Positions 1 to 64,000 of a DNA stretch of 64,000 nucleotides are shown piece after piece. Position 1 is the stretch's first letter, and each line of letters starts with the position of its first letter. The translations under genes were made by a program, and so were the position numbers. Source of the stretch: Sinomonas sp. ASV322 (GTDB taxonomy: Bacteria; Actinomycetota; Actinomycetes; Actinomycetales; Micrococcaceae); NCBI RefSeq assembly GCF_030908245.1, contig NZ_JAVFJJ010000001.1, positions 479,565-543,564 of the forward strand, in the 5' to 3' direction. The notes under the pieces are model-generated. The model was given only the letters and a program-made list of their open reading frames with translations. It was not told the DNA's origin and searched no databases.

Positions 1-150
1 CGCCTCATGAGATCGGTCGAGCATCGCTTCTGCGTCGTCTCAGGGCCCGCGAAGGCACGGAGCCTGCGCGGAGCCCTCAACGCGCGTCTCGTCACGGAGC
101 TCGTGGCCGATGAAGCGACCGTGCGCGCCCTCCTCACCCTCGAGACCTAA
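1..150 (+). CDS. SorC-type sugar-binding transcriptional regulator, 3' end
   Basis: The first 49 codons of the window, ending in TAA at 148-150, are the C-terminus of a protein whose 5' end lies outside. The stretch GPAKARSLRGALNARLV followed by VADEATVRALL matches the last part of the SorC/DeoR-type sugar-binding effector domain, where a ligand-binding loop precedes a helix with T/ADEATA. Such proteins bind a phosphorylated sugar and control a neighbouring sugar gene set. The N-terminal helix-turn-helix cannot be seen. The family call rests on this short tail only. Confidence 0.6.
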   Translation, partial: RLMRSVEHRFCVVSGPAKARSLRGALNARLVTELVADEATVRALLTLET

Positions 151-212
151 CTCGCTGGCAGCGCGCCGCCCGGTAGAGTCGGAGGCATGACCGCGCGCGA
201 CGAGGTGAACTG

Positions 213-1130
213 ATGGTGGCCACGGCACAGGACGGATTCCTCTCCCCGGGCCTCGATGCCCGTGAACGTCGCTCGACGGTCACAGTCCTCGGCGCAGCGA
301 CGGCCGTGTTCACCTATGAGCCCGAGGGCGGGGCCGGCGCCTCCGCGCCGACGGTCCTGGCCGTGCACGGGTTCCGTGGGACCCATCACGGTCTCCTGCG
401 CATCGTGGACCGGCTCCCCGGCGTGCGCATCGTCATGCCCGACCTGCCCGGCTTCGGCGCGTCCGCTCCCCTCGACGTGCCGCATGACATCGCCGGTTAC
501 ACCGCGTGGCTCGGAGCGCTCGCGGACACCTTGGGGCTCGGTCGGGACGCCGTCCTCCTCGGCCACTCGTTCGGCTCGATCGTCGCTGCCCACTTCGTCG
601 CGCGGCACCCCGACCGGTTCTCCCGGCTCATCCTCGTCAACCCCATTTCGGCGCCTGCCCTCGAAGGCCCCAAGGGGCTCTTGAGCCGGCTCGCGGTGGT
701 GTACTACCGGGCAGGTGCGGCGCTCCCGGCCCCACTGGGCGCCGGCCTCCTGCGTCATCCGCTCATCGTCCGCGGCATGAGCGAGGCGATGGCGAAGACC
801 CGCGACGGGGATCTTCGCAGCTTCGTCCACGGCCAGCACGCGAGCCATTTCTCGAGCTTCGCGAGTCGCGACATGCTCCTCGAGTCCTTCGAGGCGTCCG
901 TCTCGCACACTGCCGCCGAGGTCGCGGACCAGCTGAGGCTCCCCGTCCTGCTCATCGCAGGCGATCGCGATGAAGTCGCGCCGCTCGCCGCGGTCCGTCG
1001 ATTCCACGAGCGGCTGGCCGATTCGCGCCTCACGGTGATTCCCGGCGTCGGGCATCTCATCCACTACGAGACCCCTCAGCCGGCCGCCGAATCGATCCGC
1101 GAGTTCCTGGCCGAGGAGGTACAGGAATGA
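213..1130 (+). CDS. Alpha/beta-fold hydrolase
   Basis: A 305-residue alpha/beta hydrolase. The oxyanion region HGFRG is near residue 53. The nucleophile elbow GHSFGS places Ser119, the acid is in GDRDE (Asp251 or Asp253) and the base is His281 in GVGHLIHYE, so the triad is complete. Substrate is not predictable; the family includes esterases, lactonases and C-C hydrolases. The ATG at 213 has GAGGTG just upstream; a shorter ATG frame at 187 ends at once. Its stop overlaps the start of the glycosyltransferase gene by 4 bases (ATGA), so the two are co-translated and may act on the same glycan or lipid; that link is inference. Confidence 0.85.
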   Translation: MVATAQDGFLSPGLDARERRSTVTVLGAATAVFTYEPEGGAGASAPTVLAVHGFRGTHHGLLRIVDRLPGVRIVMPDLPGFGASAPLDVPHDIAGYTAWLGALADTLGLGRDAVLLGHSFGSIVAAHFVARHPDRFSRLILVNPISAPALEGPKGLLSRLAVVYYRAGAALPAPLGAGLLRHPLIVRGMSEAMAKTRDGDLRSFVHGQHASHFSSFASRDMLLESFEASVSHTAAEVADQLRLPVLLIAGDRDEVAPLAAVRRFHERLADSRLTVIPGVGHLIHYETPQPAAESIREFLAEEVQE

Positions 1131-2221
1131 AGATCCTCGTCGACGCGCGCTTTACGCGGACCGACCATCACGACGGCATCAGCCGATTCGGAGCAAGCCT
1201 CATTGCGGCACTCGCGGCGCGCACGGAGACGGCGATGCTCATCAACGACGAACGCCAGCTGGCCCTCCTCCCCGATGTCCCGCACGTCAAGGTATCGAGC
1301 CCGCTCTCGCCAGCGGAGCTCTTCGTCGCCGCGAAGGTCAACGGCCTCAATCCGGATGTCGTGTTCTGCCCCATGCAGACCATGGGGACGTGGGGCCGGC
1401 GATACCCACTCATCCTCACGCTGCACGATCTCATCTATTACGAGCACCCCGAGCCCCCCGGGTTCCTCCCCGCGCCCGTGCGCCTTCTGTGGCGCCTCTA
1501 CCACAAGGCCTACTGGCCCCAGCGCGTCCTGCTCAACCGGGCCGACGTCGTCGCGACGGTGAGCCACACGACCAAATGGCTCATGGCCGAGAAGAGGCTC
1601 ACGAAGCGTCCTGTGCGCATCGTGGGCAACGCCCCTCAGGACGGGCGCGAGCCGCGGAATCCGGACGAGGCCCCCGCGCGGAGCCTTGTCTACATGGGCT
1701 CGTTCATGCCGTACAAGAACGTCGAGACGGTCATCACGGGAATGCGATCACTGCCCGAGTACACCCTGCATCTCCTGAGCCGCATCTCGCCCGAGCGCCG
1801 CGCCGAACTCGAGGCGATCGTCCCGGCCGGCGCCCGCATCGAGTTCCACGGCGGAGTCAGCGAGGAGGAGTACGAGGCCGTTCTCCGTGAGGCGACGGCC
1901 CTCGTGAGCCTCTCGCGCTCGGAGGGCTACGGCCTCCCGCTTGTCGAGGCCATGTCACTCGGGACGCCCGTCATCGCGAGCGACATCCCGATCTTCCGGG
2001 AGGTCGGCGGGGACGGGGCCCGCTTCGTCGACCCCGATTCGGCAGACGCCTTCGCCGCCGCCGTCCGGGAGCTCGAACTGCCCGGCGTGTGGCCCGAGGC
2101 CTCGCGCGACGCGGTGCGGCAGGCGGGCACGTTCACGTGGGACCGATCGGCAGACGCGCTCATCGAAGCGGCGGAAGAGGCCATCGAGCTGTTCCGGGCT
2201 CGGCGCGACGGCGTGCGCTGA
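1127..2221 (+). CDS. Glycosyltransferase family 4 (GT-B fold)
   Basis: A 364-residue GT-B glycosyltransferase. The N-terminal half is the acceptor-binding Rossmann domain (HDLIYYEHPE near residue 104). The C-terminal half has the donor-binding elements: GSFMPYKNVETV near residue 190 and the EX7E motif with Glu266 and Glu274 in SEGYGLPLVEAMSLGTP, followed by the glycine-rich FREVGG segment. These are typical of family-4 retaining enzymes that use GDP-mannose or UDP-sugars. Donor and acceptor are not decided by sequence. It overlaps the hydrolase gene by 4 bases and converges on priA with a 34-base gap. No mannosyltransferase gene of the phosphatidylinositol mannoside pathway is seen beside pgsA in this window, but nothing ties this gene to that role. 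Confidence 0.82.
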   Translation: MKILVDARFTRTDHHDGISRFGASLIAALAARTETAMLINDERQLALLPDVPHVKVSSPLSPAELFVAAKVNGLNPDVVFCPMQTMGTWGRRYPLILTLHDLIYYEHPEPPGFLPAPVRLLWRLYHKAYWPQRVLLNRADVVATVSHTTKWLMAEKRLTKRPVRIVGNAPQDGREPRNPDEAPARSLVYMGSFMPYKNVETVITGMRSLPEYTLHLLSRISPERRAELEAIVPAGARIEFHGGVSEEEYEAVLREATALVSLSRSEGYGLPLVEAMSLGTPVIASDIPIFREVGGDGARFVDPDSADAFAAAVRELELPGVWPEASRDAVRQAGTFTWDRSADALIEAAEEAIELFRARRDGVR

Positions 2222-2255
2222 CGGTTCGACCGGCGAAAGACCAGGAGCCTGGGCG

Positions 2256-4418
2256 CTACAAGAGGTCCGCGCCGTCGAGCCTGAGCCGAATCGGCTCGGA
2301 GCCGCGCCGCGTCGCCTGCGCGATGCGCGCGGCACGCAGCCCCCGCGAGACGTCCAGGCCAACGCCGATGGGGAAGAAGACGAGAAGCTGCCACGCAACG
2401 TCCTCCGCCGCCGTCCCGGTCGGCGCGGGGAGCGGGACTGGCCCGGCGGTGCGGACACCATCGCGGGTCAGCACGTCGGCGGCGGCCCGCACGTAGCCTT
2501 CGACGGCAGACCGGGAACCCGTCACGGCCGCGATCCGGACGGACGGCGGGAGCGAGAGGCTGCGCCTCAGGCCGAGCTCCCGCGCCGCGAACCCCGCCGG
2601 GTCCCAGCGGACGAGGGCCGAGACAGCCTCGTGGTCCCGCGCCGTGATGACGACGACGCCGCCGCGCCCCGATGGCCGGACGAGCGCGGCCGCGTTCATC
2701 CAGCGCCGGAGAGCCTCCTCCCCGGCCCGCAGGCTCTCCCGGCCAAGCAGCGAGTCGCCGTCGAGCAGGAGCGCCGCCGCGTATCCGGATGGTGCCACGG
2801 GCTCCGCGCCGACGGTCGCGACGACGAGAGCGGGGCTGTCCGGCACCTCCGGCTTGACTTGGTCCCCGGAGGACGTCAGGACGACGGCTCCCGGAAAGGC
2901 CCGTCCGAGCTCTTCCGCCGTCCTCAGTGCGCCGACGCTCGCCCGTCGGAAGGCGCGACCGCCGCAATGGGGGCACGACCACGCCGTCGCGGGCGTTCCG
3001 CACCACCGGCACGCGACGCTCCGGTGCCCTGCGGCCCCGGTGGTCTCCGCGAGGGGACCCGAGCACTCGGCGCATCGTGCGGGCTCCCGGCAGAGCTCGC
3101 ACGCGAGCGACGGTGCGTAGCCCGCGCGCGCGACCTGAACCAGGACGGGCCCGCGCGCGAGCGCGTCCCGAGCCGCCTGCCACGCCGCGTGCGGCAGGCG
3201 CGCGATGCGGGCAAACGGATCGCGTGAGCTCTCGAAGCTGTCCGCGGTGCTGACGACGCGCGGGAGCCGCGCACGCAGCGCGGGGCGAGGCGCGGAGACG
3301 CTCTGGAGCCACCCGGAGTCCACAACCCGCTGTACCTCTGACGTCACGGTGTGCCCGGCCACGAGAAGCGCGGCGTCCTCGAGTTCGGTCCTCAGGAAGC
3401 CGACTTCCCGCGCGTGGAAGTACGGGGCTCGGGGCTCCGCGTGGAGGTCGTCGCCGTCGTCCCAGCACACCACGAGACCGAGCTCCCGGACGGGCGCGAG
3501 GGCGGCCCCCCGGGTCCCGACGGCGACGCGGGACCGGCCCGCGAGGAGGTCGAGGAATGCCCGATAGCGCTGCGATGGTCCGTCTTCGGCCGCAAGACGG
3601 ACGATCTTCTCCCCCGGCAACGCGGCCTCGATAGCGTCGCACGCGCGGTCGAGGTCGCGACGGTCGGGCACGACGACGAGCGCGCCGCGGCCGGAGAGGC
3701 GCACCGTGCGCACGGCCTCCGCGACGAGCGCGGGCCAACCGTTCGGACCGTACCCTTCGACGGCCTCGAGCGATGCGCGTGGGCTCCCGCCGGCGGCGAG
3801 ATGGCGGAGGAACGCGGGGCCCCGCTGCAGCCCCGCCCACGCCGACACGCTCCGGTGTGTGTCGGCCGCTTGATCCTTCGGGGCCGTGGCGCCCGGATCG
3901 CCCACCGCGGGCGGAGCGATGGGCGCGGGCGGAGCGCTGGCCGCGAGCTCGGCCAGGTACTCCGCCTCGACGCGCGCTGCCCGCGGCGGGACCGCGAACC
4001 GGAGGACGTCGCCGAGCGCACCCGCCCAGCGTTCGGCGACCGCCGCCGCGAGCCGCGCGACGGCGGGCGTGAGGACGACGGCGGGCGAGACGACCTTCGT
4101 GAGGGGCTGGAGCGCGACGCCCGCGTCCGAGGTCTCGGCGCGCTCGATGATGAACCCGGAGAGCTCCTGGCCCGAGAGCCGGATGCGCACGCGGACGCCG
4201 GGTTGGGCGTCCGCCGAGAGCTCCTCGGGGACGAGATAGTCGAAGAGCCTGTCGAGCTGCGGAAGTGGGGATTCGACACACACGCGCGCAACCGGCAGCT
4301 CGTGGGCTGGCTCGGGCCGGGACGCATCCGGCCGGACCGGTTCAGGGAATCCGAGCAGGAGCGACGGCTGCGTCGCACTCGGGCCTCCCCCTGCCGAACC
4401 GGGCGTGCGCGCTGTCAT
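2256..4418 (-). CDS. priA: Primosomal protein N' homologue lacking helicase motifs
   Basis: A 720-residue PriA homologue with the family's 3'-DNA-binding N-terminus (RLFDYLVPEEL, GVRVRIRLSGQELSGFI). The zinc-binding domain is intact, with paired cysteines in CELCREPARC, CAEC, CRWC and CPHC. The helicase motor is not: the Walker A loop GVTGSGKT is absent, the DEEH box reads WDDGDD, SAT reads AGHTVTS, and the QxxGRAGR motif VI is gone. Loss of the motor is known for actinobacterial PriA proteins, so this is probably a structural primosome factor for replication restart. ATG at 4418 is used because it overlaps the metK stop by one base (TGATG); the open frame extends upstream into metK. Confidence 0.88.
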   Translation of the reverse strand: MTARTPGSAGGGPSATQPSLLLGFPEPVRPDASRPEPAHELPVARVCVESPLPQLDRLFDYLVPEELSADAQPGVRVRIRLSGQELSGFIIERAETSDAGVALQPLTKVVSPAVVLTPAVARLAAAVAERWAGALGDVLRFAVPPRAARVEAEYLAELAASAPPAPIAPPAVGDPGATAPKDQAADTHRSVSAWAGLQRGPAFLRHLAAGGSPRASLEAVEGYGPNGWPALVAEAVRTVRLSGRGALVVVPDRRDLDRACDAIEAALPGEKIVRLAAEDGPSQRYRAFLDLLAGRSRVAVGTRGAALAPVRELGLVVCWDDGDDLHAEPRAPYFHAREVGFLRTELEDAALLVAGHTVTSEVQRVVDSGWLQSVSAPRPALRARLPRVVSTADSFESSRDPFARIARLPHAAWQAARDALARGPVLVQVARAGYAPSLACELCREPARCAECSGPLAETTGAAGHRSVACRWCGTPATAWSCPHCGGRAFRRASVGALRTAEELGRAFPGAVVLTSSGDQVKPEVPDSPALVVATVGAEPVAPSGYAAALLLDGDSLLGRESLRAGEEALRRWMNAAALVRPSGRGGVVVITARDHEAVSALVRWDPAGFAARELGLRRSLSLPPSVRIAAVTGSRSAVEGYVRAAADVLTRDGVRTAGPVPLPAPTGTAAEDVAWQLLVFFPIGVGLDVSRGLRAARIAQATRRGSEPIRLRLDGADLL

Positions 4419-5650
4419 CAGGCGTTGAAGAAGTCCTTGAGCGCGTCGACCCGATCGAGCCGCTCCCACGTGAAGTCGGCCTCGTCACGGCCGAAGTGCC
4501 CGTGGGCTGCCGTCTTGGCGTAGATGGGGCGCTTGAGGTCGAGGGCATCGATGATGGCCCGCGGCCGCAGGTCGAAGATCTCGTTGATCGCGGCGCTGAT
4601 CCGGAGCGGATCGACGCTCTCGGTGCCGAACGTCTCGACGTAGATGCCCACGGGCCGCGCCTGGCCGATCGCGTAGGCGATCTGGATCTCGGCCCGGCGT
4701 GCGAGGCCGGCCGCAACGACGTTCTTCGCGACCCAGCGCATCGCGTACGCGCCCGAGCGGTCGACCTTCGACGGGTCCTTGCCCGAGAACGCGCCGCCGC
4801 CGTGGCGCGAGAACCCGCCGTACGTGTCCACGATGATCTTGCGGCCCGTGAGGCCCGCGTCGCCGACGGGGCCCCCGATGATGAAGGGTCCTGCCGGGTT
4901 GAGGATGCTGCGCACGTGACTGGATTCGAGCAGGCTCGCCTCGAGGACCGGCGCGATGACGTGGTCCGCGAGGTCGGCGCGCAGCTGGGAGAGCTGCGTC
5001 CCCTCGGCGTGCTGGCTCGAGATGACGACGGTCTCGACCGTGACGGGCCGGTCGCCGTCATACCCCACGGTGACCTGGGTCTTGCCGTCGGGGCGCAGGT
5101 ACGGCAGTTCGCCGCTCTTGCGCACCTCGGTGAGCCGCTCCGAGAGGCGGTGCGCGAGCCAGATCGGCGTCGGCATATAGCTCGGCGTCTCGTCGCTCGC
5201 GTAGCCGAACATGATGCCCTGATCGCCCGCGCCCTGACGGTCGTATTCGTCCTCAAGAGTTCCCTCGCGGGACTCGAGGGAGTTGAAGACGCCGTCGAAG
5301 ATGTCCGAGGACTGCTGGCCGATCGAGACAGACACGCCGCAGCGTGCGCCGTCGAAGCCGTTCGCCGAGGAGTCGTACCCGATGCCGAGGATCGTGTTGC
5401 GCACGATTTGCGGGATCTCGACATACGCATCGGTCGTGACCTCGCCTGCGACGTGGACGAGCCCCGTCGTCGCCATGGTCTCCACGGCGACCTTGGACTC
5501 GGGGTCCGCCGCGAGGAGGGCGTCGAGGATCGCATCGCTGATCTGATCGCAGATCTTGTCCGGATGTCCCTCGGTCACCGATTCGGAGGTGAAGAGCCTG
5601 AGGGCGGTGGCGTCTGCCGGACGTGCGGCACCGTGGGGAGCGTGGATCAC
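4418..5650 (-). CDS. metK: S-adenosylmethionine synthetase
   Basis: A 410-residue methionine adenosyltransferase that makes SAM from methionine and ATP, with release of phosphate and diphosphate, in the cytosol. The N-terminal [19 protein letters not shown] holds the ATP and metal ligands, [12 protein letters not shown] is the first family signature, and [16 protein letters not shown] is the second (the phosphate-binding loop). The length is normal. It lies 95 bases downstream of coaBC and is translationally coupled to priA. No SAM-sensing riboswitch is evident in the 95-base gap; that stretch holds only short GC-rich inverted segments. Confidence 0.97.
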
Positions 5651-5745
5651 TGCACTACTCTACTTCCTGCCCCGGCACAACCCGGGACCCATGTTTCGCT
5701 TCGCGAAGGCCGGAGGCCACCGCGGGGACCGCGGAGACCGCCGTG

Positions 5746-6984
5746 TCAGCGTGCGTCGAGCTCGCGCGCAATCCGGACGACGACGGCGGCCGCGACGTCG
5801 TCCTTGCTGCCCGCCACGTGCTGGGGCTCGCTTCCGTCCTTCGCGAGGATCGTCACGCTGTTCTCGTCGAGCCCGAAGACGCGGTCCGCCCCGACCTCGT
5901 TCACCACGAGGAGCTCACAGCCCTTGCGCTCGAGCTTGGCGCGTCCGTACTCGAGGACGTCGGCGCCGTCGTCGCCGGTCTCGGCCGCGAAACCGACGAT
6001 GACCTGACCGCCCCCGGCCGCGTTGCGCAGCCGGACGAGCTCGGCGAGGACGTCGGGATTGCGGACGAGCTCGATCGGCGCGTCAGGCACGTCGTCGCGC
6101 TTCTTGATCTTGGAGTCGTGGCGGTGCGCGGGGCGAAAGTCGGCGACCGCCGCGGACATCACGACCACGTCCGCGGCGGCGACCCGCTCGACCATGGCGT
6201 CGCGCAGCTCCACGGCGGTCTCGACCGTCACGAGCTCGACCCCGGGCGGCGGCGGCACGTCGAGGTGCGCCGCGACGAACGTCACCGAGGCGCCCGCTCG
6301 CAGCGCGGCGCGCGCGAGCGCCGCGCCCTGCTTTCCGGACGAACGATTGCCGAGGAAGCGCACTGGATCGATCGGCTCGCGCGTTCCGCCAGCAGAGACG
6401 AGGATGCGCCTCCCGGCGAGCGGACCGCCTTCGGCCGGGCCGCCGTCGTCCGTCCTCCGCTGCGACGCGAGAGCGAGCGCGGCAGCGAAGATCTCCTCCG
6501 GCTCGGGCAGCCGGCCAGGACCGCTGTCCTTGCCCGTGAGCCGCCCCACGGCGGGGTCCATGACGACGACGCCGCGCGAACGCAGCGTCGCGACGTTCGC
6601 CTGGGTCGCCGGGTGGCGCCACATTTCGGTGTGCATGGCCGGGGCCATGAGCACGGGGCAGCGGGCCGTGAGGAGCGCGTTGGTCAGGAGGTCGTCGGCG
6701 TGCCCGCCCGCGGCGCGGGCCAGGAGGTCCGCCGTCGCGGGGGCGACGACGACGAGCTCCGCTTCGTGGCCGAGGCGGACGTGGTTGACCGTCTCGACCG
6801 CCTCGAAGACGCTCGTGCGGACGGCCTTGCCCGAGAGGGCCTCCCACGTGGCCTTTCCGACGAACGCGAGGGCCGACTCCGTCGGGACGACGGTGACGTC
6901 ATGCCCCGCCTCGGTGAAGAGGCGCACGAGCGACGCTGTCTTGTAGGCGGCGATGCCGCCGCCCACGCCCACTACGACGCGCAC
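5746..6984 (-). CDS. coaBC: Bifunctional phosphopantothenoylcysteine synthetase/decarboxylase
   Basis: A 412-residue two-domain coenzyme A enzyme. CoaC (roughly residues 1-190) is an FMN-dependent decarboxylase with the GGIAAYK opening. CoaB (roughly 195-412) has the GGTREPIDPVRFLGN signature and makes 4'-phosphopantothenoylcysteine. Two CoaC motifs differ from the E. coli form: PXMNXXMW reads PAMHTEMW, with His118 where Asn is usual, and the GRLACG segment reads GRLTGK, so the Cys that protonates or reduces the enethiol intermediate is missing. I believe these are lineage variants rather than a dead enzyme, but cannot verify that. It follows rpoZ by 27 bases and is probably in one transcript with it. 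Confidence 0.93.
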   Translation of the reverse strand: MRVVVGVGGGIAAYKTASLVRLFTEAGHDVTVVPTESALAFVGKATWEALSGKAVRTSVFEAVETVNHVRLGHEAELVVVAPATADLLARAAGGHADDLLTNALLTARCPVLMAPAMHTEMWRHPATQANVATLRSRGVVVMDPAVGRLTGKDSGPGRLPEPEEIFAAALALASQRRTDDGGPAEGGPLAGRRILVSAGGTREPIDPVRFLGNRSSGKQGAALARAALRAGASVTFVAAHLDVPPPPGVELVTVETAVELRDAMVERVAAADVVVMSAAVADFRPAHRHDSKIKKRDDVPDAPIELVRNPDVLAELVRLRNAAGGGQVIVGFAAETGDDGADVLEYGRAKLERKGCELLVVNEVGADRVFGLDENSVTILAKDGSEPQHVAGSKDDVAAAVVVRIARELDAR

Positions 6985-7011
6985 GAGCCCCTCCCCTGTT
7001 CCGGTTTTACG

Positions 7012-7287
7012 TCAGTCCTGCTGGACTTCGCCGTCGCCCTCGGGGCGCTTGGCGACGAGCAGGCCGTCGTTGATCTCGCGCAATGCGATCGAGAGCGGCT
7101 TCTCGTTGAGCTTCGTGTCGACGAGCGGGCCGACGTACTCGAAAAGGCCCTCATGCAGCTGGGCGTAGTACGCGTTGATCTGGCGGGCGCGCTTGGCCCC
7201 GAAGATCACGAGCCCGTACTTCGAGTCCGACTTCGTGAGCAGATCGTCGATCGGCGGGTTGATGATTCCTTCGGGGTGAGAGGACAC
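7012..7287 (-). CDS. rpoZ: RNA polymerase omega subunit
   Basis: A 91-residue omega subunit, which helps assemble beta' into core RNA polymerase. The family core is clear: [36 protein letters not shown] and [11 protein letters not shown]. An upstream TTG at 7299 would give four more residues, but GGAG at 7294-7297 lies 6 bases before GTG 7287, and the resulting N-terminus [12 protein letters not shown] is family-like, so GTG is chosen. The gmk-rpoZ-coaBC-metK order is usual for Actinobacteria. Confidence 0.94.
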
Positions 7288-7327
7288 GACATTCTCCAAT
7301 GCAAGTGGCGGTAGGTCTGGACGGCCG

Positions 7328-7975
7328 TCAGCGCGCCGACTGGCGCGTGTGCGGGGTCAGGCCCATGAGTGAAACAAGCTCGTCTGCCGCGCGCCGGACG
7401 TCGTCGTTGACGACGGTGAAATCGAACTCCGGCTCGGCAGCGAGTTCTATTTTAGCCGTTTCGAGGCGGCGCTGCTGTTCGTCGGGGGTTTCGGTGCCGC
7501 GGCCCACCAGCCGGCGCACCATCTCGTCCCAGCTCGGGGGCGCGAGGAACACGAAGCGGGCCTCCGGCATCGCGGCCTTCACCTGGCGCGCGCCCTGGAG
7601 GTCGATCTCGAGAAGGACCGCCTTCCCATCGGCGATGGCGGCGTCGACCGAGGCGCGCAGGGTCCCATAGCGGTTGTGGCCATGGACGACCGCCCACTCG
7701 AGGAACTCGCCCTCGTCGACGAGCCGGTCGAACTCTTCCGAGGATTTGAAGAAGTAGTGGACGCCGTCGATCTCGCCCGGCCGCGGCGGCCGAGTCGTCG
7801 CGGAGACGGAAAGCCACACTTCGGGGTAGTTGTCGCGGATGTACGTCGACACGGTGCCCTTGCCGACGGCGGTCGGTCCGGCGAGCACCGTGAGTCCGGT
7901 CTGCTTCGCTGATGGATCTAGCCTGCTGTCCTCATGAGAGGCGTCGGTTCCCGATGTGCCCGTTGTCGTGTCCAC
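7328..7975 (-). CDS. gmk: Guanylate kinase
   Basis: A 215-residue GMP kinase that converts GMP and ATP to GDP and ADP. The Walker A loop is [11 protein letters not shown] near residue 32. The GMP-binding segment [21 protein letters not shown] follows, and [11 protein letters not shown] is the hinge to the LID. About 25 polar residues precede the conserved core and are not part of the fold. The GTG start at 7975 has no strong SD, so the start is uncertain by up to about 20 codons. It lies 69 bases downstream of mihF, its usual neighbour in Actinobacteria. Confidence 0.94.
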
Positions 7976-8044
7976 GCGTGTTCCCGTGCTCCTTGCCTAT
8001 TGCGTTCGGGCGCATGGTCGGCCGCGCGGCATCGCCTCGGACCG

Positions 8045-8362
8045 TTAGTGCGCCTCGAGAAAATCTATCAGCGCCTGCCGCTGGTGCACGCCCAGCCCCC
8101 GCAGGCGCCGGCTCGGGGCGATGCCGAGCTGATCGAGGATCGCAAGCGAGCGCACCGGGCCGATCCCGTGGAAGGACTCGAGCAGCTCCGTGACCTTGAG
8201 CCGGGCGAGTGCCTCGTCTTCCTCCGCCTGACGGAAGAGCTTGTCGAGCGAGAGCGAACCCGCCTTGAGCGCGGCCTTCACCTCGGCCCTCCGGGCGCGG
8301 GCGGCCGTGGCTTTGGATACAGCCTCTTGTCGTTCTTCGGAAGTCAAGGGAATGAGTCCCAT
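8045..8362 (-). CDS. mihF: Actinobacterial integration host factor (mIHF)
   Basis: A 105-residue nucleoid-associated protein of the mycobacterial IHF type. This family is unrelated to HU and binds DNA through a helix-two-turns-helix. Seen here are the basic N-terminal helix (ARARRAEVKAALKAG), KVTELLESFHGIG and the highly conserved RRLRGLGVHQRQALIDFL tail. The longer open frame reaches 8398, but the ATG at 8362 has GGGAGG 6 bases upstream and gives the 105-residue size usual for the family. A promoter with TTGCCA and TAGGTT lies upstream. The neighbours pyrF and gmk are standard for this gene. Confidence 0.93.
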   Translation of the reverse strand: MGLIPLTSEERQEAVSKATAARARRAEVKAALKAGSLSLDKLFRQAEEDEALARLKVTELLESFHGIGPVRSLAILDQLGIAPSRRLRGLGVHQRQALIDFLEAH

Positions 8363-8411
8363 GATCGCCTCCCAGCTCGGCGTCGCGCGCACCCCCACAC
8401 GGATGACACAG

Positions 8412-8441
8412 AACCTAGTCCCGAACGTCCCCGCGTGGCAA
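8412..8441 (-). promoter_or_regulatory. Predicted sigma-A-type promoter of mihF
   Basis: On the minus strand TTGCCA (8436-8441) and TAGGTT (8412-8417) are 18 bases apart. The predicted transcript start near 8405 leaves a leader of about 43 bases before the ATG at 8362. This separates mihF transcription from the pyr operon, which ends at the hairpin just upstream. Confidence 0.55.
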
Positions 8442-8446
8442 TGCGT

Positions 8447-8480
8447 GGCGAGCCCGCAAACCTCGCGGTGCGGGCTCGCC
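8447..8480 (-). terminator. Terminator hairpin after pyrF
   Basis: Perfect 11-base arms GGCGAGCCCGC (8447-8457) and GCGGGCTCGCC (8470-8480) with a 12-base loop begin 6 bases after the pyrF stop. There is no U-tract, as is common for high-GC actinobacterial terminators. It marks the end of the pyr operon transcript. Confidence 0.7.
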
Positions 8481-8485
8481 TCGTC

Positions 8486-9350
8486 TCAGACCAAGTCGGC
8501 CAGGGTCTTCTCGGCGCGCTCGCGCAGACCCTCCCGGCCGGGGCCGCCCGCGAGGATGTCCCGGCTCGACGTGCCGAGCACCTGAGGATACGCGTCGCCG
8601 AACGCAGCGCGGAGGGCGGTCCCCGTTGCGCCCTGGGCACCGAGACCCGGTGCGAGGAGGGGGCCGCGCACGGCCGCGAGATCGAGGCCGAGGCGTTCGA
8701 CGGCGTCGCCCACCGTTGCGCCGACGACGAGGCCGACGCTTCCGAGCGCCTCCCCCGCGTAGCGGCTGTTCTCGGCCGCGGCGGCCTCGCAGACGGCCTT
8801 CGCGACCGACCGGTCCCCGCCCACGTGCTGCACCGACGCGCCCTCCGGGTTGGAGGTGAGGGCCAGGACAAAGACGCCGCGGCCCGTCGCGGCGGCGGCG
8901 TCGAGGGCCGGCCGGAGCGATTCGAAGCCGAGATACGGACTGAGCGTCACGGCGTCCGCGGCGAGGGGCGAGCCCTCTCCGAGCCACGCGTCGGCGTACG
9001 CCGCCATCGTTGAGCCGATGTCGCCGCGCTTGGCATCAGCGATACTCAGGACGCCTGCCTCGGCTGAGGCCGTCAGCACTTCCTCGAGGACCGCGAGCCC
9101 TGCCGCGCCGTGGCGCTCGTAGAGCGCGACCTGCGGCTTGAGCGCCGCGGCGAGGTCGGCTACCGCGTCGACCACGGCGAGGGAGAAGCGGCGCAGGCCA
9201 TCGACGTCGTCCGCGAGCCCCCACGCGGCCAGGAGCGCCGGGTGCGGATCGATCCCGACGCACAGCGGCCCCCGCTCGCGCATGGCAGCGCCGAGCCTTG
9301 CACCGAAGGGTGCGCGAGCCGCCGCGCGGTCGGGTGCGCCCGCCACGGCG

Positions 9351-9358
<8 letters not shown>
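8486..9358 (-). CDS. pyrF: Orotidine 5'-phosphate decarboxylase
   Basis: A 290-residue OMP decarboxylase, the last step to UMP. It is the long form found in mycobacteria: [12 protein letters not shown] holds the first active-site Asp, [20 protein letters not shown] is the Lys-Asp catalytic cluster, and [11 protein letters not shown] follows. The true start is the ATG at 9358, which overlaps the 3' end of carB by 8 bases; the open frame runs further upstream only because it shadows carB. The enzyme consumes the product of the pathway begun by pyrB, pyrC and carAB in the same operon. Confidence 0.95.
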
Positions 9359-12715
<3,357 letters not shown>

Positions 12716-12716
<1 letters not shown>

Positions 12717-13954
12717 TACTTCGCTTCCTCGCTCTGAGAGGTCTTCTGGCTCTGACCGTCGCGCTCGGTGCCCGCCGAGCGCTGGCTTTCCATGAGGTCG
12801 ATGAACCGATCGAACAGGTACGCGGCATCGTGGGGTCCGGCCGCGGCCTCGGGGTGGTACTGGACCGAGAACGCCGGGATGTCGAGGCACGCAAGGCCTT
12901 CGACGACCTGGTCGTTGAGGCTCACGTGGCTCACCTCGACGCGTCCGTAGTGAGCCTCTGGCGCCGAGGTCGGTCCGTCCAGCGGAGCATCGACCGCGAA
13001 GCCGTGGTTCTGGCTCGTGATCTCGACCTTGCCCGTCCGGCGATCCATGACCGGCTGGTTGATGCCGCGGTGGCCGTAGCGGAGCTTGTACGTTCCGAAG
13101 CCGAGGGCCCGTCCGAGGATCTGGTTGCCGAAGCAGATGCCGAAATACGGGATCTTCTCGTCGAGCACAGAGCGGAGCAGGCTTACCTGGGCGTCGGCCG
13201 TGGCCGGGTCGCCCGGGCCATTCGACATGAAGAAGCCGTCCGGGTTGACGGCCTTGACGTCGTCGAGTGTTGACGTGGCCGGGAGGACGTGCACCCGGAC
13301 GCCGCGCTCGGCAAAGCGGTGGGGCGTCATGGCCTTGATGCCGAGGTCGATGGCCGCGATCGCGAAACGCGGTTCACCCTCCCATCCGTGGTCGCGGGGC
13401 TCGACGACGTAGGCCTCGTCGACGCTCACTTCTTCCGCGAGGCGCGATCCCTCCATGGGCGCGCTCGCGAGGACCTCGTCGACGAGCTCCTTGTCGGCCC
13501 TCTCCGCCGAAGGGCCAGAGAAGATCCCAGCCCGCATCGTGCGGTGCTCGCGGAGGTGGCGCGTGATGGCGCGCGTGTCGACTCCCTGGATGCCCACGAT
13601 GCCCTGACGGGCGAGTTCGTCGTCGAGGCTTCCTTCGGCGCGCCAGTTCGACGGACGACGCGCGGGGTCCCGCACCACGTAGCCGGCGACCCAGATGCGG
13701 CGCGATTCGGGGTCCTCCCCATTGACGCCCGTGTTGCCGATGTGGGGCGCCGTCTGGACAACGATCTGGCGGTCGTACGAGGGGTCAGTGAGCGTCTCCT
13801 GGTAGCCGGTCATCCCGGTGGCGAAGACTGCCTCGCCGAGCGTCGTGCCCATGGCGCCGTAGCTGCGCCCACGGAAGACGCGGCCGTCCTCGAGCACCAG
13901 CACGGCCGGCGTGTTCTTGTTCGGGACCGACTTTCCCAATTCAGTCACTTTCAC
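12716..13954 (-). CDS. carA: Carbamoyl-phosphate synthase small (glutaminase) subunit
   Basis: A 412-residue class I glutamine amidotransferase subunit that feeds ammonia to CarB. The N-terminal half has the CarA-specific [14 protein letters not shown]. The glutaminase triad is visible: Cys in [16 protein letters not shown] and His and Glu in [16 protein letters not shown] at 13954 is chosen because it forms a GTGA overlap with the preceding stop and has AGGA 6 bases upstream; GTG 13948 is a two-codon-shorter alternative. About 25 polar residues follow the catalytic domain at the C-terminus. Confidence 0.95.
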
Positions 13955-14484
13955 TCTTCTTCCTGGTCCTGCCGGCGCTCGGCGCCCCGCGGGCGCCCCA
14001 CGGCAATGAGGTCTTCGATCGCTGTCACGAGAGCATCCCTGTCGTCGGGGCGTCGGGTTCGGAAGCCCGTGTCGACGTCCTTCTCCCCGAGTCGCCAGCC
14101 GAGCACGACGAGTCCGCCCGGCTCGACGAACTTCCCCGCCATGCCGCTCTCGAGGCGCACGTCGGAGAGGTCCCCCGCGGGAACCCACAGCGGGCCCGAG
14201 CCCGACCTGTCGAACAGGACGCCGCCGTCGAACACGGCCGCGTCGGCCCGCGTCCGCAGGCCGAGCCCGTGCACGGCGAGCCGGTCGAGCCAGTCGCCGG
14301 CCGTCGTCGTCGTCACGTAGTGGCCCTCCGCCCGGAAGCGCTCGGCGCCCGGGTCGGCGGGGAACGGCGCGGGGGCCGGGACGTCGGCCTGCCGCCGCTT
14401 GCGGCCGCGCCAGCCCACCCAGAGGAGGGCGACCACGGCGACAGCGGCCGCGAGCATGACGAGCGCCGGAAGCACCCGCTCCAT
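13951..14484 (-). CDS. PH-like-domain membrane protein of the pyr operon
   Basis: A 177-residue protein of unknown function. Residues 5-25 form one hydrophobic segment ([21 protein letters not shown]) followed by GRKRRQ, so the bulk should face the cytosol. The remainder ([40 protein letters not shown]) has the beta-rich pattern of a bacterial PH-like domain. Both ends overlap neighbours: TGATG with pyrC and GTGA with carA, so it is made in step with the pyrimidine enzymes. A membrane-anchored protein embedded between pyrC and carA is a recurring arrangement in Actinobacteria; its role is not known to me. Confidence 0.75.
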
Positions 14485-15821
14485 CAGCGCTCCTCGGCCG
14501 AGCCCGGGTACGGCTCGTTGAGCACGCCGTCGCGCACGGTCGGGTGGCCGCGGAAGAACGTTGCGACGACTCGGCCGGGCAGCTCGCGCCCGGCGAACGG
14601 CGAATTGCGGCCCTTCGTCGCCTGCGCGGCGGGGTCGACGGTCCACCGCGCCGCGGGGTCGACGAGCACGAGGTTCGCGGGCTCGCCCTGGGCGAGCGGC
14701 CGGCCCTGGTCCGCGACCCGGCCGATCCGCGCGGGGACCTCGGACATGGCCCGCGCGACGCCGCGCCAAGTGAGGAGGCCCGTTTCGACCATGGTGTGCT
14801 GGACGACGGACAGCGCGGTCTCGAGGCCCGTCATGCCCATCGCGGCCTGCGCCCATTCGCACTCCTTGTGCTCGCTCGGGTGCGGCGCGTGGTCGGTGCC
14901 GACGACGTCGATCGTGCCATCCGCAAGAGCCGCGCGCAGCGCCTCGACATCCTCTTGCGTGCGGAGTGGCGGGTTGACCTTGTAGACGGGGTCGTAGCTG
15001 CGCACGAGTTCGTCGGTGAGCCAGAGGTGATGTGGCGTCACCTCGGCCGTGACGTCGATGCCGCGCGACTTGGCCCAACGCACGATCTCGACCGAGCCTG
15101 CCGTCGAGACGTGGCACACGTGCAAGCGCGATCCGACGTGCTGGGCGAGCAGGACGTCTCGCGCGATGATGCTCTCCTCGGCGACGGCGGGCCAGCCGGG
15201 AAGGCCGAGGACGGCCGAGACGGCGCCCTCGTTCATCTGGGCGCCGGCCGTGAGGCGCGGCTCCTGTGCGTGCTGGGCCACGACGCCGTCGAACGCCTTG
15301 ACGTACTCGAGGGCGCGCCGCATGAGCACGGGATCGTGCACGCAGATGCCGTCGTCCGAGAACATGCGCACACGGGCCGCGGATCCAGCCATGGCGCCCA
15401 GCTCGGCCAGCTGCTCCCCGGCAAGTCCGACCGTCACCGCGCCCACCGGGCGGACGTCCACCCAGCCAGCGCGCCGGCCAAGGCTGTGGACCTGCTCGAC
15501 GACGCCGGCGGTGTCGGCCACCGGCGTGCTGTTGGCCATCGCGTGCACGGCCGTATAGCCGCCGAGCGCCGCGGCGCGGGATCCGGTCTCGACGGTCTCG
15601 GCGTCCTCGCGGCCCGGCTCGCGCAGATGAGTGTGCACGTCGACGAAGCCCGGGAGCGCGACGAGTCCTTCGGCGTCGATCACGGTGGCACCGTTCCCGT
15701 TCGCGAGCGAGCCAACCGCAGAAATCCGGCCGTTCTCGACGAGGATGTCAGCGCGCTCGTCGCCGTAGAGGGCCGCGCCGCGGAGGAGGTACGCGGGCGC
15801 AGCCTTGGTGTCATCGGTCAT
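14484..15821 (-). CDS. pyrC: Dihydroorotase
   Basis: A 445-residue amidohydrolase that cyclises carbamoyl aspartate to dihydroorotate. Metal ligands are present: HxH in [11 protein letters not shown], then CHVSTAGS and [11 protein letters not shown] with the catalytic Asp. This is the long dihydroorotase type also found as multidomain homologues. ATG 15821 overlaps the pyrB stop (ATGA); the open frame upstream is a pyrB shadow. Confidence 0.96.
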
Positions 15822-16789
15822 GAGGCAAACTCCTTCGCAGACATGAGCAGATAGAGGACGGCCATCCGCACAGAGACGCCGTTGGCGACCTGCCGGAGCA
15901 CCTGGGAGCGCTCCGAGTCGGCCGCGGCGGAGGAGATTTCGAGGCCGCGGACCATGGGCCCCGGGTGAAGGATCACGGTGTCCTTGAACTCGGGGGCCGC
16001 GAAGCGCGCGAACCGCTCGTCCCCGAGGCCCCACAGCCGGGAGTATTCGGCCGTCGAAGGGAAGTAGGAGGCGTTCATCCGTTCGGCCTGGACCCGCAGC
16101 ATCATGACGGCGTCCGGCGCGTCCGCGAGGGCCGCGTCGAGGTCGTAGCTCACATCGCATGGCCACTGTTCGACGCCGTAGGGCAGGAGCGTGGGCGGCG
16201 CCACGAGCGTGACCTTCGCGCCGAGAGTCGTGAGGAGCCACACGTTCGAGCGCGCGACGCGCGAGTGGAGGATGTCCCCCACGATGACGACGCGTGTGCC
16301 CGCGAGGTCCGCGCCCACCGAGTCGATGCCGGCGACCTGGGCGCGGTGGCGCCGGAGCGTGAAGGCGTCGAGGAGGGCCTGCGTGGGGTGTTCGTGGGTT
16401 CCGTCGCCCGCATTCACGACGGCGGCATCGATCCAGTCCGTCGTCGCGAGCCGGTGCGGCGCGCCGGACGCCGGGTGGCGGATGACGACGGCGTCCGCGC
16501 CAATCGCTTCGAGGGTCTGGGCCGTGTCCTTGAGCGACTCGCCCTTCGAGACCGACGAGCCCTTGGCGGCGAAGTTGATGACGTCCGCGGAGAGCCGCTT
16601 CGCGGCGGCCTCGAACGAGATGCGCGTGCGCGTCGAGTCCTCGAAGAAGAGGTTCACGACCGTCCGGCCGCGAAGCGCGGGGAGCTTCTTGACCTCGCGG
16701 TCGTTGACGGCTGCCATCTCCTCGGCGGTGTCGAGGATCTGGATGGCCTCGGCAGCCGTCAGGTCACGCGTCGAGAGAAGGTGCTTCAC
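15818..16789 (-). CDS. pyrB: Aspartate carbamoyltransferase catalytic subunit
   Basis: A 323-residue transcarbamoylase joining carbamoyl phosphate and aspartate. Carbamoyl-phosphate contacts lie in [31 protein letters not shown] is the middle motif and [12 protein letters not shown] the aspartate-domain signature. No regulatory subunit gene (pyrI) is present, as usual in Actinobacteria. GTG 16789 overlaps the pyrR stop by 4 bases (GTGA) and gives the family-like N-terminus [10 protein letters not shown]. Confidence 0.96.
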
Positions 16790-17457
16790 GGGCGGGCCTC
16801 CTTGCTCTCGGACGAGTCGGCAGCGGGTGGCTGCTGCGGTGCCTCGATCGCGACGTGGTCCTCGACGAAGTCCGTGCCCGGGGCGCCGTCGATCTCGGCG
16901 AGCCGCACGCGCACCTTCTCGGTGGCCGACGTCGGGAGGTTCTTGCCCACGTGGTCCGCGCGGATCGGCAGCTCGCGGTGGCCGCGATCGACGAGGACGG
17001 CGAGACGCACGATCCGGGGGCGGCCGAGATCGACGAGGGCGTCGAGGGCGGCGCGGATGGTGCGGCCAGAGTAGAGGACATCGTCGACGAGGACGACGAC
17101 CTTGTTGTCGATTCCCTGCGGCGGAAGCTTCGTGCGCGCGGGCGGCCGGGTGGGCTGGCGCGAGAGGTCGTCGCGGAACATCGTGATGTCGAGCTGGCCG
17201 ATGATCTGTTCGGCGTCGACGCTGGGATCGGCGATCGCGAGCTTGTGCGCGAGCCGCACGGCAAGCGGATACCCGCGGCGCGGAATCCCGAGGAGCACGA
17301 GGTCTTGCGGGCCCTTGTTGGCCTCGAGGATCTCGTGCGCAATGCGCGTGAGGGCGCGGTCGATGTCCGCAGCGCTCAGGACGACGCGGCCGAGCGGCGC
17401 GGCGTGCGCCGAGGCAACGGTCCCGGAAGCTCCCTCGTCTGCGGTGGCTTGGGCCAT
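16786..17457 (-). CDS. pyrR: PyrR: RNA-binding regulator and uracil phosphoribosyltransferase
   Basis: A 223-residue PRTase-fold protein. The PRPP-binding loop [21 protein letters not shown] and the [14 protein letters not shown] segment identify PyrR. It binds pyr mRNA when UMP or UTP is high and has a weak uracil phosphoribosyltransferase activity. Both ends carry non-conserved extensions (about 20 residues N-terminal, 35 C-terminal). ATG 17457 is preferred over an upstream GTG at 17481 because AAGGGGA precedes it at good spacing. A PyrR recognition loop lies just upstream, so the gene should control its own operon. Confidence 0.94.
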
Positions 17458-17470
17458 GGCAGATCCCCTT

Positions 17471-17488
17471 CCCCGCCTCACAGGACGG
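17471..17488 (-). promoter_or_regulatory. Candidate PyrR-binding element in the pyrR leader
   Basis: The minus strand reads CCGTCCTGTGAGGCGGGG, which contains TCCNGNGAGGC, the conserved core of PyrR-binding RNA loops (ARUCCNGNGAGGYU). CCG and CGG flank the core and can start a stem. It sits 14 bases before the pyrR ATG and abuts the AAGGGGA ribosome-binding region at 17463-17469. In mycobacteria PyrR represses by blocking translation at such a site; the position here fits that rather than an attenuator, since no terminator follows. Confidence 0.65.
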
Positions 17489-17590
17489 AATTAAAAGGTT
17501 GAAACGGCTGAACCGCATTCCAAACTATCACAGCGCGCGGGCGCTGTTCCCGGCCCCGGTCATGTCGGAGGCGGCGGTTAGCCTTGACTC

Positions 17591-18772
17591 ATGTCGAGCA
17601 ACGCTCCGTGGCCCCCGCCGCCCTCGGGACAGCGCCCTGGCCTCCCGGCGCAGGCGGTCTGGAACGTGCCCGTTCCTCCGCGCAGGCGGCGTGAGTCTCC
17701 CGGCATCACGGCGCTCCTCCTCGTCGGCGGCGTGCTCGTTCTCGCGGGGCTCGCCCTCGTCGTCCCGTTCCTGCTCTCGTCGACGGGCAGCGCGGGCTTC
17801 GTGATCGGCTTCGTGCTCTCCCTCGTCCCTCTCGCCGTCGTGCTCGGCACGGTCGCGATCGTGGACAGGTGGGAGCCGGAGCCCAAGCGGCTCCTCGGTT
17901 TTGCGCTCGCATGGGGAGCAGTCCTCTCGATCGCGACGACCACGCTCGTCCAGCCCGCGTTCCTCGCGATGTTCGGGCCGCAGGGAGCGGGCAGGGACAC
18001 GACGCGCTTATTCCTTGCGACCGTTGAGGCCCCCTTCCTCGAGGAGATCTCGAAGGGCCTGGGTCTCCTCGTGCTCTTCTTCGTCGCGCGCAAGTATTTC
18101 GACGGCCCCATCGACGGCGTCGTCTACGGCATGACGATCGCCGCCGGATTCGCCTTCACCGAGAACATCCTCTACTTCGGGCGGGCGTTCGACGCGGGAG
18201 AAGGGTCGACGGCGGGCCTCGCCGTCGTCTTCATCCTCCGCGGGATCTTCTCGCCGTTCGCGCACGCGATGTTTACCGGAACCCTCGGCGCTGTCATGGG
18301 ATTCGCCGCGCGCCGCTGGAACGCGGCCCTCGGCGTCGCGGCCTTCGTCGTGGGCCTCGTCCCGGCCATGCTCCTGCATCGCCTCTGGAACAGTTCGGGG
18401 GACCGATTCTTCCTCGTCTACGCGGCCGTCGAAGTTCCCCTGTTCGGGGTCGCGATCGCGTGCGTCTATCTGCTGCGACGGGCCGACGCGCGGCTCACTC
18501 ATCGCCGGCTCGCCGAATACGCTGCCGCCGGGTGGTTCACCCCGCTCGAAGTGGACATGCTCGCGACGCCGCGCGGACGGAGTGCAGGGCTCCGCTGGGC
18601 GATCTCGCGCGGGCGCGGCGAGGCGATGCGGCAGTTCATCCGCGTCGCAACCGATCTCGCGTACACGCGTCAACGCGCCGTGAGCGGACGTGACGTGAGG
18701 GGGTATGTGCGCGCCGAGGAGGAGCTCCTGCGCGAAGCGGGCCGGCTCAGGGAAGCCGTGGTGGCTCCCTGA
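17591..18772 (+). CDS. PrsW-type intramembrane metalloprotease
   Basis: A 393-residue polytopic membrane protein. A Pro-rich cytosolic N-terminus of about 35 residues precedes roughly eight hydrophobic segments. The three PrsW motifs are visible: EAPFLEEISKGLGLL with the paired Glu, GFAFTENILYFG, and SPFAHAMFTG, which together supply the predicted metal-binding Glu and His residues. A soluble tail of about 90 residues follows. In Bacillus PrsW cleaves an anti-sigma factor; the substrate here is unknown. It is transcribed divergently from pyrR, alone, and converges on nusB. Confidence 0.86.
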   Translation: MSSNAPWPPPPSGQRPGLPAQAVWNVPVPPRRRRESPGITALLLVGGVLVLAGLALVVPFLLSSTGSAGFVIGFVLSLVPLAVVLGTVAIVDRWEPEPKRLLGFALAWGAVLSIATTTLVQPAFLAMFGPQGAGRDTTRLFLATVEAPFLEEISKGLGLLVLFFVARKYFDGPIDGVVYGMTIAAGFAFTENILYFGRAFDAGEGSTAGLAVVFILRGIFSPFAHAMFTGTLGAVMGFAARRWNAALGVAAFVVGLVPAMLLHRLWNSSGDRFFLVYAAVEVPLFGVAIACVYLLRRADARLTHRRLAEYAAAGWFTPLEVDMLATPRGRSAGLRWAISRGRGEAMRQFIRVATDLAYTRQRAVSGRDVRGYVRAEEELLREAGRLREAVVAP

Positions 18773-18780
18773 ACCGGCCC
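18739..18780. terminator. Long hairpin overlapping the prsW 3' end
   Basis: GGGCCGGCTCAGGGAAGCC (18739-18757) can pair with GGCTCCCTGAACCGGCCC (18763-18780) across a GTGGT loop, with one mismatch and one bulged A. The hairpin includes the last 11 codons of prsW and its stop. Since nusB ends at 18806 on the other strand, it can serve as a bidirectional terminator for the converging transcripts. Confidence 0.65.
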
Positions 18781-18805
18781 GCGAGGCAGGAATCTCGGCT
18801 CAGCG

Positions 18806-19216
18806 TCAGGCGAGCAGCGTCGGCTTGAGCGTCTGCAAGGTGCCGAGCAGGCCATTGACGAAGTTCGGCGAATCGTCCGTCGACATGGTGCGTGCCAGCG
18901 CGACGGCTTCGCTCACGGCGACGCCGTCGGGGACGTCGTCGTTGTAGAGCAGCTCCCACGTTCCGATCCGCAGGATGATGCGGTCGACGGCGGGCATCCG
19001 GTCGAGCGTCCACCCGCGCGCGTAGGTGCTGAGGATCTCGTCGATCTGGGCCTGCTTTGAGACCACTCCGGCGACGATCTCCTCCGTGTACGGGTTGATC
19101 TGCTGTTCCGTCTTCTCAAGGCGCCGCTGGATGACATCGAAGGGGGCAGCCCCTCGCTGCTCAGCCTCGAAGAGGATATCGAGGGCCCGACTCCGGGCCT
19201 TGCCGCGGGCGCTCAC
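18806..19216 (-). CDS. nusB: Transcription antitermination factor NusB
   Basis: A 136-residue all-helical protein that, with NusE (S10), binds boxA RNA in rRNA leaders and prevents premature termination. The N-terminal ARGKARSRALDILFEAEQRG and the C-terminal VNGLLGTLQ are family hallmarks. The GTG at 19216 shares one base with the efp stop (TAGTG), so the two are coupled. Confidence 0.95.
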   Translation of the reverse strand: MSARGKARSRALDILFEAEQRGAAPFDVIQRRLEKTEQQINPYTEEIVAGVVSKQAQIDEILSTYARGWTLDRMPAVDRIILRIGTWELLYNDDVPDGVAVSEAVALARTMSTDDSPNFVNGLLGTLQTLKPTLLA

Positions 19217-19779
19217 TAGTCGTTGACACGTCCCAGGTAGCTGCCGTCACGGGTGTCGACCTTGACCTTGGTCCCGTTCTCGACGAAGAGCGGCACCTGA
19301 ATCTCATAGCCGGTCTCGAGCGTCGCGGGCTTGGTGCCTGCGGACGAGCGGTCGCCCTGGAGGCCGGGCTCCGTGTAGGTGATCTCGAGCACAACGCTCG
19401 GCGGGAGCTCAATGTAGAGGGCCTCGCCGTTGTGGAGCGCGATGAGCACCGTCTGGTTCTCGAGCATGAAGTTCGCGGCGTCGCCGACTGCCTCTGCCGA
19501 GAGGTGGATCTGGTCGTAGTCCGCCGTGTCCATGAACACGAAGTCGGCGCCGTCCTTGTAGAGGTACTGGTAGTCGCGGCGATCGACGGTGGCAGTGTCG
19601 ATCTTGGCACCCGCGTTGAACGTGCGGTCCACGACCTTGCCCGACGTCACGTTGCGCAGTTTCGTGCGGACGAAAGCGCCGCCCTTGCCCGGCTTGACGT
19701 GCTGGAACTCGATGACGTTCCACAGCTGGCCGTCAATGCTCAGAACCGTGCCGTTCTTGATGTCGTTGGTGCTAGCCAC
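19216..19779 (-). CDS. efp: Translation elongation factor P
   Basis: A 187-residue EF-P that rescues ribosomes stalled on polyproline. Three beta-barrel domains fit the length. The tip loop is VKPGKGGAF with Lys32; the actinobacterial loop is thought to work without the beta-lysyl modification, and no modifying genes are nearby. The GTG at 19779 has GAGGGA upstream and starts [10 protein letters not shown], which is family-like; the open frame extends to 19830 without support. Confidence 0.96.
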
Positions 19780-19849
19780 GAATCCCTCTCTTCTTACGTG
19801 TCGCGGTGCCGGCACCGGAAATGGGGGCACGCGCGGAAATCCGGGGACT

Positions 19850-19855
19850 ATTCTA
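19850..19855 (-). promoter_or_regulatory. Possible -10 element of efp-nusB
   Basis: TAGAAT on the minus strand lies about 70 bases before the efp GTG, in the gap downstream of the TPR-like gene. No good -35 hexamer is seen at 17-18 bases. Confidence 0.35.
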
Positions 19856-19911
19856 CCCGTGCCGCGAACTCGCTCGGCCCACGTGATGTCCCCGTGCGGT
19901 CTGGGGCCGGA

Positions 19912-22142
<2,231 letters not shown>

Positions 22143-22146
<4 letters not shown>

Positions 22147-23342
22147 CGGGCAACCGAGTCCAACGAGGCCGGAATGCTGTCGATGAACGCGACGAGGTTG
22201 CGCTTGGTCTCCTCGACGGAATCGCCGCCGAACTTCTCGAGCACGGCCTGGGCGAGCACGAGCGCGACCATTGCCTCGGCGACGACGCCGGCGGCCGGCA
22301 CCGCGCACACGTCCGAGCGCTGGTGGTGGGCCTTCGCGAGCTCTCCCGTCGCGATGTCGATCGTGCCGAGCGCGCGCGGGACGGTCGCGATGGGCTTCAT
22401 GGCGGCTCGGACACGCAGGACGTCGCCGATGCTCATGCCGCCTTCGATGCCGCCCGCGCGGTTGGTCGAGCGAACGATTTTCCCGGATTCGTCGCGCACG
22501 ATCTCGTCATGGGCCAGCGAGCCCCTCCGAGCGGCGGTGCGGAAGCCATCGCCGACCTCGACTCCCTTGATCGCCTGGATGCCCATGAGCGCGCCCGCGA
22601 GCCGCGCGTCGAGGCGGCGATCCCAGTGCACGTAGCTGCCGAGCCCGGGCGGCAGCCCGTACGCAAGCACCTCGACGACGCCGCCGAGCGTCTCGCCTTC
22701 CTTATGCGCCGCGTCGACCTCGGCGACCATCTCCGCCGAGGTCTCGGCGTGGAAGCAGCGCAGCGGATCCTCGTCGAGAAGGTCGACGTCGGAGGGCAAC
22801 GGGAGCGGGGCGTCCTCGGGAACGGCGACTCCCGCGATCTGGGTCGTATGGCTCACGAGCTCGATGCCGAGCTGGCGCAGGAAGTTCGAGGCGACCGCGC
22901 CGAGGGCAACGCGTGCGGCCGTCTCGCGCGCGGAGGCGCGTTCGAGGACAGGGCGTGCGTCGTCGAAGCCATACTTCTGCATGCCCGTGAAATCGGCATG
23001 GCCCGGCCGCGGCCGGGTGAGCGGAGCGTTGCGTGCGAGGCCGTCGAGCTCGGCAGCATCGACCGGATCCGCGGACATGACCTGCTCCCACTTGGGCCAC
23101 TCCGTGTTGCCGACCTGGATCGCGACCGGACCGCCCTGCGTGAGGCCGTGCCGGACACCTCCGACGAGCGTGACCTCGTCCTGCTCGAACTTCATCCGGG
23201 CGCCGCGGCCGTATCCGAGGCGACGCCGCGCGAGGGCGCGGCGAACATCCTCGCTCACGAGCTCAACGCCTGCGGGAAGCCCCTCGACGATTCCTACGAG
23301 TGCCGGACCATGCGACTCCCCGGCGGTCAACCAACGCAACAT
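22143..23342 (-). CDS. aroC: Chorismate synthase
   Basis: A 399-residue FMN-dependent lyase forming chorismate from EPSP. The start [18 protein letters not shown] holds the first signature, [15 protein letters not shown] and [15 protein letters not shown] follow. ATG 23342 is chosen over ATG 23351 because the AGGATGG ribosome-binding sequence fits only the former and it gives the conserved N-terminus. It is the first of the overlapping aroC-aroK-aroB-TPR set and follows aroE by 26 bases. Confidence 0.96.
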
Positions 23343-23368
23343 GCCATCCATCCTGCCATGGGGGCGAG

Positions 23369-24274
23369 CTACCGCGTGCGTCGCGGAAGGCCCACTGAGT
23401 CACACATCACATCTATGACTTCGCGCGTGCGCGCGTCGTCCCGTCCGGTGAAGAGGACGATCTGCTCGACCGCCTGGTACACGAGCATCTCGAGGCCGTG
23501 CAGTACACGCCCGCCGCGCTCCTCCCAAGCAAGCGAGACCTTGCTCGGCCACGGATCATAGGCGACGTCGAGCAAGACGCCCCGATGCGCAACGCCCTCA
23601 GGCGCGGCGCCGCCGTCGTCCGTTCTCGGAAGGGCCGACAATTCGTCGGCGAGCCCGTCGGCGGCGCGCGGGGGCAGCGTGCTCACGGCGACGTCCGCCT
23701 CCTCGAGGGCCTCGGCACCGCCGGCGAATCCCTCGAGGGCTGCGTCTAGGCCAAGCCTTTCGGCTAAGCCTGCGGCTTCCCCGGCGCGCTCCGGATTGCG
23801 CACGAGAAAGCGCACCGACGTCGCGCCGAGCTCGGCGATTGCGGCAACAGCGGCAAGTGCGGTGTTGCCGGCACCGACGACGACCGGCCTCACCGCGCGC
23901 TCAACGCCGGCATGGCGGAACGCCTCGACGATGCCCGCAACGTCCGTGTTGTGGCCAACGAGCGCGGGGCGGCCCGACGGCGATGGCTCGAACACAACCG
24001 TGTTGAGGGCGCCGAGGCTCGCTGCGTGCCCGACGACCCGGTCGACATGCGCGACGAGCGCCGACTTGAGCGGCATGGTCACGGACAGGCCGCACCATCC
24101 CGCCTCGTCGCGAACCTTGCTGATGAAGTCGCCGAGCTGCTCGGGGACGAGATCGAACGAGCCGTAGTCGATGTCTTCGCCGAGTGCCGCGTAGGCAGCG
24201 CGATGAAGCGCGGGCGACCGCGAGTGGCCAATCGGATGGCCGAGGACGGCGGCCTGGCGCCGGGGAGCGGTCAC
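23369..24274 (-). CDS. aroE: Shikimate dehydrogenase-family protein
   Basis: A 301-residue oxidoreductase reducing 3-dehydroshikimate with [25 protein letters not shown] carries the substrate-binding Ser residues, [11 protein letters not shown] the catalytic Lys, NTDVAGI the paired Asp, and [16 protein letters not shown] the nucleotide loop. The loop lacks the usual GGAGGAA form, but the geometry is kept. GTG 24274 overlaps the mltG stop by 4 bases (GTGA). Its place beside aroC-aroK-aroB supports the shikimate role over quinate. Confidence 0.9.
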
Positions 24275-26247
24275 TGGCACTTCCCGGCGTTCGCGGCGCA
24301 CCACTGCGTGTACTGCGCCACGTTCGCCTGGTGCTCTGCGTAGGTCGACGCGAACTTCGTCTCCCCCGAATCGAGGTTGACCGTCACCCAGTACAGGTAG
24401 TTGTTCGCGGTCGGATGGGCGGCTGCGGCCACCGCCTTCGAGCCGGGCGAGCCGATGGGCCCGGGAGGCAGGCCCTGATGGACATACGTGTTGTACGCGT
24501 TGCCCCCATCCGCCTTCTGCGCGTCCGTGAGCTGCACCGTCTTCGTGCCGAGGCCGTACGTGACCGTCGCGTCAGACTGGATGAGGCCCCTCGTCTGATC
24601 GTTGGGCTTGAGGCGGTTGTAGATCGCGCCCGCGACGTTCCCGTAGTCGGCCTGGCCGCCCTCGGCCTGAACGATGCTCGCGATCGTGAGGACTTCATAC
24701 TGCTTCGCGGGGTCCGTGATGCCGTCCTGCTTGAGCTCGTCGAGGCGCGTGCTCACAAGCTTCGTGAGGATGTCCTTGGCCGAGGTACCGACGGGGAACC
24801 GGTACTCCCCTGGCTCGAGATAGCCTTCGAGGTTCTTCGCCTGCGCGGGAAGCCCGAACTGTGCCGGCTGGCCGTTGAGCGCGTCGAGGTCCTTGCGGTC
24901 GACGTGGGCCGATTTCGCGATCGTGTCGAGCGAGTCATTGATCCTGAGCCCCGCGCTGAGCGCGAAATACACGACCTTGGACCCGTCGTCGGTGAGGATC
25001 GCGGCGGCGTCGGACGCCTTCATCTGCTTCTTGAACGTGAAATCGCCGGGGTGAATGCTCGCGTTGGTCGCGGCGAGCACCTTGAGGAACGTGTCGGTGT
25101 CGGCGATGACGCCCTGCTGCTGGAGATCCTGGGCGACGGCGCGTGCGGCGGAGCCGGGCTTGACGGTCACGACGACCTGCCCTGTGCCCGGGCCGGGGTA
25201 GTCCGTGACCTTGTCCATGCCCAGAATCGGCCGCAGGAGGGCGGCGCCCACGAAGGACGCTGCCACGATGAGCGCGAGGGCGATGCCCAAGCTCACGAGG
25301 GCCTTGAACTGGCGCGAACGCCGCGGCTTGGCCTTGACGAGCTCGGCGTTCGCGAAGACGGTCTCGTGAACGGTCGAGGGCTCGAGGGGCAGGGCCGCGC
25401 GGTCGTCCGGCGCTGGCTCGGCGTGCACGGCGGCTGGCTCGGCCGGCACGGCGGCCTGCGCCGACCGCGCGGCGCCGGCTGCCGGAAGGCCGCCGGCTGC
25501 GGGGGCCTTGGCCACCGGCTCGACCACGGCGACGCTGCCGCCGGCATGGTGCCCGAGGGCGGCGTCACTATGCCTGCCGTCGGCCCCGTCCGACGCGCCG
25601 TCGGCGGGGGTAGGCCCGCCGTCGAGCGCTGTCGTGGCCAGCGGCCCTGCGCCGGTGGCATCGTCCAGCGATCGAGCGGCGCGCACGGCCTCGGCACGCT
25701 TGAGCACGGAAAGGCCCGAATCGTCGGCGGCCGCCCTCCGTCCGGGCGTCGAGGAGTCCGCTCCGTAGAGGCCGCGCGCGATGCGCTCCTCGGCCTCGTA
25801 GACCGGTGCGCCCTTGACGGCAAGGCGTGTCGCCGAGGCAGGAAGCGGGGCCGGCCAGTCATCCGAGGCTCCGGAGCGGGGCCGCGGGTTCGGCGCCGTC
25901 GGGCTCTCGCCGGGTTGCTGAACCGCCGCCGTTCCCCGGGCGATGCCCGTCGCATCGCTGGCCGTGCTGGCCGCGCGCGGTCGCTCAAGCGGCGTACTGG
26001 CGCCCTTGGAGCCCGGGTCGGGCCTGCGGGCCGCGTCGTCGGCCGTTCGCGCAGAGCTCGCCGCGGCCGCGGCTGCGGCCACCGGGCCCGGCTCCGCCGT
26101 CCGCCGTACGGATGATGGCGAGGTGCCGTCGGAAGCCGAGAGCATGCGCTGCCGTGCCTCTGCCTGGGCACGCTCGCGCTCCCTGATCTCGCGTCGAGTC
26201 AGGGGCTGTTCGGGCGTGGACCGGAAATCCGTGTCCTGCGGGTCCAT
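24271..26247 (-). CDS. mltG: Endolytic murein transglycosylase MltG
   Basis: A 658-residue single-pass membrane enzyme that cleaves nascent glycan strands and so ends peptidoglycan polymerisation. The catalytic YceG domain occupies about residues 350-650: VLTIASIVQAEGG has the catalytic Glu and PGPIGSPG the substrate loop. The transmembrane segment SLGIALALIVAASFVGAALL is near residue 315. The N-terminal 310 residues are cytosolic, rich in Ala, Pro, Arg and acidic residues and without a recognised domain, about twice the length of most homologues. It starts 5 bases after ruvX. Confidence 0.92.
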   Translation of the reverse strand: MDPQDTDFRSTPEQPLTRREIRERERAQAEARQRMLSASDGTSPSSVRRTAEPGPVAAAAAAASSARTADDAARRPDPGSKGASTPLERPRAASTASDATGIARGTAAVQQPGESPTAPNPRPRSGASDDWPAPLPASATRLAVKGAPVYEAEERIARGLYGADSSTPGRRAAADDSGLSVLKRAEAVRAARSLDDATGAGPLATTALDGGPTPADGASDGADGRHSDAALGHHAGGSVAVVEPVAKAPAAGGLPAAGAARSAQAAVPAEPAAVHAEPAPDDRAALPLEPSTVHETVFANAELVKAKPRRSRQFKALVSLGIALALIVAASFVGAALLRPILGMDKVTDYPGPGTGQVVVTVKPGSAARAVAQDLQQQGVIADTDTFLKVLAATNASIHPGDFTFKKQMKASDAAAILTDDGSKVVYFALSAGLRINDSLDTIAKSAHVDRKDLDALNGQPAQFGLPAQAKNLEGYLEPGEYRFPVGTSAKDILTKLVSTRLDELKQDGITDPAKQYEVLTIASIVQAEGGQADYGNVAGAIYNRLKPNDQTRGLIQSDATVTYGLGTKTVQLTDAQKADGGNAYNTYVHQGLPPGPIGSPGSKAVAAAAHPTANNYLYWVTVNLDSGETKFASTYAEHQANVAQYTQWCAANAGKCQ

Positions 26248-26252
26248 CCTGG

Positions 26253-26813
26253 CTACGTGCTCCTGTTCGGATCGTCTCGGCGGATCCCCCCACGGTCTTC
26301 CGCCGTCGGCGGCACGAGTTCTCCGACGTTGTCGTGACCTCGGCGAAGCATCGTGAGCGCATGCTCAAGAATGCCGACGGCGGCTACTTGGTCTACCACT
26401 CTACGGTGGTCGCGGGTCGAGAGGCCAGCCGAGCGGAGGCTTCGATGCGCTTCCACGGTCGTCAGACGCTCGTCCACAAGACGCACCTCGCACGCGATTC
26501 CCGCCCTCGCGAGACTGTCCGCAAGGCGCCCCGCGAAGCCGCGCGCGAACTCGGCCGAGGCTGTCTCGGCGCCCTTGAGCGTCCGGGGAAGGCCCACGAA
26601 GATCTGGACCGCATTCCGCTCCTCCGCCTCACGCGTGATGAGGCGAATGTCACGATTCTTCTTCGCGTCACGCTCGAGCGTACGCACCGGGCTCGCGAGG
26701 ATTCCGTCCGGATCGCACGCGGCAAGGCCGACGCGCACCGCCCCGACATCGACGCCGAGGCGAACGCCGCGTGAGAACCCGGAGGACTGCCCGTCGGGCA
26801 CAGAGGTCGTCAT
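26253..26813 (-). CDS. ruvX: YqgF/RuvX family nuclease (Holliday junction resolvase-like)
   Basis: A 186-residue RNase H-fold protein. RLGVDVGAVRVGLAACD gives the first acidic residue, FVGLPRTLKG the middle motif, and RLVDERLTTVEAHRSL the second acidic residue. Family members have been linked to Holliday-junction resolution and to 16S rRNA processing; sequence does not decide. The ATG at 26813 lies 10 bases after alaS. The alaS-ruvX-mltG-aroE order is standard for Actinobacteria. Confidence 0.9.
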   Translation of the reverse strand: MTTSVPDGQSSGFSRGVRLGVDVGAVRVGLAACDPDGILASPVRTLERDAKKNRDIRLITREAEERNAVQIFVGLPRTLKGAETASAEFARGFAGRLADSLARAGIACEVRLVDERLTTVEAHRSLRSAGLSTRDHRRVVDQVAAVGILEHALTMLRRGHDNVGELVPPTAEDRGGIRRDDPNRST

Positions 26814-26823
26814 GCGATCGGGC

Positions 26824-29511
26824 TCAGCGCGTCGCGACGGCGTTCGCCACCGCGCCGAGGGCCTCGACAACCTTGGACGCGTCGGTTCCGCCGCCCTGCG
26901 CAACGTCGTCCTTGCCGCCTCCGCCGCCGCCGAGCACGCCGGCCGCGATGCGCACGAGCGCGCCGGCCTTGACCCCTGCGGCACGGGCGGACTCGTTCGT
27001 CGCCACGAGGACGGCAGGGCGCCCGTTGGCAACGCCGGCGACGGCGACGGCGACGGGGCCCGAGGAAGCGCCGTCGAGGCGGCCACGCAGGTCGAGGGCG
27101 AGGCCGCGCAGTTCGTCGGCCGAACCGATCTGACCGGCGTCGTGCGTGATGAGGCGCACGCCGGCCACGTCCTTGGCCGAGCCGACGAGCACTGCGGCGG
27201 CCGCCGCGAGCTTCTCCTTGCGGAGCCGGTCAAGCTCCCGCTCGGCGTTCTTGAGCTTCGCGAGCGTCGAGCCGATGCGCTCGCTGAGCTGGCCCGCGGG
27301 AACCTTGAACATCTCGGTGAGCTCGGACACGAGCGCCCGCTCTGCGGCCTGATGGCGGAACGCGTCCAGGCCCACAAACGCCTCGACGCGCCGGTTGCCC
27401 GAGCCGACCGACTGCTCCCCCAGAAGCGTCAGCGAGCCGATGAGCGCGGTCGTGTCGACGTGCGTTCCACCGCAGAGCTCCATGGACCACGGGCCGTTGA
27501 TCTCGACGACGCGCACGCGCGAGCCGTAGTTCTCGCCGAAGAGCGCCATGGCGCCCGCTCGCTTTGCCTCAGCGAGCGGCATCTCCGCGGTGTTGACCGT
27601 GAAGTTGTCGCGGATCGCGAGGTTTGCGACCTCCTCGATCTCGCTCTTGGCGGCGCCGCTCAGCTGTTCGCCCCACGCGAAGTCGAAGCGCAGGTACCCG
27701 GCCTTGTTGAACGAGCCACGCTGCACGGCCTCGGGGCCGAGGATCTGGCGGAGGGCCGCATGCACGAGGTGGGTCGCCGTGTGGGCCTGCTCGGCGGCGT
27801 GCCGGCGCTCCCGGTCGACGGCGGTGCGCACGAAAGCGGTCTCTGCAAGTTCGCCCTCGCGCACGATCGCCTTGTGCACGCTCAGGCCCTTGACCGGGCG
27901 CTGCACGTCGAGGACCTCGACCACGAAGCCGTCGCCCGTGATGAGGCCCGTGTCGGCGGCCTGGCCGCCCGCCTCGGCGTAGAACGGAGTCTCTTCGAGC
28001 ACGATTTCGACCTCGGACCCGGCCGCGGCGCGGTCGATCCGAGACCCCTTCGAGAGGAGCCCCCGGATGCGAGACTCGCCGTCGAGCTCGGTGTAGCCCG
28101 TGAACACGGTCGGCCCCTCGGCAAGCAGCTCCTGGAACGCCGTCAGATCGGCGTGGCCGGTCTTCTTCTCCTTGGCGTCGGCCCGAGCGCGCTGCCGCTG
28201 GTCCTCCATGAGGGCGCGGAAGCCGACCTCGTCCACGGAGACGCCGGCCTCGTCCGCCATCTCGAGCGTGAGGTCGATCGGGAAGCCATACGTGTCGTGC
28301 AGGGTGAAGGCCTCGTCGCCCGAGAGCGGCTTGCCCTCTGCCTTCGAGGCCTTGACGGCCTCGTCGAGGCGGGCCGTGCCGGCCGCGATCGTCCGAAGGA
28401 ACGCCTTCTCCTCGCCGTAGGCGATGCGGCTGATGCGGTCGAAGTCCTTCTCGACCTGCGGATAGACGCCCTTCATCGCGTCCCGCGAGGCCGGGAGCAG
28501 CTCGGGCAGGACGGGCTGGTCGACGCCGAGGAGCCGCATCGCGCGCACGGCGCGGCGGATGAGGCGGCGCAGAACGTAGCCGCGGCCTTCGTTCGACGGC
28601 GTCACGCCATCCGTGATGAGCATGAGGGCCGAACGCACGTGGTCGGCCACGACGCGCATGCGCACGTCGTCGGCGTGGTGGGGGTCGTCGTCGGTCTCTG
28701 CCGACGTGTATTCCTTGCCGGAGAGTTCCGCGGCCTTGTCGATCACGGGACGGACCTGATCGGTCTCATACATGTTCTCGACGCCCTGGAGGATCATCGC
28801 GAGGCGCTCCATGCCGAGGCCCGTGTCGATGTTCTTCTTGGGAAGCTCGCCCACAATGTCGAACTCGACCTTCGAGCGGACGTTCTCAATCTGGTACTGC
28901 ATGAACACGAGGTTCCAGATCTCGATGTAGCGGTTGTCGTCCGCCGCGGGACCGCCCTCGATCCCATACGCGGGGCCGCGGTCGTAGTAGATCTCGGAGC
29001 ACGGGCCCGCGGGGCCCGGCTGGCCGGTCGACCAGTAGTTGTCGCTCTTGCCCATGCGCTGGATGCGCTCGGCCGGAATTGACGTGTTGGCAAGCCAGAG
29101 GCGCTCGGCCTCGTCGTCCTCCTCGTACACGGTGACCCAGAGCCGCTCCGCAGGAAGTCCGTAGCCGCCGTCGTCCACGCTCTTGGTCAGCAGGTCGAAG
29201 GCGAACTTGATCGCATCCTGCTTGAAGTAGTCCCCGAAGGAGAAATTGCCGCACATCTGGAAGAACGTGCCGTGGCGGGCGGTCTTGCCGACCTCTTCGA
29301 TGTCTCCCGTGCGAATGCACTTCTGCACGCTCGTCGCGCGAGGGAACGGCGGCTCCTCGCGGGCCGTGAGGTAGGGAATGAACGGCACCATGCCGGCAAC
29401 GGTGAAGAGCAGCGAGGGATCGCTCGAGACAAGCGACGCCGACGGCACGGCCGTATGCCCCTTGCTGACGAAGTAGTCGACCCAGCGCCGGGTGATCTCC
29501 TGCGACTTCAT
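26824..29511 (-). CDS. alaS: Alanine-tRNA ligase
   Basis: An 895-residue class II synthetase. The catalytic core starts MKSQEITRRWVDYFVSKGHT, with motif 2 near KCIRTGDIEEVGKTARHGTF. The editing domain has both zinc motifs, HTATHLVHA and CGGTHVDTT, for hydrolysis of Ser- and Gly-tRNA(Ala). A coiled region and a C-terminal C-Ala domain with a GGGGGGKDD glycine loop complete it. It is the first gene of the run that continues with ruvX, mltG and the aro genes. The upstream gap of 162 bases contains CAGAATAGAAC as a possible -10 region. Confidence 0.97.
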   Translation of the reverse strand: MKSQEITRRWVDYFVSKGHTAVPSASLVSSDPSLLFTVAGMVPFIPYLTAREEPPFPRATSVQKCIRTGDIEEVGKTARHGTFFQMCGNFSFGDYFKQDAIKFAFDLLTKSVDDGGYGLPAERLWVTVYEEDDEAERLWLANTSIPAERIQRMGKSDNYWSTGQPGPAGPCSEIYYDRGPAYGIEGGPAADDNRYIEIWNLVFMQYQIENVRSKVEFDIVGELPKKNIDTGLGMERLAMILQGVENMYETDQVRPVIDKAAELSGKEYTSAETDDDPHHADDVRMRVVADHVRSALMLITDGVTPSNEGRGYVLRRLIRRAVRAMRLLGVDQPVLPELLPASRDAMKGVYPQVEKDFDRISRIAYGEEKAFLRTIAAGTARLDEAVKASKAEGKPLSGDEAFTLHDTYGFPIDLTLEMADEAGVSVDEVGFRALMEDQRQRARADAKEKKTGHADLTAFQELLAEGPTVFTGYTELDGESRIRGLLSKGSRIDRAAAGSEVEIVLEETPFYAEAGGQAADTGLITGDGFVVEVLDVQRPVKGLSVHKAIVREGELAETAFVRTAVDRERRHAAEQAHTATHLVHAALRQILGPEAVQRGSFNKAGYLRFDFAWGEQLSGAAKSEIEEVANLAIRDNFTVNTAEMPLAEAKRAGAMALFGENYGSRVRVVEINGPWSMELCGGTHVDTTALIGSLTLLGEQSVGSGNRRVEAFVGLDAFRHQAAERALVSELTEMFKVPAGQLSERIGSTLAKLKNAERELDRLRKEKLAAAAAVLVGSAKDVAGVRLITHDAGQIGSADELRGLALDLRGRLDGASSGPVAVAVAGVANGRPAVLVATNESARAAGVKAGALVRIAAGVLGGGGGGKDDVAQGGGTDASKVVEALGAVANAVATR

Positions 29512-29673
29512 AGCCTGTGCTTCTACCCTTCCGAAATTCTTCCGTCGCCGCGCTCTCGCGCGGTCCCGGCCGACGGCGCATCGTGTGCACGCCGCGACGT
29601 TCTATTCTGCCTTGAGTCTGCCCCGAACCGCGCATGCGCCGCGACAAGCGGCCCTCAGGTGCGGGTCACAACC

Positions 29674-29886
29674 CTACGCATCGAATCCGAGGCCCTTCCG
29701 CAGCTCGGATTCGCGCTCAGCCATCGCGACCCGCACATGATCCGCGAAGCGGGCGGCCGAGTCGGCCGCACCGTTGAGCGCCCGATTGAGACCGCCTTCC
29801 GCAGGGGCCGCGCGCACCTGCTGGACCTTGCGATACGCGATCGCCCCGACGACGCCTCCGACGGCGAGCCAGAACATCCGTTTCAT
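29674..29886 (-). CDS. Small DUF6167-like membrane protein
   Basis: A 70-residue protein starting MKRMFWLAVGGVVGAIAYRK, a single short hydrophobic segment with a positively charged inner edge, then an amphipathic region (FADHVRVAMAERESELRKGL). The size and the position between the DUF948 gene and alaS match the DUF6167 family of Actinobacteria, which has no known function. The ATG at 29886 is used; an in-frame ATG follows at 29877. Confidence 0.7.
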   Translation of the reverse strand: MKRMFWLAVGGVVGAIAYRKVQQVRAAPAEGGLNRALNGAADSAARFADHVRVAMAERESELRKGLGFDA

Positions 29887-29926
29887 GCGATGCCACCTTC
29901 TGTGGATGCCTTGATGGGACTGCGTC

Positions 29927-30307
29927 CTAGCGGCTCCGCCGGCCCGACGGCCTCGCGGAGTCCCCGCGCTGGGCCCACGCCGTGCGGACCCCGTAGGTGA
30001 AGGATGCCACCTTGACGAGAGGAGAGCCGACCGTCGCGGCGACGAGAGACGAGAGGGCGGAGACGTTCGCTGTCGCGTCCGAGACATTCGCGGTGATGCC
30101 GTCCACCTTCTTGAGCTGCTCGTGTGTCGTGGAGACCGTCATGGTGACCTCGTCCATGAGCGGCGTCGCGCCGTCGGAAAGTGTCCGGATCGAGCCGCGG
30201 AGCTCGTCGAAGACCCGCCCGAGCTTGATGATCGGGACGGCGAGCAGCGCGACGAGCACGGCGAACACGCCCGCCGCGATCAGGCCCGCGATGTCGGAGC
30301 CGGACAC
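29927..30307 (-). CDS. DUF948 membrane protein
   Basis: A 126-residue protein with one N-terminal transmembrane segment (IAGLIAAGVFAVLVALLAVPI) and a helical soluble part with heptad-like spacing (LRGSIRTLSDGATPLMDEV, VDGITANVSDATANVSAL). This pattern fits DUF948, a family of membrane-anchored coiled-coil proteins of unknown function. GTG 30307 has AGGAGG 5-6 bases upstream. It lies 40 bases upstream of the DUF6167-like gene and probably shares its transcript. Confidence 0.75.
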   Translation of the reverse strand: MSGSDIAGLIAAGVFAVLVALLAVPIIKLGRVFDELRGSIRTLSDGATPLMDEVTMTVSTTHEQLKKVDGITANVSDATANVSALSSLVAATVGSPLVKVASFTYGVRTAWAQRGDSARPSGRRSR

Positions 30308-30429
30308 ATTCCCTCCTCACGGGCGTCGCAGCGCACGACGCCCCTTGGCTACCTTACAGGCGACGACGGACCCGCGCTCACAGCTGAGCAGCGGCCTCCG
30401 CGCACCGGGCCGGCGAACAGGCCAGAACG

Positions 30430-30464
30430 ACGGAAGCCCGCGGCGTGGGGCCGCGGGCTTCCGT
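30430..30464 (-). terminator. Terminator hairpin after rpsD
   Basis: Perfect 15-base arms ACGGAAGCCCGCGGC (30430-30444) and GCCGCGGGCTTCCGT (30450-30464) with a 5-base loop lie 27 bases beyond the rpsD stop. No U-tract follows. Confidence 0.8.
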
Positions 30465-30490
30465 GCTGGGGCCCCATCGGGCCGGGTGGA

Positions 30491-31114
30491 TCAGCGAGCG
30501 TAGTACTCGACGACGAGCTGCTCTTCGCAGGTCACGGGGACCTCGGAGCGCTTCGGGCGGCGCACCAGGCGGGCCTGAAGGGACTCGAGCTTCACGTCGA
30601 GGTAGGCCGGGACGGTCGGGAGCACGTCGCGGTGAGCACCAGCGGCCGCGACCTGGAACGGCGCCATGGTCTCGGAGCGCTCGTGCACGCCGATGAGCTG
30701 GCCCTCGGACACGCGGAACGACGGGCGGTCGACGCGTGCGCCGTCCACGGTGATGTGGCGGTGCACGACGAGCTGGCGGGCCTGGGCGATCGTGCGGGCG
30801 AAGCCGGCACGGAGTACGAGGGCGTCAAGGCGCATCTCGAGAAGCTCGATGAGGTTCTCACCGGTCAGGCCCTTGGTGCGCTTGGCCTCTTCGAACGCGC
30901 GGGCCATCTGGGCCTCGCGGATGCCGTACTGGGCGCGGAGACGCTGCTTCTCGCGGAGGCGGACCGCGTAGTCCGAGTCCTGCTTCTTGCGGGCGCGGCC
31001 GTGCTCACCGGGGCCGTACGGGCGGCGCTCCATGTACTTGGCGGCCTTCGGGGTGAGCGCGAGGCCGAGGGAGCGCGAGAGGCGCGTCTGACGGCGGGCA
31101 CGAATGCTCGACAC
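30491..31114 (-). CDS. rpsD: 30S ribosomal protein S4
   Basis: A 207-residue primary 16S-binding protein that nucleates 30S assembly. AKYMERRPYGPGEHGRARKKQ and the S4 RNA-binding domain (RLDALVLRAGFARTIAQAR, VVHRHITVDG) are clear. The N-terminus SSIRARRQTRLSRSLG lacks the four zinc-binding cysteines of many S4 proteins, so this is the zinc-independent form. GTG 31114 has AAAGGA upstream. It is separate from the alpha operon (rpsM-rpsK-rpoA), usual for Actinobacteria with a stand-alone rpsD. Confidence 0.96.
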   Translation of the reverse strand: MSSIRARRQTRLSRSLGLALTPKAAKYMERRPYGPGEHGRARKKQDSDYAVRLREKQRLRAQYGIREAQMARAFEEAKRTKGLTGENLIELLEMRLDALVLRAGFARTIAQARQLVVHRHITVDGARVDRPSFRVSEGQLIGVHERSETMAPFQVAAAGAHRDVLPTVPAYLDVKLESLQARLVRRPKRSEVPVTCEEQLVVEYYAR

Positions 31115-31242
31115 GTGTGTCCTTTCATAGTGCGGCGGTTTGGTGGATCCTGGCCTCCAGGTGGGAGAGCTTCGGCCCGCTGCTGCCATCAGCTGCCGTC
31201 CGGATCCGCGCGCATGCCGCTACGGGGAACCCTAGGGCATGA

Positions 31243-31272
31243 GTAAGCGTCCGTGACGTGCCAGACGGTCAA
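31243..31272 (-). promoter_or_regulatory. Predicted rpsD promoter
   Basis: TTGACC (31267-31272) and GCTTAC (31243-31248) on the minus strand are separated by 18 bases. The predicted leader of about 120 bases before the GTG at 31114 is long for this genome and holds a short CCTGG/CCAGG hairpin, leaving room for autogenous control by S4. Confidence 0.45.
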
Positions 31273-31296
31273 CCAGCTTATCACGCTGATTGGGCT

Positions 31297-32772
31297 TCAC
31301 GGTCCCCTGACGATTGAGCGCAGCCGCTCGAGCCTGGCCGCGACCTCTCGTTCCGCGCCGTTGCCGGTGGGAACGTAGTAATCCTTGCCCACGAGGTCAT
31401 CGGGCGGGTACTGCTGCGGCGCCACGGAGTGCGGGGCATCATGCGAATAGACGTAGCCGGCCCCGTGGCCGAGCCTCCCCGCGCCGGCATAGTGCGAATC
31501 GCGCAGATGGGCCGGCACGCCCGTGCCGAGGCCGGCCCGGACATCGGCGATCGCCGCGTTGATGCCCATGTACGCCGCGTTCGACTTGGGAGCGGTCGCA
31601 AGATGCACGACGGCCTCCGCGAGGACGATGCGCCCCTCCGGCATGCCGATGAGCTGGACCGCCTGGGCGGCCGCGACCGCCGTCTGAAGGGCCGTCGGAT
31701 CAGCCATGCCGATGTCCTCGGCGGCCGAGATGATGAGCCTGCGTCCTATGAACCGCGGGTCCTCCCCCGCCTCGATCATCTTCGCGAGGTAGTGCAGCGC
31801 CGCGTCGACATCGGAGCCGCGGATCGACTTGATGAAGGCGCTGATCACGTCGTAGTGCATGTCGCCCTGGCGGTCGTAGCGCACGGCGTGCACGTCGAGG
31901 GCCTTCTCGGCGTGCCGGACCTCGACGGTCACGGGCGCGGGGCTGGCTCCCGCGTCGCGGTCGCGTGCGCCGTCGTCCTCCGGGGTCTCGGAGGGCTGCG
32001 CCGCTTCGTCGAGGGCGACGGCGGCGGCCGCCTCGAGCGCCGTCAGCGCGCGCCGAGCATCTCCGCCGGCGAGGCGCACGAGGTGATCGACGGCGTCCTT
32101 CGAGAGCGCGACGGCGCCGCCGAGCCCGCGCGGATCGGTCACCGCGCGCTCGAGGAGACCGCGGATGTCGTCCTCGGTGAGGGGCTGGAGCGTCAGGAGG
32201 AGCGAGCGCGAGAGGAGGGGCGAAACGACGGAGAACGAGGGGTTCTCGGTCGTCGCCGCGACGAGCACGACCCAGCGGTTCTCGACCCCCGGAAGGAGCG
32301 CGTCCTGCTGGGCCTTCGTGAAGCGATGGATCTCGTCGAGGAAGAGGACCGTGGTCACGCGATGGAGGTCTCGCGCAGTGAGGGCCTCGTCCATGACGCG
32401 CCGGACGTCCTTGACACCGGCCGTGATCGCGGAGAGCTCCACGAATTTCCGTCCCGGGCCGCGCGCGATGACGTGCGCGAGGGTGGTCTTCCCGGTTCCC
32501 GGAGGTCCCCAGAGGATGACTGAGCTAGGCCCCGTGGGCCCGTCCGTGGCTCCCGCCGCGAGCAGCCGGACGGGCGAGCCGCGCCGGAGCAGGTGCTGCT
32601 GGCCGACGACTTCGTCGAGCGACCGCGGCCGCATCCGCACAGCGAGCGGGCTTCGCTGGGCGTCGCGTGCGGCACGCGCTGCCCTTGCCGCGGCGTCGTT
32701 CGCCGGTCTTCCCTGGGAGGCCCCGGCGTCATCCGACGCGTCCGAGGCCTCGAGTCCGAACAGATCTTCCAT
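31297..32772 (-). CDS. rarA: Replication-associated recombination protein A (RarA/MgsA)
   Basis: A 491-residue clamp-loader-like AAA+ ATPase acting at stalled forks. Near the N-terminus a short LFGLEA motif may bind the beta clamp. Walker A is [15 protein letters not shown], Walker B is [21 protein letters not shown], sensor 1 is AATTENPSF. The C-terminal helical tetramerisation part has [16 protein letters not shown]. An acidic insert ([18 protein letters not shown]) lies between the lid and the C-terminal domain. Confidence 0.94.
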
Positions 32773-32806
32773 CGCCCTCTACGCTACCGCCGCCCACCGA
32801 CACCGC

Positions 32807-32839
32807 GAGAACGCAGACACCATGAGAACGCAGACACCA
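32807..32839. repeat. 17-bp-period direct repeat upstream of rarA
   Basis: GAGAACGCAGACACCA occurs twice, at 32807-32822 and 32824-32839, one base apart, 35 bases upstream of the rarA start. The rest of the 247-base gap between rarA and aspS holds no gene that I can support; the aspS terminator is near its far end. Confidence 0.6.
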
Positions 32840-32969
32840 CGCGAACGGGACGGCGCGGCGCTCTCTTCCGTTTCTTCCGACCGCCACGCTGTGTCGAGGC
32901 ACGACGCGCCGCAGTGAGGACTGATTGGGAGTTCACAAGTGGGCAGGAGCGCGGGCCTAGGGACGCGAA

Positions 32970-32997
32970 AGGGGCGGCACCCACGAGTGCCGCCCCT
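32970..32997 (-). terminator. Terminator hairpin after aspS
   Basis: Perfect 11-base arms AGGGGCGGCAC (32970-32980) and GTGCCGCCCCT (32987-32997) with a 6-base loop lie 22 bases after the aspS stop. Confidence 0.78.
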
Positions 32998-33019
32998 CGT
33001 CGTCGTGCGTTGCCGGGGC

Positions 33020-34831
33020 TCAGGAGCCCGCGGGCTCGCCCTTGTCCGGGTTCTTGCCCGCCTCGGCCGGCTTCGAGTCGACGCCGGCCTCCTTGCGCTG
33101 CTCGGCCGTGATGGGCGCGGGGGCAGCCGTGAGCGGGTCGTAGCCATTGCCCGTCTTCGGGAACGCGATGACTTCGCGGATCGAATCGACGCCCGCGAGC
33201 AGGGCGACGACGCGGTCCCAGCCGAAGGCGATGCCGCCGTGCGGCGGGGCGCCGTACTTGAAGCCTTCGAGCAGGAAGCCGAACTTCTCCTGTGCTGCGT
33301 CGTGGTCGATGCCCATGACCTTGAAGACGCGCTCCTGGACGTCGCGACGGTGGATACGGATCGAGCCTCCGCCGATCTCGTTTCCGTTGCACACGATGTC
33401 GTACGCGTAGGCGAGGGCGCTCGCGGGGTCGATGTCGAACGAGTCCATGAACTCCGGCTTGGGCGACGTGAACGCGTGGTGCACCGCGGTCCACGCCGAG
33501 TAGCCGAGGGCGACGTCGCCCGCGGCCTTGACTGCCTCGGCCGGCTCGAAGAGCGGCGCGTCGACCACCCACACGAAGGCCCAGCCATTCGGGTCGATGA
33601 GCCCGGTCCGGTGGCCGATCTCGACGCGGGCCGCGCCGAGCAGCGCGCGCGACGCACCGGCCTCGCCCGCCGCGAAGAAGATGCAGTCGCCCGGCTGAGC
33701 GCCCACCGCCGCGGCGAGGCCCTCGCGTTCGGCCTCGGTGAGGTTCTTCGCGACCGGGCCGGCGAGCTCGCCATCCTCCTTGAAGAGCACATACGCGAGG
33801 CCCTTCGCGCCGCGCTGCTTGGCCCATTCCTGCCATGCGTCGAGCGTGCGGCGGGGCTGTGACGCACCGCCAGGCATGACGACGGCGCCGATGTAGCCCG
33901 CGGCGTAGCCGGCCTTGAAGACGCCGAAAGTTGTGTCCTTGAAATACTCGGTGAGGTCCGTGAGCTCGAGGCCGAATCGGAGGTCCGGCTTGTCGGAGCC
34001 GTACTTCGACATCGCGTCGGCGTACGTCATGCGGCGAATCGGGGTCTGCACCTCGACGCCCGCGAGCTTCCACACCGCTGAGACGATGCGTTCGCCGAGC
34101 GCGATGATGTCGTCCTGCTCGACGAAGCTCGCCTCGATGTCGAGCTGCGTGAACTCCGGCTGCCGATCGGCGCGGAAGTCCTCGTCGCGGTAGCAGCGCG
34201 CGATCTGGAAGTACTTCTCGATGCCGCCCACCTGGAGGAGCTGCTTGAACAGCTGCGGGGACTGCGGGAGCGCGTACCACGAGCCGGGCGCAAGGCGGGC
34301 CGGCACGACGAAGTCGCGGGCGCCCTCGGGGGTCGAACGCGTGAGCGTCGGCGTCTCGACCTCGACAAAGCCCTCGTCATGGAGCAGCTCGCGGGCCACG
34401 CGGTTCGCCTCGGAGCGGAGACGCATCGCACGGGCCGGCCCCGGACGGCGGAGATCGAGGTAGCGGTGGCGCAGGCGCGCCTCTTCGCCGACCTCGACGT
34501 GCTCGTCGACCTGGAACGGAAGCGGATCAGCCGTGTTGAGAATCGTCACCTTCTGCGCGATGACCTCGATCTCGCCCGTCGCAAGATGCAGGTTCTCGTT
34601 GCCCTCCGGCCGCTTCTCGACCGTGCCCTCGATCTGGAGCACGTACTCGTTGCGGAGACCGTGGAAGACCTCCTCCTCGCGCACGACAACCTGCGCGACG
34701 CCGGACGCATCGCGGAGATCGACGAACGCGACGCCGCCGTGGTCGCGGCGGCGGGCCACCCAGCCCGCGAGGGTGACAGTCTGTCCAATGTGCTCGGAAC
34801 GCAGCGAACCGAGGTCATGTGTGCGCAGCAC
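33020..34831 (-). CDS. aspS: Aspartate-tRNA ligase, predicted non-discriminating
   Basis: A 603-residue bacterial-type class II synthetase: N-terminal OB anticodon-binding domain, catalytic core (FFKQLLQ-type motif seen as [21 protein letters not shown]), GAD insertion and C-terminal motif 3 ([16 protein letters not shown]). The anticodon domain reads RRRDHGG with His31; discriminating enzymes such as E. coli have Leu there. Family knowledge therefore predicts charging of tRNA(Asn) as well, to be amidated by GatCAB. GTG 34831 is used: AGAGGAG lies 4 bases upstream and [11 protein letters not shown] is family-like, whereas the longer frame needs TTG 34846. Confidence 0.95.
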
Positions 34832-34866
34832 AGCGCTCCTCTTCAAACAAGTCGAATTTCCCTGAA

Positions 34867-34872
34867 AGTCTA
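34867..34872 (-). promoter_or_regulatory. Predicted -10 element of aspS
   Basis: TAGACT on the minus strand, 35 bases before the aspS GTG. The same hexamer precedes several other genes of the window. No clear -35 is seen. Confidence 0.5.
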
Positions 34873-34886
34873 CCCGCCGTGCGGGT
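34872..34886 (-). terminator. Short hairpin between hisS and aspS
   Basis: ACCCGC (34872-34877) and GCGGGT (34881-34886) form a 6-base stem with a 3-base loop, 14 bases after the hisS stop and touching the aspS -10 element. It is a weak terminator at best. Confidence 0.35.
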
Positions 34887-34899
34887 CGTCCCCCTCCGC

Positions 34900-36258
34900 T
34901 CAGTCGGCGGCGGGCGCCGCCTCAACGGGCAGGATCTGGGGCACGATGTCCTCGGCCGGCGGAGCCCACGTGGCCGGATCGGCGGGAAGCTGCTCGCCCG
35001 AGCGGATGTCCTTGACCTCGTGGCTCCCGTCGTGGTGGGTGAACCACACGAACGGAATCCCGCGGCGGTCGGCGAACTTGATCTGCTTGCCGAACTTCTC
35101 CGCCGTTGCGGCGACCTCGGTGGCGATGCCCCGCGACCGAAGCTGGGACGCGACCGCCTGGGCGGCTCCCCACGAGTCGTCGTCCGTGAGGGTCACGAAC
35201 ACGGCCGTCGGCACCGAACGGCTCGCGGCGGCCAACTCGGCGCCCAGGATCCGACTCACGAGGCGCGTCACGCCGACCGAGAGGCCGACGCCCGGGAACT
35301 TGCGGTTCCCCTTCGTGGCGAGCGCATCGTAGCGTCCGCCCGAGCAGATCGAGCCGAGGTGCTCGTGGCCCACGAGGACGGTCTCGTACACCGTGCCCGT
35401 GTAGTAGTCGAGGCCACGCGCGATGCTCAGATCCGCGACGACGGTGCCCGGAGCGGCAGTCGCCGCGGCCGCGATGACCTGCTCAAGCTCGGCGAGGCCC
35501 TCCTCGAGCAGCTCGTCCTCGACTCCGAGATCGCGCACGCGCTGCACGAAGGACGTATCGGCGGTCCGGATTGACGCGAGTTCGAGGGCGGCCTTCGCCT
35601 GCTCGGGGGTCGCCCCAAGCTCCTCCTGGAGCAGTTCGGCAACGCGCTCGGGTCCCACCTTCTCGAGCTTGTCGATGCTCCTCAGCACCCCGGCGGTGTC
35701 GGTGAGGCCGATGCCTCGGTAGAACCCCTCGGCGAGCTTGCGATTGTTGACGCGGAGCCGGAACGGCGGGATCGGCAGCGCCGAGAGGGCTTCGACGATC
35801 ACGAGAGCCAGCTCGACGTCGTAGCGGAACGGAAGGCTGCCGTCTCCGACGACGTCGATATCGGCCTGGGTGAATTCGCGGGCCCGGCCCTCCTGGGGCC
35901 GCTCCCCGCGCCACACCTTCTGGATCTGATAGCGGCGGAACGGGAAGGCGAGGTAGCCCGCGTTCTCCACGACATAGCGCGCGAACGGCACCGTGAGGTC
36001 GAAGTGGAGGGCCAGCGCATTGGCGTCGCCCCTGCTCGCGGAATCCTCATCGTCCTGAAGTCGGCTGAGGCCGTAGACCTCCTTGTCGATCTCACCCTTC
36101 CGCAGAAGCTGGCCGACCGTCTCGACAGCGCGGGTCTCGATCGACGAGAAGCCGTGCAGCTCGAACGTGCGGCGAAGCGTGTCCAGCACGTGAAGCTCCA
36201 CGAGACGCTCCTGCGGAAGCCACTCGGGGAATCCGGACAGGGAGGCGGTACGTGCCAT
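34900..36258 (-). CDS. hisS: Histidine-tRNA ligase
   Basis: A 452-residue class II synthetase. The histidine-binding loop [14 protein letters not shown] and [12 protein letters not shown] are present, with motif 2 [21 protein letters not shown]. The C-terminal anticodon domain ([20 protein letters not shown]) is followed by about 30 extra residues. ATG 36258 is chosen over ATG 36282: AAGGAG precedes it by 10 bases and the protein begins [18 protein letters not shown]. aspS follows 68 bases downstream. Confidence 0.95.
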
Positions 36259-36309
36259 GGGGTGCTTGCTCCTTGAATGCATTCGCGTGCGTAGACTGGC
36301 CGATGACCA

Positions 36310-36336
36310 AGTCTATGCGGTAGCCAGGGAGGTCAA
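36310..36336 (-). promoter_or_regulatory. Predicted hisS promoter
   Basis: On the minus strand TAGACT (36310-36315) is preceded by TTGACC (36331-36336), 15 bases apart, which is short for sigma-A. The start of transcription would leave a leader of about 45 bases. On the plus strand TAGACT at 36292-36297 could serve the divergent isomerase gene. Confidence 0.45.
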
Positions 36337-36341
36337 TCCGC

Positions 36342-37139
36342 GTGTCGAAGCGCAACGCCCAGGAGGCGCGCCGTCGTGTTCAGCTCATGGAAGCCAAGCA
36401 GGGGCTCCGCCGTGGCCAGGAGGCCAGACGACGGCGAGACAACCTCATCGCGTCGGCTGCGGTAGTCCTCGCGGTCGCCCTCGCGGGCGTCCTGCAGGGG
36501 ACCGTGTTCGCGTCGAATCCGACCGCCGCCCAGTACGAGGCGGTCAAGGCCGGACTCCAGACGCCGTCCGCGAGCCCGAGCGCCTCGCCGTCGAACGCTC
36601 CCGGCGTCCCTGCCGCGAGCACCGCCGCTGGCAAGACCTTCACCGGAAGCCTCGTCCTCAACGGCGCGAGCGTCGGAGTCTCGATCGACGGGACGAAGGC
36701 GCCGCAGGCAGCCGCGGTGTTCAAGTCCATTGCCGACAAGGGCCTCTACAAGGGCCGCGCGTGCCATCGCCTCACGACGAGCCAGACCGCTTCCATCCTC
36801 CAATGCGGCGCGGAGGACGCGTCAGGCAAGGCTGATCCGAGCTACACGTGGGGCCCGCTCGAGAACACCCCGGCGGACCAGAAGTACCCCGCGGGCACCA
36901 TCGCCGTCGCCCGAACTTCGAACAACGCGTACGGGAACGGGCAGCAGCTCTTCATCGCGTACAAGGACTCGACGTTCCCGAACGATTCGGCCGGTGGCTA
37001 CACGATCGTCGGCCGGGTCACGTCGGGACTCGACGTCATTTCCAAGATCGGCGCGGCGGGTGTCGCGCCCGGCGGATCTTCGTCGGAAGACGGGGCCCCG
37101 GTGACGCCTGTCACGATAGACTCGTTCACGTTGAACTGA
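36342..37139 (+). CDS. Membrane-anchored cyclophilin-type peptidyl-prolyl isomerase
   Basis: A 265-residue protein with a cytosolic basic N-terminus (ARRRVQLMEAKQGLRRGQEA), one transmembrane segment (NLIASAAVVLAVALAGVL, residues 34-51), a Pro/Ser-rich linker and an extracytoplasmic cyclophilin domain from about residue 95. Domain markers are AAAVFKSIADKGLYKGRACHRL, YPAGTIAVAR, NGQQLFIAY and YTIVGRVTSGLDVISKI. The catalytic Arg region (FHR-like) reads CHRL, and the usual GSQFFI is QQLFIAY, so activity may be low. There is no lipobox. GTG 36342 starts MSKRNAQEARRR. Confidence 0.85.
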   Translation: MSKRNAQEARRRVQLMEAKQGLRRGQEARRRRDNLIASAAVVLAVALAGVLQGTVFASNPTAAQYEAVKAGLQTPSASPSASPSNAPGVPAASTAAGKTFTGSLVLNGASVGVSIDGTKAPQAAAVFKSIADKGLYKGRACHRLTTSQTASILQCGAEDASGKADPSYTWGPLENTPADQKYPAGTIAVARTSNNAYGNGQQLFIAYKDSTFPNDSAGGYTIVGRVTSGLDVISKIGAAGVAPGGSSSEDGAPVTPVTIDSFTLN

Positions 37140-37140
37140 G

Positions 37141-37156
37141 GCGGGCGACCGCCCGC
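37141..37156 (+). terminator. Short hairpin after the isomerase gene
   Basis: GCGGGC (37141-37146) and GCCCGC (37151-37156) form a 6-base stem with a 4-base loop, directly after the stop codon. Only 51 bases separate the two genes, so read-through into the DUF349 gene is likely. Confidence 0.4.
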
Positions 37157-37190
37157 ACCCACGTACATTCCAAGCGAAAGACTTCTAGCG

Positions 37191-38594
37191 GTGACCGAAA
37201 GTCAGAAACCCGACGACACCGCAGCTCCCGAGGCTGCACCCACCCTTTCCGTCCCTTCTCCGGCCGCGTTCGCGAAGGCCAAGCCCGGGCCCGTGGCCCC
37301 GGTGCCGCCTCCCGCACCAGCGGCAGCGCCCGTGCCGGTCAACCTTGACGAGGCCCGCAAGTGGGGCCGCGTCGAGGGCGATGGCCACGTCTTCCTGACG
37401 GTCGACGGCGAAGAGCACTCCGTTGGCCAGTACCCTGGCGTCTCCGAAGAGGAGGCACTCGCCTACTTCGCTCGGAAGTTCGAAGACGTCCAGGCCCAGA
37501 TCGCCCTCCTCGAGCAGCGCGTCGCGTCCCACGCCGCAGCCAGCGATGTGCGCAAGGCCGTTGCCCACCTTCGGGCGCAGCTCGCCGAGCGGGCCATGGT
37601 CGGCGACATCCGCGGCGCCGAGGCGCGTCTCGACGCGCTCGACGCGGCGCTGGCCGAAGCCGAGGCCGAGCAGAAGGCCGTCCACGAGCAGGCGCGCGCG
37701 GAGGAGCTCGCGAACCGCGAGGCCATCGTCGCCGAGGCGGAGACGATCGCTGAACAGGACCCGCAGCGCACGCAGTGGAAGTCGAGCGGTGCACGCATGA
37801 ACGAGCTGTTCGATGCCTGGAAGACGTCGCAGAAGTCCGGGCTCCGGCTGGGCCGCACGGCTGAGGACAACCTCTGGAAGCGGTTCAGGGCGGCGCGCAC
37901 GCAGTTCGACCGCCACCGTCGCGCATACTTCTCGCAGCTCGACAACGCCAACGCCGCGGCCAAGGCTGTCAAGGAGCGGCTCATCGAGGAAGCGGAGGCC
38001 CTGCAGACCTCGACCGACTGGGGATTCGCAGCAGGAGAGTTTCGCCGCCTCATGGACGAGTGGAAGGCCGCCCCGCGCGCCAACCGCAAGGAGGACGACG
38101 CGCTGTGGTCCCGCTTCCGCGCGGCCCAGAACGTCTTCTTCGAGGCGCGGCAGGCCGCCAATGCGGCGATCGACCGGGAGTTCTCCGCGAACCTCGAGGT
38201 CAAGGAGGCGCTCCTCACCGAGGCGCAGAAGCTCCTGCCGGTCACGGATGCCGTGGCCGCGAAGCGGTCCCTCCAGTCGATCCGCGATCGGTGGGAAGAC
38301 GCAGGAAAGGTGCCGCGGGCCGATATGGGCCGGATCGAGGGTGCACTCCGCAAGGTCGAAGACGCGATCCAGCAGGCTGAGCATGAGACGTGGCGCCGCA
38401 CGGATCCCGAGATCCAAGCGCGCACCGACTCGGCTCTCTCGCAGCTCGAGACGTCGATCGCAGGCCTCCGTGAGGACCTCTCACGTGCCGAGAGCTCGGG
38501 CAACGCCCGCGAAGCGGCCAAGGCCCGCGACGCCCTCGCCGCCCGTGAGGCATGGCTCGAAACGCTCCGGAAGTCGGCGAGCGAGCTCGGCTGA
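37191..38594 (+). CDS. DUF349 repeat coiled-coil protein
   Basis: A 467-residue protein. The first 50 residues are Pro/Ala-rich and disordered. Residues 55-85 form a small conserved motif (WGRVEGDGHVFLTVDGEEHSV). The remainder is long alpha-helical coiled coil with DUF349 repeats, each with the signature W-K-x-G near RTAEDNLWKRFRAARTQFD and KEDDALWSRFRAAQNVFFEAR. The molecular function of the family is unknown. GTG 37191 has no clear SD. It lies upstream of rel on the opposite strand, its usual neighbourhood in Micrococcaceae. Confidence 0.85.
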   Translation: MTESQKPDDTAAPEAAPTLSVPSPAAFAKAKPGPVAPVPPPAPAAAPVPVNLDEARKWGRVEGDGHVFLTVDGEEHSVGQYPGVSEEEALAYFARKFEDVQAQIALLEQRVASHAAASDVRKAVAHLRAQLAERAMVGDIRGAEARLDALDAALAEAEAEQKAVHEQARAEELANREAIVAEAETIAEQDPQRTQWKSSGARMNELFDAWKTSQKSGLRLGRTAEDNLWKRFRAARTQFDRHRRAYFSQLDNANAAAKAVKERLIEEAEALQTSTDWGFAAGEFRRLMDEWKAAPRANRKEDDALWSRFRAAQNVFFEARQAANAAIDREFSANLEVKEALLTEAQKLLPVTDAVAAKRSLQSIRDRWEDAGKVPRADMGRIEGALRKVEDAIQQAEHETWRRTDPEIQARTDSALSQLETSIAGLREDLSRAESSGNAREAAKARDALAAREAWLETLRKSASELG

Positions 38595-38598
38595 GCCC

Positions 38599-38618
38599 CC
38601 GAACGAGGCCCCGTTCGG
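38599..38618 (+). terminator. Hairpin after the DUF349 gene
   Basis: CCGAAC (38599-38604) and GTTCGG (38613-38618) pair around an 8-base loop, 5 bases after the stop. An alternative longer fold joins GGCCCCG near 38608 with CGGGGCC near 38638. Confidence 0.45.
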
Positions 38619-38665
38619 CCGTCCCTGTGGACGCCGGGCGGGGCCTCGGCCGTTCCCGGGCGACG

Positions 38666-38674
38666 TTATCCACA
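38666..38674 (+). other. Perfect DnaA-box 9-mer
   Basis: TTATCCACA matches the consensus DnaA box exactly. It lies alone in the 131-base gap between the DUF349 gene and the AbiEi-like gene, 52 bases upstream of the latter. No AT-rich region or cluster of boxes is present, so it is not an origin; it could titrate DnaA or make the downstream gene replication-responsive. Confidence 0.5.
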
Positions 38675-38725
38675 ATCGCACGGCCACGGTCGCGGAGGCC
38701 GCGCGGCCCACGGCAGAATGCTGGA

Positions 38726-39346
38726 ATGCACAGCGAGTCTCCACCACGCGGCAGCGTCCGGCCCCTTTCGCGCACCGAGGTGATCCTCACGCCCGGATCG
38801 CCGTTCACACACGCCGAGCTGCGCGCGATGGCGATCGACGGCGTCGTGCGGCGCGTGGTGGGCACCGCCTACGCATCTTCTGCCCACGAGGAGACCGCTG
38901 CTCTGCGGGCCGCGGCGCTCGGGGCAACCCTCGACGCCGGAATTGCGAACAAGGCCGTCGTAGGGAGGCTGTCCGCGGCGTGGATCTATGGCTGCTCCGC
39001 TGCCCCCGAGGCTCCGGTCCTGCTCGTGCCCGCACCCCGGCGCCTCTCATCAGCCGGCAAGGGTCCCGGAATCCTGCTCCACGAGGTCGCACTCGGCGAT
39101 TTCGACGTCGTCGATTTGGGGCCTGTGCAGGTCACCAGCCCGCTTCGCACCGCCGTCGACATCGCAGTGCACACGGAGGCGAAGACGGCCCTTCCCGTGC
39201 TGCGTCGCCTGCTGGCCCGCCCGGGCCTCGGGCTCACGCTCTCCCTCATGAGGCGGGCCCTCGAGTCGCTCCCCCGCCAGCCCCACAAGCGCCGCGGCCG
39301 AGAAGTCCTCCATCGGCTTGAAGCTGGCGCGGCGGCCTCGGCCTGA
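38726..39346 (+). CDS. AbiEi-antitoxin-like protein
   Basis: A 206-residue protein. The N-terminal RPLSRTEVILTPGSPFTHAELRAMAIDGVVRRVV looks like the winged-helix opening of AbiEi-type regulators, and ALGATLDAGIANKAVVGRLSAAWIYG plus VDLGPVQVTSPLRTAVDIA match the family's C-terminal nucleotidyl-toxin-interacting part. No AbiEii nucleotidyltransferase gene lies beside it; its only neighbours are the DUF349 gene and the convergent rel. It is thus an orphan whose function is unknown. ATG 38726 is preferred; the longer frame from 38552 overlaps DUF349 coding sequence. Confidence 0.6.
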   Translation: MHSESPPRGSVRPLSRTEVILTPGSPFTHAELRAMAIDGVVRRVVGTAYASSAHEETAALRAAALGATLDAGIANKAVVGRLSAAWIYGCSAAPEAPVLLVPAPRRLSSAGKGPGILLHEVALGDFDVVDLGPVQVTSPLRTAVDIAVHTEAKTALPVLRRLLARPGLGLTLSLMRRALESLPRQPHKRRGREVLHRLEAGAAASA

Positions 39347-39348
39347 GG

Positions 39349-41835
39349 TCACGTGCGGCGGCGATTGCCCGTCGTCCGGTACACGTCGAAAACGCCATCG
39401 ATCCGTCGGACCGCGCTGAGGACGTGATTGAGATATTTCGGATCGCCCATTTCGAAGGCAAAACGCGAGAGCGCGAGGCGGTCGCTCGACGTGTGAACGT
39501 GCGCCGAAAGGATGTTCACGTGATTCTCGGCGAGAACCCGAGTCACGTCTGAAAGGAGGCTCTTGCGGTCGAGGGCCTCGACCTGGATCTCGACGAGGAA
39601 GACGCTCGACTGCGTGGGGGCCCACTCGACCTCGACAATCCGGTCGGGTTGAGCGCGCAGACTCGCCGCGTTCGTGCAGTCGACGCGGTGCACCGAGACT
39701 CCCGAGCCGCGCGTCACGAAACCGAGGATGGGATCCGGCGGAACCGGGGTGCAACATCGGGCGAGTTTGACCCAGACCTCGTCGACGCCGCGGACGATGA
39801 TGCCCGAGTCGGAGTACTTCGGCGGTGCGGGCGTCGTCGGCGCGATGGTCTCGGCGATGTCCTCGGCCGTCCCGGCGGCGCCGCCCAAACTGTCGACGAG
39901 CTTCTCGACGACGGACTGGGCCGAATTGTGGCCGTCGCCGATGCCTGCGTAGAGGCCGGCGATGTCCTGATACCTGAACTCCTGCGCGATGGCGAGGAGT
40001 GCATCGTGGCTCAGGAGCCGCTGGAGCGGGAGGTTCTGCTTGCGCATCGCGCGCGTGAGCAGCTCCTTGCCCTTGTCGATGGCCTCCTCGCGCCGCTCCT
40101 TGCTGAACCACTGCCGGATCTTGTTGCGGGCCCGCGCACTCTTGACGAAGTTCTGCCAGTCCTGGCTAGGGCCGGCGCCTTCGGCCTTTGAGGTGAAGAT
40201 CTCGACGACGTCACCGTGATTGAGCTCGCTGTTGAGCGGAACGAGCTTGCCGTTGACTCGGGCGCCAATCGTGCGATGGCCCACTTCGGTGTGGATCGCG
40301 TACGCGAAATCGACCGGCGTCGAACCCGCCGGGAGGGCCATGACCTCACCCTTCGGGGTGAAGACGAACACCTCCCGCGCGTTGATCTCGAAGCGCAGCG
40401 AGTCGAGGAACTCCCCCGGGTCCGAGGTCTCCTGCTGCCAGTCGACAAGCGAGCGGAGCCAGCCCATCTCGGCCGCCTTGCCGTCCGGCGTGTGCGAGTT
40501 GCGGTTCGGCTGGTCTTTGTACTTCCAGTGGGCGGCCACGCCGTATTCGGCGCGCCGATGCATCTCGTGCGTGCGGATCTGGATTTCGACGGGCCTGCCG
40601 TTGGGCCCGATGACCGTCGTGTGGAGCGACTGGTACATGTTGAACTTCGGCATGGCGATGTAGTCCTTGAATCGCCCGGGCAGAGGGTTCCACCGGGCGT
40701 GCATCGCGCCGAGCACGGCGTAGCAGTCCCTCACGGAGTCCACGAGGATGCGGACGCCCATGAGGTCGTTGATGTCGTCGAATTCCTTCTGGCGGACGAT
40801 CATCTTCTGGTAGATCGAGTAGTAATGCTTCGGCCGACCCGTCACTTCCGCGCGGATCTTGGCCGACCTGAGATCGTCGACGATCTGGTCGCGAATCACC
40901 GAAAGCTGCTTCTCGCGCTCGGGCGTCCGCGCCCCGACCATGCGCACGATCTCCTCGTACACCTTCGGGTATAGCGCGGCAAACGAGAGGTCCTCGAGCT
41001 CCCACTTGATGGTGTTCATGCCGAGCCGGTGGGCTAGAGGGGCGAAGATCTCGAGGGTTTCGCGCGCCTTGCGGGCCGACGATTCTGGGGAGACGAAGCG
41101 CCACGTCCGGGCATTATGCAGGCGGTCCGCGAGCTTGATGACGAGCACGCGGATGTCCTTGGCCATCGCGACGACCATCTTGCGGACGGTCTCTGCCTGC
41201 GCGGCGTCGCCGAACTGCACCTTGTCGAGCTTCGTGACACCGTCGACGAGCATCGCGACCTCGGGGCCGAAGTCCTTGCGGAGCTGTTCGAGCGTGTACG
41301 ACGTGTCCTCGACCGTGTCGTGCAAGAGAGCGGCGGCAAGGGTCGTCCCGGTCATGCCGAGCTCTGCGAGGATGGTGGCCACCGCCACGGGATGCGTGAT
41401 GTAAGGGTCGCCGCTCTTGCGCTTCTGGCCCTGGTGGCTGCGCTCGGCAACCTCGTACGCACGCGTGATGAGCTCGAAGTCCTCGCGCGGGTTGTTGGCC
41501 CGGACGGTCCGCAGGAGGGGCTCGAGAATCGGCGAGTGCGCGCTCACACCCCGGCCAGTGAGACGTGCGAGCCTCGAGAACGTGCGGTCCCGCCTGCCCA
41601 GGAGAGGGCGCTCGAGCAGGCTGTTGGTCCCCGGAGCCGGCGCTGGCGAGGTCACGAGCGGCGAGACCGGGGCGGCACCTGCCGGGGCCGCCCCTGGCGT
41701 GGACGACGACGCCGGCGCGGCCGCCGCGGCGACCTGACCCTGGGCGCGTGCAAGCTCCGGCTGACCGGCTCCGGCTTCCTCCGCGGGACGCGGGGCACCG
41801 GAATGGGCCGGAACAGGCGTCGGACGCTCCTCCAC
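39349..41835 (-). CDS. rel: Bifunctional (p)ppGpp synthetase/hydrolase
   Basis: An 828-residue Rel protein, the stringent-response enzyme. The HD hydrolase is intact ([25 protein letters not shown]). The synthetase has [13 protein letters not shown] and [21 protein letters not shown]; the RFKD form is typical of bifunctional Rel. TGS ([21 protein letters not shown]) and a C-terminal ACT domain ([20 protein letters not shown]) follow. The N-terminal 85 residues are low-complexity. GTG 41835 is chosen because AGGAGG lies exactly 5 bases upstream; ATG 41865 would begin at the predicted -10 itself. It converges on the AbiEi-like gene with a 2-base gap. Confidence 0.95.
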
Positions 41836-41867
41836 GCAAGCCTCCTGAACGGTCTGAGGATTCATTC

Positions 41868-41873
41868 AGTCTA
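41868..41873 (-). promoter_or_regulatory. Predicted -10 element of rel
   Basis: TAGACT on the minus strand. Transcription would start near 41861, giving a leader of about 26 bases with AGGAGG at 41841-41846. This position rules out the upstream ATG at 41865 as the main start. Confidence 0.55.
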
Positions 41874-41985
41874 TGCCCGGGTAGAACGCACGGAACAATC
41901 GCCGCCATTCCTCGGGCCAGACTGTGTTCGCCGACAGCGCGTCGCGCACCCAGACGGGAGCGGACGGGCCGCGCGGAGCAAGGCC

Positions 41986-42978
41986 TCAGACCGTCGCCTC
42001 GGACCTCCGCGCCGCGACCTTCTCGGCCTGCTTCACGAGCGCCGGCTCGCCCTCACGAAGCCACGCATACATCGGGGCGGCGATGAAGAGAGTCGCAGCG
42101 GTGCCCGCGAGGATGCCGACGAAGAGCGCAAGGGACAGATCACGCAGGGTGCCAGCCCCCAGAAGCCCGGCCCCGATGAAGAGGATCGCGGCAACCGGCA
42201 GGACGGCGACCATCATGGTGTTGATCGACCGCACGAGCGTCTGGTTCACGGCGAGGTTGACCTCTTCACCGAACGTGCGCCGCGTCGACGTCGAAATGTC
42301 CGCCGTATTCTCGCGGATCTTGTCGAACACCACCACGGTGTCGTAGAGCGAATAGCTCAGGATCGTGAGGAAGCCGATGATGGCCGACGGCGAGATCTCG
42401 AAGTCGCTGATCGCGTACACGCCTTCGGTGACGAAGATCGTCACGATCATGCCGGTGAGTGCCGAGAGCGACATCTTCCACGTTCGGAAGTAGAGGGCCA
42501 TGAGCACGGCCGCGAGGCCGACGAACACCACGAAGCCGATAAGCGCCTGATTGGTGACGTCTGCGCCCCACGTGGGGCCGACGAACGTCGATGCGACCTC
42601 GTTCGAATTGACTCCGTAGGCGGCCGCGAGCTTGTCCTTGACCTGAAGGGTCTGCGTGTCGGTGAGCTGATCGGTCTGGACCTGGATCGTGTTCCCGGCG
42701 ACATTCGCCACGCGCGGCGTCGAGCCGGGCACGATCGAGTGCACCGCGTTCTGGCCCACCACGGTATCGGTGGACTTGGCCTGGGAGATCGTGAACTGGG
42801 AGCCGCCCCGGAAGTCGATGCTGAGGTTGAAGCCGCCCCGCACGAGAGGCACGATGATCGCGATGAGCACGGCGGCCCCGGCCACGATGAACCACAGCTT
42901 CCGCCTGCCGACGAAATCGTAGGAACGCTTGCCGGAGTAGAGCTCATTGCCGAAGCGGGCGAGGACGGTCGTCGACAT
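41986..42978 (-). CDS. secF: Protein translocase subunit SecF
   Basis: A 330-residue membrane protein with six predicted transmembrane segments, paired with SecD; together they use proton motive force to pull exported proteins. After the first segment (FIVAGAAVLIAIIVPLV) come the FRGGSQFTI element and the P1-head domain. SecF motifs AIIGFLTILSYSLYDTVVVFDKIREN and NQTLVRSINTM are present. ATG 42978 overlaps the secD stop (TGATG) and has AGGAGG upstream. Confidence 0.96.
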   Translation of the reverse strand: MSTTVLARFGNELYSGKRSYDFVGRRKLWFIVAGAAVLIAIIVPLVRGGFNLSIDFRGGSQFTISQAKSTDTVVGQNAVHSIVPGSTPRVANVAGNTIQVQTDQLTDTQTLQVKDKLAAAYGVNSNEVASTFVGPTWGADVTNQALIGFVVFVGLAAVLMALYFRTWKMSLSALTGMIVTIFVTEGVYAISDFEISPSAIIGFLTILSYSLYDTVVVFDKIRENTADISTSTRRTFGEEVNLAVNQTLVRSINTMMVAVLPVAAILFIGAGLLGAGTLRDLSLALFVGILAGTAATLFIAAPMYAWLREGEPALVKQAEKVAARRSEATV

Positions 42979-44759
42979 CAGTTCTCCTCCTGAGAACGCT
43001 CGGCACGCTGAGCGGACTTCGTGGCCGTGGCGAGGTCTGTCTGCTGCTCGGCCTCGGCCGCGCGGCGCTCAGCGATGGTCATGCGGCGCCCGGCCTCGCC
43101 GGCCGCGGCCGCGTTCTTGGGCTTGAGGGAGCCTCGAGCGGCTTCCGATGCCTCGCGGAGACGGCCCGCGCCGCGATACAGCGGCACAGCACCGAGCTGG
43201 ACGGGATCAAGGCCGGAGAAGCGGTGGCCCTCGCCGAAGAACTTCGTCCGCGCAATGATCTGGAGCGTCGGGTGAGTGAACATGAACACGACGATGAGGT
43301 CCGCGATGGCCGTGAGCCCGAGCGTGAACGCGAAGCCACGGACGTTGCCGACCGCAACGAAGTACAGCACGACCGCGGCCAGGAGGTTGACGGCCTTCGA
43401 CGCAAGCACCGTGCGCTTTGCTCTCCTCCAGCCGTTCTCGACGGCGGAGACGAGTCCGCGGCCTTCACGAAGCTCGTCGCGGATGCGCTCGAAGTAGACG
43501 ATGAACGAGTCTGCGGTCTGACCGATCGCCACGATGAGGCCCGCGACGCCCGCAAGGGACAGGCGGTAGTTCTGCGTCCAGCCGAGGATCGTGATGGACA
43601 AGTACGTCATGAGGCCTGCGACGACGAGCGAAGCGATCGTCACGAAGCCAAGGGCGCGGTACTGGAAGAGCGAGTACACGACGACGAGGAGCAGGCCGAT
43701 GAGCCCCGCGAGGAGGCCCATCTGCAGCTGCTGCGTTCCGAGCGTCGCGGAGATCTGCTCCTCGCTCTGGATGTCGAAGCTGATCGGCAGCGCGCCGAAT
43801 CGGAGCTGATCCGAAAGGGTCCGGGCACTCGTCTGCGTGAAGCTGCCGGTGATCTGCGGGCGGCCGTCGGTGATCACGGCCAGAGCACGAGGCGCCGAGA
43901 GCACCTTGTCGTCGAGGACGATCGCGAACTGCGCACGGGCGTCGTTCCCGCGCTCCCCGCCGGCGGCGACATAGAAGCCGTTGAGCCGCTGCGTGACGTC
44001 CTTGAAGACCTTGGTGCCGTCGCCGTTGAACTGGATGTTGACGGCCCACTGGTTCGTGACGGCGCCCTGCTGGCCCTGGACGAGCTGGTAGGTCGAGCCG
44101 GAGATATCGGTACCGGGAATCTCGACCGGACCGAGGATGTACTTGATGGCCGGGGTTCCGTTGGCTGCAGGCTGGCACGTCACGAGCGGCTTCTTCGGAT
44201 CCGAGCGCTGCGTCGTCTCGGGCTGCGGCTGGGTGCAGTCGAGCGCCTCGAACTGCTTGTAGACATCCGCCGTCACCCAATTGGTGTCGCTCGCGTTCGT
44301 CGGCGCAGCGCTGGGCTTGGGCAGCTGGTCATCGGGGACGAGCTTCTCCTTCGCCACGGCGGCCGGATCGCCAGCGGCGAGCACCGGGCGGAAGTTCATG
44401 TCCGCGGACGCCTGGATGAGCTGGCGCGTCTCGGCCGACGGAACGCCGGGGAGGCTCACGACGACGTTCCGGCTCGACTGCGTGCTGATCTCCGCCTCGG
44501 AGACGCCGGAGCCGTCAACGCGCTGGCGGATGATCTCGACCGCCTGGTTGAGCTGATCCGGCGTCACCGCGCCGCCACCCGTCACCTTGGGCGCGAGGAT
44601 CATCTGGGTTCCGCCCTCGAGATCGAGCGCGAGCTTGGGCGCCCATGACGCTTGGGCTACGAGGACACCGCCGCTGAGGGCAGCGACGAGAGCGACGAAC
44701 AGGACGACGAGCCAGACGAGGGTCCTGAGTCCCGGCCGCTTCGTGCGGGATCGAGCCAT
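42978..44759 (-). CDS. secD: Protein translocase subunit SecD
   Basis: A 593-residue membrane protein. The first transmembrane segment (LVWLVVLFVALVAALSGGVLV) precedes the large periplasmic domain with LDLEGGTQMILAPKV. The C-terminal half has five segments with ATLGTQQLQMGLLAGLIGLL, GVAGLIVAIGQTADSFIVYF and RIRDELREG. The last 65 residues are cytosolic and charged. The functional partners secF and yajC flank it; 74 bases separate it from yajC. Confidence 0.96.
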   Translation of the reverse strand: MARSRTKRPGLRTLVWLVVLFVALVAALSGGVLVAQASWAPKLALDLEGGTQMILAPKVTGGGAVTPDQLNQAVEIIRQRVDGSGVSEAEISTQSSRNVVVSLPGVPSAETRQLIQASADMNFRPVLAAGDPAAVAKEKLVPDDQLPKPSAAPTNASDTNWVTADVYKQFEALDCTQPQPETTQRSDPKKPLVTCQPAANGTPAIKYILGPVEIPGTDISGSTYQLVQGQQGAVTNQWAVNIQFNGDGTKVFKDVTQRLNGFYVAAGGERGNDARAQFAIVLDDKVLSAPRALAVITDGRPQITGSFTQTSARTLSDQLRFGALPISFDIQSEEQISATLGTQQLQMGLLAGLIGLLLVVVYSLFQYRALGFVTIASLVVAGLMTYLSITILGWTQNYRLSLAGVAGLIVAIGQTADSFIVYFERIRDELREGRGLVSAVENGWRRAKRTVLASKAVNLLAAVVLYFVAVGNVRGFAFTLGLTAIADLIVVFMFTHPTLQIIARTKFFGEGHRFSGLDPVQLGAVPLYRGAGRLREASEAARGSLKPKNAAAAGEAGRRMTIAERRAAEAEQQTDLATATKSAQRAERSQEEN

Positions 44760-44833
44760 GGGTTCATTACTCCTGATGAGACGGCCGCTGCGCGCGATCG
44801 AGCCGGGCGCGGGTGGCAGGCGTTGAGTGGCTT

Positions 44834-45259
44834 TTACTTGCCTTCGCCGTTGAGGCGCTTGAGGGTCTCCTCCGGGGTCTCTCCGGGGCGGGCCTCGGTG
44901 TGCGGGGCAGGATCGCCCGACGGGGTGTGCGACTGCGCCTCGGCGGCCGCATCGTCGTCGTCGGCCGCCTGCTCGTCGACTGCGGGCGCTGCCGACGGCT
45001 CGACGACCTTCGAGATGGCCTGCTTGTGGACGGTGGCCGTGGCACCCGGGGAAAGCTCAAGAACGACCTTGTTCTCGCTTTCGTCGACCGACACGATGCG
45101 TCCGAAGAGCCCGAAGCTCGTCATGACCTCGACACCGGGGACGAACTTCGAACGCATCTCGGCCTGCTGCGACTGGGTCTTCCTGTTGCGCCGGAACATC
45201 GTGAAGATGAAGAACGCAAAAACGACAAGCAGGAGGATGGTTATCGGATCGAAGGGCAT
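44834..45259 (-). CDS. yajC: Preprotein translocase subunit YajC
   Basis: A 141-residue single-pass protein. Residues 5-22 (PITILLLVVFAFFIFTMF) are the transmembrane helix, then the basic RRNRKTQSQQAEMRSKFVPGVEVMT and GRIVSVDE, all family-typical. The acidic tail of about 60 residues is not conserved. ATG 45259 is chosen; the longer frame to 45331 is non-conserved. Confidence 0.93.
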   Translation of the reverse strand: MPFDPITILLLVVFAFFIFTMFRRNRKTQSQQAEMRSKFVPGVEVMTSFGLFGRIVSVDESENKVVLELSPGATATVHKQAISKVVEPSAAPAVDEQAADDDDAAAEAQSHTPSGDPAPHTEARPGETPEETLKRLNGEGK

Positions 45260-45363
45260 GGTGAATCCAATCTCTTGGGTGGCACGCGACTGGGGATGCG
45301 CGCCTGACCCGGATCGTTCCGGGCACAGCATCTCGGCCCGCCAGAGGCAGGTTGTCTTCCTTC

Positions 45364-45369
45364 AGTCTA
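45364..45369 (-). promoter_or_regulatory. Predicted -10 element of yajC-secD-secF
   Basis: TAGACT on the minus strand, about 105 bases before the yajC ATG, in the 163-base gap after ruvB. It suggests that the Sec genes have a promoter of their own in addition to read-through from ruvB. Confidence 0.5.
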
Positions 45370-45422
45370 CGGGCAAGGAGACACAAGAGTTCCCGGCGGC
45401 GCGCCTCGCGGGGGGCAGGCCG

Positions 45423-46517
45423 TCAGCGCCACTCGGCGAGGACGTCGTCGTCGCCCGTCTCCTCGGACGCGCCTGTTCCGGGTCCAAAAAGAGTTGAGCT
45501 GTAGGCGAACGGGGCATCGGGCGGGACTGGCAGGCCCAAGTGCTGGTAGGCCGCGGGCGTCGCGATGCGCCCGCGCGGGGTGCGTCCCATGAGGCCCTCG
45601 CGCACAAGGTACGGCTCGGCAACAGTCTCGACCGTCTCCGGCTCCTCCCCCACGGCAATCGCGAGGGTCGACAAGCCCACGGGACCTCCGCCGAACTTCG
45701 TCGCGAGCGCCGTGAGGACCGCGCGGTCAAGGCGGTCCAGTCCCCTCGCGTCGACCTCGTACATATCGAGCGCGGCTGCCGCAGTGCGAGCGTCGATGCG
45801 TTCGATCCGGTGCACGAGGGCCCAGTCCCGAACGCGACGGAGCAGACGGTTCGCGATGCGCGGAGTCCCGCGCGAGCGCCCTGCAACCTCTGTGAAGCCA
45901 GCCGACGTCACCCTGAGGTCCAGAAGGCCCGCCGAGCGTCGCAGGACCAGCTCGAGCTCCTCGACGGAATAGAACTCGAGATGGCCCGTGAAGCCGAAGC
46001 GGTCGCGCAGCGGCCCGGGCAGGAGGCCGGCCCGGGTCGTCGCGCCGACGAGCGTGAACGGCGGCAGGTCGAGCGGGATCGCCGTCGCGCCCGCGCCCTT
46101 GCCCACGACGATGTCGACCCGGAAATCCTCCATGGCCATGTAGAGCATTTCCTCGGCGGGCCGAGACATGCGGTGGATCTCATCGAGGAAGAGGACCTCG
46201 CCCTCGGAGAGCGAGGAGAGGATCGCCGCGAGATCGCCCGCGTGCTGGATCGCCGGCCCCGACGAGATTCTGAGCGGCGCGTTCATCTCCGCCGCGATGA
46301 TCATCGCGAGCGTCGTCTTGCCGAGGCCGGGAGGCCCCGAGAGCAGCACGTGATCGGCGCTGCGTCCGCGCAGCCGCGACGCCTCGAGCACGAGCGAGAG
46401 CTGGCGCCTGACACGCTGCTGGCCGACGAAGTCGTCGAGCAGCTTCGGGCGGAGCGCCGCCTCGATCGCGCGCTCCTCGGGCTCCTCGCCCGTCGACACG
46501 ATAGACGGCTCAGCCAC
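45423..46517 (-). CDS. ruvB: Holliday junction branch-migration helicase RuvB
   Basis: A 364-residue AAA+ motor. Walker [16 protein letters not shown], Walker [16 protein letters not shown], sensor 1 [21 protein letters not shown] (arginine finger near its end) and the C-terminal winged helix ([17 protein letters not shown]) are all present. The last 35 residues are non-conserved. The start overlaps the 3' end of ruvA by 8 bases. Confidence 0.97.
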
Positions 46518-47157
46518 GCGAACCCGCCTTCACGGGCGTCCTGGCGCCCTGGCCGAGCCACCGCAGCGTTGCCCGCAGAATCTCCGGGACGCTCCCGGCA
46601 TCGGCCAGATCGGGCCGGTCCTCGAGCGCGCGCCCGATGCTCGATTCCGCGTCCTTCTCGGACCAGCCAAGGGAAGTCATCGCCGCGATCACCTGCGGCT
46701 TCCACGCCGCGTCAGCCGAGGCGGGCGACGACGGCGCGAGGCCGCCCGGCGTGCCATGCGGAACGAGCTTGCCCTTGAGTTCGAGGACGAGGCGCGCGCC
46801 GACTTTCGGCCCAATGCCCGGAACCTTCGTGAACGCCTTGGCGTCCTCGGAATGAGCCGCCACGCGCACGGCTTCAGGGCTGTGGACCGCCAAGACCGCG
46901 AGGGCGAGCCGAGGCCCCACGCCAGCGACCCCCAGCAGGACCTCGAATACCTCGCGCTCATCAATCGACGCGAAGCCGTAGAGCGTGAGCGAATCCTCGC
47001 GCACGACCATGAGGGTATGCACGGTGCCAGGCTCCCCGACCCCAAGGCCGGCGAGCGTCTGCGGCGTGGCGGCGAAAGACATGCCGACCCCGCCGACGTC
47101 GATCACCCCCGACGAGAGCCCGACGTGCGCCACCATGCCGCGGAGGAAACTGATCAT
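46510..47157 (-). CDS. ruvA: Holliday junction DNA-binding protein RuvA
   Basis: A 215-residue RuvA with OB domain ([25 protein letters not shown] shortened here to its ends MISFLRG and DVGGVG), two helix-hairpin-helix motifs ([39 protein letters not shown]), and a C-terminal RuvB-binding domain from about residue 160. ATG 47157 gives the canonical start; the longer frame is not conserved. It is separated from ruvC by a 259-base gap that holds a tandem repeat, so it may have its own promoter. Confidence 0.95.
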
Positions 47158-47180
47158 CGCGGAGCGCTCCCTTCTGCTAT

Positions 47181-47196
47181 CCGAACACATCTACGA
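47181..47196 (-). promoter_or_regulatory. Weak LexA-box candidate upstream of ruvA
   Basis: CCGAACACATCTACGA matches 12 of 16 positions of the actinobacterial SOS box TCGAACATATGTTCGA; one half-site (CGAAC) is perfect and the other (CTACG) has two changes. It lies 24 bases before the ruvA ATG. Confidence 0.3.
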
Positions 47197-47240
47197 ACAA
47201 CTTAGCGTCAGCAGCCGACAGAACACGTCAGGATATGCGG

Positions 47241-47446
47241 CGCGCCTTCGACTCGGCCGCTGGCCATCTCTCCGCACGCTTCGGGAACCTTTACAACTTT
47301 CGACGCGCCTTCGACTCCGCCGCTGGCCATCTCTCCGCACGCTTCGGGAACCTTTACGACTTTCGACGCGCCCTGGACTCCGCCGCTGGCCATCTCTCCG
47401 CACGCTTCGGGAACCTTTACGACTTTCGACGCGCCTTCGACTCGGC
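47241..47446. repeat. 63-bp tandem repeat at the ruvC 3' end
   Basis: Three full copies of a 63-base unit begin at 47241, 47304 and 47367, each opening CGCGCCTTCGACTC or CGCGCCCTGGACTC, with a 17-base partial fourth at 47430-47446 inside ruvC. Copies differ at only a few positions. The ruvC stop codon and its last codons lie within the array, so the unit appears to be a duplication of the ruvC 3' end plus about 40 bases of flank. The period is 21 codons, so all six frames stay in register through the array. Confidence 0.95.
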
Positions 47447-48031
47447 TTCCACCCACGCCCGTTGGGCCGGCGTCATCGCCGTCGCCGGCATCGCTGTCGT
47501 ACGTCCGACGGCGGAAGGCGAGCCCGGCGCGGAGCCGCGCCAAGCGTGGGCCAAGGCAAGCGCGAGGGCGTCGGCGGCATCGGCCGGTCGGGGCGACGCG
47601 TCGAGGCGCAGGATCTTCGTCACCATGCGCGTCACGGCGTCCTTATCGGCGCGGCCACTCCCCGTCACCGCTGCCTTGACCTCGGAGGGCGTGTGCAGGG
47701 CAACGGGTATTCCCTTGCGGGCCGCCGCAGCGATCACGACGCCCGAGGCCTGGGCGACGCCCATGACCGTGCTCACGTTCAGCTGGGAAAAGACGCGTTC
47801 GACGGCGACGACTTCCGGCTCGTAGCGCTCGAGCCACTCGTCGATCGCGGTAGCGATGACGAGCAGGCGCGCGTCGAGCGGCTGGTCCGCCGAAGTTCCG
47901 ACAACGCCAACGCCCACGAGGGAGGCGCGCCGATCCCGCGCGACATCGACGACACCCAGGCCGCACCTCGTGAGGCCCGGGTCGACGCCGAGTACGCGGA
48001 GATTGACGGAACCAGCCACGGCGGGGGTCAC
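47417..48031 (-). CDS. ruvC: Crossover junction endodeoxyribonuclease RuvC
   Basis: A 204-residue RNase H-fold resolvase that cuts Holliday junctions as a dimer. Catalytic acids are visible: [22 protein letters not shown] and [15 protein letters not shown]. The last 30 residues exceed the family's usual length, and the final ESKARRKS and stop lie in the 63-bp repeat array. GTG 48031 overlaps the yebC stop by 4 bases (GTGA); no better internal start exists before LRVLGVDPG. Confidence 0.95.
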
Positions 48032-48783
48032 TCGGCCTCGAGGGCCGCCATGACCTCCTCGCTCATGTCCGCGTTTGTGTAGACGTTCTGGACGTCGTCG
48101 AGGTCCTCGAGAGCGTCCACGAGGCGCATGAACTTGCGCGCGCCGTCCGCATCGAGCTCAACCTCCATGGACGGGACGAACTCCGCCTCGTCGGTGTCGT
48201 ACTCGATCGCGGCGTCCTTGAGGGCGTCCCGGATGGCCTGGAGGTCGTTCGGCTCGGAATAGACGACCCAATTCTCGCCAGCGTCCTTGACCTCCTCGGC
48301 GCCGGCCTCGAGAACGGCCATGAGGACGTCGTCCTCGGACAGGCCGTTCTTCGGGAGGCTCACGACGCCCTTGCGCGTGAAGAGGTAGCTCACGGACCCC
48401 TGATCCGCCATCGAGCCGCCATTGCGGGTCACCGCGAGGCGCACGTCAGCGGCCGCCCGGTTGCGGTTCTCCGTGAGGCACTCGATGAGGAGCGCGGAAC
48501 CCTGGGGACCGCGGGCCTCATACATGATCTCCGTGTACTCGATCGCCTCGCCGGTGAGGCCGGCGCCGCGCTTGATCGCCCGATCGATGTTGTCGTTCGG
48601 GACCGAGTTCTTCTTGGCCTTCGAGACGGCAAGGTCAAGCGCCGGGTTGCCAGACAGGTCGGGGCCACCCAAGCGCGCCGCAACCTCGATCGTCTTGATG
48701 TACTTGGCGAACGCCTTGGCACGCTTGGCGTCGATGACCGCCTTCTTGTGCTTCGTGGTCGCCCATTTGGAGTGGCCGGACAT
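48028..48783 (-). CDS. YebC/PmpR family protein
   Basis: A 251-residue protein of the YebC family: [21 protein letters not shown] at the start, GGNLG-like region replaced by [15 protein letters not shown], and an acidic C-terminal domain. Members bind DNA as regulators in some bacteria, and recent work links others to rescue of ribosomes at proline stretches; which applies here is open. It sits between pdxT and ruvC with a 2-base gap and a 4-base overlap. Confidence 0.94.
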
Positions 48784-48785
48784 GC

Positions 48786-49490
48786 CTACGCTTCTCCCTT
48801 GATCATGCGGATGAAAAGTTCATGGACTCGCAGCTCGCCCGTCACTTCCGGATGGAAGGATGTCGCGAGCAGATTTCCCGAACGGACTGCGACAATTCTA
48901 GACTGGCCGCCCAACGTGGCCGTGTGCGACGCATGCTGGGGATCGACTTCGGCCAGCACCTCGACGGACTCCCCCACGCGCTCGACCCACGGGCCGCGGA
49001 TGAAGACGGCGTGGACGGGACCACCCGACTGATCGATGTCCTTGAAGTCCAGATCGGTTTCGAAGGACTCCCGCTGCCGGCCGAAGGCATTGCGCCGCAC
49101 CGTGATGTCGAGGCCTCCGAAGGTCCCCTGCGGCTTCCCCGAAAGGTCTTCGGCGGGATCGGCGATCTCGTCGGCGAGGAGAATCATGCCCGCGCACGAG
49201 CCATAGACCGGGAAGCCCTCGGCGATCTTCCGCTTGAGCGGCTCCGACACACCGAACGCGCGGGCGAGCTTGTCGATCGCCGTCGACTCGCCGCCCGGGA
49301 TGACCAGCCCATCGAGCCCGTCGAGTTCCTCAGGTCGACGCACCTTGACTGCGTCCGCCCCCAACGACTCGAGTGCATGAACGTGCTCCCGCACGTCACC
49401 CTGAAGCGCAAGCACACCGACGCGCAGCGCGGGCGCGCCTGAGGCTTCGGCGGGCGGGCGGGAAGAAGTCCGATCGACGCGGGAATTCAC
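48786..49490 (-). CDS. pdxT: Pyridoxal 5'-phosphate synthase glutaminase subunit
   Basis: A 234-residue class I glutaminase supplying ammonia to Pdx[18 protein letters not shown] opens the fold, [10 protein letters not shown] is the substrate loop, [10 protein letters not shown] has the nucleophilic Cys, and [17 protein letters not shown] has His and Glu. Twenty non-conserved residues precede the fold. A TAGACT hexamer lies only 6 bases upstream of GTG 49490, so the mRNA may be leaderless. Unlike in many relatives, pdxS is not adjacent; it is 5.2 kb away beyond asnB and the M3 peptidase. Confidence 0.94.
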
Positions 49491-49496
49491 CTATCC

Positions 49497-49502
49497 AGTC
49501 TA
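49497..49502 (-). promoter_or_regulatory. Predicted -10 element of pdxT, leaderless start
   Basis: TAGACT on the minus strand is followed by GGATAG and then the GTG start at 49490. With the normal 6-7-base distance from -10 to the first nucleotide, transcription would begin at the start codon. Confidence 0.5.
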
Positions 49503-49624
49503 GTAGGGGCCGCCACGCGGCACGCGAACCGCCCTCCGCGCGCCGACGACACAGGCCGGGCGAGGAAGCCGCACCGGTAGCATGGACGCCGGACCGTGTT
49601 CGACGACAGATTGAGGATTGCACG

Positions 49625-52315
49625 ATGTGCGGTATCGCCGGCTACTACGGTTTCGCTCAGGATCGGGCTCTGCTCGAGACGATGAACAGCTGCATCCAGC
49701 ACCGAGGCCCTGACGGCGAGGGCTACTACGTCTCCGATCCTGTTGGTGACCGGTCCGTGGGCCTCGCTCACCGCCGTCTCGCCATCGTCGACCGCGCCCA
49801 CGGCCAGGAGCCGATGGTCAGCGCCGACGGCCAGACGATCCTCATCTACAACGGCGAGGTCTACAACTACCGGGAGCTCCGCACCGAGCTCGAAGGGCTC
49901 GGACGCACCTTCGCGACCGTCTCGGACACCGAGGTCGTCCTCCAGGCCTATGAGGAATGGGGCACGGACGCCTTCGACCGCTTCAACGGGATGTTCGGCC
50001 TCGCCATCCTCGACCACGCGAACGGCCGGCTCGTCCTCGCGCGCGACCACTTCGGCATCAAGCCGCTCTATTGGGCCAACGCCGGATCCGAGCGGGAGCC
50101 CCAGCTGCTCTTCGCCTCGGAGATCAAGCCGATCCTCGCCACCGGGAAGCTCGAGGCCCAGCCGAACGAGCGGATCCTCTACCGATACCTCCGGTACCGT
50201 ATCCACGACGACACGGCCGAGACCTTCTTCGAAGGCGTCAACAAGCTCCTTCCGGGCGAGATGATGACCGTCGACCTCGAGACGGGCCGCCTCCGCATCT
50301 CGAGCTACACGCGGCTGCGCGAAGAACTCGAGGAGCTCGCCAAGGTCAGCGCCCCGTACACGCCGGATGTCGTCGACGAATACCGGCGCCGCTTCACGGA
50401 GGCAATCCGCATCCGCCTCAACTCCGAGGTCCCGGTGGGCAGCGCCCTCTCGGGCGGACTCGACTCGTCCGCCGTCGTCGTCACGATCAACCGCCTCATG
50501 CAGGAGAACGCCGAGGGTCTCGAAGCCGTCGGCGCGAAGCAGAACACGTTCAGCGCGGTCTTCCCCAACGCGATCAACGACGAGGAGGCGTATGCGGACG
50601 CGGCGATCGCCGTCTGCAAGGGGAACATCGAGGCCCACAAGATCAAGCCCACGCCTGAGAGCTTCGACGCCGACCTCGAGGACTTCGTCCGCACCATGGA
50701 GGAGCCCATCATCTCCTCCGGCCCCTACGCGCAGTACTGCGTCATGAAAGAGGCCTCGAAGCACGTCACGGTCCTGCTCGACGGCCAGGGTGCCGACGAG
50801 ATGATGGCGGGCTACATCCCGTACTACTTCGCCTACCTGCGCCAGCTCAAGGACGACGGCGACCTCGCGACGCTCGCGCGGGAGTCGTCGTCGAGCCTCG
50901 ACATCTTCTACCGCCTCGGCCGCTTCCGCCTCAAGGGCATGGCGAGCGGCAAGAAGGCCGTCTCGATGGGCACCCTGCTCAAGCGCGACTGGGCGCAGAA
51001 GTTCACCGGAGAGTCCTTTGGGAACATCCCGGCAAACCTCAAGCTGCGCCTCATCGACGACCTCTTCGAGAAGTCCCTCCCATCGCTTCTGCGGTACGAG
51101 GACAAGAACACGATGCGCTTCTCGCTCGAGGGACGCGTGCCGTTCCTCGACAAGGAGGTCGTCAAGTACCTCTTCAGCCTCTCCGACGAGGCCATCATCA
51201 AGGAGGGCTGGAACAAGCGCGTTCTGCGCGACGCGACGCGCGGCCTCCTGCCCGAGATGATCAGCAACCGCCGCAACAAGATCGGCTTCACGACGCCCGA
51301 GGCCGAGTGGTTCAAGCTCATGAAGGAGCGGATCTACAAGATCTTCATGTCGAACTCCTTCTACAGCCGCCCGTATTGGGACCGCGAGCAGGTCCTCACG
51401 GCGTTCGAGGAGTACCTCAACGGCAAGAACGACGCCGACACGATGATCTTCTGGCGGCTGCTCAACGTCGAACTGTGGTTCCGCGAGTTCATCGACAAGG
51501 ACGAGGCTCCGGCCGACGTCAAGCTCAACAAGAGCGACTATGAGGCCAACCCGGACAAGGACCTCGACATCGTCTCGGCCGGCCAGACTTTCCGCCGCTA
51601 CCCGCTCCAGACCGACGTGTTCTCGCGGGGCACCGAGCTGGCGCCTGCCGTGTCCGGCTATGTCGAGCGGTTCTTCAACGGGCTGCCCGAGGCGCCCGAG
51701 GAGGCGCGCAAGGCGGTCGAGGGCCTCCCGTGGTACCTGCTCGTGAGCGAGAAGATCGTCGCCATCACGCAGGGCCGCTCCTTCCCGGTCTGGGAGATCG
51801 AGGTCTCCCCCGCCGCCCGCGTGCTCAGCAAGTTCGTGACGCGCACGCCTGCCGGGATCGGCCTCGGAAGCCCGTGGTCGATGCAGATCGCGATCAACGA
51901 GGTCGGCCTTCCGCTCATCGTCAAGGCCGCGGCGGCCTCCGTCGTCGGCAAGGTCCAAGGGAAGAGCGGCGTCTTCTACGACGTCGTGGGCCACAACATC
52001 AACGCGATCGACGGCGCGACGCCGTACAGCCTCGGCGCCGCGAGCAACTCGGTCAAGCTCGCGCCCAAGGATCCCGACGGTGTCGCGCGGTCGCTCAGCT
52101 CCGCGATCCGCGCCGCGCTGCCCGCGGAAGCGACCGCGACCTTCGGCGGGACAGCCATCATGGACGCGAACGATCTCGGCGTCGTCGTCATGGGCCACGA
52201 CACGGGCCTTCCGAAGGAGACTATCGCCGGGATGTTCAAGGACAACCCGCAGGGCCAGGGCTCGCAGGCCACGCCGATGTCCCTCGTCTTCACCCAGGAC
52301 GCCGCGGCCGAATAG
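49625..52315 (+). CDS. asnB: Asparagine synthetase fused to an F420-0:glutamate-ligase-like domain
   Basis: An 896-residue protein; ordinary AsnB is about 610-650. Residues 1-215 are a class II glutaminase (MCGIAGYYGFA with Cys2; HRGPDGEG). Residues 240-630 are the synthetase, with the PPi loop SGGLDSS at 276-282 and FSLEGRVPFLDKE. From about residue 640 a second unit begins. Its YLLVSEKIVAITQGR (about residue 700), FVTRTPAGIGLGSPWSMQIA, LAPKDPDGVARSL and TAIMDANDLGVVVMGHDT resemble CofE-type F420-0:gamma-glutamyl ligases, a family call made from memory. The start at 49625 is fixed by Cys2. It is divergent from pdxT; TAGCAT at 49578 is a possible -10. Confidence 0.9.
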   Translation: MCGIAGYYGFAQDRALLETMNSCIQHRGPDGEGYYVSDPVGDRSVGLAHRRLAIVDRAHGQEPMVSADGQTILIYNGEVYNYRELRTELEGLGRTFATVSDTEVVLQAYEEWGTDAFDRFNGMFGLAILDHANGRLVLARDHFGIKPLYWANAGSEREPQLLFASEIKPILATGKLEAQPNERILYRYLRYRIHDDTAETFFEGVNKLLPGEMMTVDLETGRLRISSYTRLREELEELAKVSAPYTPDVVDEYRRRFTEAIRIRLNSEVPVGSALSGGLDSSAVVVTINRLMQENAEGLEAVGAKQNTFSAVFPNAINDEEAYADAAIAVCKGNIEAHKIKPTPESFDADLEDFVRTMEEPIISSGPYAQYCVMKEASKHVTVLLDGQGADEMMAGYIPYYFAYLRQLKDDGDLATLARESSSSLDIFYRLGRFRLKGMASGKKAVSMGTLLKRDWAQKFTGESFGNIPANLKLRLIDDLFEKSLPSLLRYEDKNTMRFSLEGRVPFLDKEVVKYLFSLSDEAIIKEGWNKRVLRDATRGLLPEMISNRRNKIGFTTPEAEWFKLMKERIYKIFMSNSFYSRPYWDREQVLTAFEEYLNGKNDADTMIFWRLLNVELWFREFIDKDEAPADVKLNKSDYEANPDKDLDIVSAGQTFRRYPLQTDVFSRGTELAPAVSGYVERFFNGLPEAPEEARKAVEGLPWYLLVSEKIVAITQGRSFPVWEIEVSPAARVLSKFVTRTPAGIGLGSPWSMQIAINEVGLPLIVKAAAASVVGKVQGKSGVFYDVVGHNINAIDGATPYSLGAASNSVKLAPKDPDGVARSLSSAIRAALPAEATATFGGTAIMDANDLGVVVMGHDTGLPKETIAGMFKDNPQGQGSQATPMSLVFTQDAAAE

Positions 52316-52336
52316 CCGAGGCTGCGGCCCTGCCTC

Positions 52337-52363
52337 GCGGCCCCGGTCCTTGCCCGGGGCCGC
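52337..52363 (+). terminator. Terminator hairpin after asnB
   Basis: Perfect 10-base arms GCGGCCCCGG (52337-52346) and CCGGGGCCGC (52354-52363) with a 7-base loop lie 21 bases after the asnB stop. Just beyond it GAAAG and CTTTC (52371-52384) form a small stem that includes the ribosome-binding site of the next gene. Confidence 0.7.
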
Positions 52364-52384
52364 TAGGCGTGAAAGGCTCCTTTC

Positions 52385-54397
52385 ATGGCCAACCCGCTCC
52401 TCACCCGCAGCACGCTTCCGTATGCCCTGCCGCCGTTTGCCGAGATCCGCGATGAGCACTACCCCGAAGCGGTCGACGCGGGCATTGCGTCTCATCTGAG
52501 GGAAATCGACGCCATCGTCGAATCGCCCGAGGCACCCGATTTCGAGAACACCGTCGAGGCGATCGAGCGCAGCGGGGCGCTCCTCAACCGTGCCGTCGCG
52601 GCGTTCATGACGATGGTTTCCTCGCACGGCACCGATTCCATCCGCACGCTCGAGACGCAGCTCACGCCCAAACTCAGCGCGCACCAGGACGCGATCCTCC
52701 TCAATCGCCGCCTCAGGGACCGCTTCGCCGCGATCGACGCGTCGGGACTCGACGCCGAGGCCGCGAGGCTCGTCGACGAATGGCTCAACGACTTCCGCCG
52801 TGCCGGGGCAGATCTCGACGACAAGGGGCAGCGCAGACTGCGCGAGCTCAACGCCGAGCTCTCTCGCCTCGGAACCGAATACGGCCAGCGGGTGGCGAAG
52901 GCCATCAACGACGCCGCGGTGCTCGTCACCGACGAGGCCGAACTCGCGGGGCTCCCCGCAGACGACCGCGCGAGCGCGGCCCAGGCCGCTCGGGCCGCGG
53001 GACACGAGGGCGGCTGGCTCCTGACGTTCGTCCAGCCCACCGGCCAGCCCGTTCTCGCCGTCCTCGAGAACCGCGACCTCCGCCGTCGCGTCTTCGAGCG
53101 GTCGGTCGCGCGCGGAAGCTCGGAGGGAGACACCGACGCTCGGGGACTCGTGCTCGATATGGCACGGCTCCGCGCGGAGAAGGCCTCGCTCCTCGGCTAT
53201 GAGACGTTCGCGGACCTCGCCGTCGACGACCAGACGGCGCCGTCCGCTGACGCTGTCCGTTCGATGCTCGCACGGCTCGCCCCGGCCGCCGTGCGCAACG
53301 CCGAAGCCGAGGCGCAGGCCCTCGCCGAGGTGGCAGGGCAGGACCTCGAGCCGTGGGATTGGGCCTTCTATTCGGCCATGGTCCGCCGCACGAAGTACGC
53401 GGTCGACGAGAAGGCGCTCCGCCAGTACTTCGAGCTCGACCGCGTGCTCGAGGACGGCGTCTTCTTCGCCGCGGGTCAGCTGTACGGACTCCGCTTCGAG
53501 GAGCGGCCTCACCTTCCCGGGTACCACGAGGACGTCCGGGTCTGGGAAATCTTCGACGCCGACGGCTCAGGCCTCGGCCTCTTCCTCGGCGACTACTTCG
53601 CCCGCCCGACCAAGCGAGGCGGCGCGTGGATGAACTCGCTCGTCGAGCAGTCGCGCCTCCTCGGCGAGCGGCCCGTCGTCGTCAACAACCTCAACGTCCC
53701 GAAGCCCGCTCCCGGCGAACCAGCCCTCCTGACGCTCGACGAGGCGCGCACGGCGTTCCACGAGTTCGGCCACGCGCTCCACGGGCTCCTCTCGGACGTC
53801 GAGTACCCGAAGTTCTCCGGTACGAACGTTCCGCGGGACTTCGTCGAATACCCGTCCCAGGTCAACGAGATGTGGCTCCTGTGGCCCGACGTCGTCGCGA
53901 ACTATGCCCGGCACGTCGAGACCGGAGAACCCCTCTCCCAAGAACAGATCGACGCGCTGGATGCGGCGAAGCTGTGGGGCGAGGGCTTCGCGACGACCGA
54001 ATACCTCGGGGCCTCGCTGCTCGACCTTGCATGGCACAGCCTCGCCGCCGGCGACGAGCCGGGCGATCCCCTCGACTTCGAGGCGCGAGCCCTCAAGGAT
54101 GCCGAGGTCGCCGTCGCACTCGTCCCGCCGAGGTATCGCACGGGGTACTTCCAGCACATCTTCGCGGGAGGGTGGTACGCGGCCGGGTACTGGTCGTACA
54201 TCTGGAGCGAGGTTCTCGACGCGGACACCGTCGAGTGGTTCAAGGAGAACGGTGGGCTCACGCGGGAAAACGGCGACGTGTTCCGCGCCCAGCTCCTGTC
54301 CCGCGGCTTCTCGCGAGATCCGCTCGAATCGTTCCGCGCCTTCCGCGGGCGGGAGGCCGACGTCGCGCCTCTCCTCGCGCGCCGCGGCCTCGGCTGA
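52385..54397 (+). CDS. M3-family peptidyl-dipeptidase (Dcp/oligopeptidase A type)
   Basis: A 670-residue cytosolic zinc metallopeptidase. The active site is AFHEFGHALHGLLSDVEYP (HExxH near residue 458) with the third ligand Glu in VEYPSQVNEMW. No signal peptide is present. The N-terminal TRSTLPYALPPFAEIRDEHY and the C-terminal FAGGWYAAGYWSYIWSEVLD are family-typical of Dcp. It degrades short peptides to dipeptides or similar. The SD GAAAGG lies in a small hairpin; only 69 bases separate the gene from asnB, and a hairpin terminator stands between. Confidence 0.93.
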   Translation: MANPLLTRSTLPYALPPFAEIRDEHYPEAVDAGIASHLREIDAIVESPEAPDFENTVEAIERSGALLNRAVAAFMTMVSSHGTDSIRTLETQLTPKLSAHQDAILLNRRLRDRFAAIDASGLDAEAARLVDEWLNDFRRAGADLDDKGQRRLRELNAELSRLGTEYGQRVAKAINDAAVLVTDEAELAGLPADDRASAAQAARAAGHEGGWLLTFVQPTGQPVLAVLENRDLRRRVFERSVARGSSEGDTDARGLVLDMARLRAEKASLLGYETFADLAVDDQTAPSADAVRSMLARLAPAAVRNAEAEAQALAEVAGQDLEPWDWAFYSAMVRRTKYAVDEKALRQYFELDRVLEDGVFFAAGQLYGLRFEERPHLPGYHEDVRVWEIFDADGSGLGLFLGDYFARPTKRGGAWMNSLVEQSRLLGERPVVVNNLNVPKPAPGEPALLTLDEARTAFHEFGHALHGLLSDVEYPKFSGTNVPRDFVEYPSQVNEMWLLWPDVVANYARHVETGEPLSQEQIDALDAAKLWGEGFATTEYLGASLLDLAWHSLAAGDEPGDPLDFEARALKDAEVAVALVPPRYRTGYFQHIFAGGWYAAGYWSYIWSEVLDADTVEWFKENGGLTRENGDVFRAQLLSRGFSRDPLESFRAFRGREADVAPLLARRGLG

Positions 54398-54443
54398 CGA
54401 CTCGGCGTTGCGGCTCATTCTGGTCGGCCGCAGTCCCCTTGTC

Positions 54444-54478
54444 GTTCGGAAAGGTCCCCTCAAGAAGCCTTTTCGAAC
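54444..54478. terminator. Hairpin downstream of the M3 peptidase gene
   Basis: GTTCGGAAAGG (54444-54454) pairs with CCTTTTCGAAC (54468-54478) with one G-U pair and a 13-base loop, 47 bases after the stop. It may terminate the peptidase transcript. Confidence 0.55.
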
Positions 54479-54552
54479 GTTAGGGTGACTTGGCTGCGAC
54501 GAGGCTCCGCGGACCTAGCCTGGGGGACGTCCCGCACCATCGATTGCTCCGT

Positions 54553-54584
54553 AGCTGTCGTTTTGGCTCCTCATAACGACAGTT
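54553..54584. repeat. Inverted repeat in the M3 peptidase-pdxS gap
   Basis: CTGTCGTT (54555-54562) and AACGACAG (54575-54582) are a perfect 8-base inverted repeat around a 12-base spacer; one A-T and one G-U pair extend it to 10. It lies between the two terminators of the 264-base gap and belongs to neither gene. Function unknown. Confidence 0.6.
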
Positions 54585-54604
54585 GTGCAGCAATGGATGT
54601 GAGA

Positions 54605-54646
54605 ACGACGGCGGCCGGCCACCCGAAGGTGACCGGCCGCCGTCGT
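54605..54646 (-). terminator. Terminator hairpin after pdxS
   Basis: Perfect 14-base arms ACGACGGCGGCCGG (54605-54618) and CCGGCCGCCGTCGT (54633-54646). The loop holds a further CACC/GGTG pair, so the whole element is a near-continuous hairpin. It starts 15 bases after the pdxS stop. Confidence 0.8.
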
Positions 54647-54661
54647 GCATTGCCTAAAGGC

Positions 54662-55570
54662 TTACCAGCCGCGCTCGGCGAGGCGGTGAGGCTGAGGGAT
54701 GTCGTCGACGTTGATGCCGACCATGGCCTCGCCGAGGCCGCGGGAGACCTTGGCGATCATGTCCGGGTCGTCGAAGAACGTCGTGGCCTTGACGACGGCG
54801 GCCGCGCGCTGGGCGGGGTTGCCGGACTTGAAGATGCCCGAGCCGACGAAGACGCCGTCCGCGCCGAGCTGCATCATCATGGCTGCGTCGGCGGGGGTCG
54901 CGATCCCGCCGGCCGTGAACAGCACGACCGGGAGCTTGCCGGTCTCCGCGATCTCGCGCACGAGCGCGTACGGGGCCTGGAGCTCCTTGGCCGCGACGTA
55001 GAGCTCGTCCTCGGCCATCGTGGTCAGGCGGCGGATCTCGGCGCGGATCTTGCGCATGTGCGTGGTGGCGTTGGAGACGTCTCCGGTGCCGGCCTCGCCC
55101 TTGGAACGGATCATCGCCGCGCCCTCATTGATGCGGCGCAGCGCCTCGCCGAGGTTCGTCGCCCCGCACACGAACGGCACGGTGAACTGCCACTTGTCGA
55201 TGTGGTTCTCATAGTCGGCCGGGGTCAGGACCTCAGACTCGTCGATGTAGTCCACGCCGAGGGACTGGAGGACCTGAGCCTCGACGAAGTGGCCGATGCG
55301 GGCCTTCGCCATCACCGGAATCGAGACCGCGCCGATGATCGCGTCGATCATGTCCGGGTCCGACATGCGCGAGACCCCGCCCTGGGCGCGGATGTCGGCC
55401 GGCACGCGCTCGAGGGCCATCACGGCCACGGCGCCGGCGTCCTCGGCGATCTTCGCCTGCTCGACGTTGACGACGTCCATGATGACGCCGCCCTTGAGCA
55501 TCTCCGCCATGCCGCGCTTGACGCGATCGCTGCCGGTGGTCGGAGCCGAGGAGTTTGCTTCAGTAGACAC
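54662..55570 (-). CDS. pdxS: Pyridoxal 5'-phosphate synthase lyase subunit
   Basis: A 302-residue (beta/alpha)8 enzyme that makes PLP from ribose 5-phosphate, glyceraldehyde 3-phosphate and ammonia from Pdx[50 protein letters not shown] and [14 protein letters not shown] are all present, with the conserved catalytic lysines in MLKGG and MAKARIG. GTG 55570 is preferred to an upstream TTG at 55597. No pdxT follows it here. Confidence 0.96.
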
Positions 55571-55657
55571 GTACTCGTCTTTCTTTAGGCTGCTCAAATG
55601 AAGAAGTGGTGTCGATCCAACCCGAGAGGAAGAACCTGAATCCTTGGGGAGAACCCC

Positions 55658-55663
55658 AGTCTA
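55658..55663 (-). promoter_or_regulatory. Predicted -10 element of pdxS
   Basis: TAGACT on the minus strand, about 88 bases before the pdxS GTG. The leader holds a small GGGG/CCCC hairpin. The rest of the 183-base gap to pgsA shows no gene. Confidence 0.5.
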
Positions 55664-55753
55664 TCGCCGCAGGTGCCACGGTGTGAGCGGTGCGACCAAC
55701 CAAGAGCGCCGCGGCGCGCATGGGCGAATGCACAGGGCGCCGGCGGGGCTCCG

Positions 55754-56374
55754 TCAGGCCGGGCTGGACTCTTCGCGGGCCTGGCGCCGCACCGCGAGAA
55801 TCCGCTGGATGACCGTCACGACGCTTGCGAGCGCAAGCACCACGAAAGTCCAGAACAGGAACGGCGTGGGCAGGCCCAAGCCGCACAGGCCGGCGACGAC
55901 GAGGACCGAGACGAGCCGCTCCGCCCTCTCCGCGATGCCGACATTGGCCGTGTAGCCGAGCGATTCCGCCTTCGCCCGGGCATACGAGACGAGGTTCCCG
56001 AGGAGGATGCTGACGACGGCGAGAGAGCCCGTCTCCGGCGAACGGCCGCCGCTGTAGAACCACAGGGCGAGTCCGAGGAAGATCGCGCTGTCCTGCACCC
56101 GATCCAGCGTCGAGTCGAGGAAGCTCCCCCACCGGCCCTGGCGCCCGGCGAGGCGTGCCATGATCCCATCGACGACGTCGGAGAACACGAAGAGCGTGAT
56201 GGCGACGACGCCCCAGAAGAGCTGGCCCAACGGGAACAGGATGAGGGCCGCGAGGCTCACCCCTGCAGTTCCCGCGAACGTCACGGCGTCCGGCGAGACG
56301 CCGAGCTTGAGGAGCGCGCGAGCGAGGGGCGTGAAAAGCCGCGTGAAGAACTCGCGGGCGTGTCTATTGAGCAC
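55754..56374 (-). CDS. pgsA: CDP-alcohol phosphatidyltransferase (phosphatidylinositol-phosphate synthase type)
   Basis: A 206-residue integral membrane enzyme with six hydrophobic segments. The class-defining motif D-x2-D-G-x2-A-R-x8-G-x3-D-x3-D is seen in DVVDGIMARLAGRQGRWGSF followed by LDSTLDR. In Actinobacteria the gene next to the HIT protein and thrS usually makes phosphatidylinositol phosphate. The mannoside acyltransferase and mannosyltransferase genes often found next are absent; pdxS follows instead. GTG 56374 overlaps the HIT gene by 11 bases. Confidence 0.88.
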   Translation of the reverse strand: MLNRHAREFFTRLFTPLARALLKLGVSPDAVTFAGTAGVSLAALILFPLGQLFWGVVAITLFVFSDVVDGIMARLAGRQGRWGSFLDSTLDRVQDSAIFLGLALWFYSGGRSPETGSLAVVSILLGNLVSYARAKAESLGYTANVGIAERAERLVSVLVVAGLCGLGLPTPFLFWTFVVLALASVVTVIQRILAVRRQAREESSPA

Positions 56375-57017
56375 CCGCTGCCTTCCCGCCGTCCCGCGCG
56401 AGCGCCGCGTCGCCGTCGTCCTCCACGCCGGCCCGGTGCCACGCCTCGGCGAGGAGCCCGCGCGTCTCGTCCAAGGTCTGAGTGATCTGCTTCGTCTGGG
56501 CGATGATCGGGAGGAAATTCCCGTCGCCACCCCACCGCGGCACGACGTGCTGGTGGAGGTGCGCCGCGATGCCCGCTCCCCCGGCGTCGCCCTGGTTGAT
56601 GCCGATGTTGAACCCGTGCGGGCCCGCGACCTTGCGGATCACGCGCATCGCCGCCTGGGTGATCTCCGACATCTCTGCCGTCTCTTCGGGCGTGATATCT
56701 GTGTAGTCCGCAACGTGGCGGTAGGGGCACACCAAGAGGTGGCCCGGGTTGTACGGGAACAGGTTGAGCACCGCGTAGCACGTGCGCCCGCGGTGCACGA
56801 TGAGCGCTTCCTCATCGCTGCGGGCGGGTGCCGCGCAGAAGGGGCAGTCCTCCCGATTGCGGAATTGCCCCTGGCCGCCCTTGACGTATGCCATGCGGTG
56901 CGGAGTCCACAGACGCCCGAAAGCATCCGGGGCGCTGGGCAGCTCGAAGCTGTCCGTCACCTCGCTGTCCGGGTCGCCGCCCGCGCGGGGCAGCTGTGCG
57001 CCTGTGAACTCCGCCAT
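56364..57017 (-). CDS. HIT-family nucleotide hydrolase/phosphorylase
   Basis: A 217-residue histidine-triad protein. The triad is HLHQHVVPRW; CPFCAAPA near residue 65 is a zinc site, and LNLFPYNPGHLLVCPYRHV is the substrate region. This matches the actinobacterial Ap4A-phosphorylase-like HIT proteins encoded between thrS and pgsA. ATG 57017 lies 1 base after the thrS stop; the open frame upstream is a thrS shadow. Confidence 0.88.
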   Translation of the reverse strand: MAEFTGAQLPRAGGDPDSEVTDSFELPSAPDAFGRLWTPHRMAYVKGGQGQFRNREDCPFCAAPARSDEEALIVHRGRTCYAVLNLFPYNPGHLLVCPYRHVADYTDITPEETAEMSEITQAAMRVIRKVAGPHGFNIGINQGDAGGAGIAAHLHQHVVPRWGGDGNFLPIIAQTKQITQTLDETRGLLAEAWHRAGVEDDGDAALARDGGKAAGAQ

Positions 57018-57018
57018 G

Positions 57019-59034
57019 TCAGAGCGCCCGCGTGCGGACGGCCTCGACGATCCGCTTGACCGCCTCGTCGACGGGCACGCCATTGTCCTGGCTGCCATCG
57101 CGGAACCTGAACGACACGGCTCCGGCCTCGGCGTCCTCGCCACCCGCGATCAGCACGAACGGGATCTTGTCCTTGCTCGCCGTGCGGATCTTCTTCGGGA
57201 AGCGATCGCTCGAGGCGTCCACGTGGGCGCGGATGCCCTCCTTCTTGAGGCGATCGACGACGTCGTACATGTAGTCGTCGAACGCCTCGGCGACGGGAAT
57301 CCCGACGACCTGGACCGGGGCGAGCCACGCCGGGAAGGCTCCCGCATAATGCTCCGTCAGGACGCCGAGGAACCGCTCGACCGAGCCGAAGAGCGCACGG
57401 TGGATCATGACGGGACGCTGGCGCGTTCCGTCTGCGGCCTGGTACTCGAGCTCGAAGCGCTCCGGCAGGTTGAAGTCGAGCTGGATCGTCGACATCTGCC
57501 ACGTGCGCCCGATCGCGTCGCGGGCCTGGACGGAGATCTTGGGACCGTAGAACGCGGCCCCGCCCGGATCCGGCACGAGCTCGAGGCCGGAGGCCTCGGC
57601 GACCGCCGCGAGGGTGCTCGTGGCCTCCTCCCAGGCATCGTCCGAGCCGACGTACTTCTCGGGATCCTTCGTGGAGAGCTCGAGGTAGAAGTCGTTGAGG
57701 CCGTAGTCCTTCAGCAGGTCGAGGACGAAGTTGAGCGTCGTGGTGAGCTCATCCTTCATCTGCTCCTTCGTGCAGTAGATGTGGGCGTCGTCCTGGGTCA
57801 TGCCGCGGACGCGGGTGAGACCGTGCACAACGCCCGACTTCTCGTAGCGGTACACCGAGCCGAACTCGAACAGCCGCAGCGGAAGCTCGCGGTAGGAACG
57901 GCCCCGTGAGCGGAAGATGAGGTTGTGCATGGGGCAGTTCATGGGCTTAAGGTAGTAGTCCTGCCCCGGCTTGCGAACGGTGCCGTCCTCATTGAGCTCG
58001 GCGTCGACGTGCATCGCTGGGAACATGCCCTCGCGATACCAGTCGAGGTGGCCGGAGACCTCGTACAGGTGGCCCTTCGTAATGTGCGGCGTATAGACGA
58101 ACTCATAGCCGGCCTCGGTGTGGCGCTGGCGCGAGTAATCCTCCATGGACTTGCGGATGATGCCGCCCTTGGGGTGGAAGACCGGGAGGCCCGAGCCGAG
58201 CTCGTCCGGGAACGAGAACAGGTCGAGTTCGGCGCCGAGCTTGCGATGGTCGCGGCGCTCCGCCTCGGCGATGCGGTCCTGGTACTCCTTGAGCGCTTCC
58301 TTCGTGGGCCACGCGGTGCCGTAGATGCGCTGGAGCTGGTCGTTCTTCTCGCTGCCGAGCCAGTACGCCGCGGCCGACCGGGTGAGCGCGAACGCGTTCG
58401 AGATGAGCTTCGTGTTGGGCAGGTGCGGCCCGCGGCACAGGTCGTGCCACACGGCCTCGCCGTTCTTGCGGTCGATGTTGTCGTAGATCGTGATCTCGCC
58501 GGCACCGACCTCGATGTTGGCGCCCTCCTTCGCCGCCCCCTCGGACTGGTGGTCCTTGGCCCCGAGCAGCACGAGCTTGTACGGCTCGTGCTTCATGGCC
58601 TCGATCGCCTCGCCCTCCGAGACGCTGCGGCGCCTGAAGATCTGGTTCTGGTTGACGATCTTGAGCATCATCTTCTCGAGGGAGCGCAGGTCCTCGGGCG
58701 TGAACGGCTCTTCGACGTCGAAATCGAAGTAGAAGCCGTCCCTGATGTACGGGCCGATGCCGAGTTTCGCGTCGGGCCGCAGCTGCTGAACGGCCTGCGC
58801 CATGACGTGCGCGGCCGAGTGCCGGAGGACATTGAGGCCGTCCTCCGAGGCAACATCCACGCCTTCGACGACGGCGCCGGCCGGGATGGGCTGGTCGAGA
58901 TCCTTGAGCGCGCCGTCAACGCGGACGACGACGATCTCCCGCCTGCCGTCGAAGAGGTCCGCGCCCGTCGTGCCCCGCGTGACGGTCCGCTCCTCGCCGT
59001 CGACAGTGATGGTGATCTGTTGGGCATCTGACAC
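57019..59034 (-). CDS. thrS: Threonine-tRNA ligase
   Basis: A 671-residue class II synthetase with N-terminal TGS ([20 protein letters not shown]), editing domain ([15 protein letters not shown], with a further His in [12 protein letters not shown]-like CRGPHLPNT), catalytic core ([16 protein letters not shown] with the zinc-binding Cys, [15 protein letters not shown]) and anticodon domain ([19 protein letters not shown]). GTG 59034 has GAGGAG 6 bases upstream. TAGTCT at 59102-59107 (minus strand) is a possible -10. Confidence 0.96.
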
Positions 59035-59133
59035 GGGCGTCTCCTCTTCGTTGTCGGCTTCATAGCTTGTGGCATACGGGGACCACAGCCAGCCATCGTC
59101 AAGACTAGCGGAAAGGCGTGCGCACCCCCGCCG

Positions 59134-61752
59134 TCACGCAGCCGGCACGGACGACGGCGGGACTCCAGGGCGGTTGGGGACTTCGGCCTCGGCGATGTCG
59201 AGGGTGAGCTGCCCGTCGATCGACGTGCCCCAGTGCGAGGACGGCGGAGCCGGAGGTGCGAGCTGCTCGACGAGATCCGCTCCGCTCCCCCGGCTCACGG
59301 CCGCTCGGTGCAGCGAATCGAACGCCCCAGCCTGAGCGAGGCGCCGCACGCTCGCCCTGCTCGGCCGCGCCCGATCCAGAAGGTCCGCGATCGACGTGTA
59401 TGGCTGTCCCGCCACAATCCGTCGAAGGTCATTCCGGGAGAGGCCGTGGATGTCCCTGAGCGCGGGGCGGATGCCGAGCTTGCCGGCGTCCGGCCCCGAA
59501 TCGATCCGTTCGACGCAGTATCCGTCGCGGCTTTCGTTGGTGTCCGGCGGCAGGATCGGGATACCGAGCCGACGCGCCTCCGCGACGAGGAGGCTCCTGG
59601 GATATGTTCCTGAACGGTGCTCGAACATCCCCGCAAGGAACGCTTCGGGATGATGCGTCGCGAGCCACGCCGACTGGTAGGCGGGCAGCGCGGACGTGGC
59701 CCCGTGGGCTCGGGAGCTGCCAACCGCTGTGATGAGGTCGTTGAAGTCGCGGGGCGCCGTGCTCCCCGCAGCCGTGCGCCGGCCCGGGGACTCGACCGGC
59801 CGACCGCCAAGCGTGTGGGTCGAGCGGATGAGCTCGTACGTGGGCTCGTCGTCGAGGGGAATGGCATCGAGGTCGATCCGCGCGTCCTCGTGGGCGCCTT
59901 CGGGACCTGCAGCCGAGCCTCCGCGAATCCGCGCAATCTCGCGCACGGCGAAGGCCATCGTGCTCTGGAGGGGCGCTCCGTGGATGCCGAGCGTGAGCAG
60001 CCCCATGGAGTCCAGGTCGTGCCGGTCGAACTGGCTCATCGGCAGGCCTCGGCCGCTCGGCTGCACGGGCGTTCGGTCGAGCAGGCGCGCGTCGCCCAGA
60101 ATCAGCCCGCCCGGATGCATCGACAGGAGACGCGACTGCTGGTCAAGGACCTCGGTCGCGTCCACGGATAGCTCGAGCTGGCCCTCCTGCCCCGCGTGCG
60201 GGGCCACCGCGCGCAGCTCAGCCTCCTGAAGGATGCTGCCGGGACCGCCCACGAGCGCGACGCGCTCGGCGCCGAAGCGCTTGAAGACCTGCCGGTGCAC
60301 GGTGAGGCACGCAGCGTGCTCGACGGCGAAGCCTATGCGCGGGAGCGTGCGGCCATCGCGGGGAAGGAATTCCTCGAAGCTCAGCCGGTGCCGCAGCGGA
60401 TCGACGTGGCTGATCCCGAGGACATAATTGACCACGCTCGAGGCGCCCGAGCCTTGCACCGCCGACCGAACGCCCATGCCGCGGATCGTCTCCGCCAACT
60501 CGGCGACCGCGAGGAAGTAAGGCGCGACGCCGAGGCCGTCGATGACGCCGAGCTCATGCTCAAGCCGCGCAGCAACCCGGTCGTCGGTATCCCCCACGGC
60601 GCCCGGATAGCGGTCCGGAACGGCGGCGCGGCAGCGCTCGGCGAGCACGCGGATCGGTTCCCCGGTCACGCCGAGGACGGACGCCTCGGGGACGACTGGC
60701 CGCCGCCATCCGGCGTCGGCGGCAGGATCGAGCCGACAGCGGTCCGCGATCCGCTCCGTGTTGCCGAGGAGGTTCGCGAGGTCCTTCGCTCCGAGGCCCG
60801 CCGCGTGCACGATCTCGCGCCCGAGGCGATGCATGAGTGCCGCGGGCTTGAGCCAGCTGTGCCCCGTAGCGACGTCCGAGGCCTCGCCGGGCGGCATGGG
60901 CGCGCGGACGGCGGCGAGGACCGCCGCCGCTTGGGCGCGGGCCATGTCTGCGCGGGCCGCTTCGCCCCGAGGGGCGTCAGGGCGGGCCGATTCTGCGGCG
61001 GCCTCGTCAACGTGGCGGACCGCGTTCGTGAGCACTGCCGGGATGCTGTGCTCGCTCGCGAGACGGAGCATGCGCACGGCGTGCGCAGTACTAAGCGGTC
61101 GGCCGGGACCGGTCAGCTGGGTCACGAGCTCGACGGCGAGGGCACCCGCCGGCATGACGTCGAGCCACTCGCGGAACAGCGTTCGCGGGCGTAAGAACCG
61201 CTGCCCGGACAACGCGCGGCCAACGTCCGAATCCGGTCCGATGAGCACGGTCAGGACGGGCCTTCCGGTGTCGGGGTCGACGCACCGCGCGGCGAGCTCC
61301 GAGCGCAGGACGCCGACCGGCACCGGGCCGTTCCTCGTGGCCTTGGTCGCCGCGTGGGCGTCGGAGACGAGCCGGCACAGGGCCCTCCAGCCCGCCCCGC
61401 CGTTGCTCCCGTGGGCGAGCACGACGACGCGCCCCGCCACCCCGCGGGAACCGCGCCGTGGCCGCCGCGCACCTCGGCGAGCGCCGTCGTCGTCCTCTTC
61501 TGCGTGAACCTCGGCGGGTTCGGCGAGGATCGGGAGGTCGACGCCGACGATCGGATCGATCCCCGCGGCAAGGCACGCGCCGATGTGCCTGACGGCGCCG
61601 TAGAGGCCGTCGCGGTCCGTGCGGGCGAGCGCGGTGGCGCCGTCGGCCGCGGCGGCGGCCACGAAATCGTCGGGACGGGACCCGCCGCCAAATGAGCTGA
61701 ACGCGCTCGCGACGTGCAGATGCGTGAACGGTTCAGGCACGGGCTCTCTCAC
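59134..61752 (-). CDS. DnaE2-like C-family DNA polymerase homologue, catalytically degenerate
   Basis: An 872-residue homologue of the replicative/error-prone polymerase alpha chain (normally about 1050-1200). The PHP region is recognisable but altered: HLHVASAFS at 11-19 has Ala15 for a metal His, and TDHD reads TDRD. In the palm, GSGASSVVNYVLGISHVDPL is close to the family, but the PDIDIDIE metal site reads PRIGFAVE (471-478), losing all three Asp, and the third Asp (GLVKFDLLG) is Gly589 in GLLTLGIHG. The fingers after DFNDLI are largely deleted. The C-terminal helix-hairpin-helix part remains (LRDIHGLSRNDLRRI). GTG 61752 is chosen over TTG 61776. No frameshift or stop is present. Confidence 0.85.
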   Translation of the reverse strand: MREPVPEPFTHLHVASAFSSFGGGSRPDDFVAAAAADGATALARTDRDGLYGAVRHIGACLAAGIDPIVGVDLPILAEPAEVHAEEDDDGARRGARRPRRGSRGVAGRVVVLAHGSNGGAGWRALCRLVSDAHAATKATRNGPVPVGVLRSELAARCVDPDTGRPVLTVLIGPDSDVGRALSGQRFLRPRTLFREWLDVMPAGALAVELVTQLTGPGRPLSTAHAVRMLRLASEHSIPAVLTNAVRHVDEAAAESARPDAPRGEAARADMARAQAAAVLAAVRAPMPPGEASDVATGHSWLKPAALMHRLGREIVHAAGLGAKDLANLLGNTERIADRCRLDPAADAGWRRPVVPEASVLGVTGEPIRVLAERCRAAVPDRYPGAVGDTDDRVAARLEHELGVIDGLGVAPYFLAVAELAETIRGMGVRSAVQGSGASSVVNYVLGISHVDPLRHRLSFEEFLPRDGRTLPRIGFAVEHAACLTVHRQVFKRFGAERVALVGGPGSILQEAELRAVAPHAGQEGQLELSVDATEVLDQQSRLLSMHPGGLILGDARLLDRTPVQPSGRGLPMSQFDRHDLDSMGLLTLGIHGAPLQSTMAFAVREIARIRGGSAAGPEGAHEDARIDLDAIPLDDEPTYELIRSTHTLGGRPVESPGRRTAAGSTAPRDFNDLITAVGSSRAHGATSALPAYQSAWLATHHPEAFLAGMFEHRSGTYPRSLLVAEARRLGIPILPPDTNESRDGYCVERIDSGPDAGKLGIRPALRDIHGLSRNDLRRIVAGQPYTSIADLLDRARPSRASVRRLAQAGAFDSLHRAAVSRGSGADLVEQLAPPAPPSSHWGTSIDGQLTLDIAEAEVPNRPGVPPSSVPAA

Positions 61753-61781
61753 TCGGCTTCTTGGTCTTCTACCCAAAGTCT

Positions 61782-61797
61782 TCGAAGATAGTTTCGA
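61782..61797. promoter_or_regulatory. Candidate LexA (SOS) box in a divergent promoter
   Basis: TCGAAGATAGTTTCGA matches 13 of 16 positions of the actinobacterial SOS box TCGAACATATGTTCGA. Both 5-base half-sites TCGAA and TTCGA are exact and correctly spaced; the inner C and G are changed. It lies 30 bases before the DnaE-like GTG and 51 before the SRAP start, so it could control both. Confidence 0.5.
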
Positions 61798-61847
61798 ACA
61801 ATCCCAGTCTAGCCACGGCGTCAGGGGCGAGGTGAATAATGAGCAGC

Positions 61848-62591
61848 ATGTGCGGGAGATACGTCATGGCGAGGGGCGTCGGCGACCTCGTGGCCGAATT
61901 CGACGTCGACGAGACCTATGTCGACGAACTCGACGCGTCCTACAACATCGCTCCGACCGACCCCGTGCCGCTCATCCTCGACCGGAAGGACAAGGACAGT
62001 GGCAGCGTCTCGCGGAAGCTCGTGACTGCGCGATGGGGACTCGTGCCCTCGTGGTCGAAGGACGCGAAGGGGGCCGCGAAGCTCATCAACGCCCGGCGCG
62101 AGACCATCACCGAGAAACCCTCGTTCCGCAAGGCAGCCGCCCAGCGCCGCGCTCTCGTGCCGGCGGACGGCTACTACGAGTGGCAGCAGGAGCTCGTGGG
62201 CGGCAAGATCCACAAGATCCCGACGTATCTCCATGAGGTCGAGAACGGCGTGCTCGCGTTCGCGGCGCTGTTCGAAAACTGGCCCGACCCCGCTCTCCCG
62301 GCGGACGATCCCGCCCGTTGGCTCCGCACGTGCACGATCATCACGGCCCCCGCCGCAGACTCGATCGGGCACATCCACGACCGGACCCCGCTCATCGTGC
62401 CCAAGGACCTGTGGGCGGAGTGGCTCGACCCCGAGACAACGTCCGAGGCCGACATCCGCAGCCTCGTCGACTCGATGCCCGAACCGCACCTCGTTCCCAG
62501 GGTCGTCGGCAGTCTCGTCAACAGCGTGAGGAACAACGGCCCCGAGCTCATCGAGGCGGCCGGTCCCGAGTCGGGAACGCTCTTTTCCTGA
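61848..62591 (+). CDS. SRAP-domain protein (HMCES/YedK type)
   Basis: A 247-residue SOS-response-associated peptidase-like protein that forms a covalent link to abasic sites in single-stranded DNA. MCGRYVM supplies the catalytic Cys2, YNIAPTDPVPLI the Asn, ARWGLVPSWSKDAKGAAKLINA and RRALVPADGYYEW the DNA contacts with Glu, and TPLIVPKDLWAEWL the His region tail. Cys must be exposed by Met removal, so ATG 61848 is used; GAGGTG fits the in-frame ATG 61839 better by spacing, so the true start is not settled. It is divergent from the degenerate DnaE-like gene. Confidence 0.92.
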   Translation: MCGRYVMARGVGDLVAEFDVDETYVDELDASYNIAPTDPVPLILDRKDKDSGSVSRKLVTARWGLVPSWSKDAKGAAKLINARRETITEKPSFRKAAAQRRALVPADGYYEWQQELVGGKIHKIPTYLHEVENGVLAFAALFENWPDPALPADDPARWLRTCTIITAPAADSIGHIHDRTPLIVPKDLWAEWLDPETTSEADIRSLVDSMPEPHLVPRVVGSLVNSVRNNGPELIEAAGPESGTLFS

Positions 62592-62621
62592 TGCTCGCGC
62601 CAGCGCGCTCGGCGAGGTGCG

Positions 62622-63296
62622 CTACTCCTCGAACCGGTAGCCCAGCCCGGCCTCGGTGATGAGGTGTTTCGGCCGCGCGGGGTCGGTTTCCAGCTTGCGG
62701 CGCAGCTGGGCCATGTAGACACGAAGGTACTGGGTTTCCTCGCCGTAGGCCGGCCCCCACACCGTCTGGAGGAGCTGGCGCTGGGTCACGAGGTTCCCCC
62801 GGTTGGCGACAAGCATCTGCAGGACGCCCCACTCGCGCGGCGTGAGGTGCACTCGCTCGCCGTCGCGCGTCACGGTCGCGGCGCCGAGGTTGATGTGGAG
62901 GTCCCCCACGTCCACGACGCCGCCGGGCGGGACGTGCGCCGAGCGGCGCTCGACGGCGCGCAGGCGCGCGAGCAGTTCGTCGAGGCCGAACGGCTTCGTC
63001 ACGTAGTCGTCGGCGCCGGCGTCGAGCGCCTCGACCTTGTCTGCCGAGCCGTGTCGCGCCGAGAGCACGACGATCGGCATGTCCGACCAGCCGCGGATGC
63101 CGCGGATCACCTCTGAGCCGTCCATGTCCGGGAGCCCGAGGTCCAGCACGAGCACGTCGGGAGGATTGGAGGCGGCGAGGTGGAGAGCCTGCGTGCCGTT
63201 CTCAGCGGTGGCGACGGCGTACCCTTCGGCCCTGAGATTGATCTGAAGGGCGCGCAGGAGCTGCGGCTCGTCGTCGACCACAAGAACCCGTTTCAT
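62622..63296 (-). CDS. kdpE: KdpE-type response regulator
   Basis: A 224-residue OmpR-type regulator. The receiver has Asp8/Asp9, phospho-acceptor Asp52 in VLDLGLPDMDG, and Lys in YVTKPFGLDEL. The winged helix ends VYMAQLRRKLETDPARPKHLITEAGLGYRF, where LETDPARPKHLITE is close to KdpE proteins. It controls K+ transport genes (kdpFABC) in that family. ATG 63296 has AAGGGCGG upstream. The partner kinase is 69 bases upstream. Confidence 0.88.
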   Translation of the reverse strand: MKRVLVVDDEPQLLRALQINLRAEGYAVATAENGTQALHLAASNPPDVLVLDLGLPDMDGSEVIRGIRGWSDMPIVVLSARHGSADKVEALDAGADDYVTKPFGLDELLARLRAVERRSAHVPPGGVVDVGDLHINLGAATVTRDGERVHLTPREWGVLQMLVANRGNLVTQRQLLQTVWGPAYGEETQYLRVYMAQLRRKLETDPARPKHLITEAGLGYRFEE

Positions 63297-63365
63297 CGCC
63301 GCCCTTCTTCTTCGCGTCCCTGAGCCGCCGACCTCCGGTGCGGCGGCGCTCCCTGGATCTTCCAC

Positions 63366-64000
63366 TCAATCCCGGGGCCCAGCGTACAGCGGCATGCGCA
63401 GGACCATCGTGAGGCCGCCTCCCGGAGTCGGTTCGGCGGCGAGCTCGCCGCCCATCGCCTCGATGAAGCCCTTCGCGACGGCGAGCCCGAGGCCGATGCC
63501 CGAGCCTTTCGCCTCGTCGCCAAGGCGCTGGAACGGCTGGAACATCGCCATGACCCGTTCGGCCGGCACACCCGTGCCGTGGTCGACGACGCGAAGTTCG
63601 CTCACCGGCCGGTCGCCGACGCTCGGCGAGAGCAGGCCACCCGTCGTCGCGACGATCACGATGTCGCTGCCGCCCGCGTATTTGACGGCGTTCTCGGCGA
63701 CGTTCGCGAGGACGCGCTCGAGGAGGCCGCGGTCGCCGTCGAGCGCTGGGAGATTGGGCGCGAGATCGACGCGCACCGAGTCGGCCGGCAGCTCCGAGAC
63801 GACGTCGGAGACGACGTCGAGCCACGTCACGGGCTCGTGGAGGACGCTGAGCACCGCGCTGTCGATGCGGGACATGTCGAGGAGGTTCGCCACGAGGTTC
63901 TCAAGCCGGCCCGAGTAGCCGTCAATCGTTTCCAGCATCTCGGCCTGTTCCTCGGGAGTGGTCTTCCCGCGCTGGCGCCGTAGCGCCGTCACGGCGAGGC
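63366..64000 (-). CDS. kdpD: KdpD-type sensor histidine kinase, C-terminal part
   Basis: The 3' 211 codons of a kinase whose 5' part lies beyond the window. The ATPase domain is complete: N box LERVLANVAENAVKYAGG, G1 RVVDHGTGVPAERV, F box FQPFQRL, G2 GSGIGLGLAVAKGFIEAMGG. The SRIDSAVLSVLHEPVTWLDVV segment before it is like KdpD. The frame stays open to the window edge, so the GTG at 63992 is internal. With kdpE it forms a two-component pair. Confidence 0.85.
   Translation of the reverse strand, partial: LAVTALRRQRGKTTPEEQAEMLETIDGYSGRLENLVANLLDMSRIDSAVLSVLHEPVTWLDVVSDVVSELPADSVRVDLAPNLPALDGDRGLLERVLANVAENAVKYAGGSDIVIVATTGGLLSPSVGDRPVSELRVVDHGTGVPAERVMAMFQPFQRLGDEAKGSGIGLGLAVAKGFIEAMGGELAAEPTPGGGLTMVLRMPLYAGPRD

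Follow-up and report, generated by a model that had tools for sequence, protein, structure and literature searches.

Recurrent loss of the catalytic aspartates in DnaE2B, a third DnaE homologue, and continued constraint on the protein in Sinomonas and a second genus of Micrococcaceae

A long open frame in Sinomonas sp. ASV322 encodes a homologue of the C-family DNA polymerases in which the catalytic residues are replaced, and it raises the question of whether such a gene is decaying or is kept for something other than DNA synthesis. The window that we analysed is a stretch of 64,000 nucleotides, and the gene occupies positions 59134–61776 on its minus strand, with 880 codons counted from a TTG and zero stops. 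Dinucleotide shuffles contained 9.4 stops on average and 0 of 300 were stop-free, indicating that the open frame is beyond chance. Judged from the aligned starts of relatives, which have it in common, a GTG at 61740 is the more likely start.

When aligned with complete orthologues, the palm motif PDIDIDVE was found replaced by PRIGFAVE (60319–60342, minus strand, residues 479–486 from the TTG) and GMLKLD by GLLTLG (59986–60003, minus strand, residues 592–597); the two stretches also align with PDFDVDFD and GLIKMD of the genome's own DnaE1 and with PDIDVDFD and GLVKFD of its own DnaE2. The three catalytic Asp sites are occupied by Arg, Gly and Gly, and all catalytic Asp are thus absent. At the junction DFNDLITAV/GSSRAHG, an in-frame deletion (59721–59722, minus strand) has removed 112 aa of the fingers relative to the orthologue of genome G013, and the alignment shows that the protein has also lost the OB fold close to its C terminus. 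The protein therefore belongs to the C family by descent, its PHP, palm and helix-hairpin-helix (HHH) being homologous to PolIII alpha, and lacks both the three catalytic Asp that characterize an enzyme of this family and the fingers. Pfam models scoring above their cut-offs were PHP (PF02811), DNA_pol3_alpha (PF07733), PF17657 (partial fingers) and HHH_6 (PF14579), with the PHP domain at 60991–61731 (minus strand, residues about 16–262) and the HHH at 59308–59565 (minus strand, residues 738–823). An AlphaFold2 model (mean pLDDT 71, pTM 0.70) was mostly confident in the PHP, the palm shell and the HHH, and its best PDB matches were PolIII alpha subunits, which the group profile matched as well.

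An earlier reading of the sequence alone had described the altered palm motif (placed at residues 471–478, counting from 61752), the missing third Asp, the lack of most of the fingers before SRAHG, a frame open over 2.6 kb and a recognizable PHP, palm and HHH, and had proposed a structure prediction; alignment, domain search and model agree with it on each of these points, and no intact Asp appeared at the metal sites against DnaE1, DnaE2 or the orthologues. It had also pointed to changed PHP ligands in HLHVAS and TDRD. They are indeed changed, but complete orthologues have the same changes, which are therefore not part of this loss. About two of the nine ligands of the PHP nuclease metal site, given as HHDHEH[C/H]DH in PMC12926913, are kept (His19 and His21, in an alignment judged by eye), and since the ligands are mostly gone in complete orthologues too, a nuclease role of the PHP is unlikely.

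The family model PF07733 matched this genome four times above its cut-off, once each in DnaE1 and DnaE2 and twice in parts of the window gene. The genome's DnaE2 (DnaE2A) has intact motifs and lies elsewhere, beside an imuA' that exceeds the cut-off of NF058630 and an ImuB frame with an IMS domain, so that the intact dnaE2, imuA' and imuB that the earlier reading had wanted sought are all present. In the main alignment the window protein was 58–60% identical to complete Sinomonas copies and 23–27% to the DnaE1 and DnaE2A proteins of that genus, and with a DnaE2A profile the own DnaE2A scored 1450 bits (cut-off 939), the window protein 247 and the complete copy of G013 621. Its closest sequences, and the locus that it shares with them, mark the window gene as the Micrococcaceae 'DnaE2B', a third DnaE of this genome. 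Of the derivation from DnaE2 that had been proposed, the non-catalytic DnaE derivative stood, but descent from the genome's mutasome DnaE2 was rejected, because the genome has that gene intact at another place, and because the window protein clusters with the third paralogue, a separate lineage. Downstream lies thrS (57019–59034, minus strand), and the order dnaE2B, thrS, HIT, pgsA, pdxS is common to six of the seven outgroup loci with one complete copy; it is absent in G018 and in loci L126–L129.

To see how widespread the loss is, we searched 245 genomes drawn from Micrococcaceae. Of these, 200 contained the PHP part of DnaE2B, and the palm pattern P-D-x-D-x-D-x-E (x hydrophobic), matched genome-wide with the lists compared by eye, was intact in 188 of these 200. 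The 12 palm-negative genomes were seven Sinomonas (G000, G005, G006, G008, G010, G011 and G012, of 12 Sinomonas with the gene), all four genomes of a second genus, g19 (G032, G059, G083 and G102), and G098, which is 85% complete and was counted as motif-negative and left out of the sequence reading. G083, with a 622-aa frame and a partial match, was left out of the sequence reading and of the dN/dS analysis, so that three g19 copies were read. The replacements in Sinomonas were PDLEIDVE/GVIKLG in G008, where the first Asp is kept, PGHGFDVE/GLGPVG in G006, PVFGLDVE/GLLTID in G010, where the third is kept, and AA(L/P)GLDVE/GLLTIE in G011 and G012; in G005 the palm is partly deleted and GLVRVD keeps the third Asp. 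The copies of G032, G059 and G102 read PGIELDLE or PPLELDLE, have Thr at the third Asp and 2 of 108 fingers residues, and carry other sequence at the OB position, with no OB detected by Pfam in G032. The boundaries of the fingers cut-out were similar across lineages (701–812 in the window gene, 700–817 in G008 and 671–812 in G010, in G013 residues).

Complete Sinomonas copies were found in G001, G007, G009 and G013, and the existence of complete orthologues in relatives indicates that catalysis was lost recently and locally. In G002–G004, three of 15 Sinomonas genomes, dnaE2B is gone and SRAP adjoins thrS, which shows that the gene is dispensable. Dead copies fall at three places on the tree of neighbouring genes, with G008 separate on both data sets. 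The dnaE2B data joined the window species to a second Sinomonas clade (clade 2, bootstrap 49) and rejected its species-tree placement (AU p 0.022, ΔlnL 7), while the neighbouring genes rejected that joining by a ΔlnL of 169; long-branch attraction is possible. At least three independent losses can safely be counted, at least two in Sinomonas and one in g19, and the number is probably three in Sinomonas plus one in g19. Some copies with intact motifs have other peculiarities: that of G014 (L051, 8843–12330) has a frame break after the PHP, which may be a sequencing error or a first step of loss, that of G035 (L126, 4899–8551) has an intact palm and breaks into two overlapping frames ahead of the HHH, and those of G187, G222 and G107 (L127, L128 and L129) are 1078 aa long with an intact PDVDIDVE and ImuB-C directly upstream, G222 having three DnaE2B matches.

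A motif scan located the palindrome TCGAA-N6-TTCGA, which from the actinobacterial SOS literature we take to be a LexA box, upstream of dnaE2B at 61782–61797. It is the single such site in the window, with 0 in 100 shuffles, and the genome contains 17 sites against 4 for the reversed control, another of them preceding imuA'. Among the loci examined, the box lay upstream of the dnaE2B unit, with or without imuB-C, in 12 of 12 Sinomonas, 3 of 3 g19 and 7 of 7 outgroup loci; it is kept in all ten dead copies examined and was not found at the three empty loci (G002–G004). After the HHH, in the low-confidence tail of the model, alignment placed a clamp-binding-type motif, GQLTLDI (59194–59214, minus strand). 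QL motifs of this type bind the sliding clamp in PolIII alpha. The form GQLxL is present in the complete Sinomonas copies and in six of the seven dead ones (GQLAF in G005), and in eight of ten dead copies overall. The dead Sinomonas proteins end 6–30 residues past the Gln of this motif; in g19, two of three copies have GQLxL and one GQSML, with about 95–115 residues following. As regards the wider group, the accessible text of PMC3919608 mentions QLPLx forms in actinobacterial DnaE2.

To determine the constraint on the dead copies, we estimated dN/dS with a purpose-written codon model (GY94-type, F3x4) on a fixed species tree; stem-branch omegas of 12.2, which sit at the optimizer bound, were excluded, and the g19 tree was set by hand and differs from the FastTree result in the attachment point of g19. 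Values were 0.03–0.04 in lineages with a complete dnaE2B versus 0.07–0.17 in dead lineages. On the post-loss branches of clade 2, whose shared loss was placed by parsimony from shared deletions and the lost palm Asp, dN/dS was 0.068 for the second half of the PHP, 0.151 for the HHH and 0.122 for the palm remnant (2ΔlnL against 1 of 297, 189 and 200, respectively). The branch of the window species, which includes time before inactivation, gave 0.056, 0.196 and 0.104 for the same three parts (2ΔlnL 24, 24.5 and 60); in the first part of the PHP the value was 0.171 and the test weak, with a 2ΔlnL of only 6.3. The second half of the PHP is the most constrained part of the window protein. Dead g19 copies gave 0.093 and 0.074 for the PHP, 0.247 for the palm and 0.254 for the HHH. 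The comparison genes thrS and SRAP gave 0.015 and 0.031, and a rerun of three domains on the alternative topology had the same outcome. Relative to complete copies, constraint in dead ones is relaxed about 2- to 13-fold, and GC2 of the gene is raised.

Internal deletions of at least 8 codons numbered 2 in the window gene, 3 in G008, 8 in G006, 4 in G010 and 7 each in G011, G012 and G005, many of them shared by descent and one in G010 sitting at its frame break; the complete copy of G001 also has two in-frame deletions. At the DNA level the large internal gaps, unlike the terminal ones of the aligned stretch, are multiples of three, a few as two adjacent alignment pieces. Between the PHP and the GQ motif the frame is uninterrupted in six of the seven dead Sinomonas copies; that of G010 is broken once, where the HHH begins. 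The sequence-only reading had reckoned with no catalytically complete orthologues in relatives, in which it was mistaken, and with a dN/dS away from 1, in which it was right: values are low after inactivation in two genera, so that a local decaying gene is an insufficient description too. What it proposed as a non-catalytic DnaE derivative under purifying selection has thus held, its best-kept modules being modelled partner binders and its surroundings a SRAP gene and a LexA-type box. A retained non-catalytic function of dead DnaE2B is therefore well supported.

The loss goes together with the canonical mutasome. ImuA' scored over its cut-off in 42 of the 245 genomes, 27 without a dnaE2B match and 15 with one, and the palm pattern was lacking in 11 of these 15 versus 1 of 185 dnaE2B genomes without ImuA', the single exception being the incomplete G098 (Fisher p 4e-14 by genomes, which are non-independent, and 0.003 by genera, G098 not counted). 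Among Sinomonas, G009 alone lacks ImuA', and it has a complete DnaE2B with ImuB-C beside it. In g19 the ImuB-C gene still lies upstream of the dead dnaE2B, with a dN/dS of 0.038 and 93–98% identity between species. In five other genera (g8, g15, g18, g26 and g31), 0 of 24 ImuA'-bearing genomes have a DnaE2B match, suggesting that the two error-prone systems are almost mutually exclusive in Micrococcaceae. In the family search, imuA' of one genome (G005:C1:3221076-3221523) appeared as two overlapping pieces, as if its frame were broken.

The reading that we consider rather more probable than its competitors together is that dead DnaE2B is a C-family pseudo-polymerase kept for binding, as a mutasome scaffold or competitor. 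The ancestor was the accessory polymerase DnaE2B, usually behind a LexA-type box with standalone ImuB-C in Micrococcaceae, and in lineages also having ImuA'-ImuB-DnaE2 it has lost the catalytic Asp, the fingers and the OB fold several times, mostly in-frame, with selection keeping the PHP, the HHH and the GQLxL motif. The protein, presumably damage-induced, would bind an ImuB-C domain through its PHP, on ImuB in Sinomonas and on the standalone protein in g19, and the sliding clamp through GQLxL, without DNA synthesis; once bound, it may tune or compete with the active mutasome during the SOS response, by assembly or by restraint. Because the PHP is the best-kept part yet lacks most metal ligands, its likely function is binding, and, with the nuclease site degenerate, selection probably acts on that binding and not on a nuclease activity. 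In the accessible text of PMC12926913, DnaE2–ImuB contacts are modelled from the PHP to ImuB-C and from the HhH to the thumb, and the modules kept in dead DnaE2B are those two. The partner mechanism itself, binding to the mutasome and the clamp, could prove wrong as readily as right. Against the explanation as a whole we counted the relaxed constraint and raised GC2, the time before inactivation included in the branch of the window species and the weak test there for the first part of the PHP, the dispensable gene, the frame break of G010, the deletions of G001, the GQSML of one g19 copy with the trailing residues in that genus, and the missing ImuB-C partner.

This last point bears on the best placed, though unlikely, alternative, a retained function outside the mutasome, such as PHP/HHH binding to DNA, to SRAP or to another repair factor. 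Upstream of dnaE2B, a standalone DUF6504 (ImuB-C) gene was found in G009 and at every one of 14 other Micrococcaceae loci tested (13 times directly adjacent, and about 1.8 kb away in L126), but not at 11 of the 12 Sinomonas dnaE2B loci, the window locus included and four of the 11 catalytically intact; at these loci the partner would have to be ImuB's own ImuB-C region. The DUF6504 search across Sinomonas gave sub-threshold matches only, except in G009, and the model detected no ImuB-C domain in the genome's own ImuB; PF20114 had no match over its cut-off in this genome, and the same model misses its cut-off in g19 too. The alternative also gains from the divergent SRAP gene (PF02586, 61839–62591, plus strand), which is present at all 12 Sinomonas loci having dnaE2B and, in 10 of 12 gene lists, is the adjacent divergent gene. 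It does not account for the coincidence of the kept modules with those modelled to bind ImuB in the accessible text of PMC12926913, nor for ImuA' in 11 of the 12 motif-negative genomes. A search for anti-phage defence families gave no match.

Plain decay, in which DnaE2B became redundant once the mutasome was present and its pseudogenes stay open by chance in GC-rich DNA, is likewise improbable and ranks next. The complete orthologues, the ImuA' of the motif-negative genomes, the loss of the gene in G002–G004, its lack in the 24 ImuA' genomes of the five other genera and the raised dN/dS and GC2 would all fit it, but dN/dS of 0.07–0.25 on post-inactivation branches in two genera, the stop-free frame, the whole-codon internal deletions in copies that mostly remain open and the box retained in every dead copy examined argue against it. 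That the frame is kept solely because an untranslated stretch would be polar on the essential thrS downstream is very unlikely. In its favour, the two genes lie 99 bases apart in the window, a scan of 58950–61900 found no terminator (0.6 expected by chance) and the internal deletions are in frame. Against it, polarity leaves the amino-acid constraint concentrated in the PHP unexplained, the dead gene of g19 lies away from thrS, for which three 15-kb loci gave no match, and the frame breaks of G010 and G014 and the deletion in G002–G004 all occurred at the thrS-linked locus.

The pseudo-polymerase reading can be set beside known systems. In its accessible text, PMC12926913 links DnaE2B only to ImuB-C, in a DnaE2-[ImuB-C] group exemplified by Arthrobacter alpinus, and describes DnaE2B genomes as without imuA and imuB; our assignment to this group follows the locus and the ImuB-C linkage rather than that paper's tree. 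The genes studied here share with the group thrS downstream, a LexA-type box upstream, ImuB-C upstream in relatives, the PHP with lost metal ligands and GQLxL after the HHH. They differ from it in having lost the Asp, the fingers and the OB fold in 7 of 12 Sinomonas and the three g19 copies read, and, as far as that text describes the group, in the presence of ImuA' in these genomes and the missing ImuB-C at 11 of 12 Sinomonas loci. In how it would work, dead DnaE2B resembles ImuB, which is also a dead polymerase of the damage response and has kept the parts that bind partners and the clamp, but ImuB is of the Y family and dead DnaE2B of the C family, and unlike ImuB, an essential component of its complex according to the available part of PMC6511836, the converted DnaE2B is recent, recurrent and dispensable. 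Inactivated PolX and PolX-like proteins, as presented in the accessible portion of PMC12926913, have likewise lost polymerase activity and kept the PHP domain; PolX, however, keeps the PHP nuclease site, whereas that of DnaE2B is degenerate.

The catalytic Asp (D401, D403 and D555 of E. coli) are stated to be absolutely conserved across the C family in the available text of PMC3919608. The accessible sections of PMC12926913, a 2026 survey, describe dead members for the Y and X families and not for the C family, and report that sequences which were truncated or had diverged strongly were removed ahead of the tree. A literature search gave no report of a dead DnaE, as far as titles and abstract openings show, and nothing came up for Sinomonas combined with DnaE2. 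The repeated, selected loss of catalysis in this polymerase, linked as it is to the mutasome, would be a natural experiment on binding versus synthesis parts, and would make dead DnaE2B a candidate for regulating induced mutagenesis among soil bacteria.

Finally, the replicative polymerase also varies within the genus. DnaE1 of G005 and G006 are 93% identical to each other and about 79% to those of the window species, G007 and G013, which are 95% identical among themselves, and DnaE1 of G009 is 82–84% identical to both kinds. G010–G012, relatives of G005 and G006 on the species tree, have the other kind, judged by ORF length only, and DnaE1 may have been replaced within Sinomonas.
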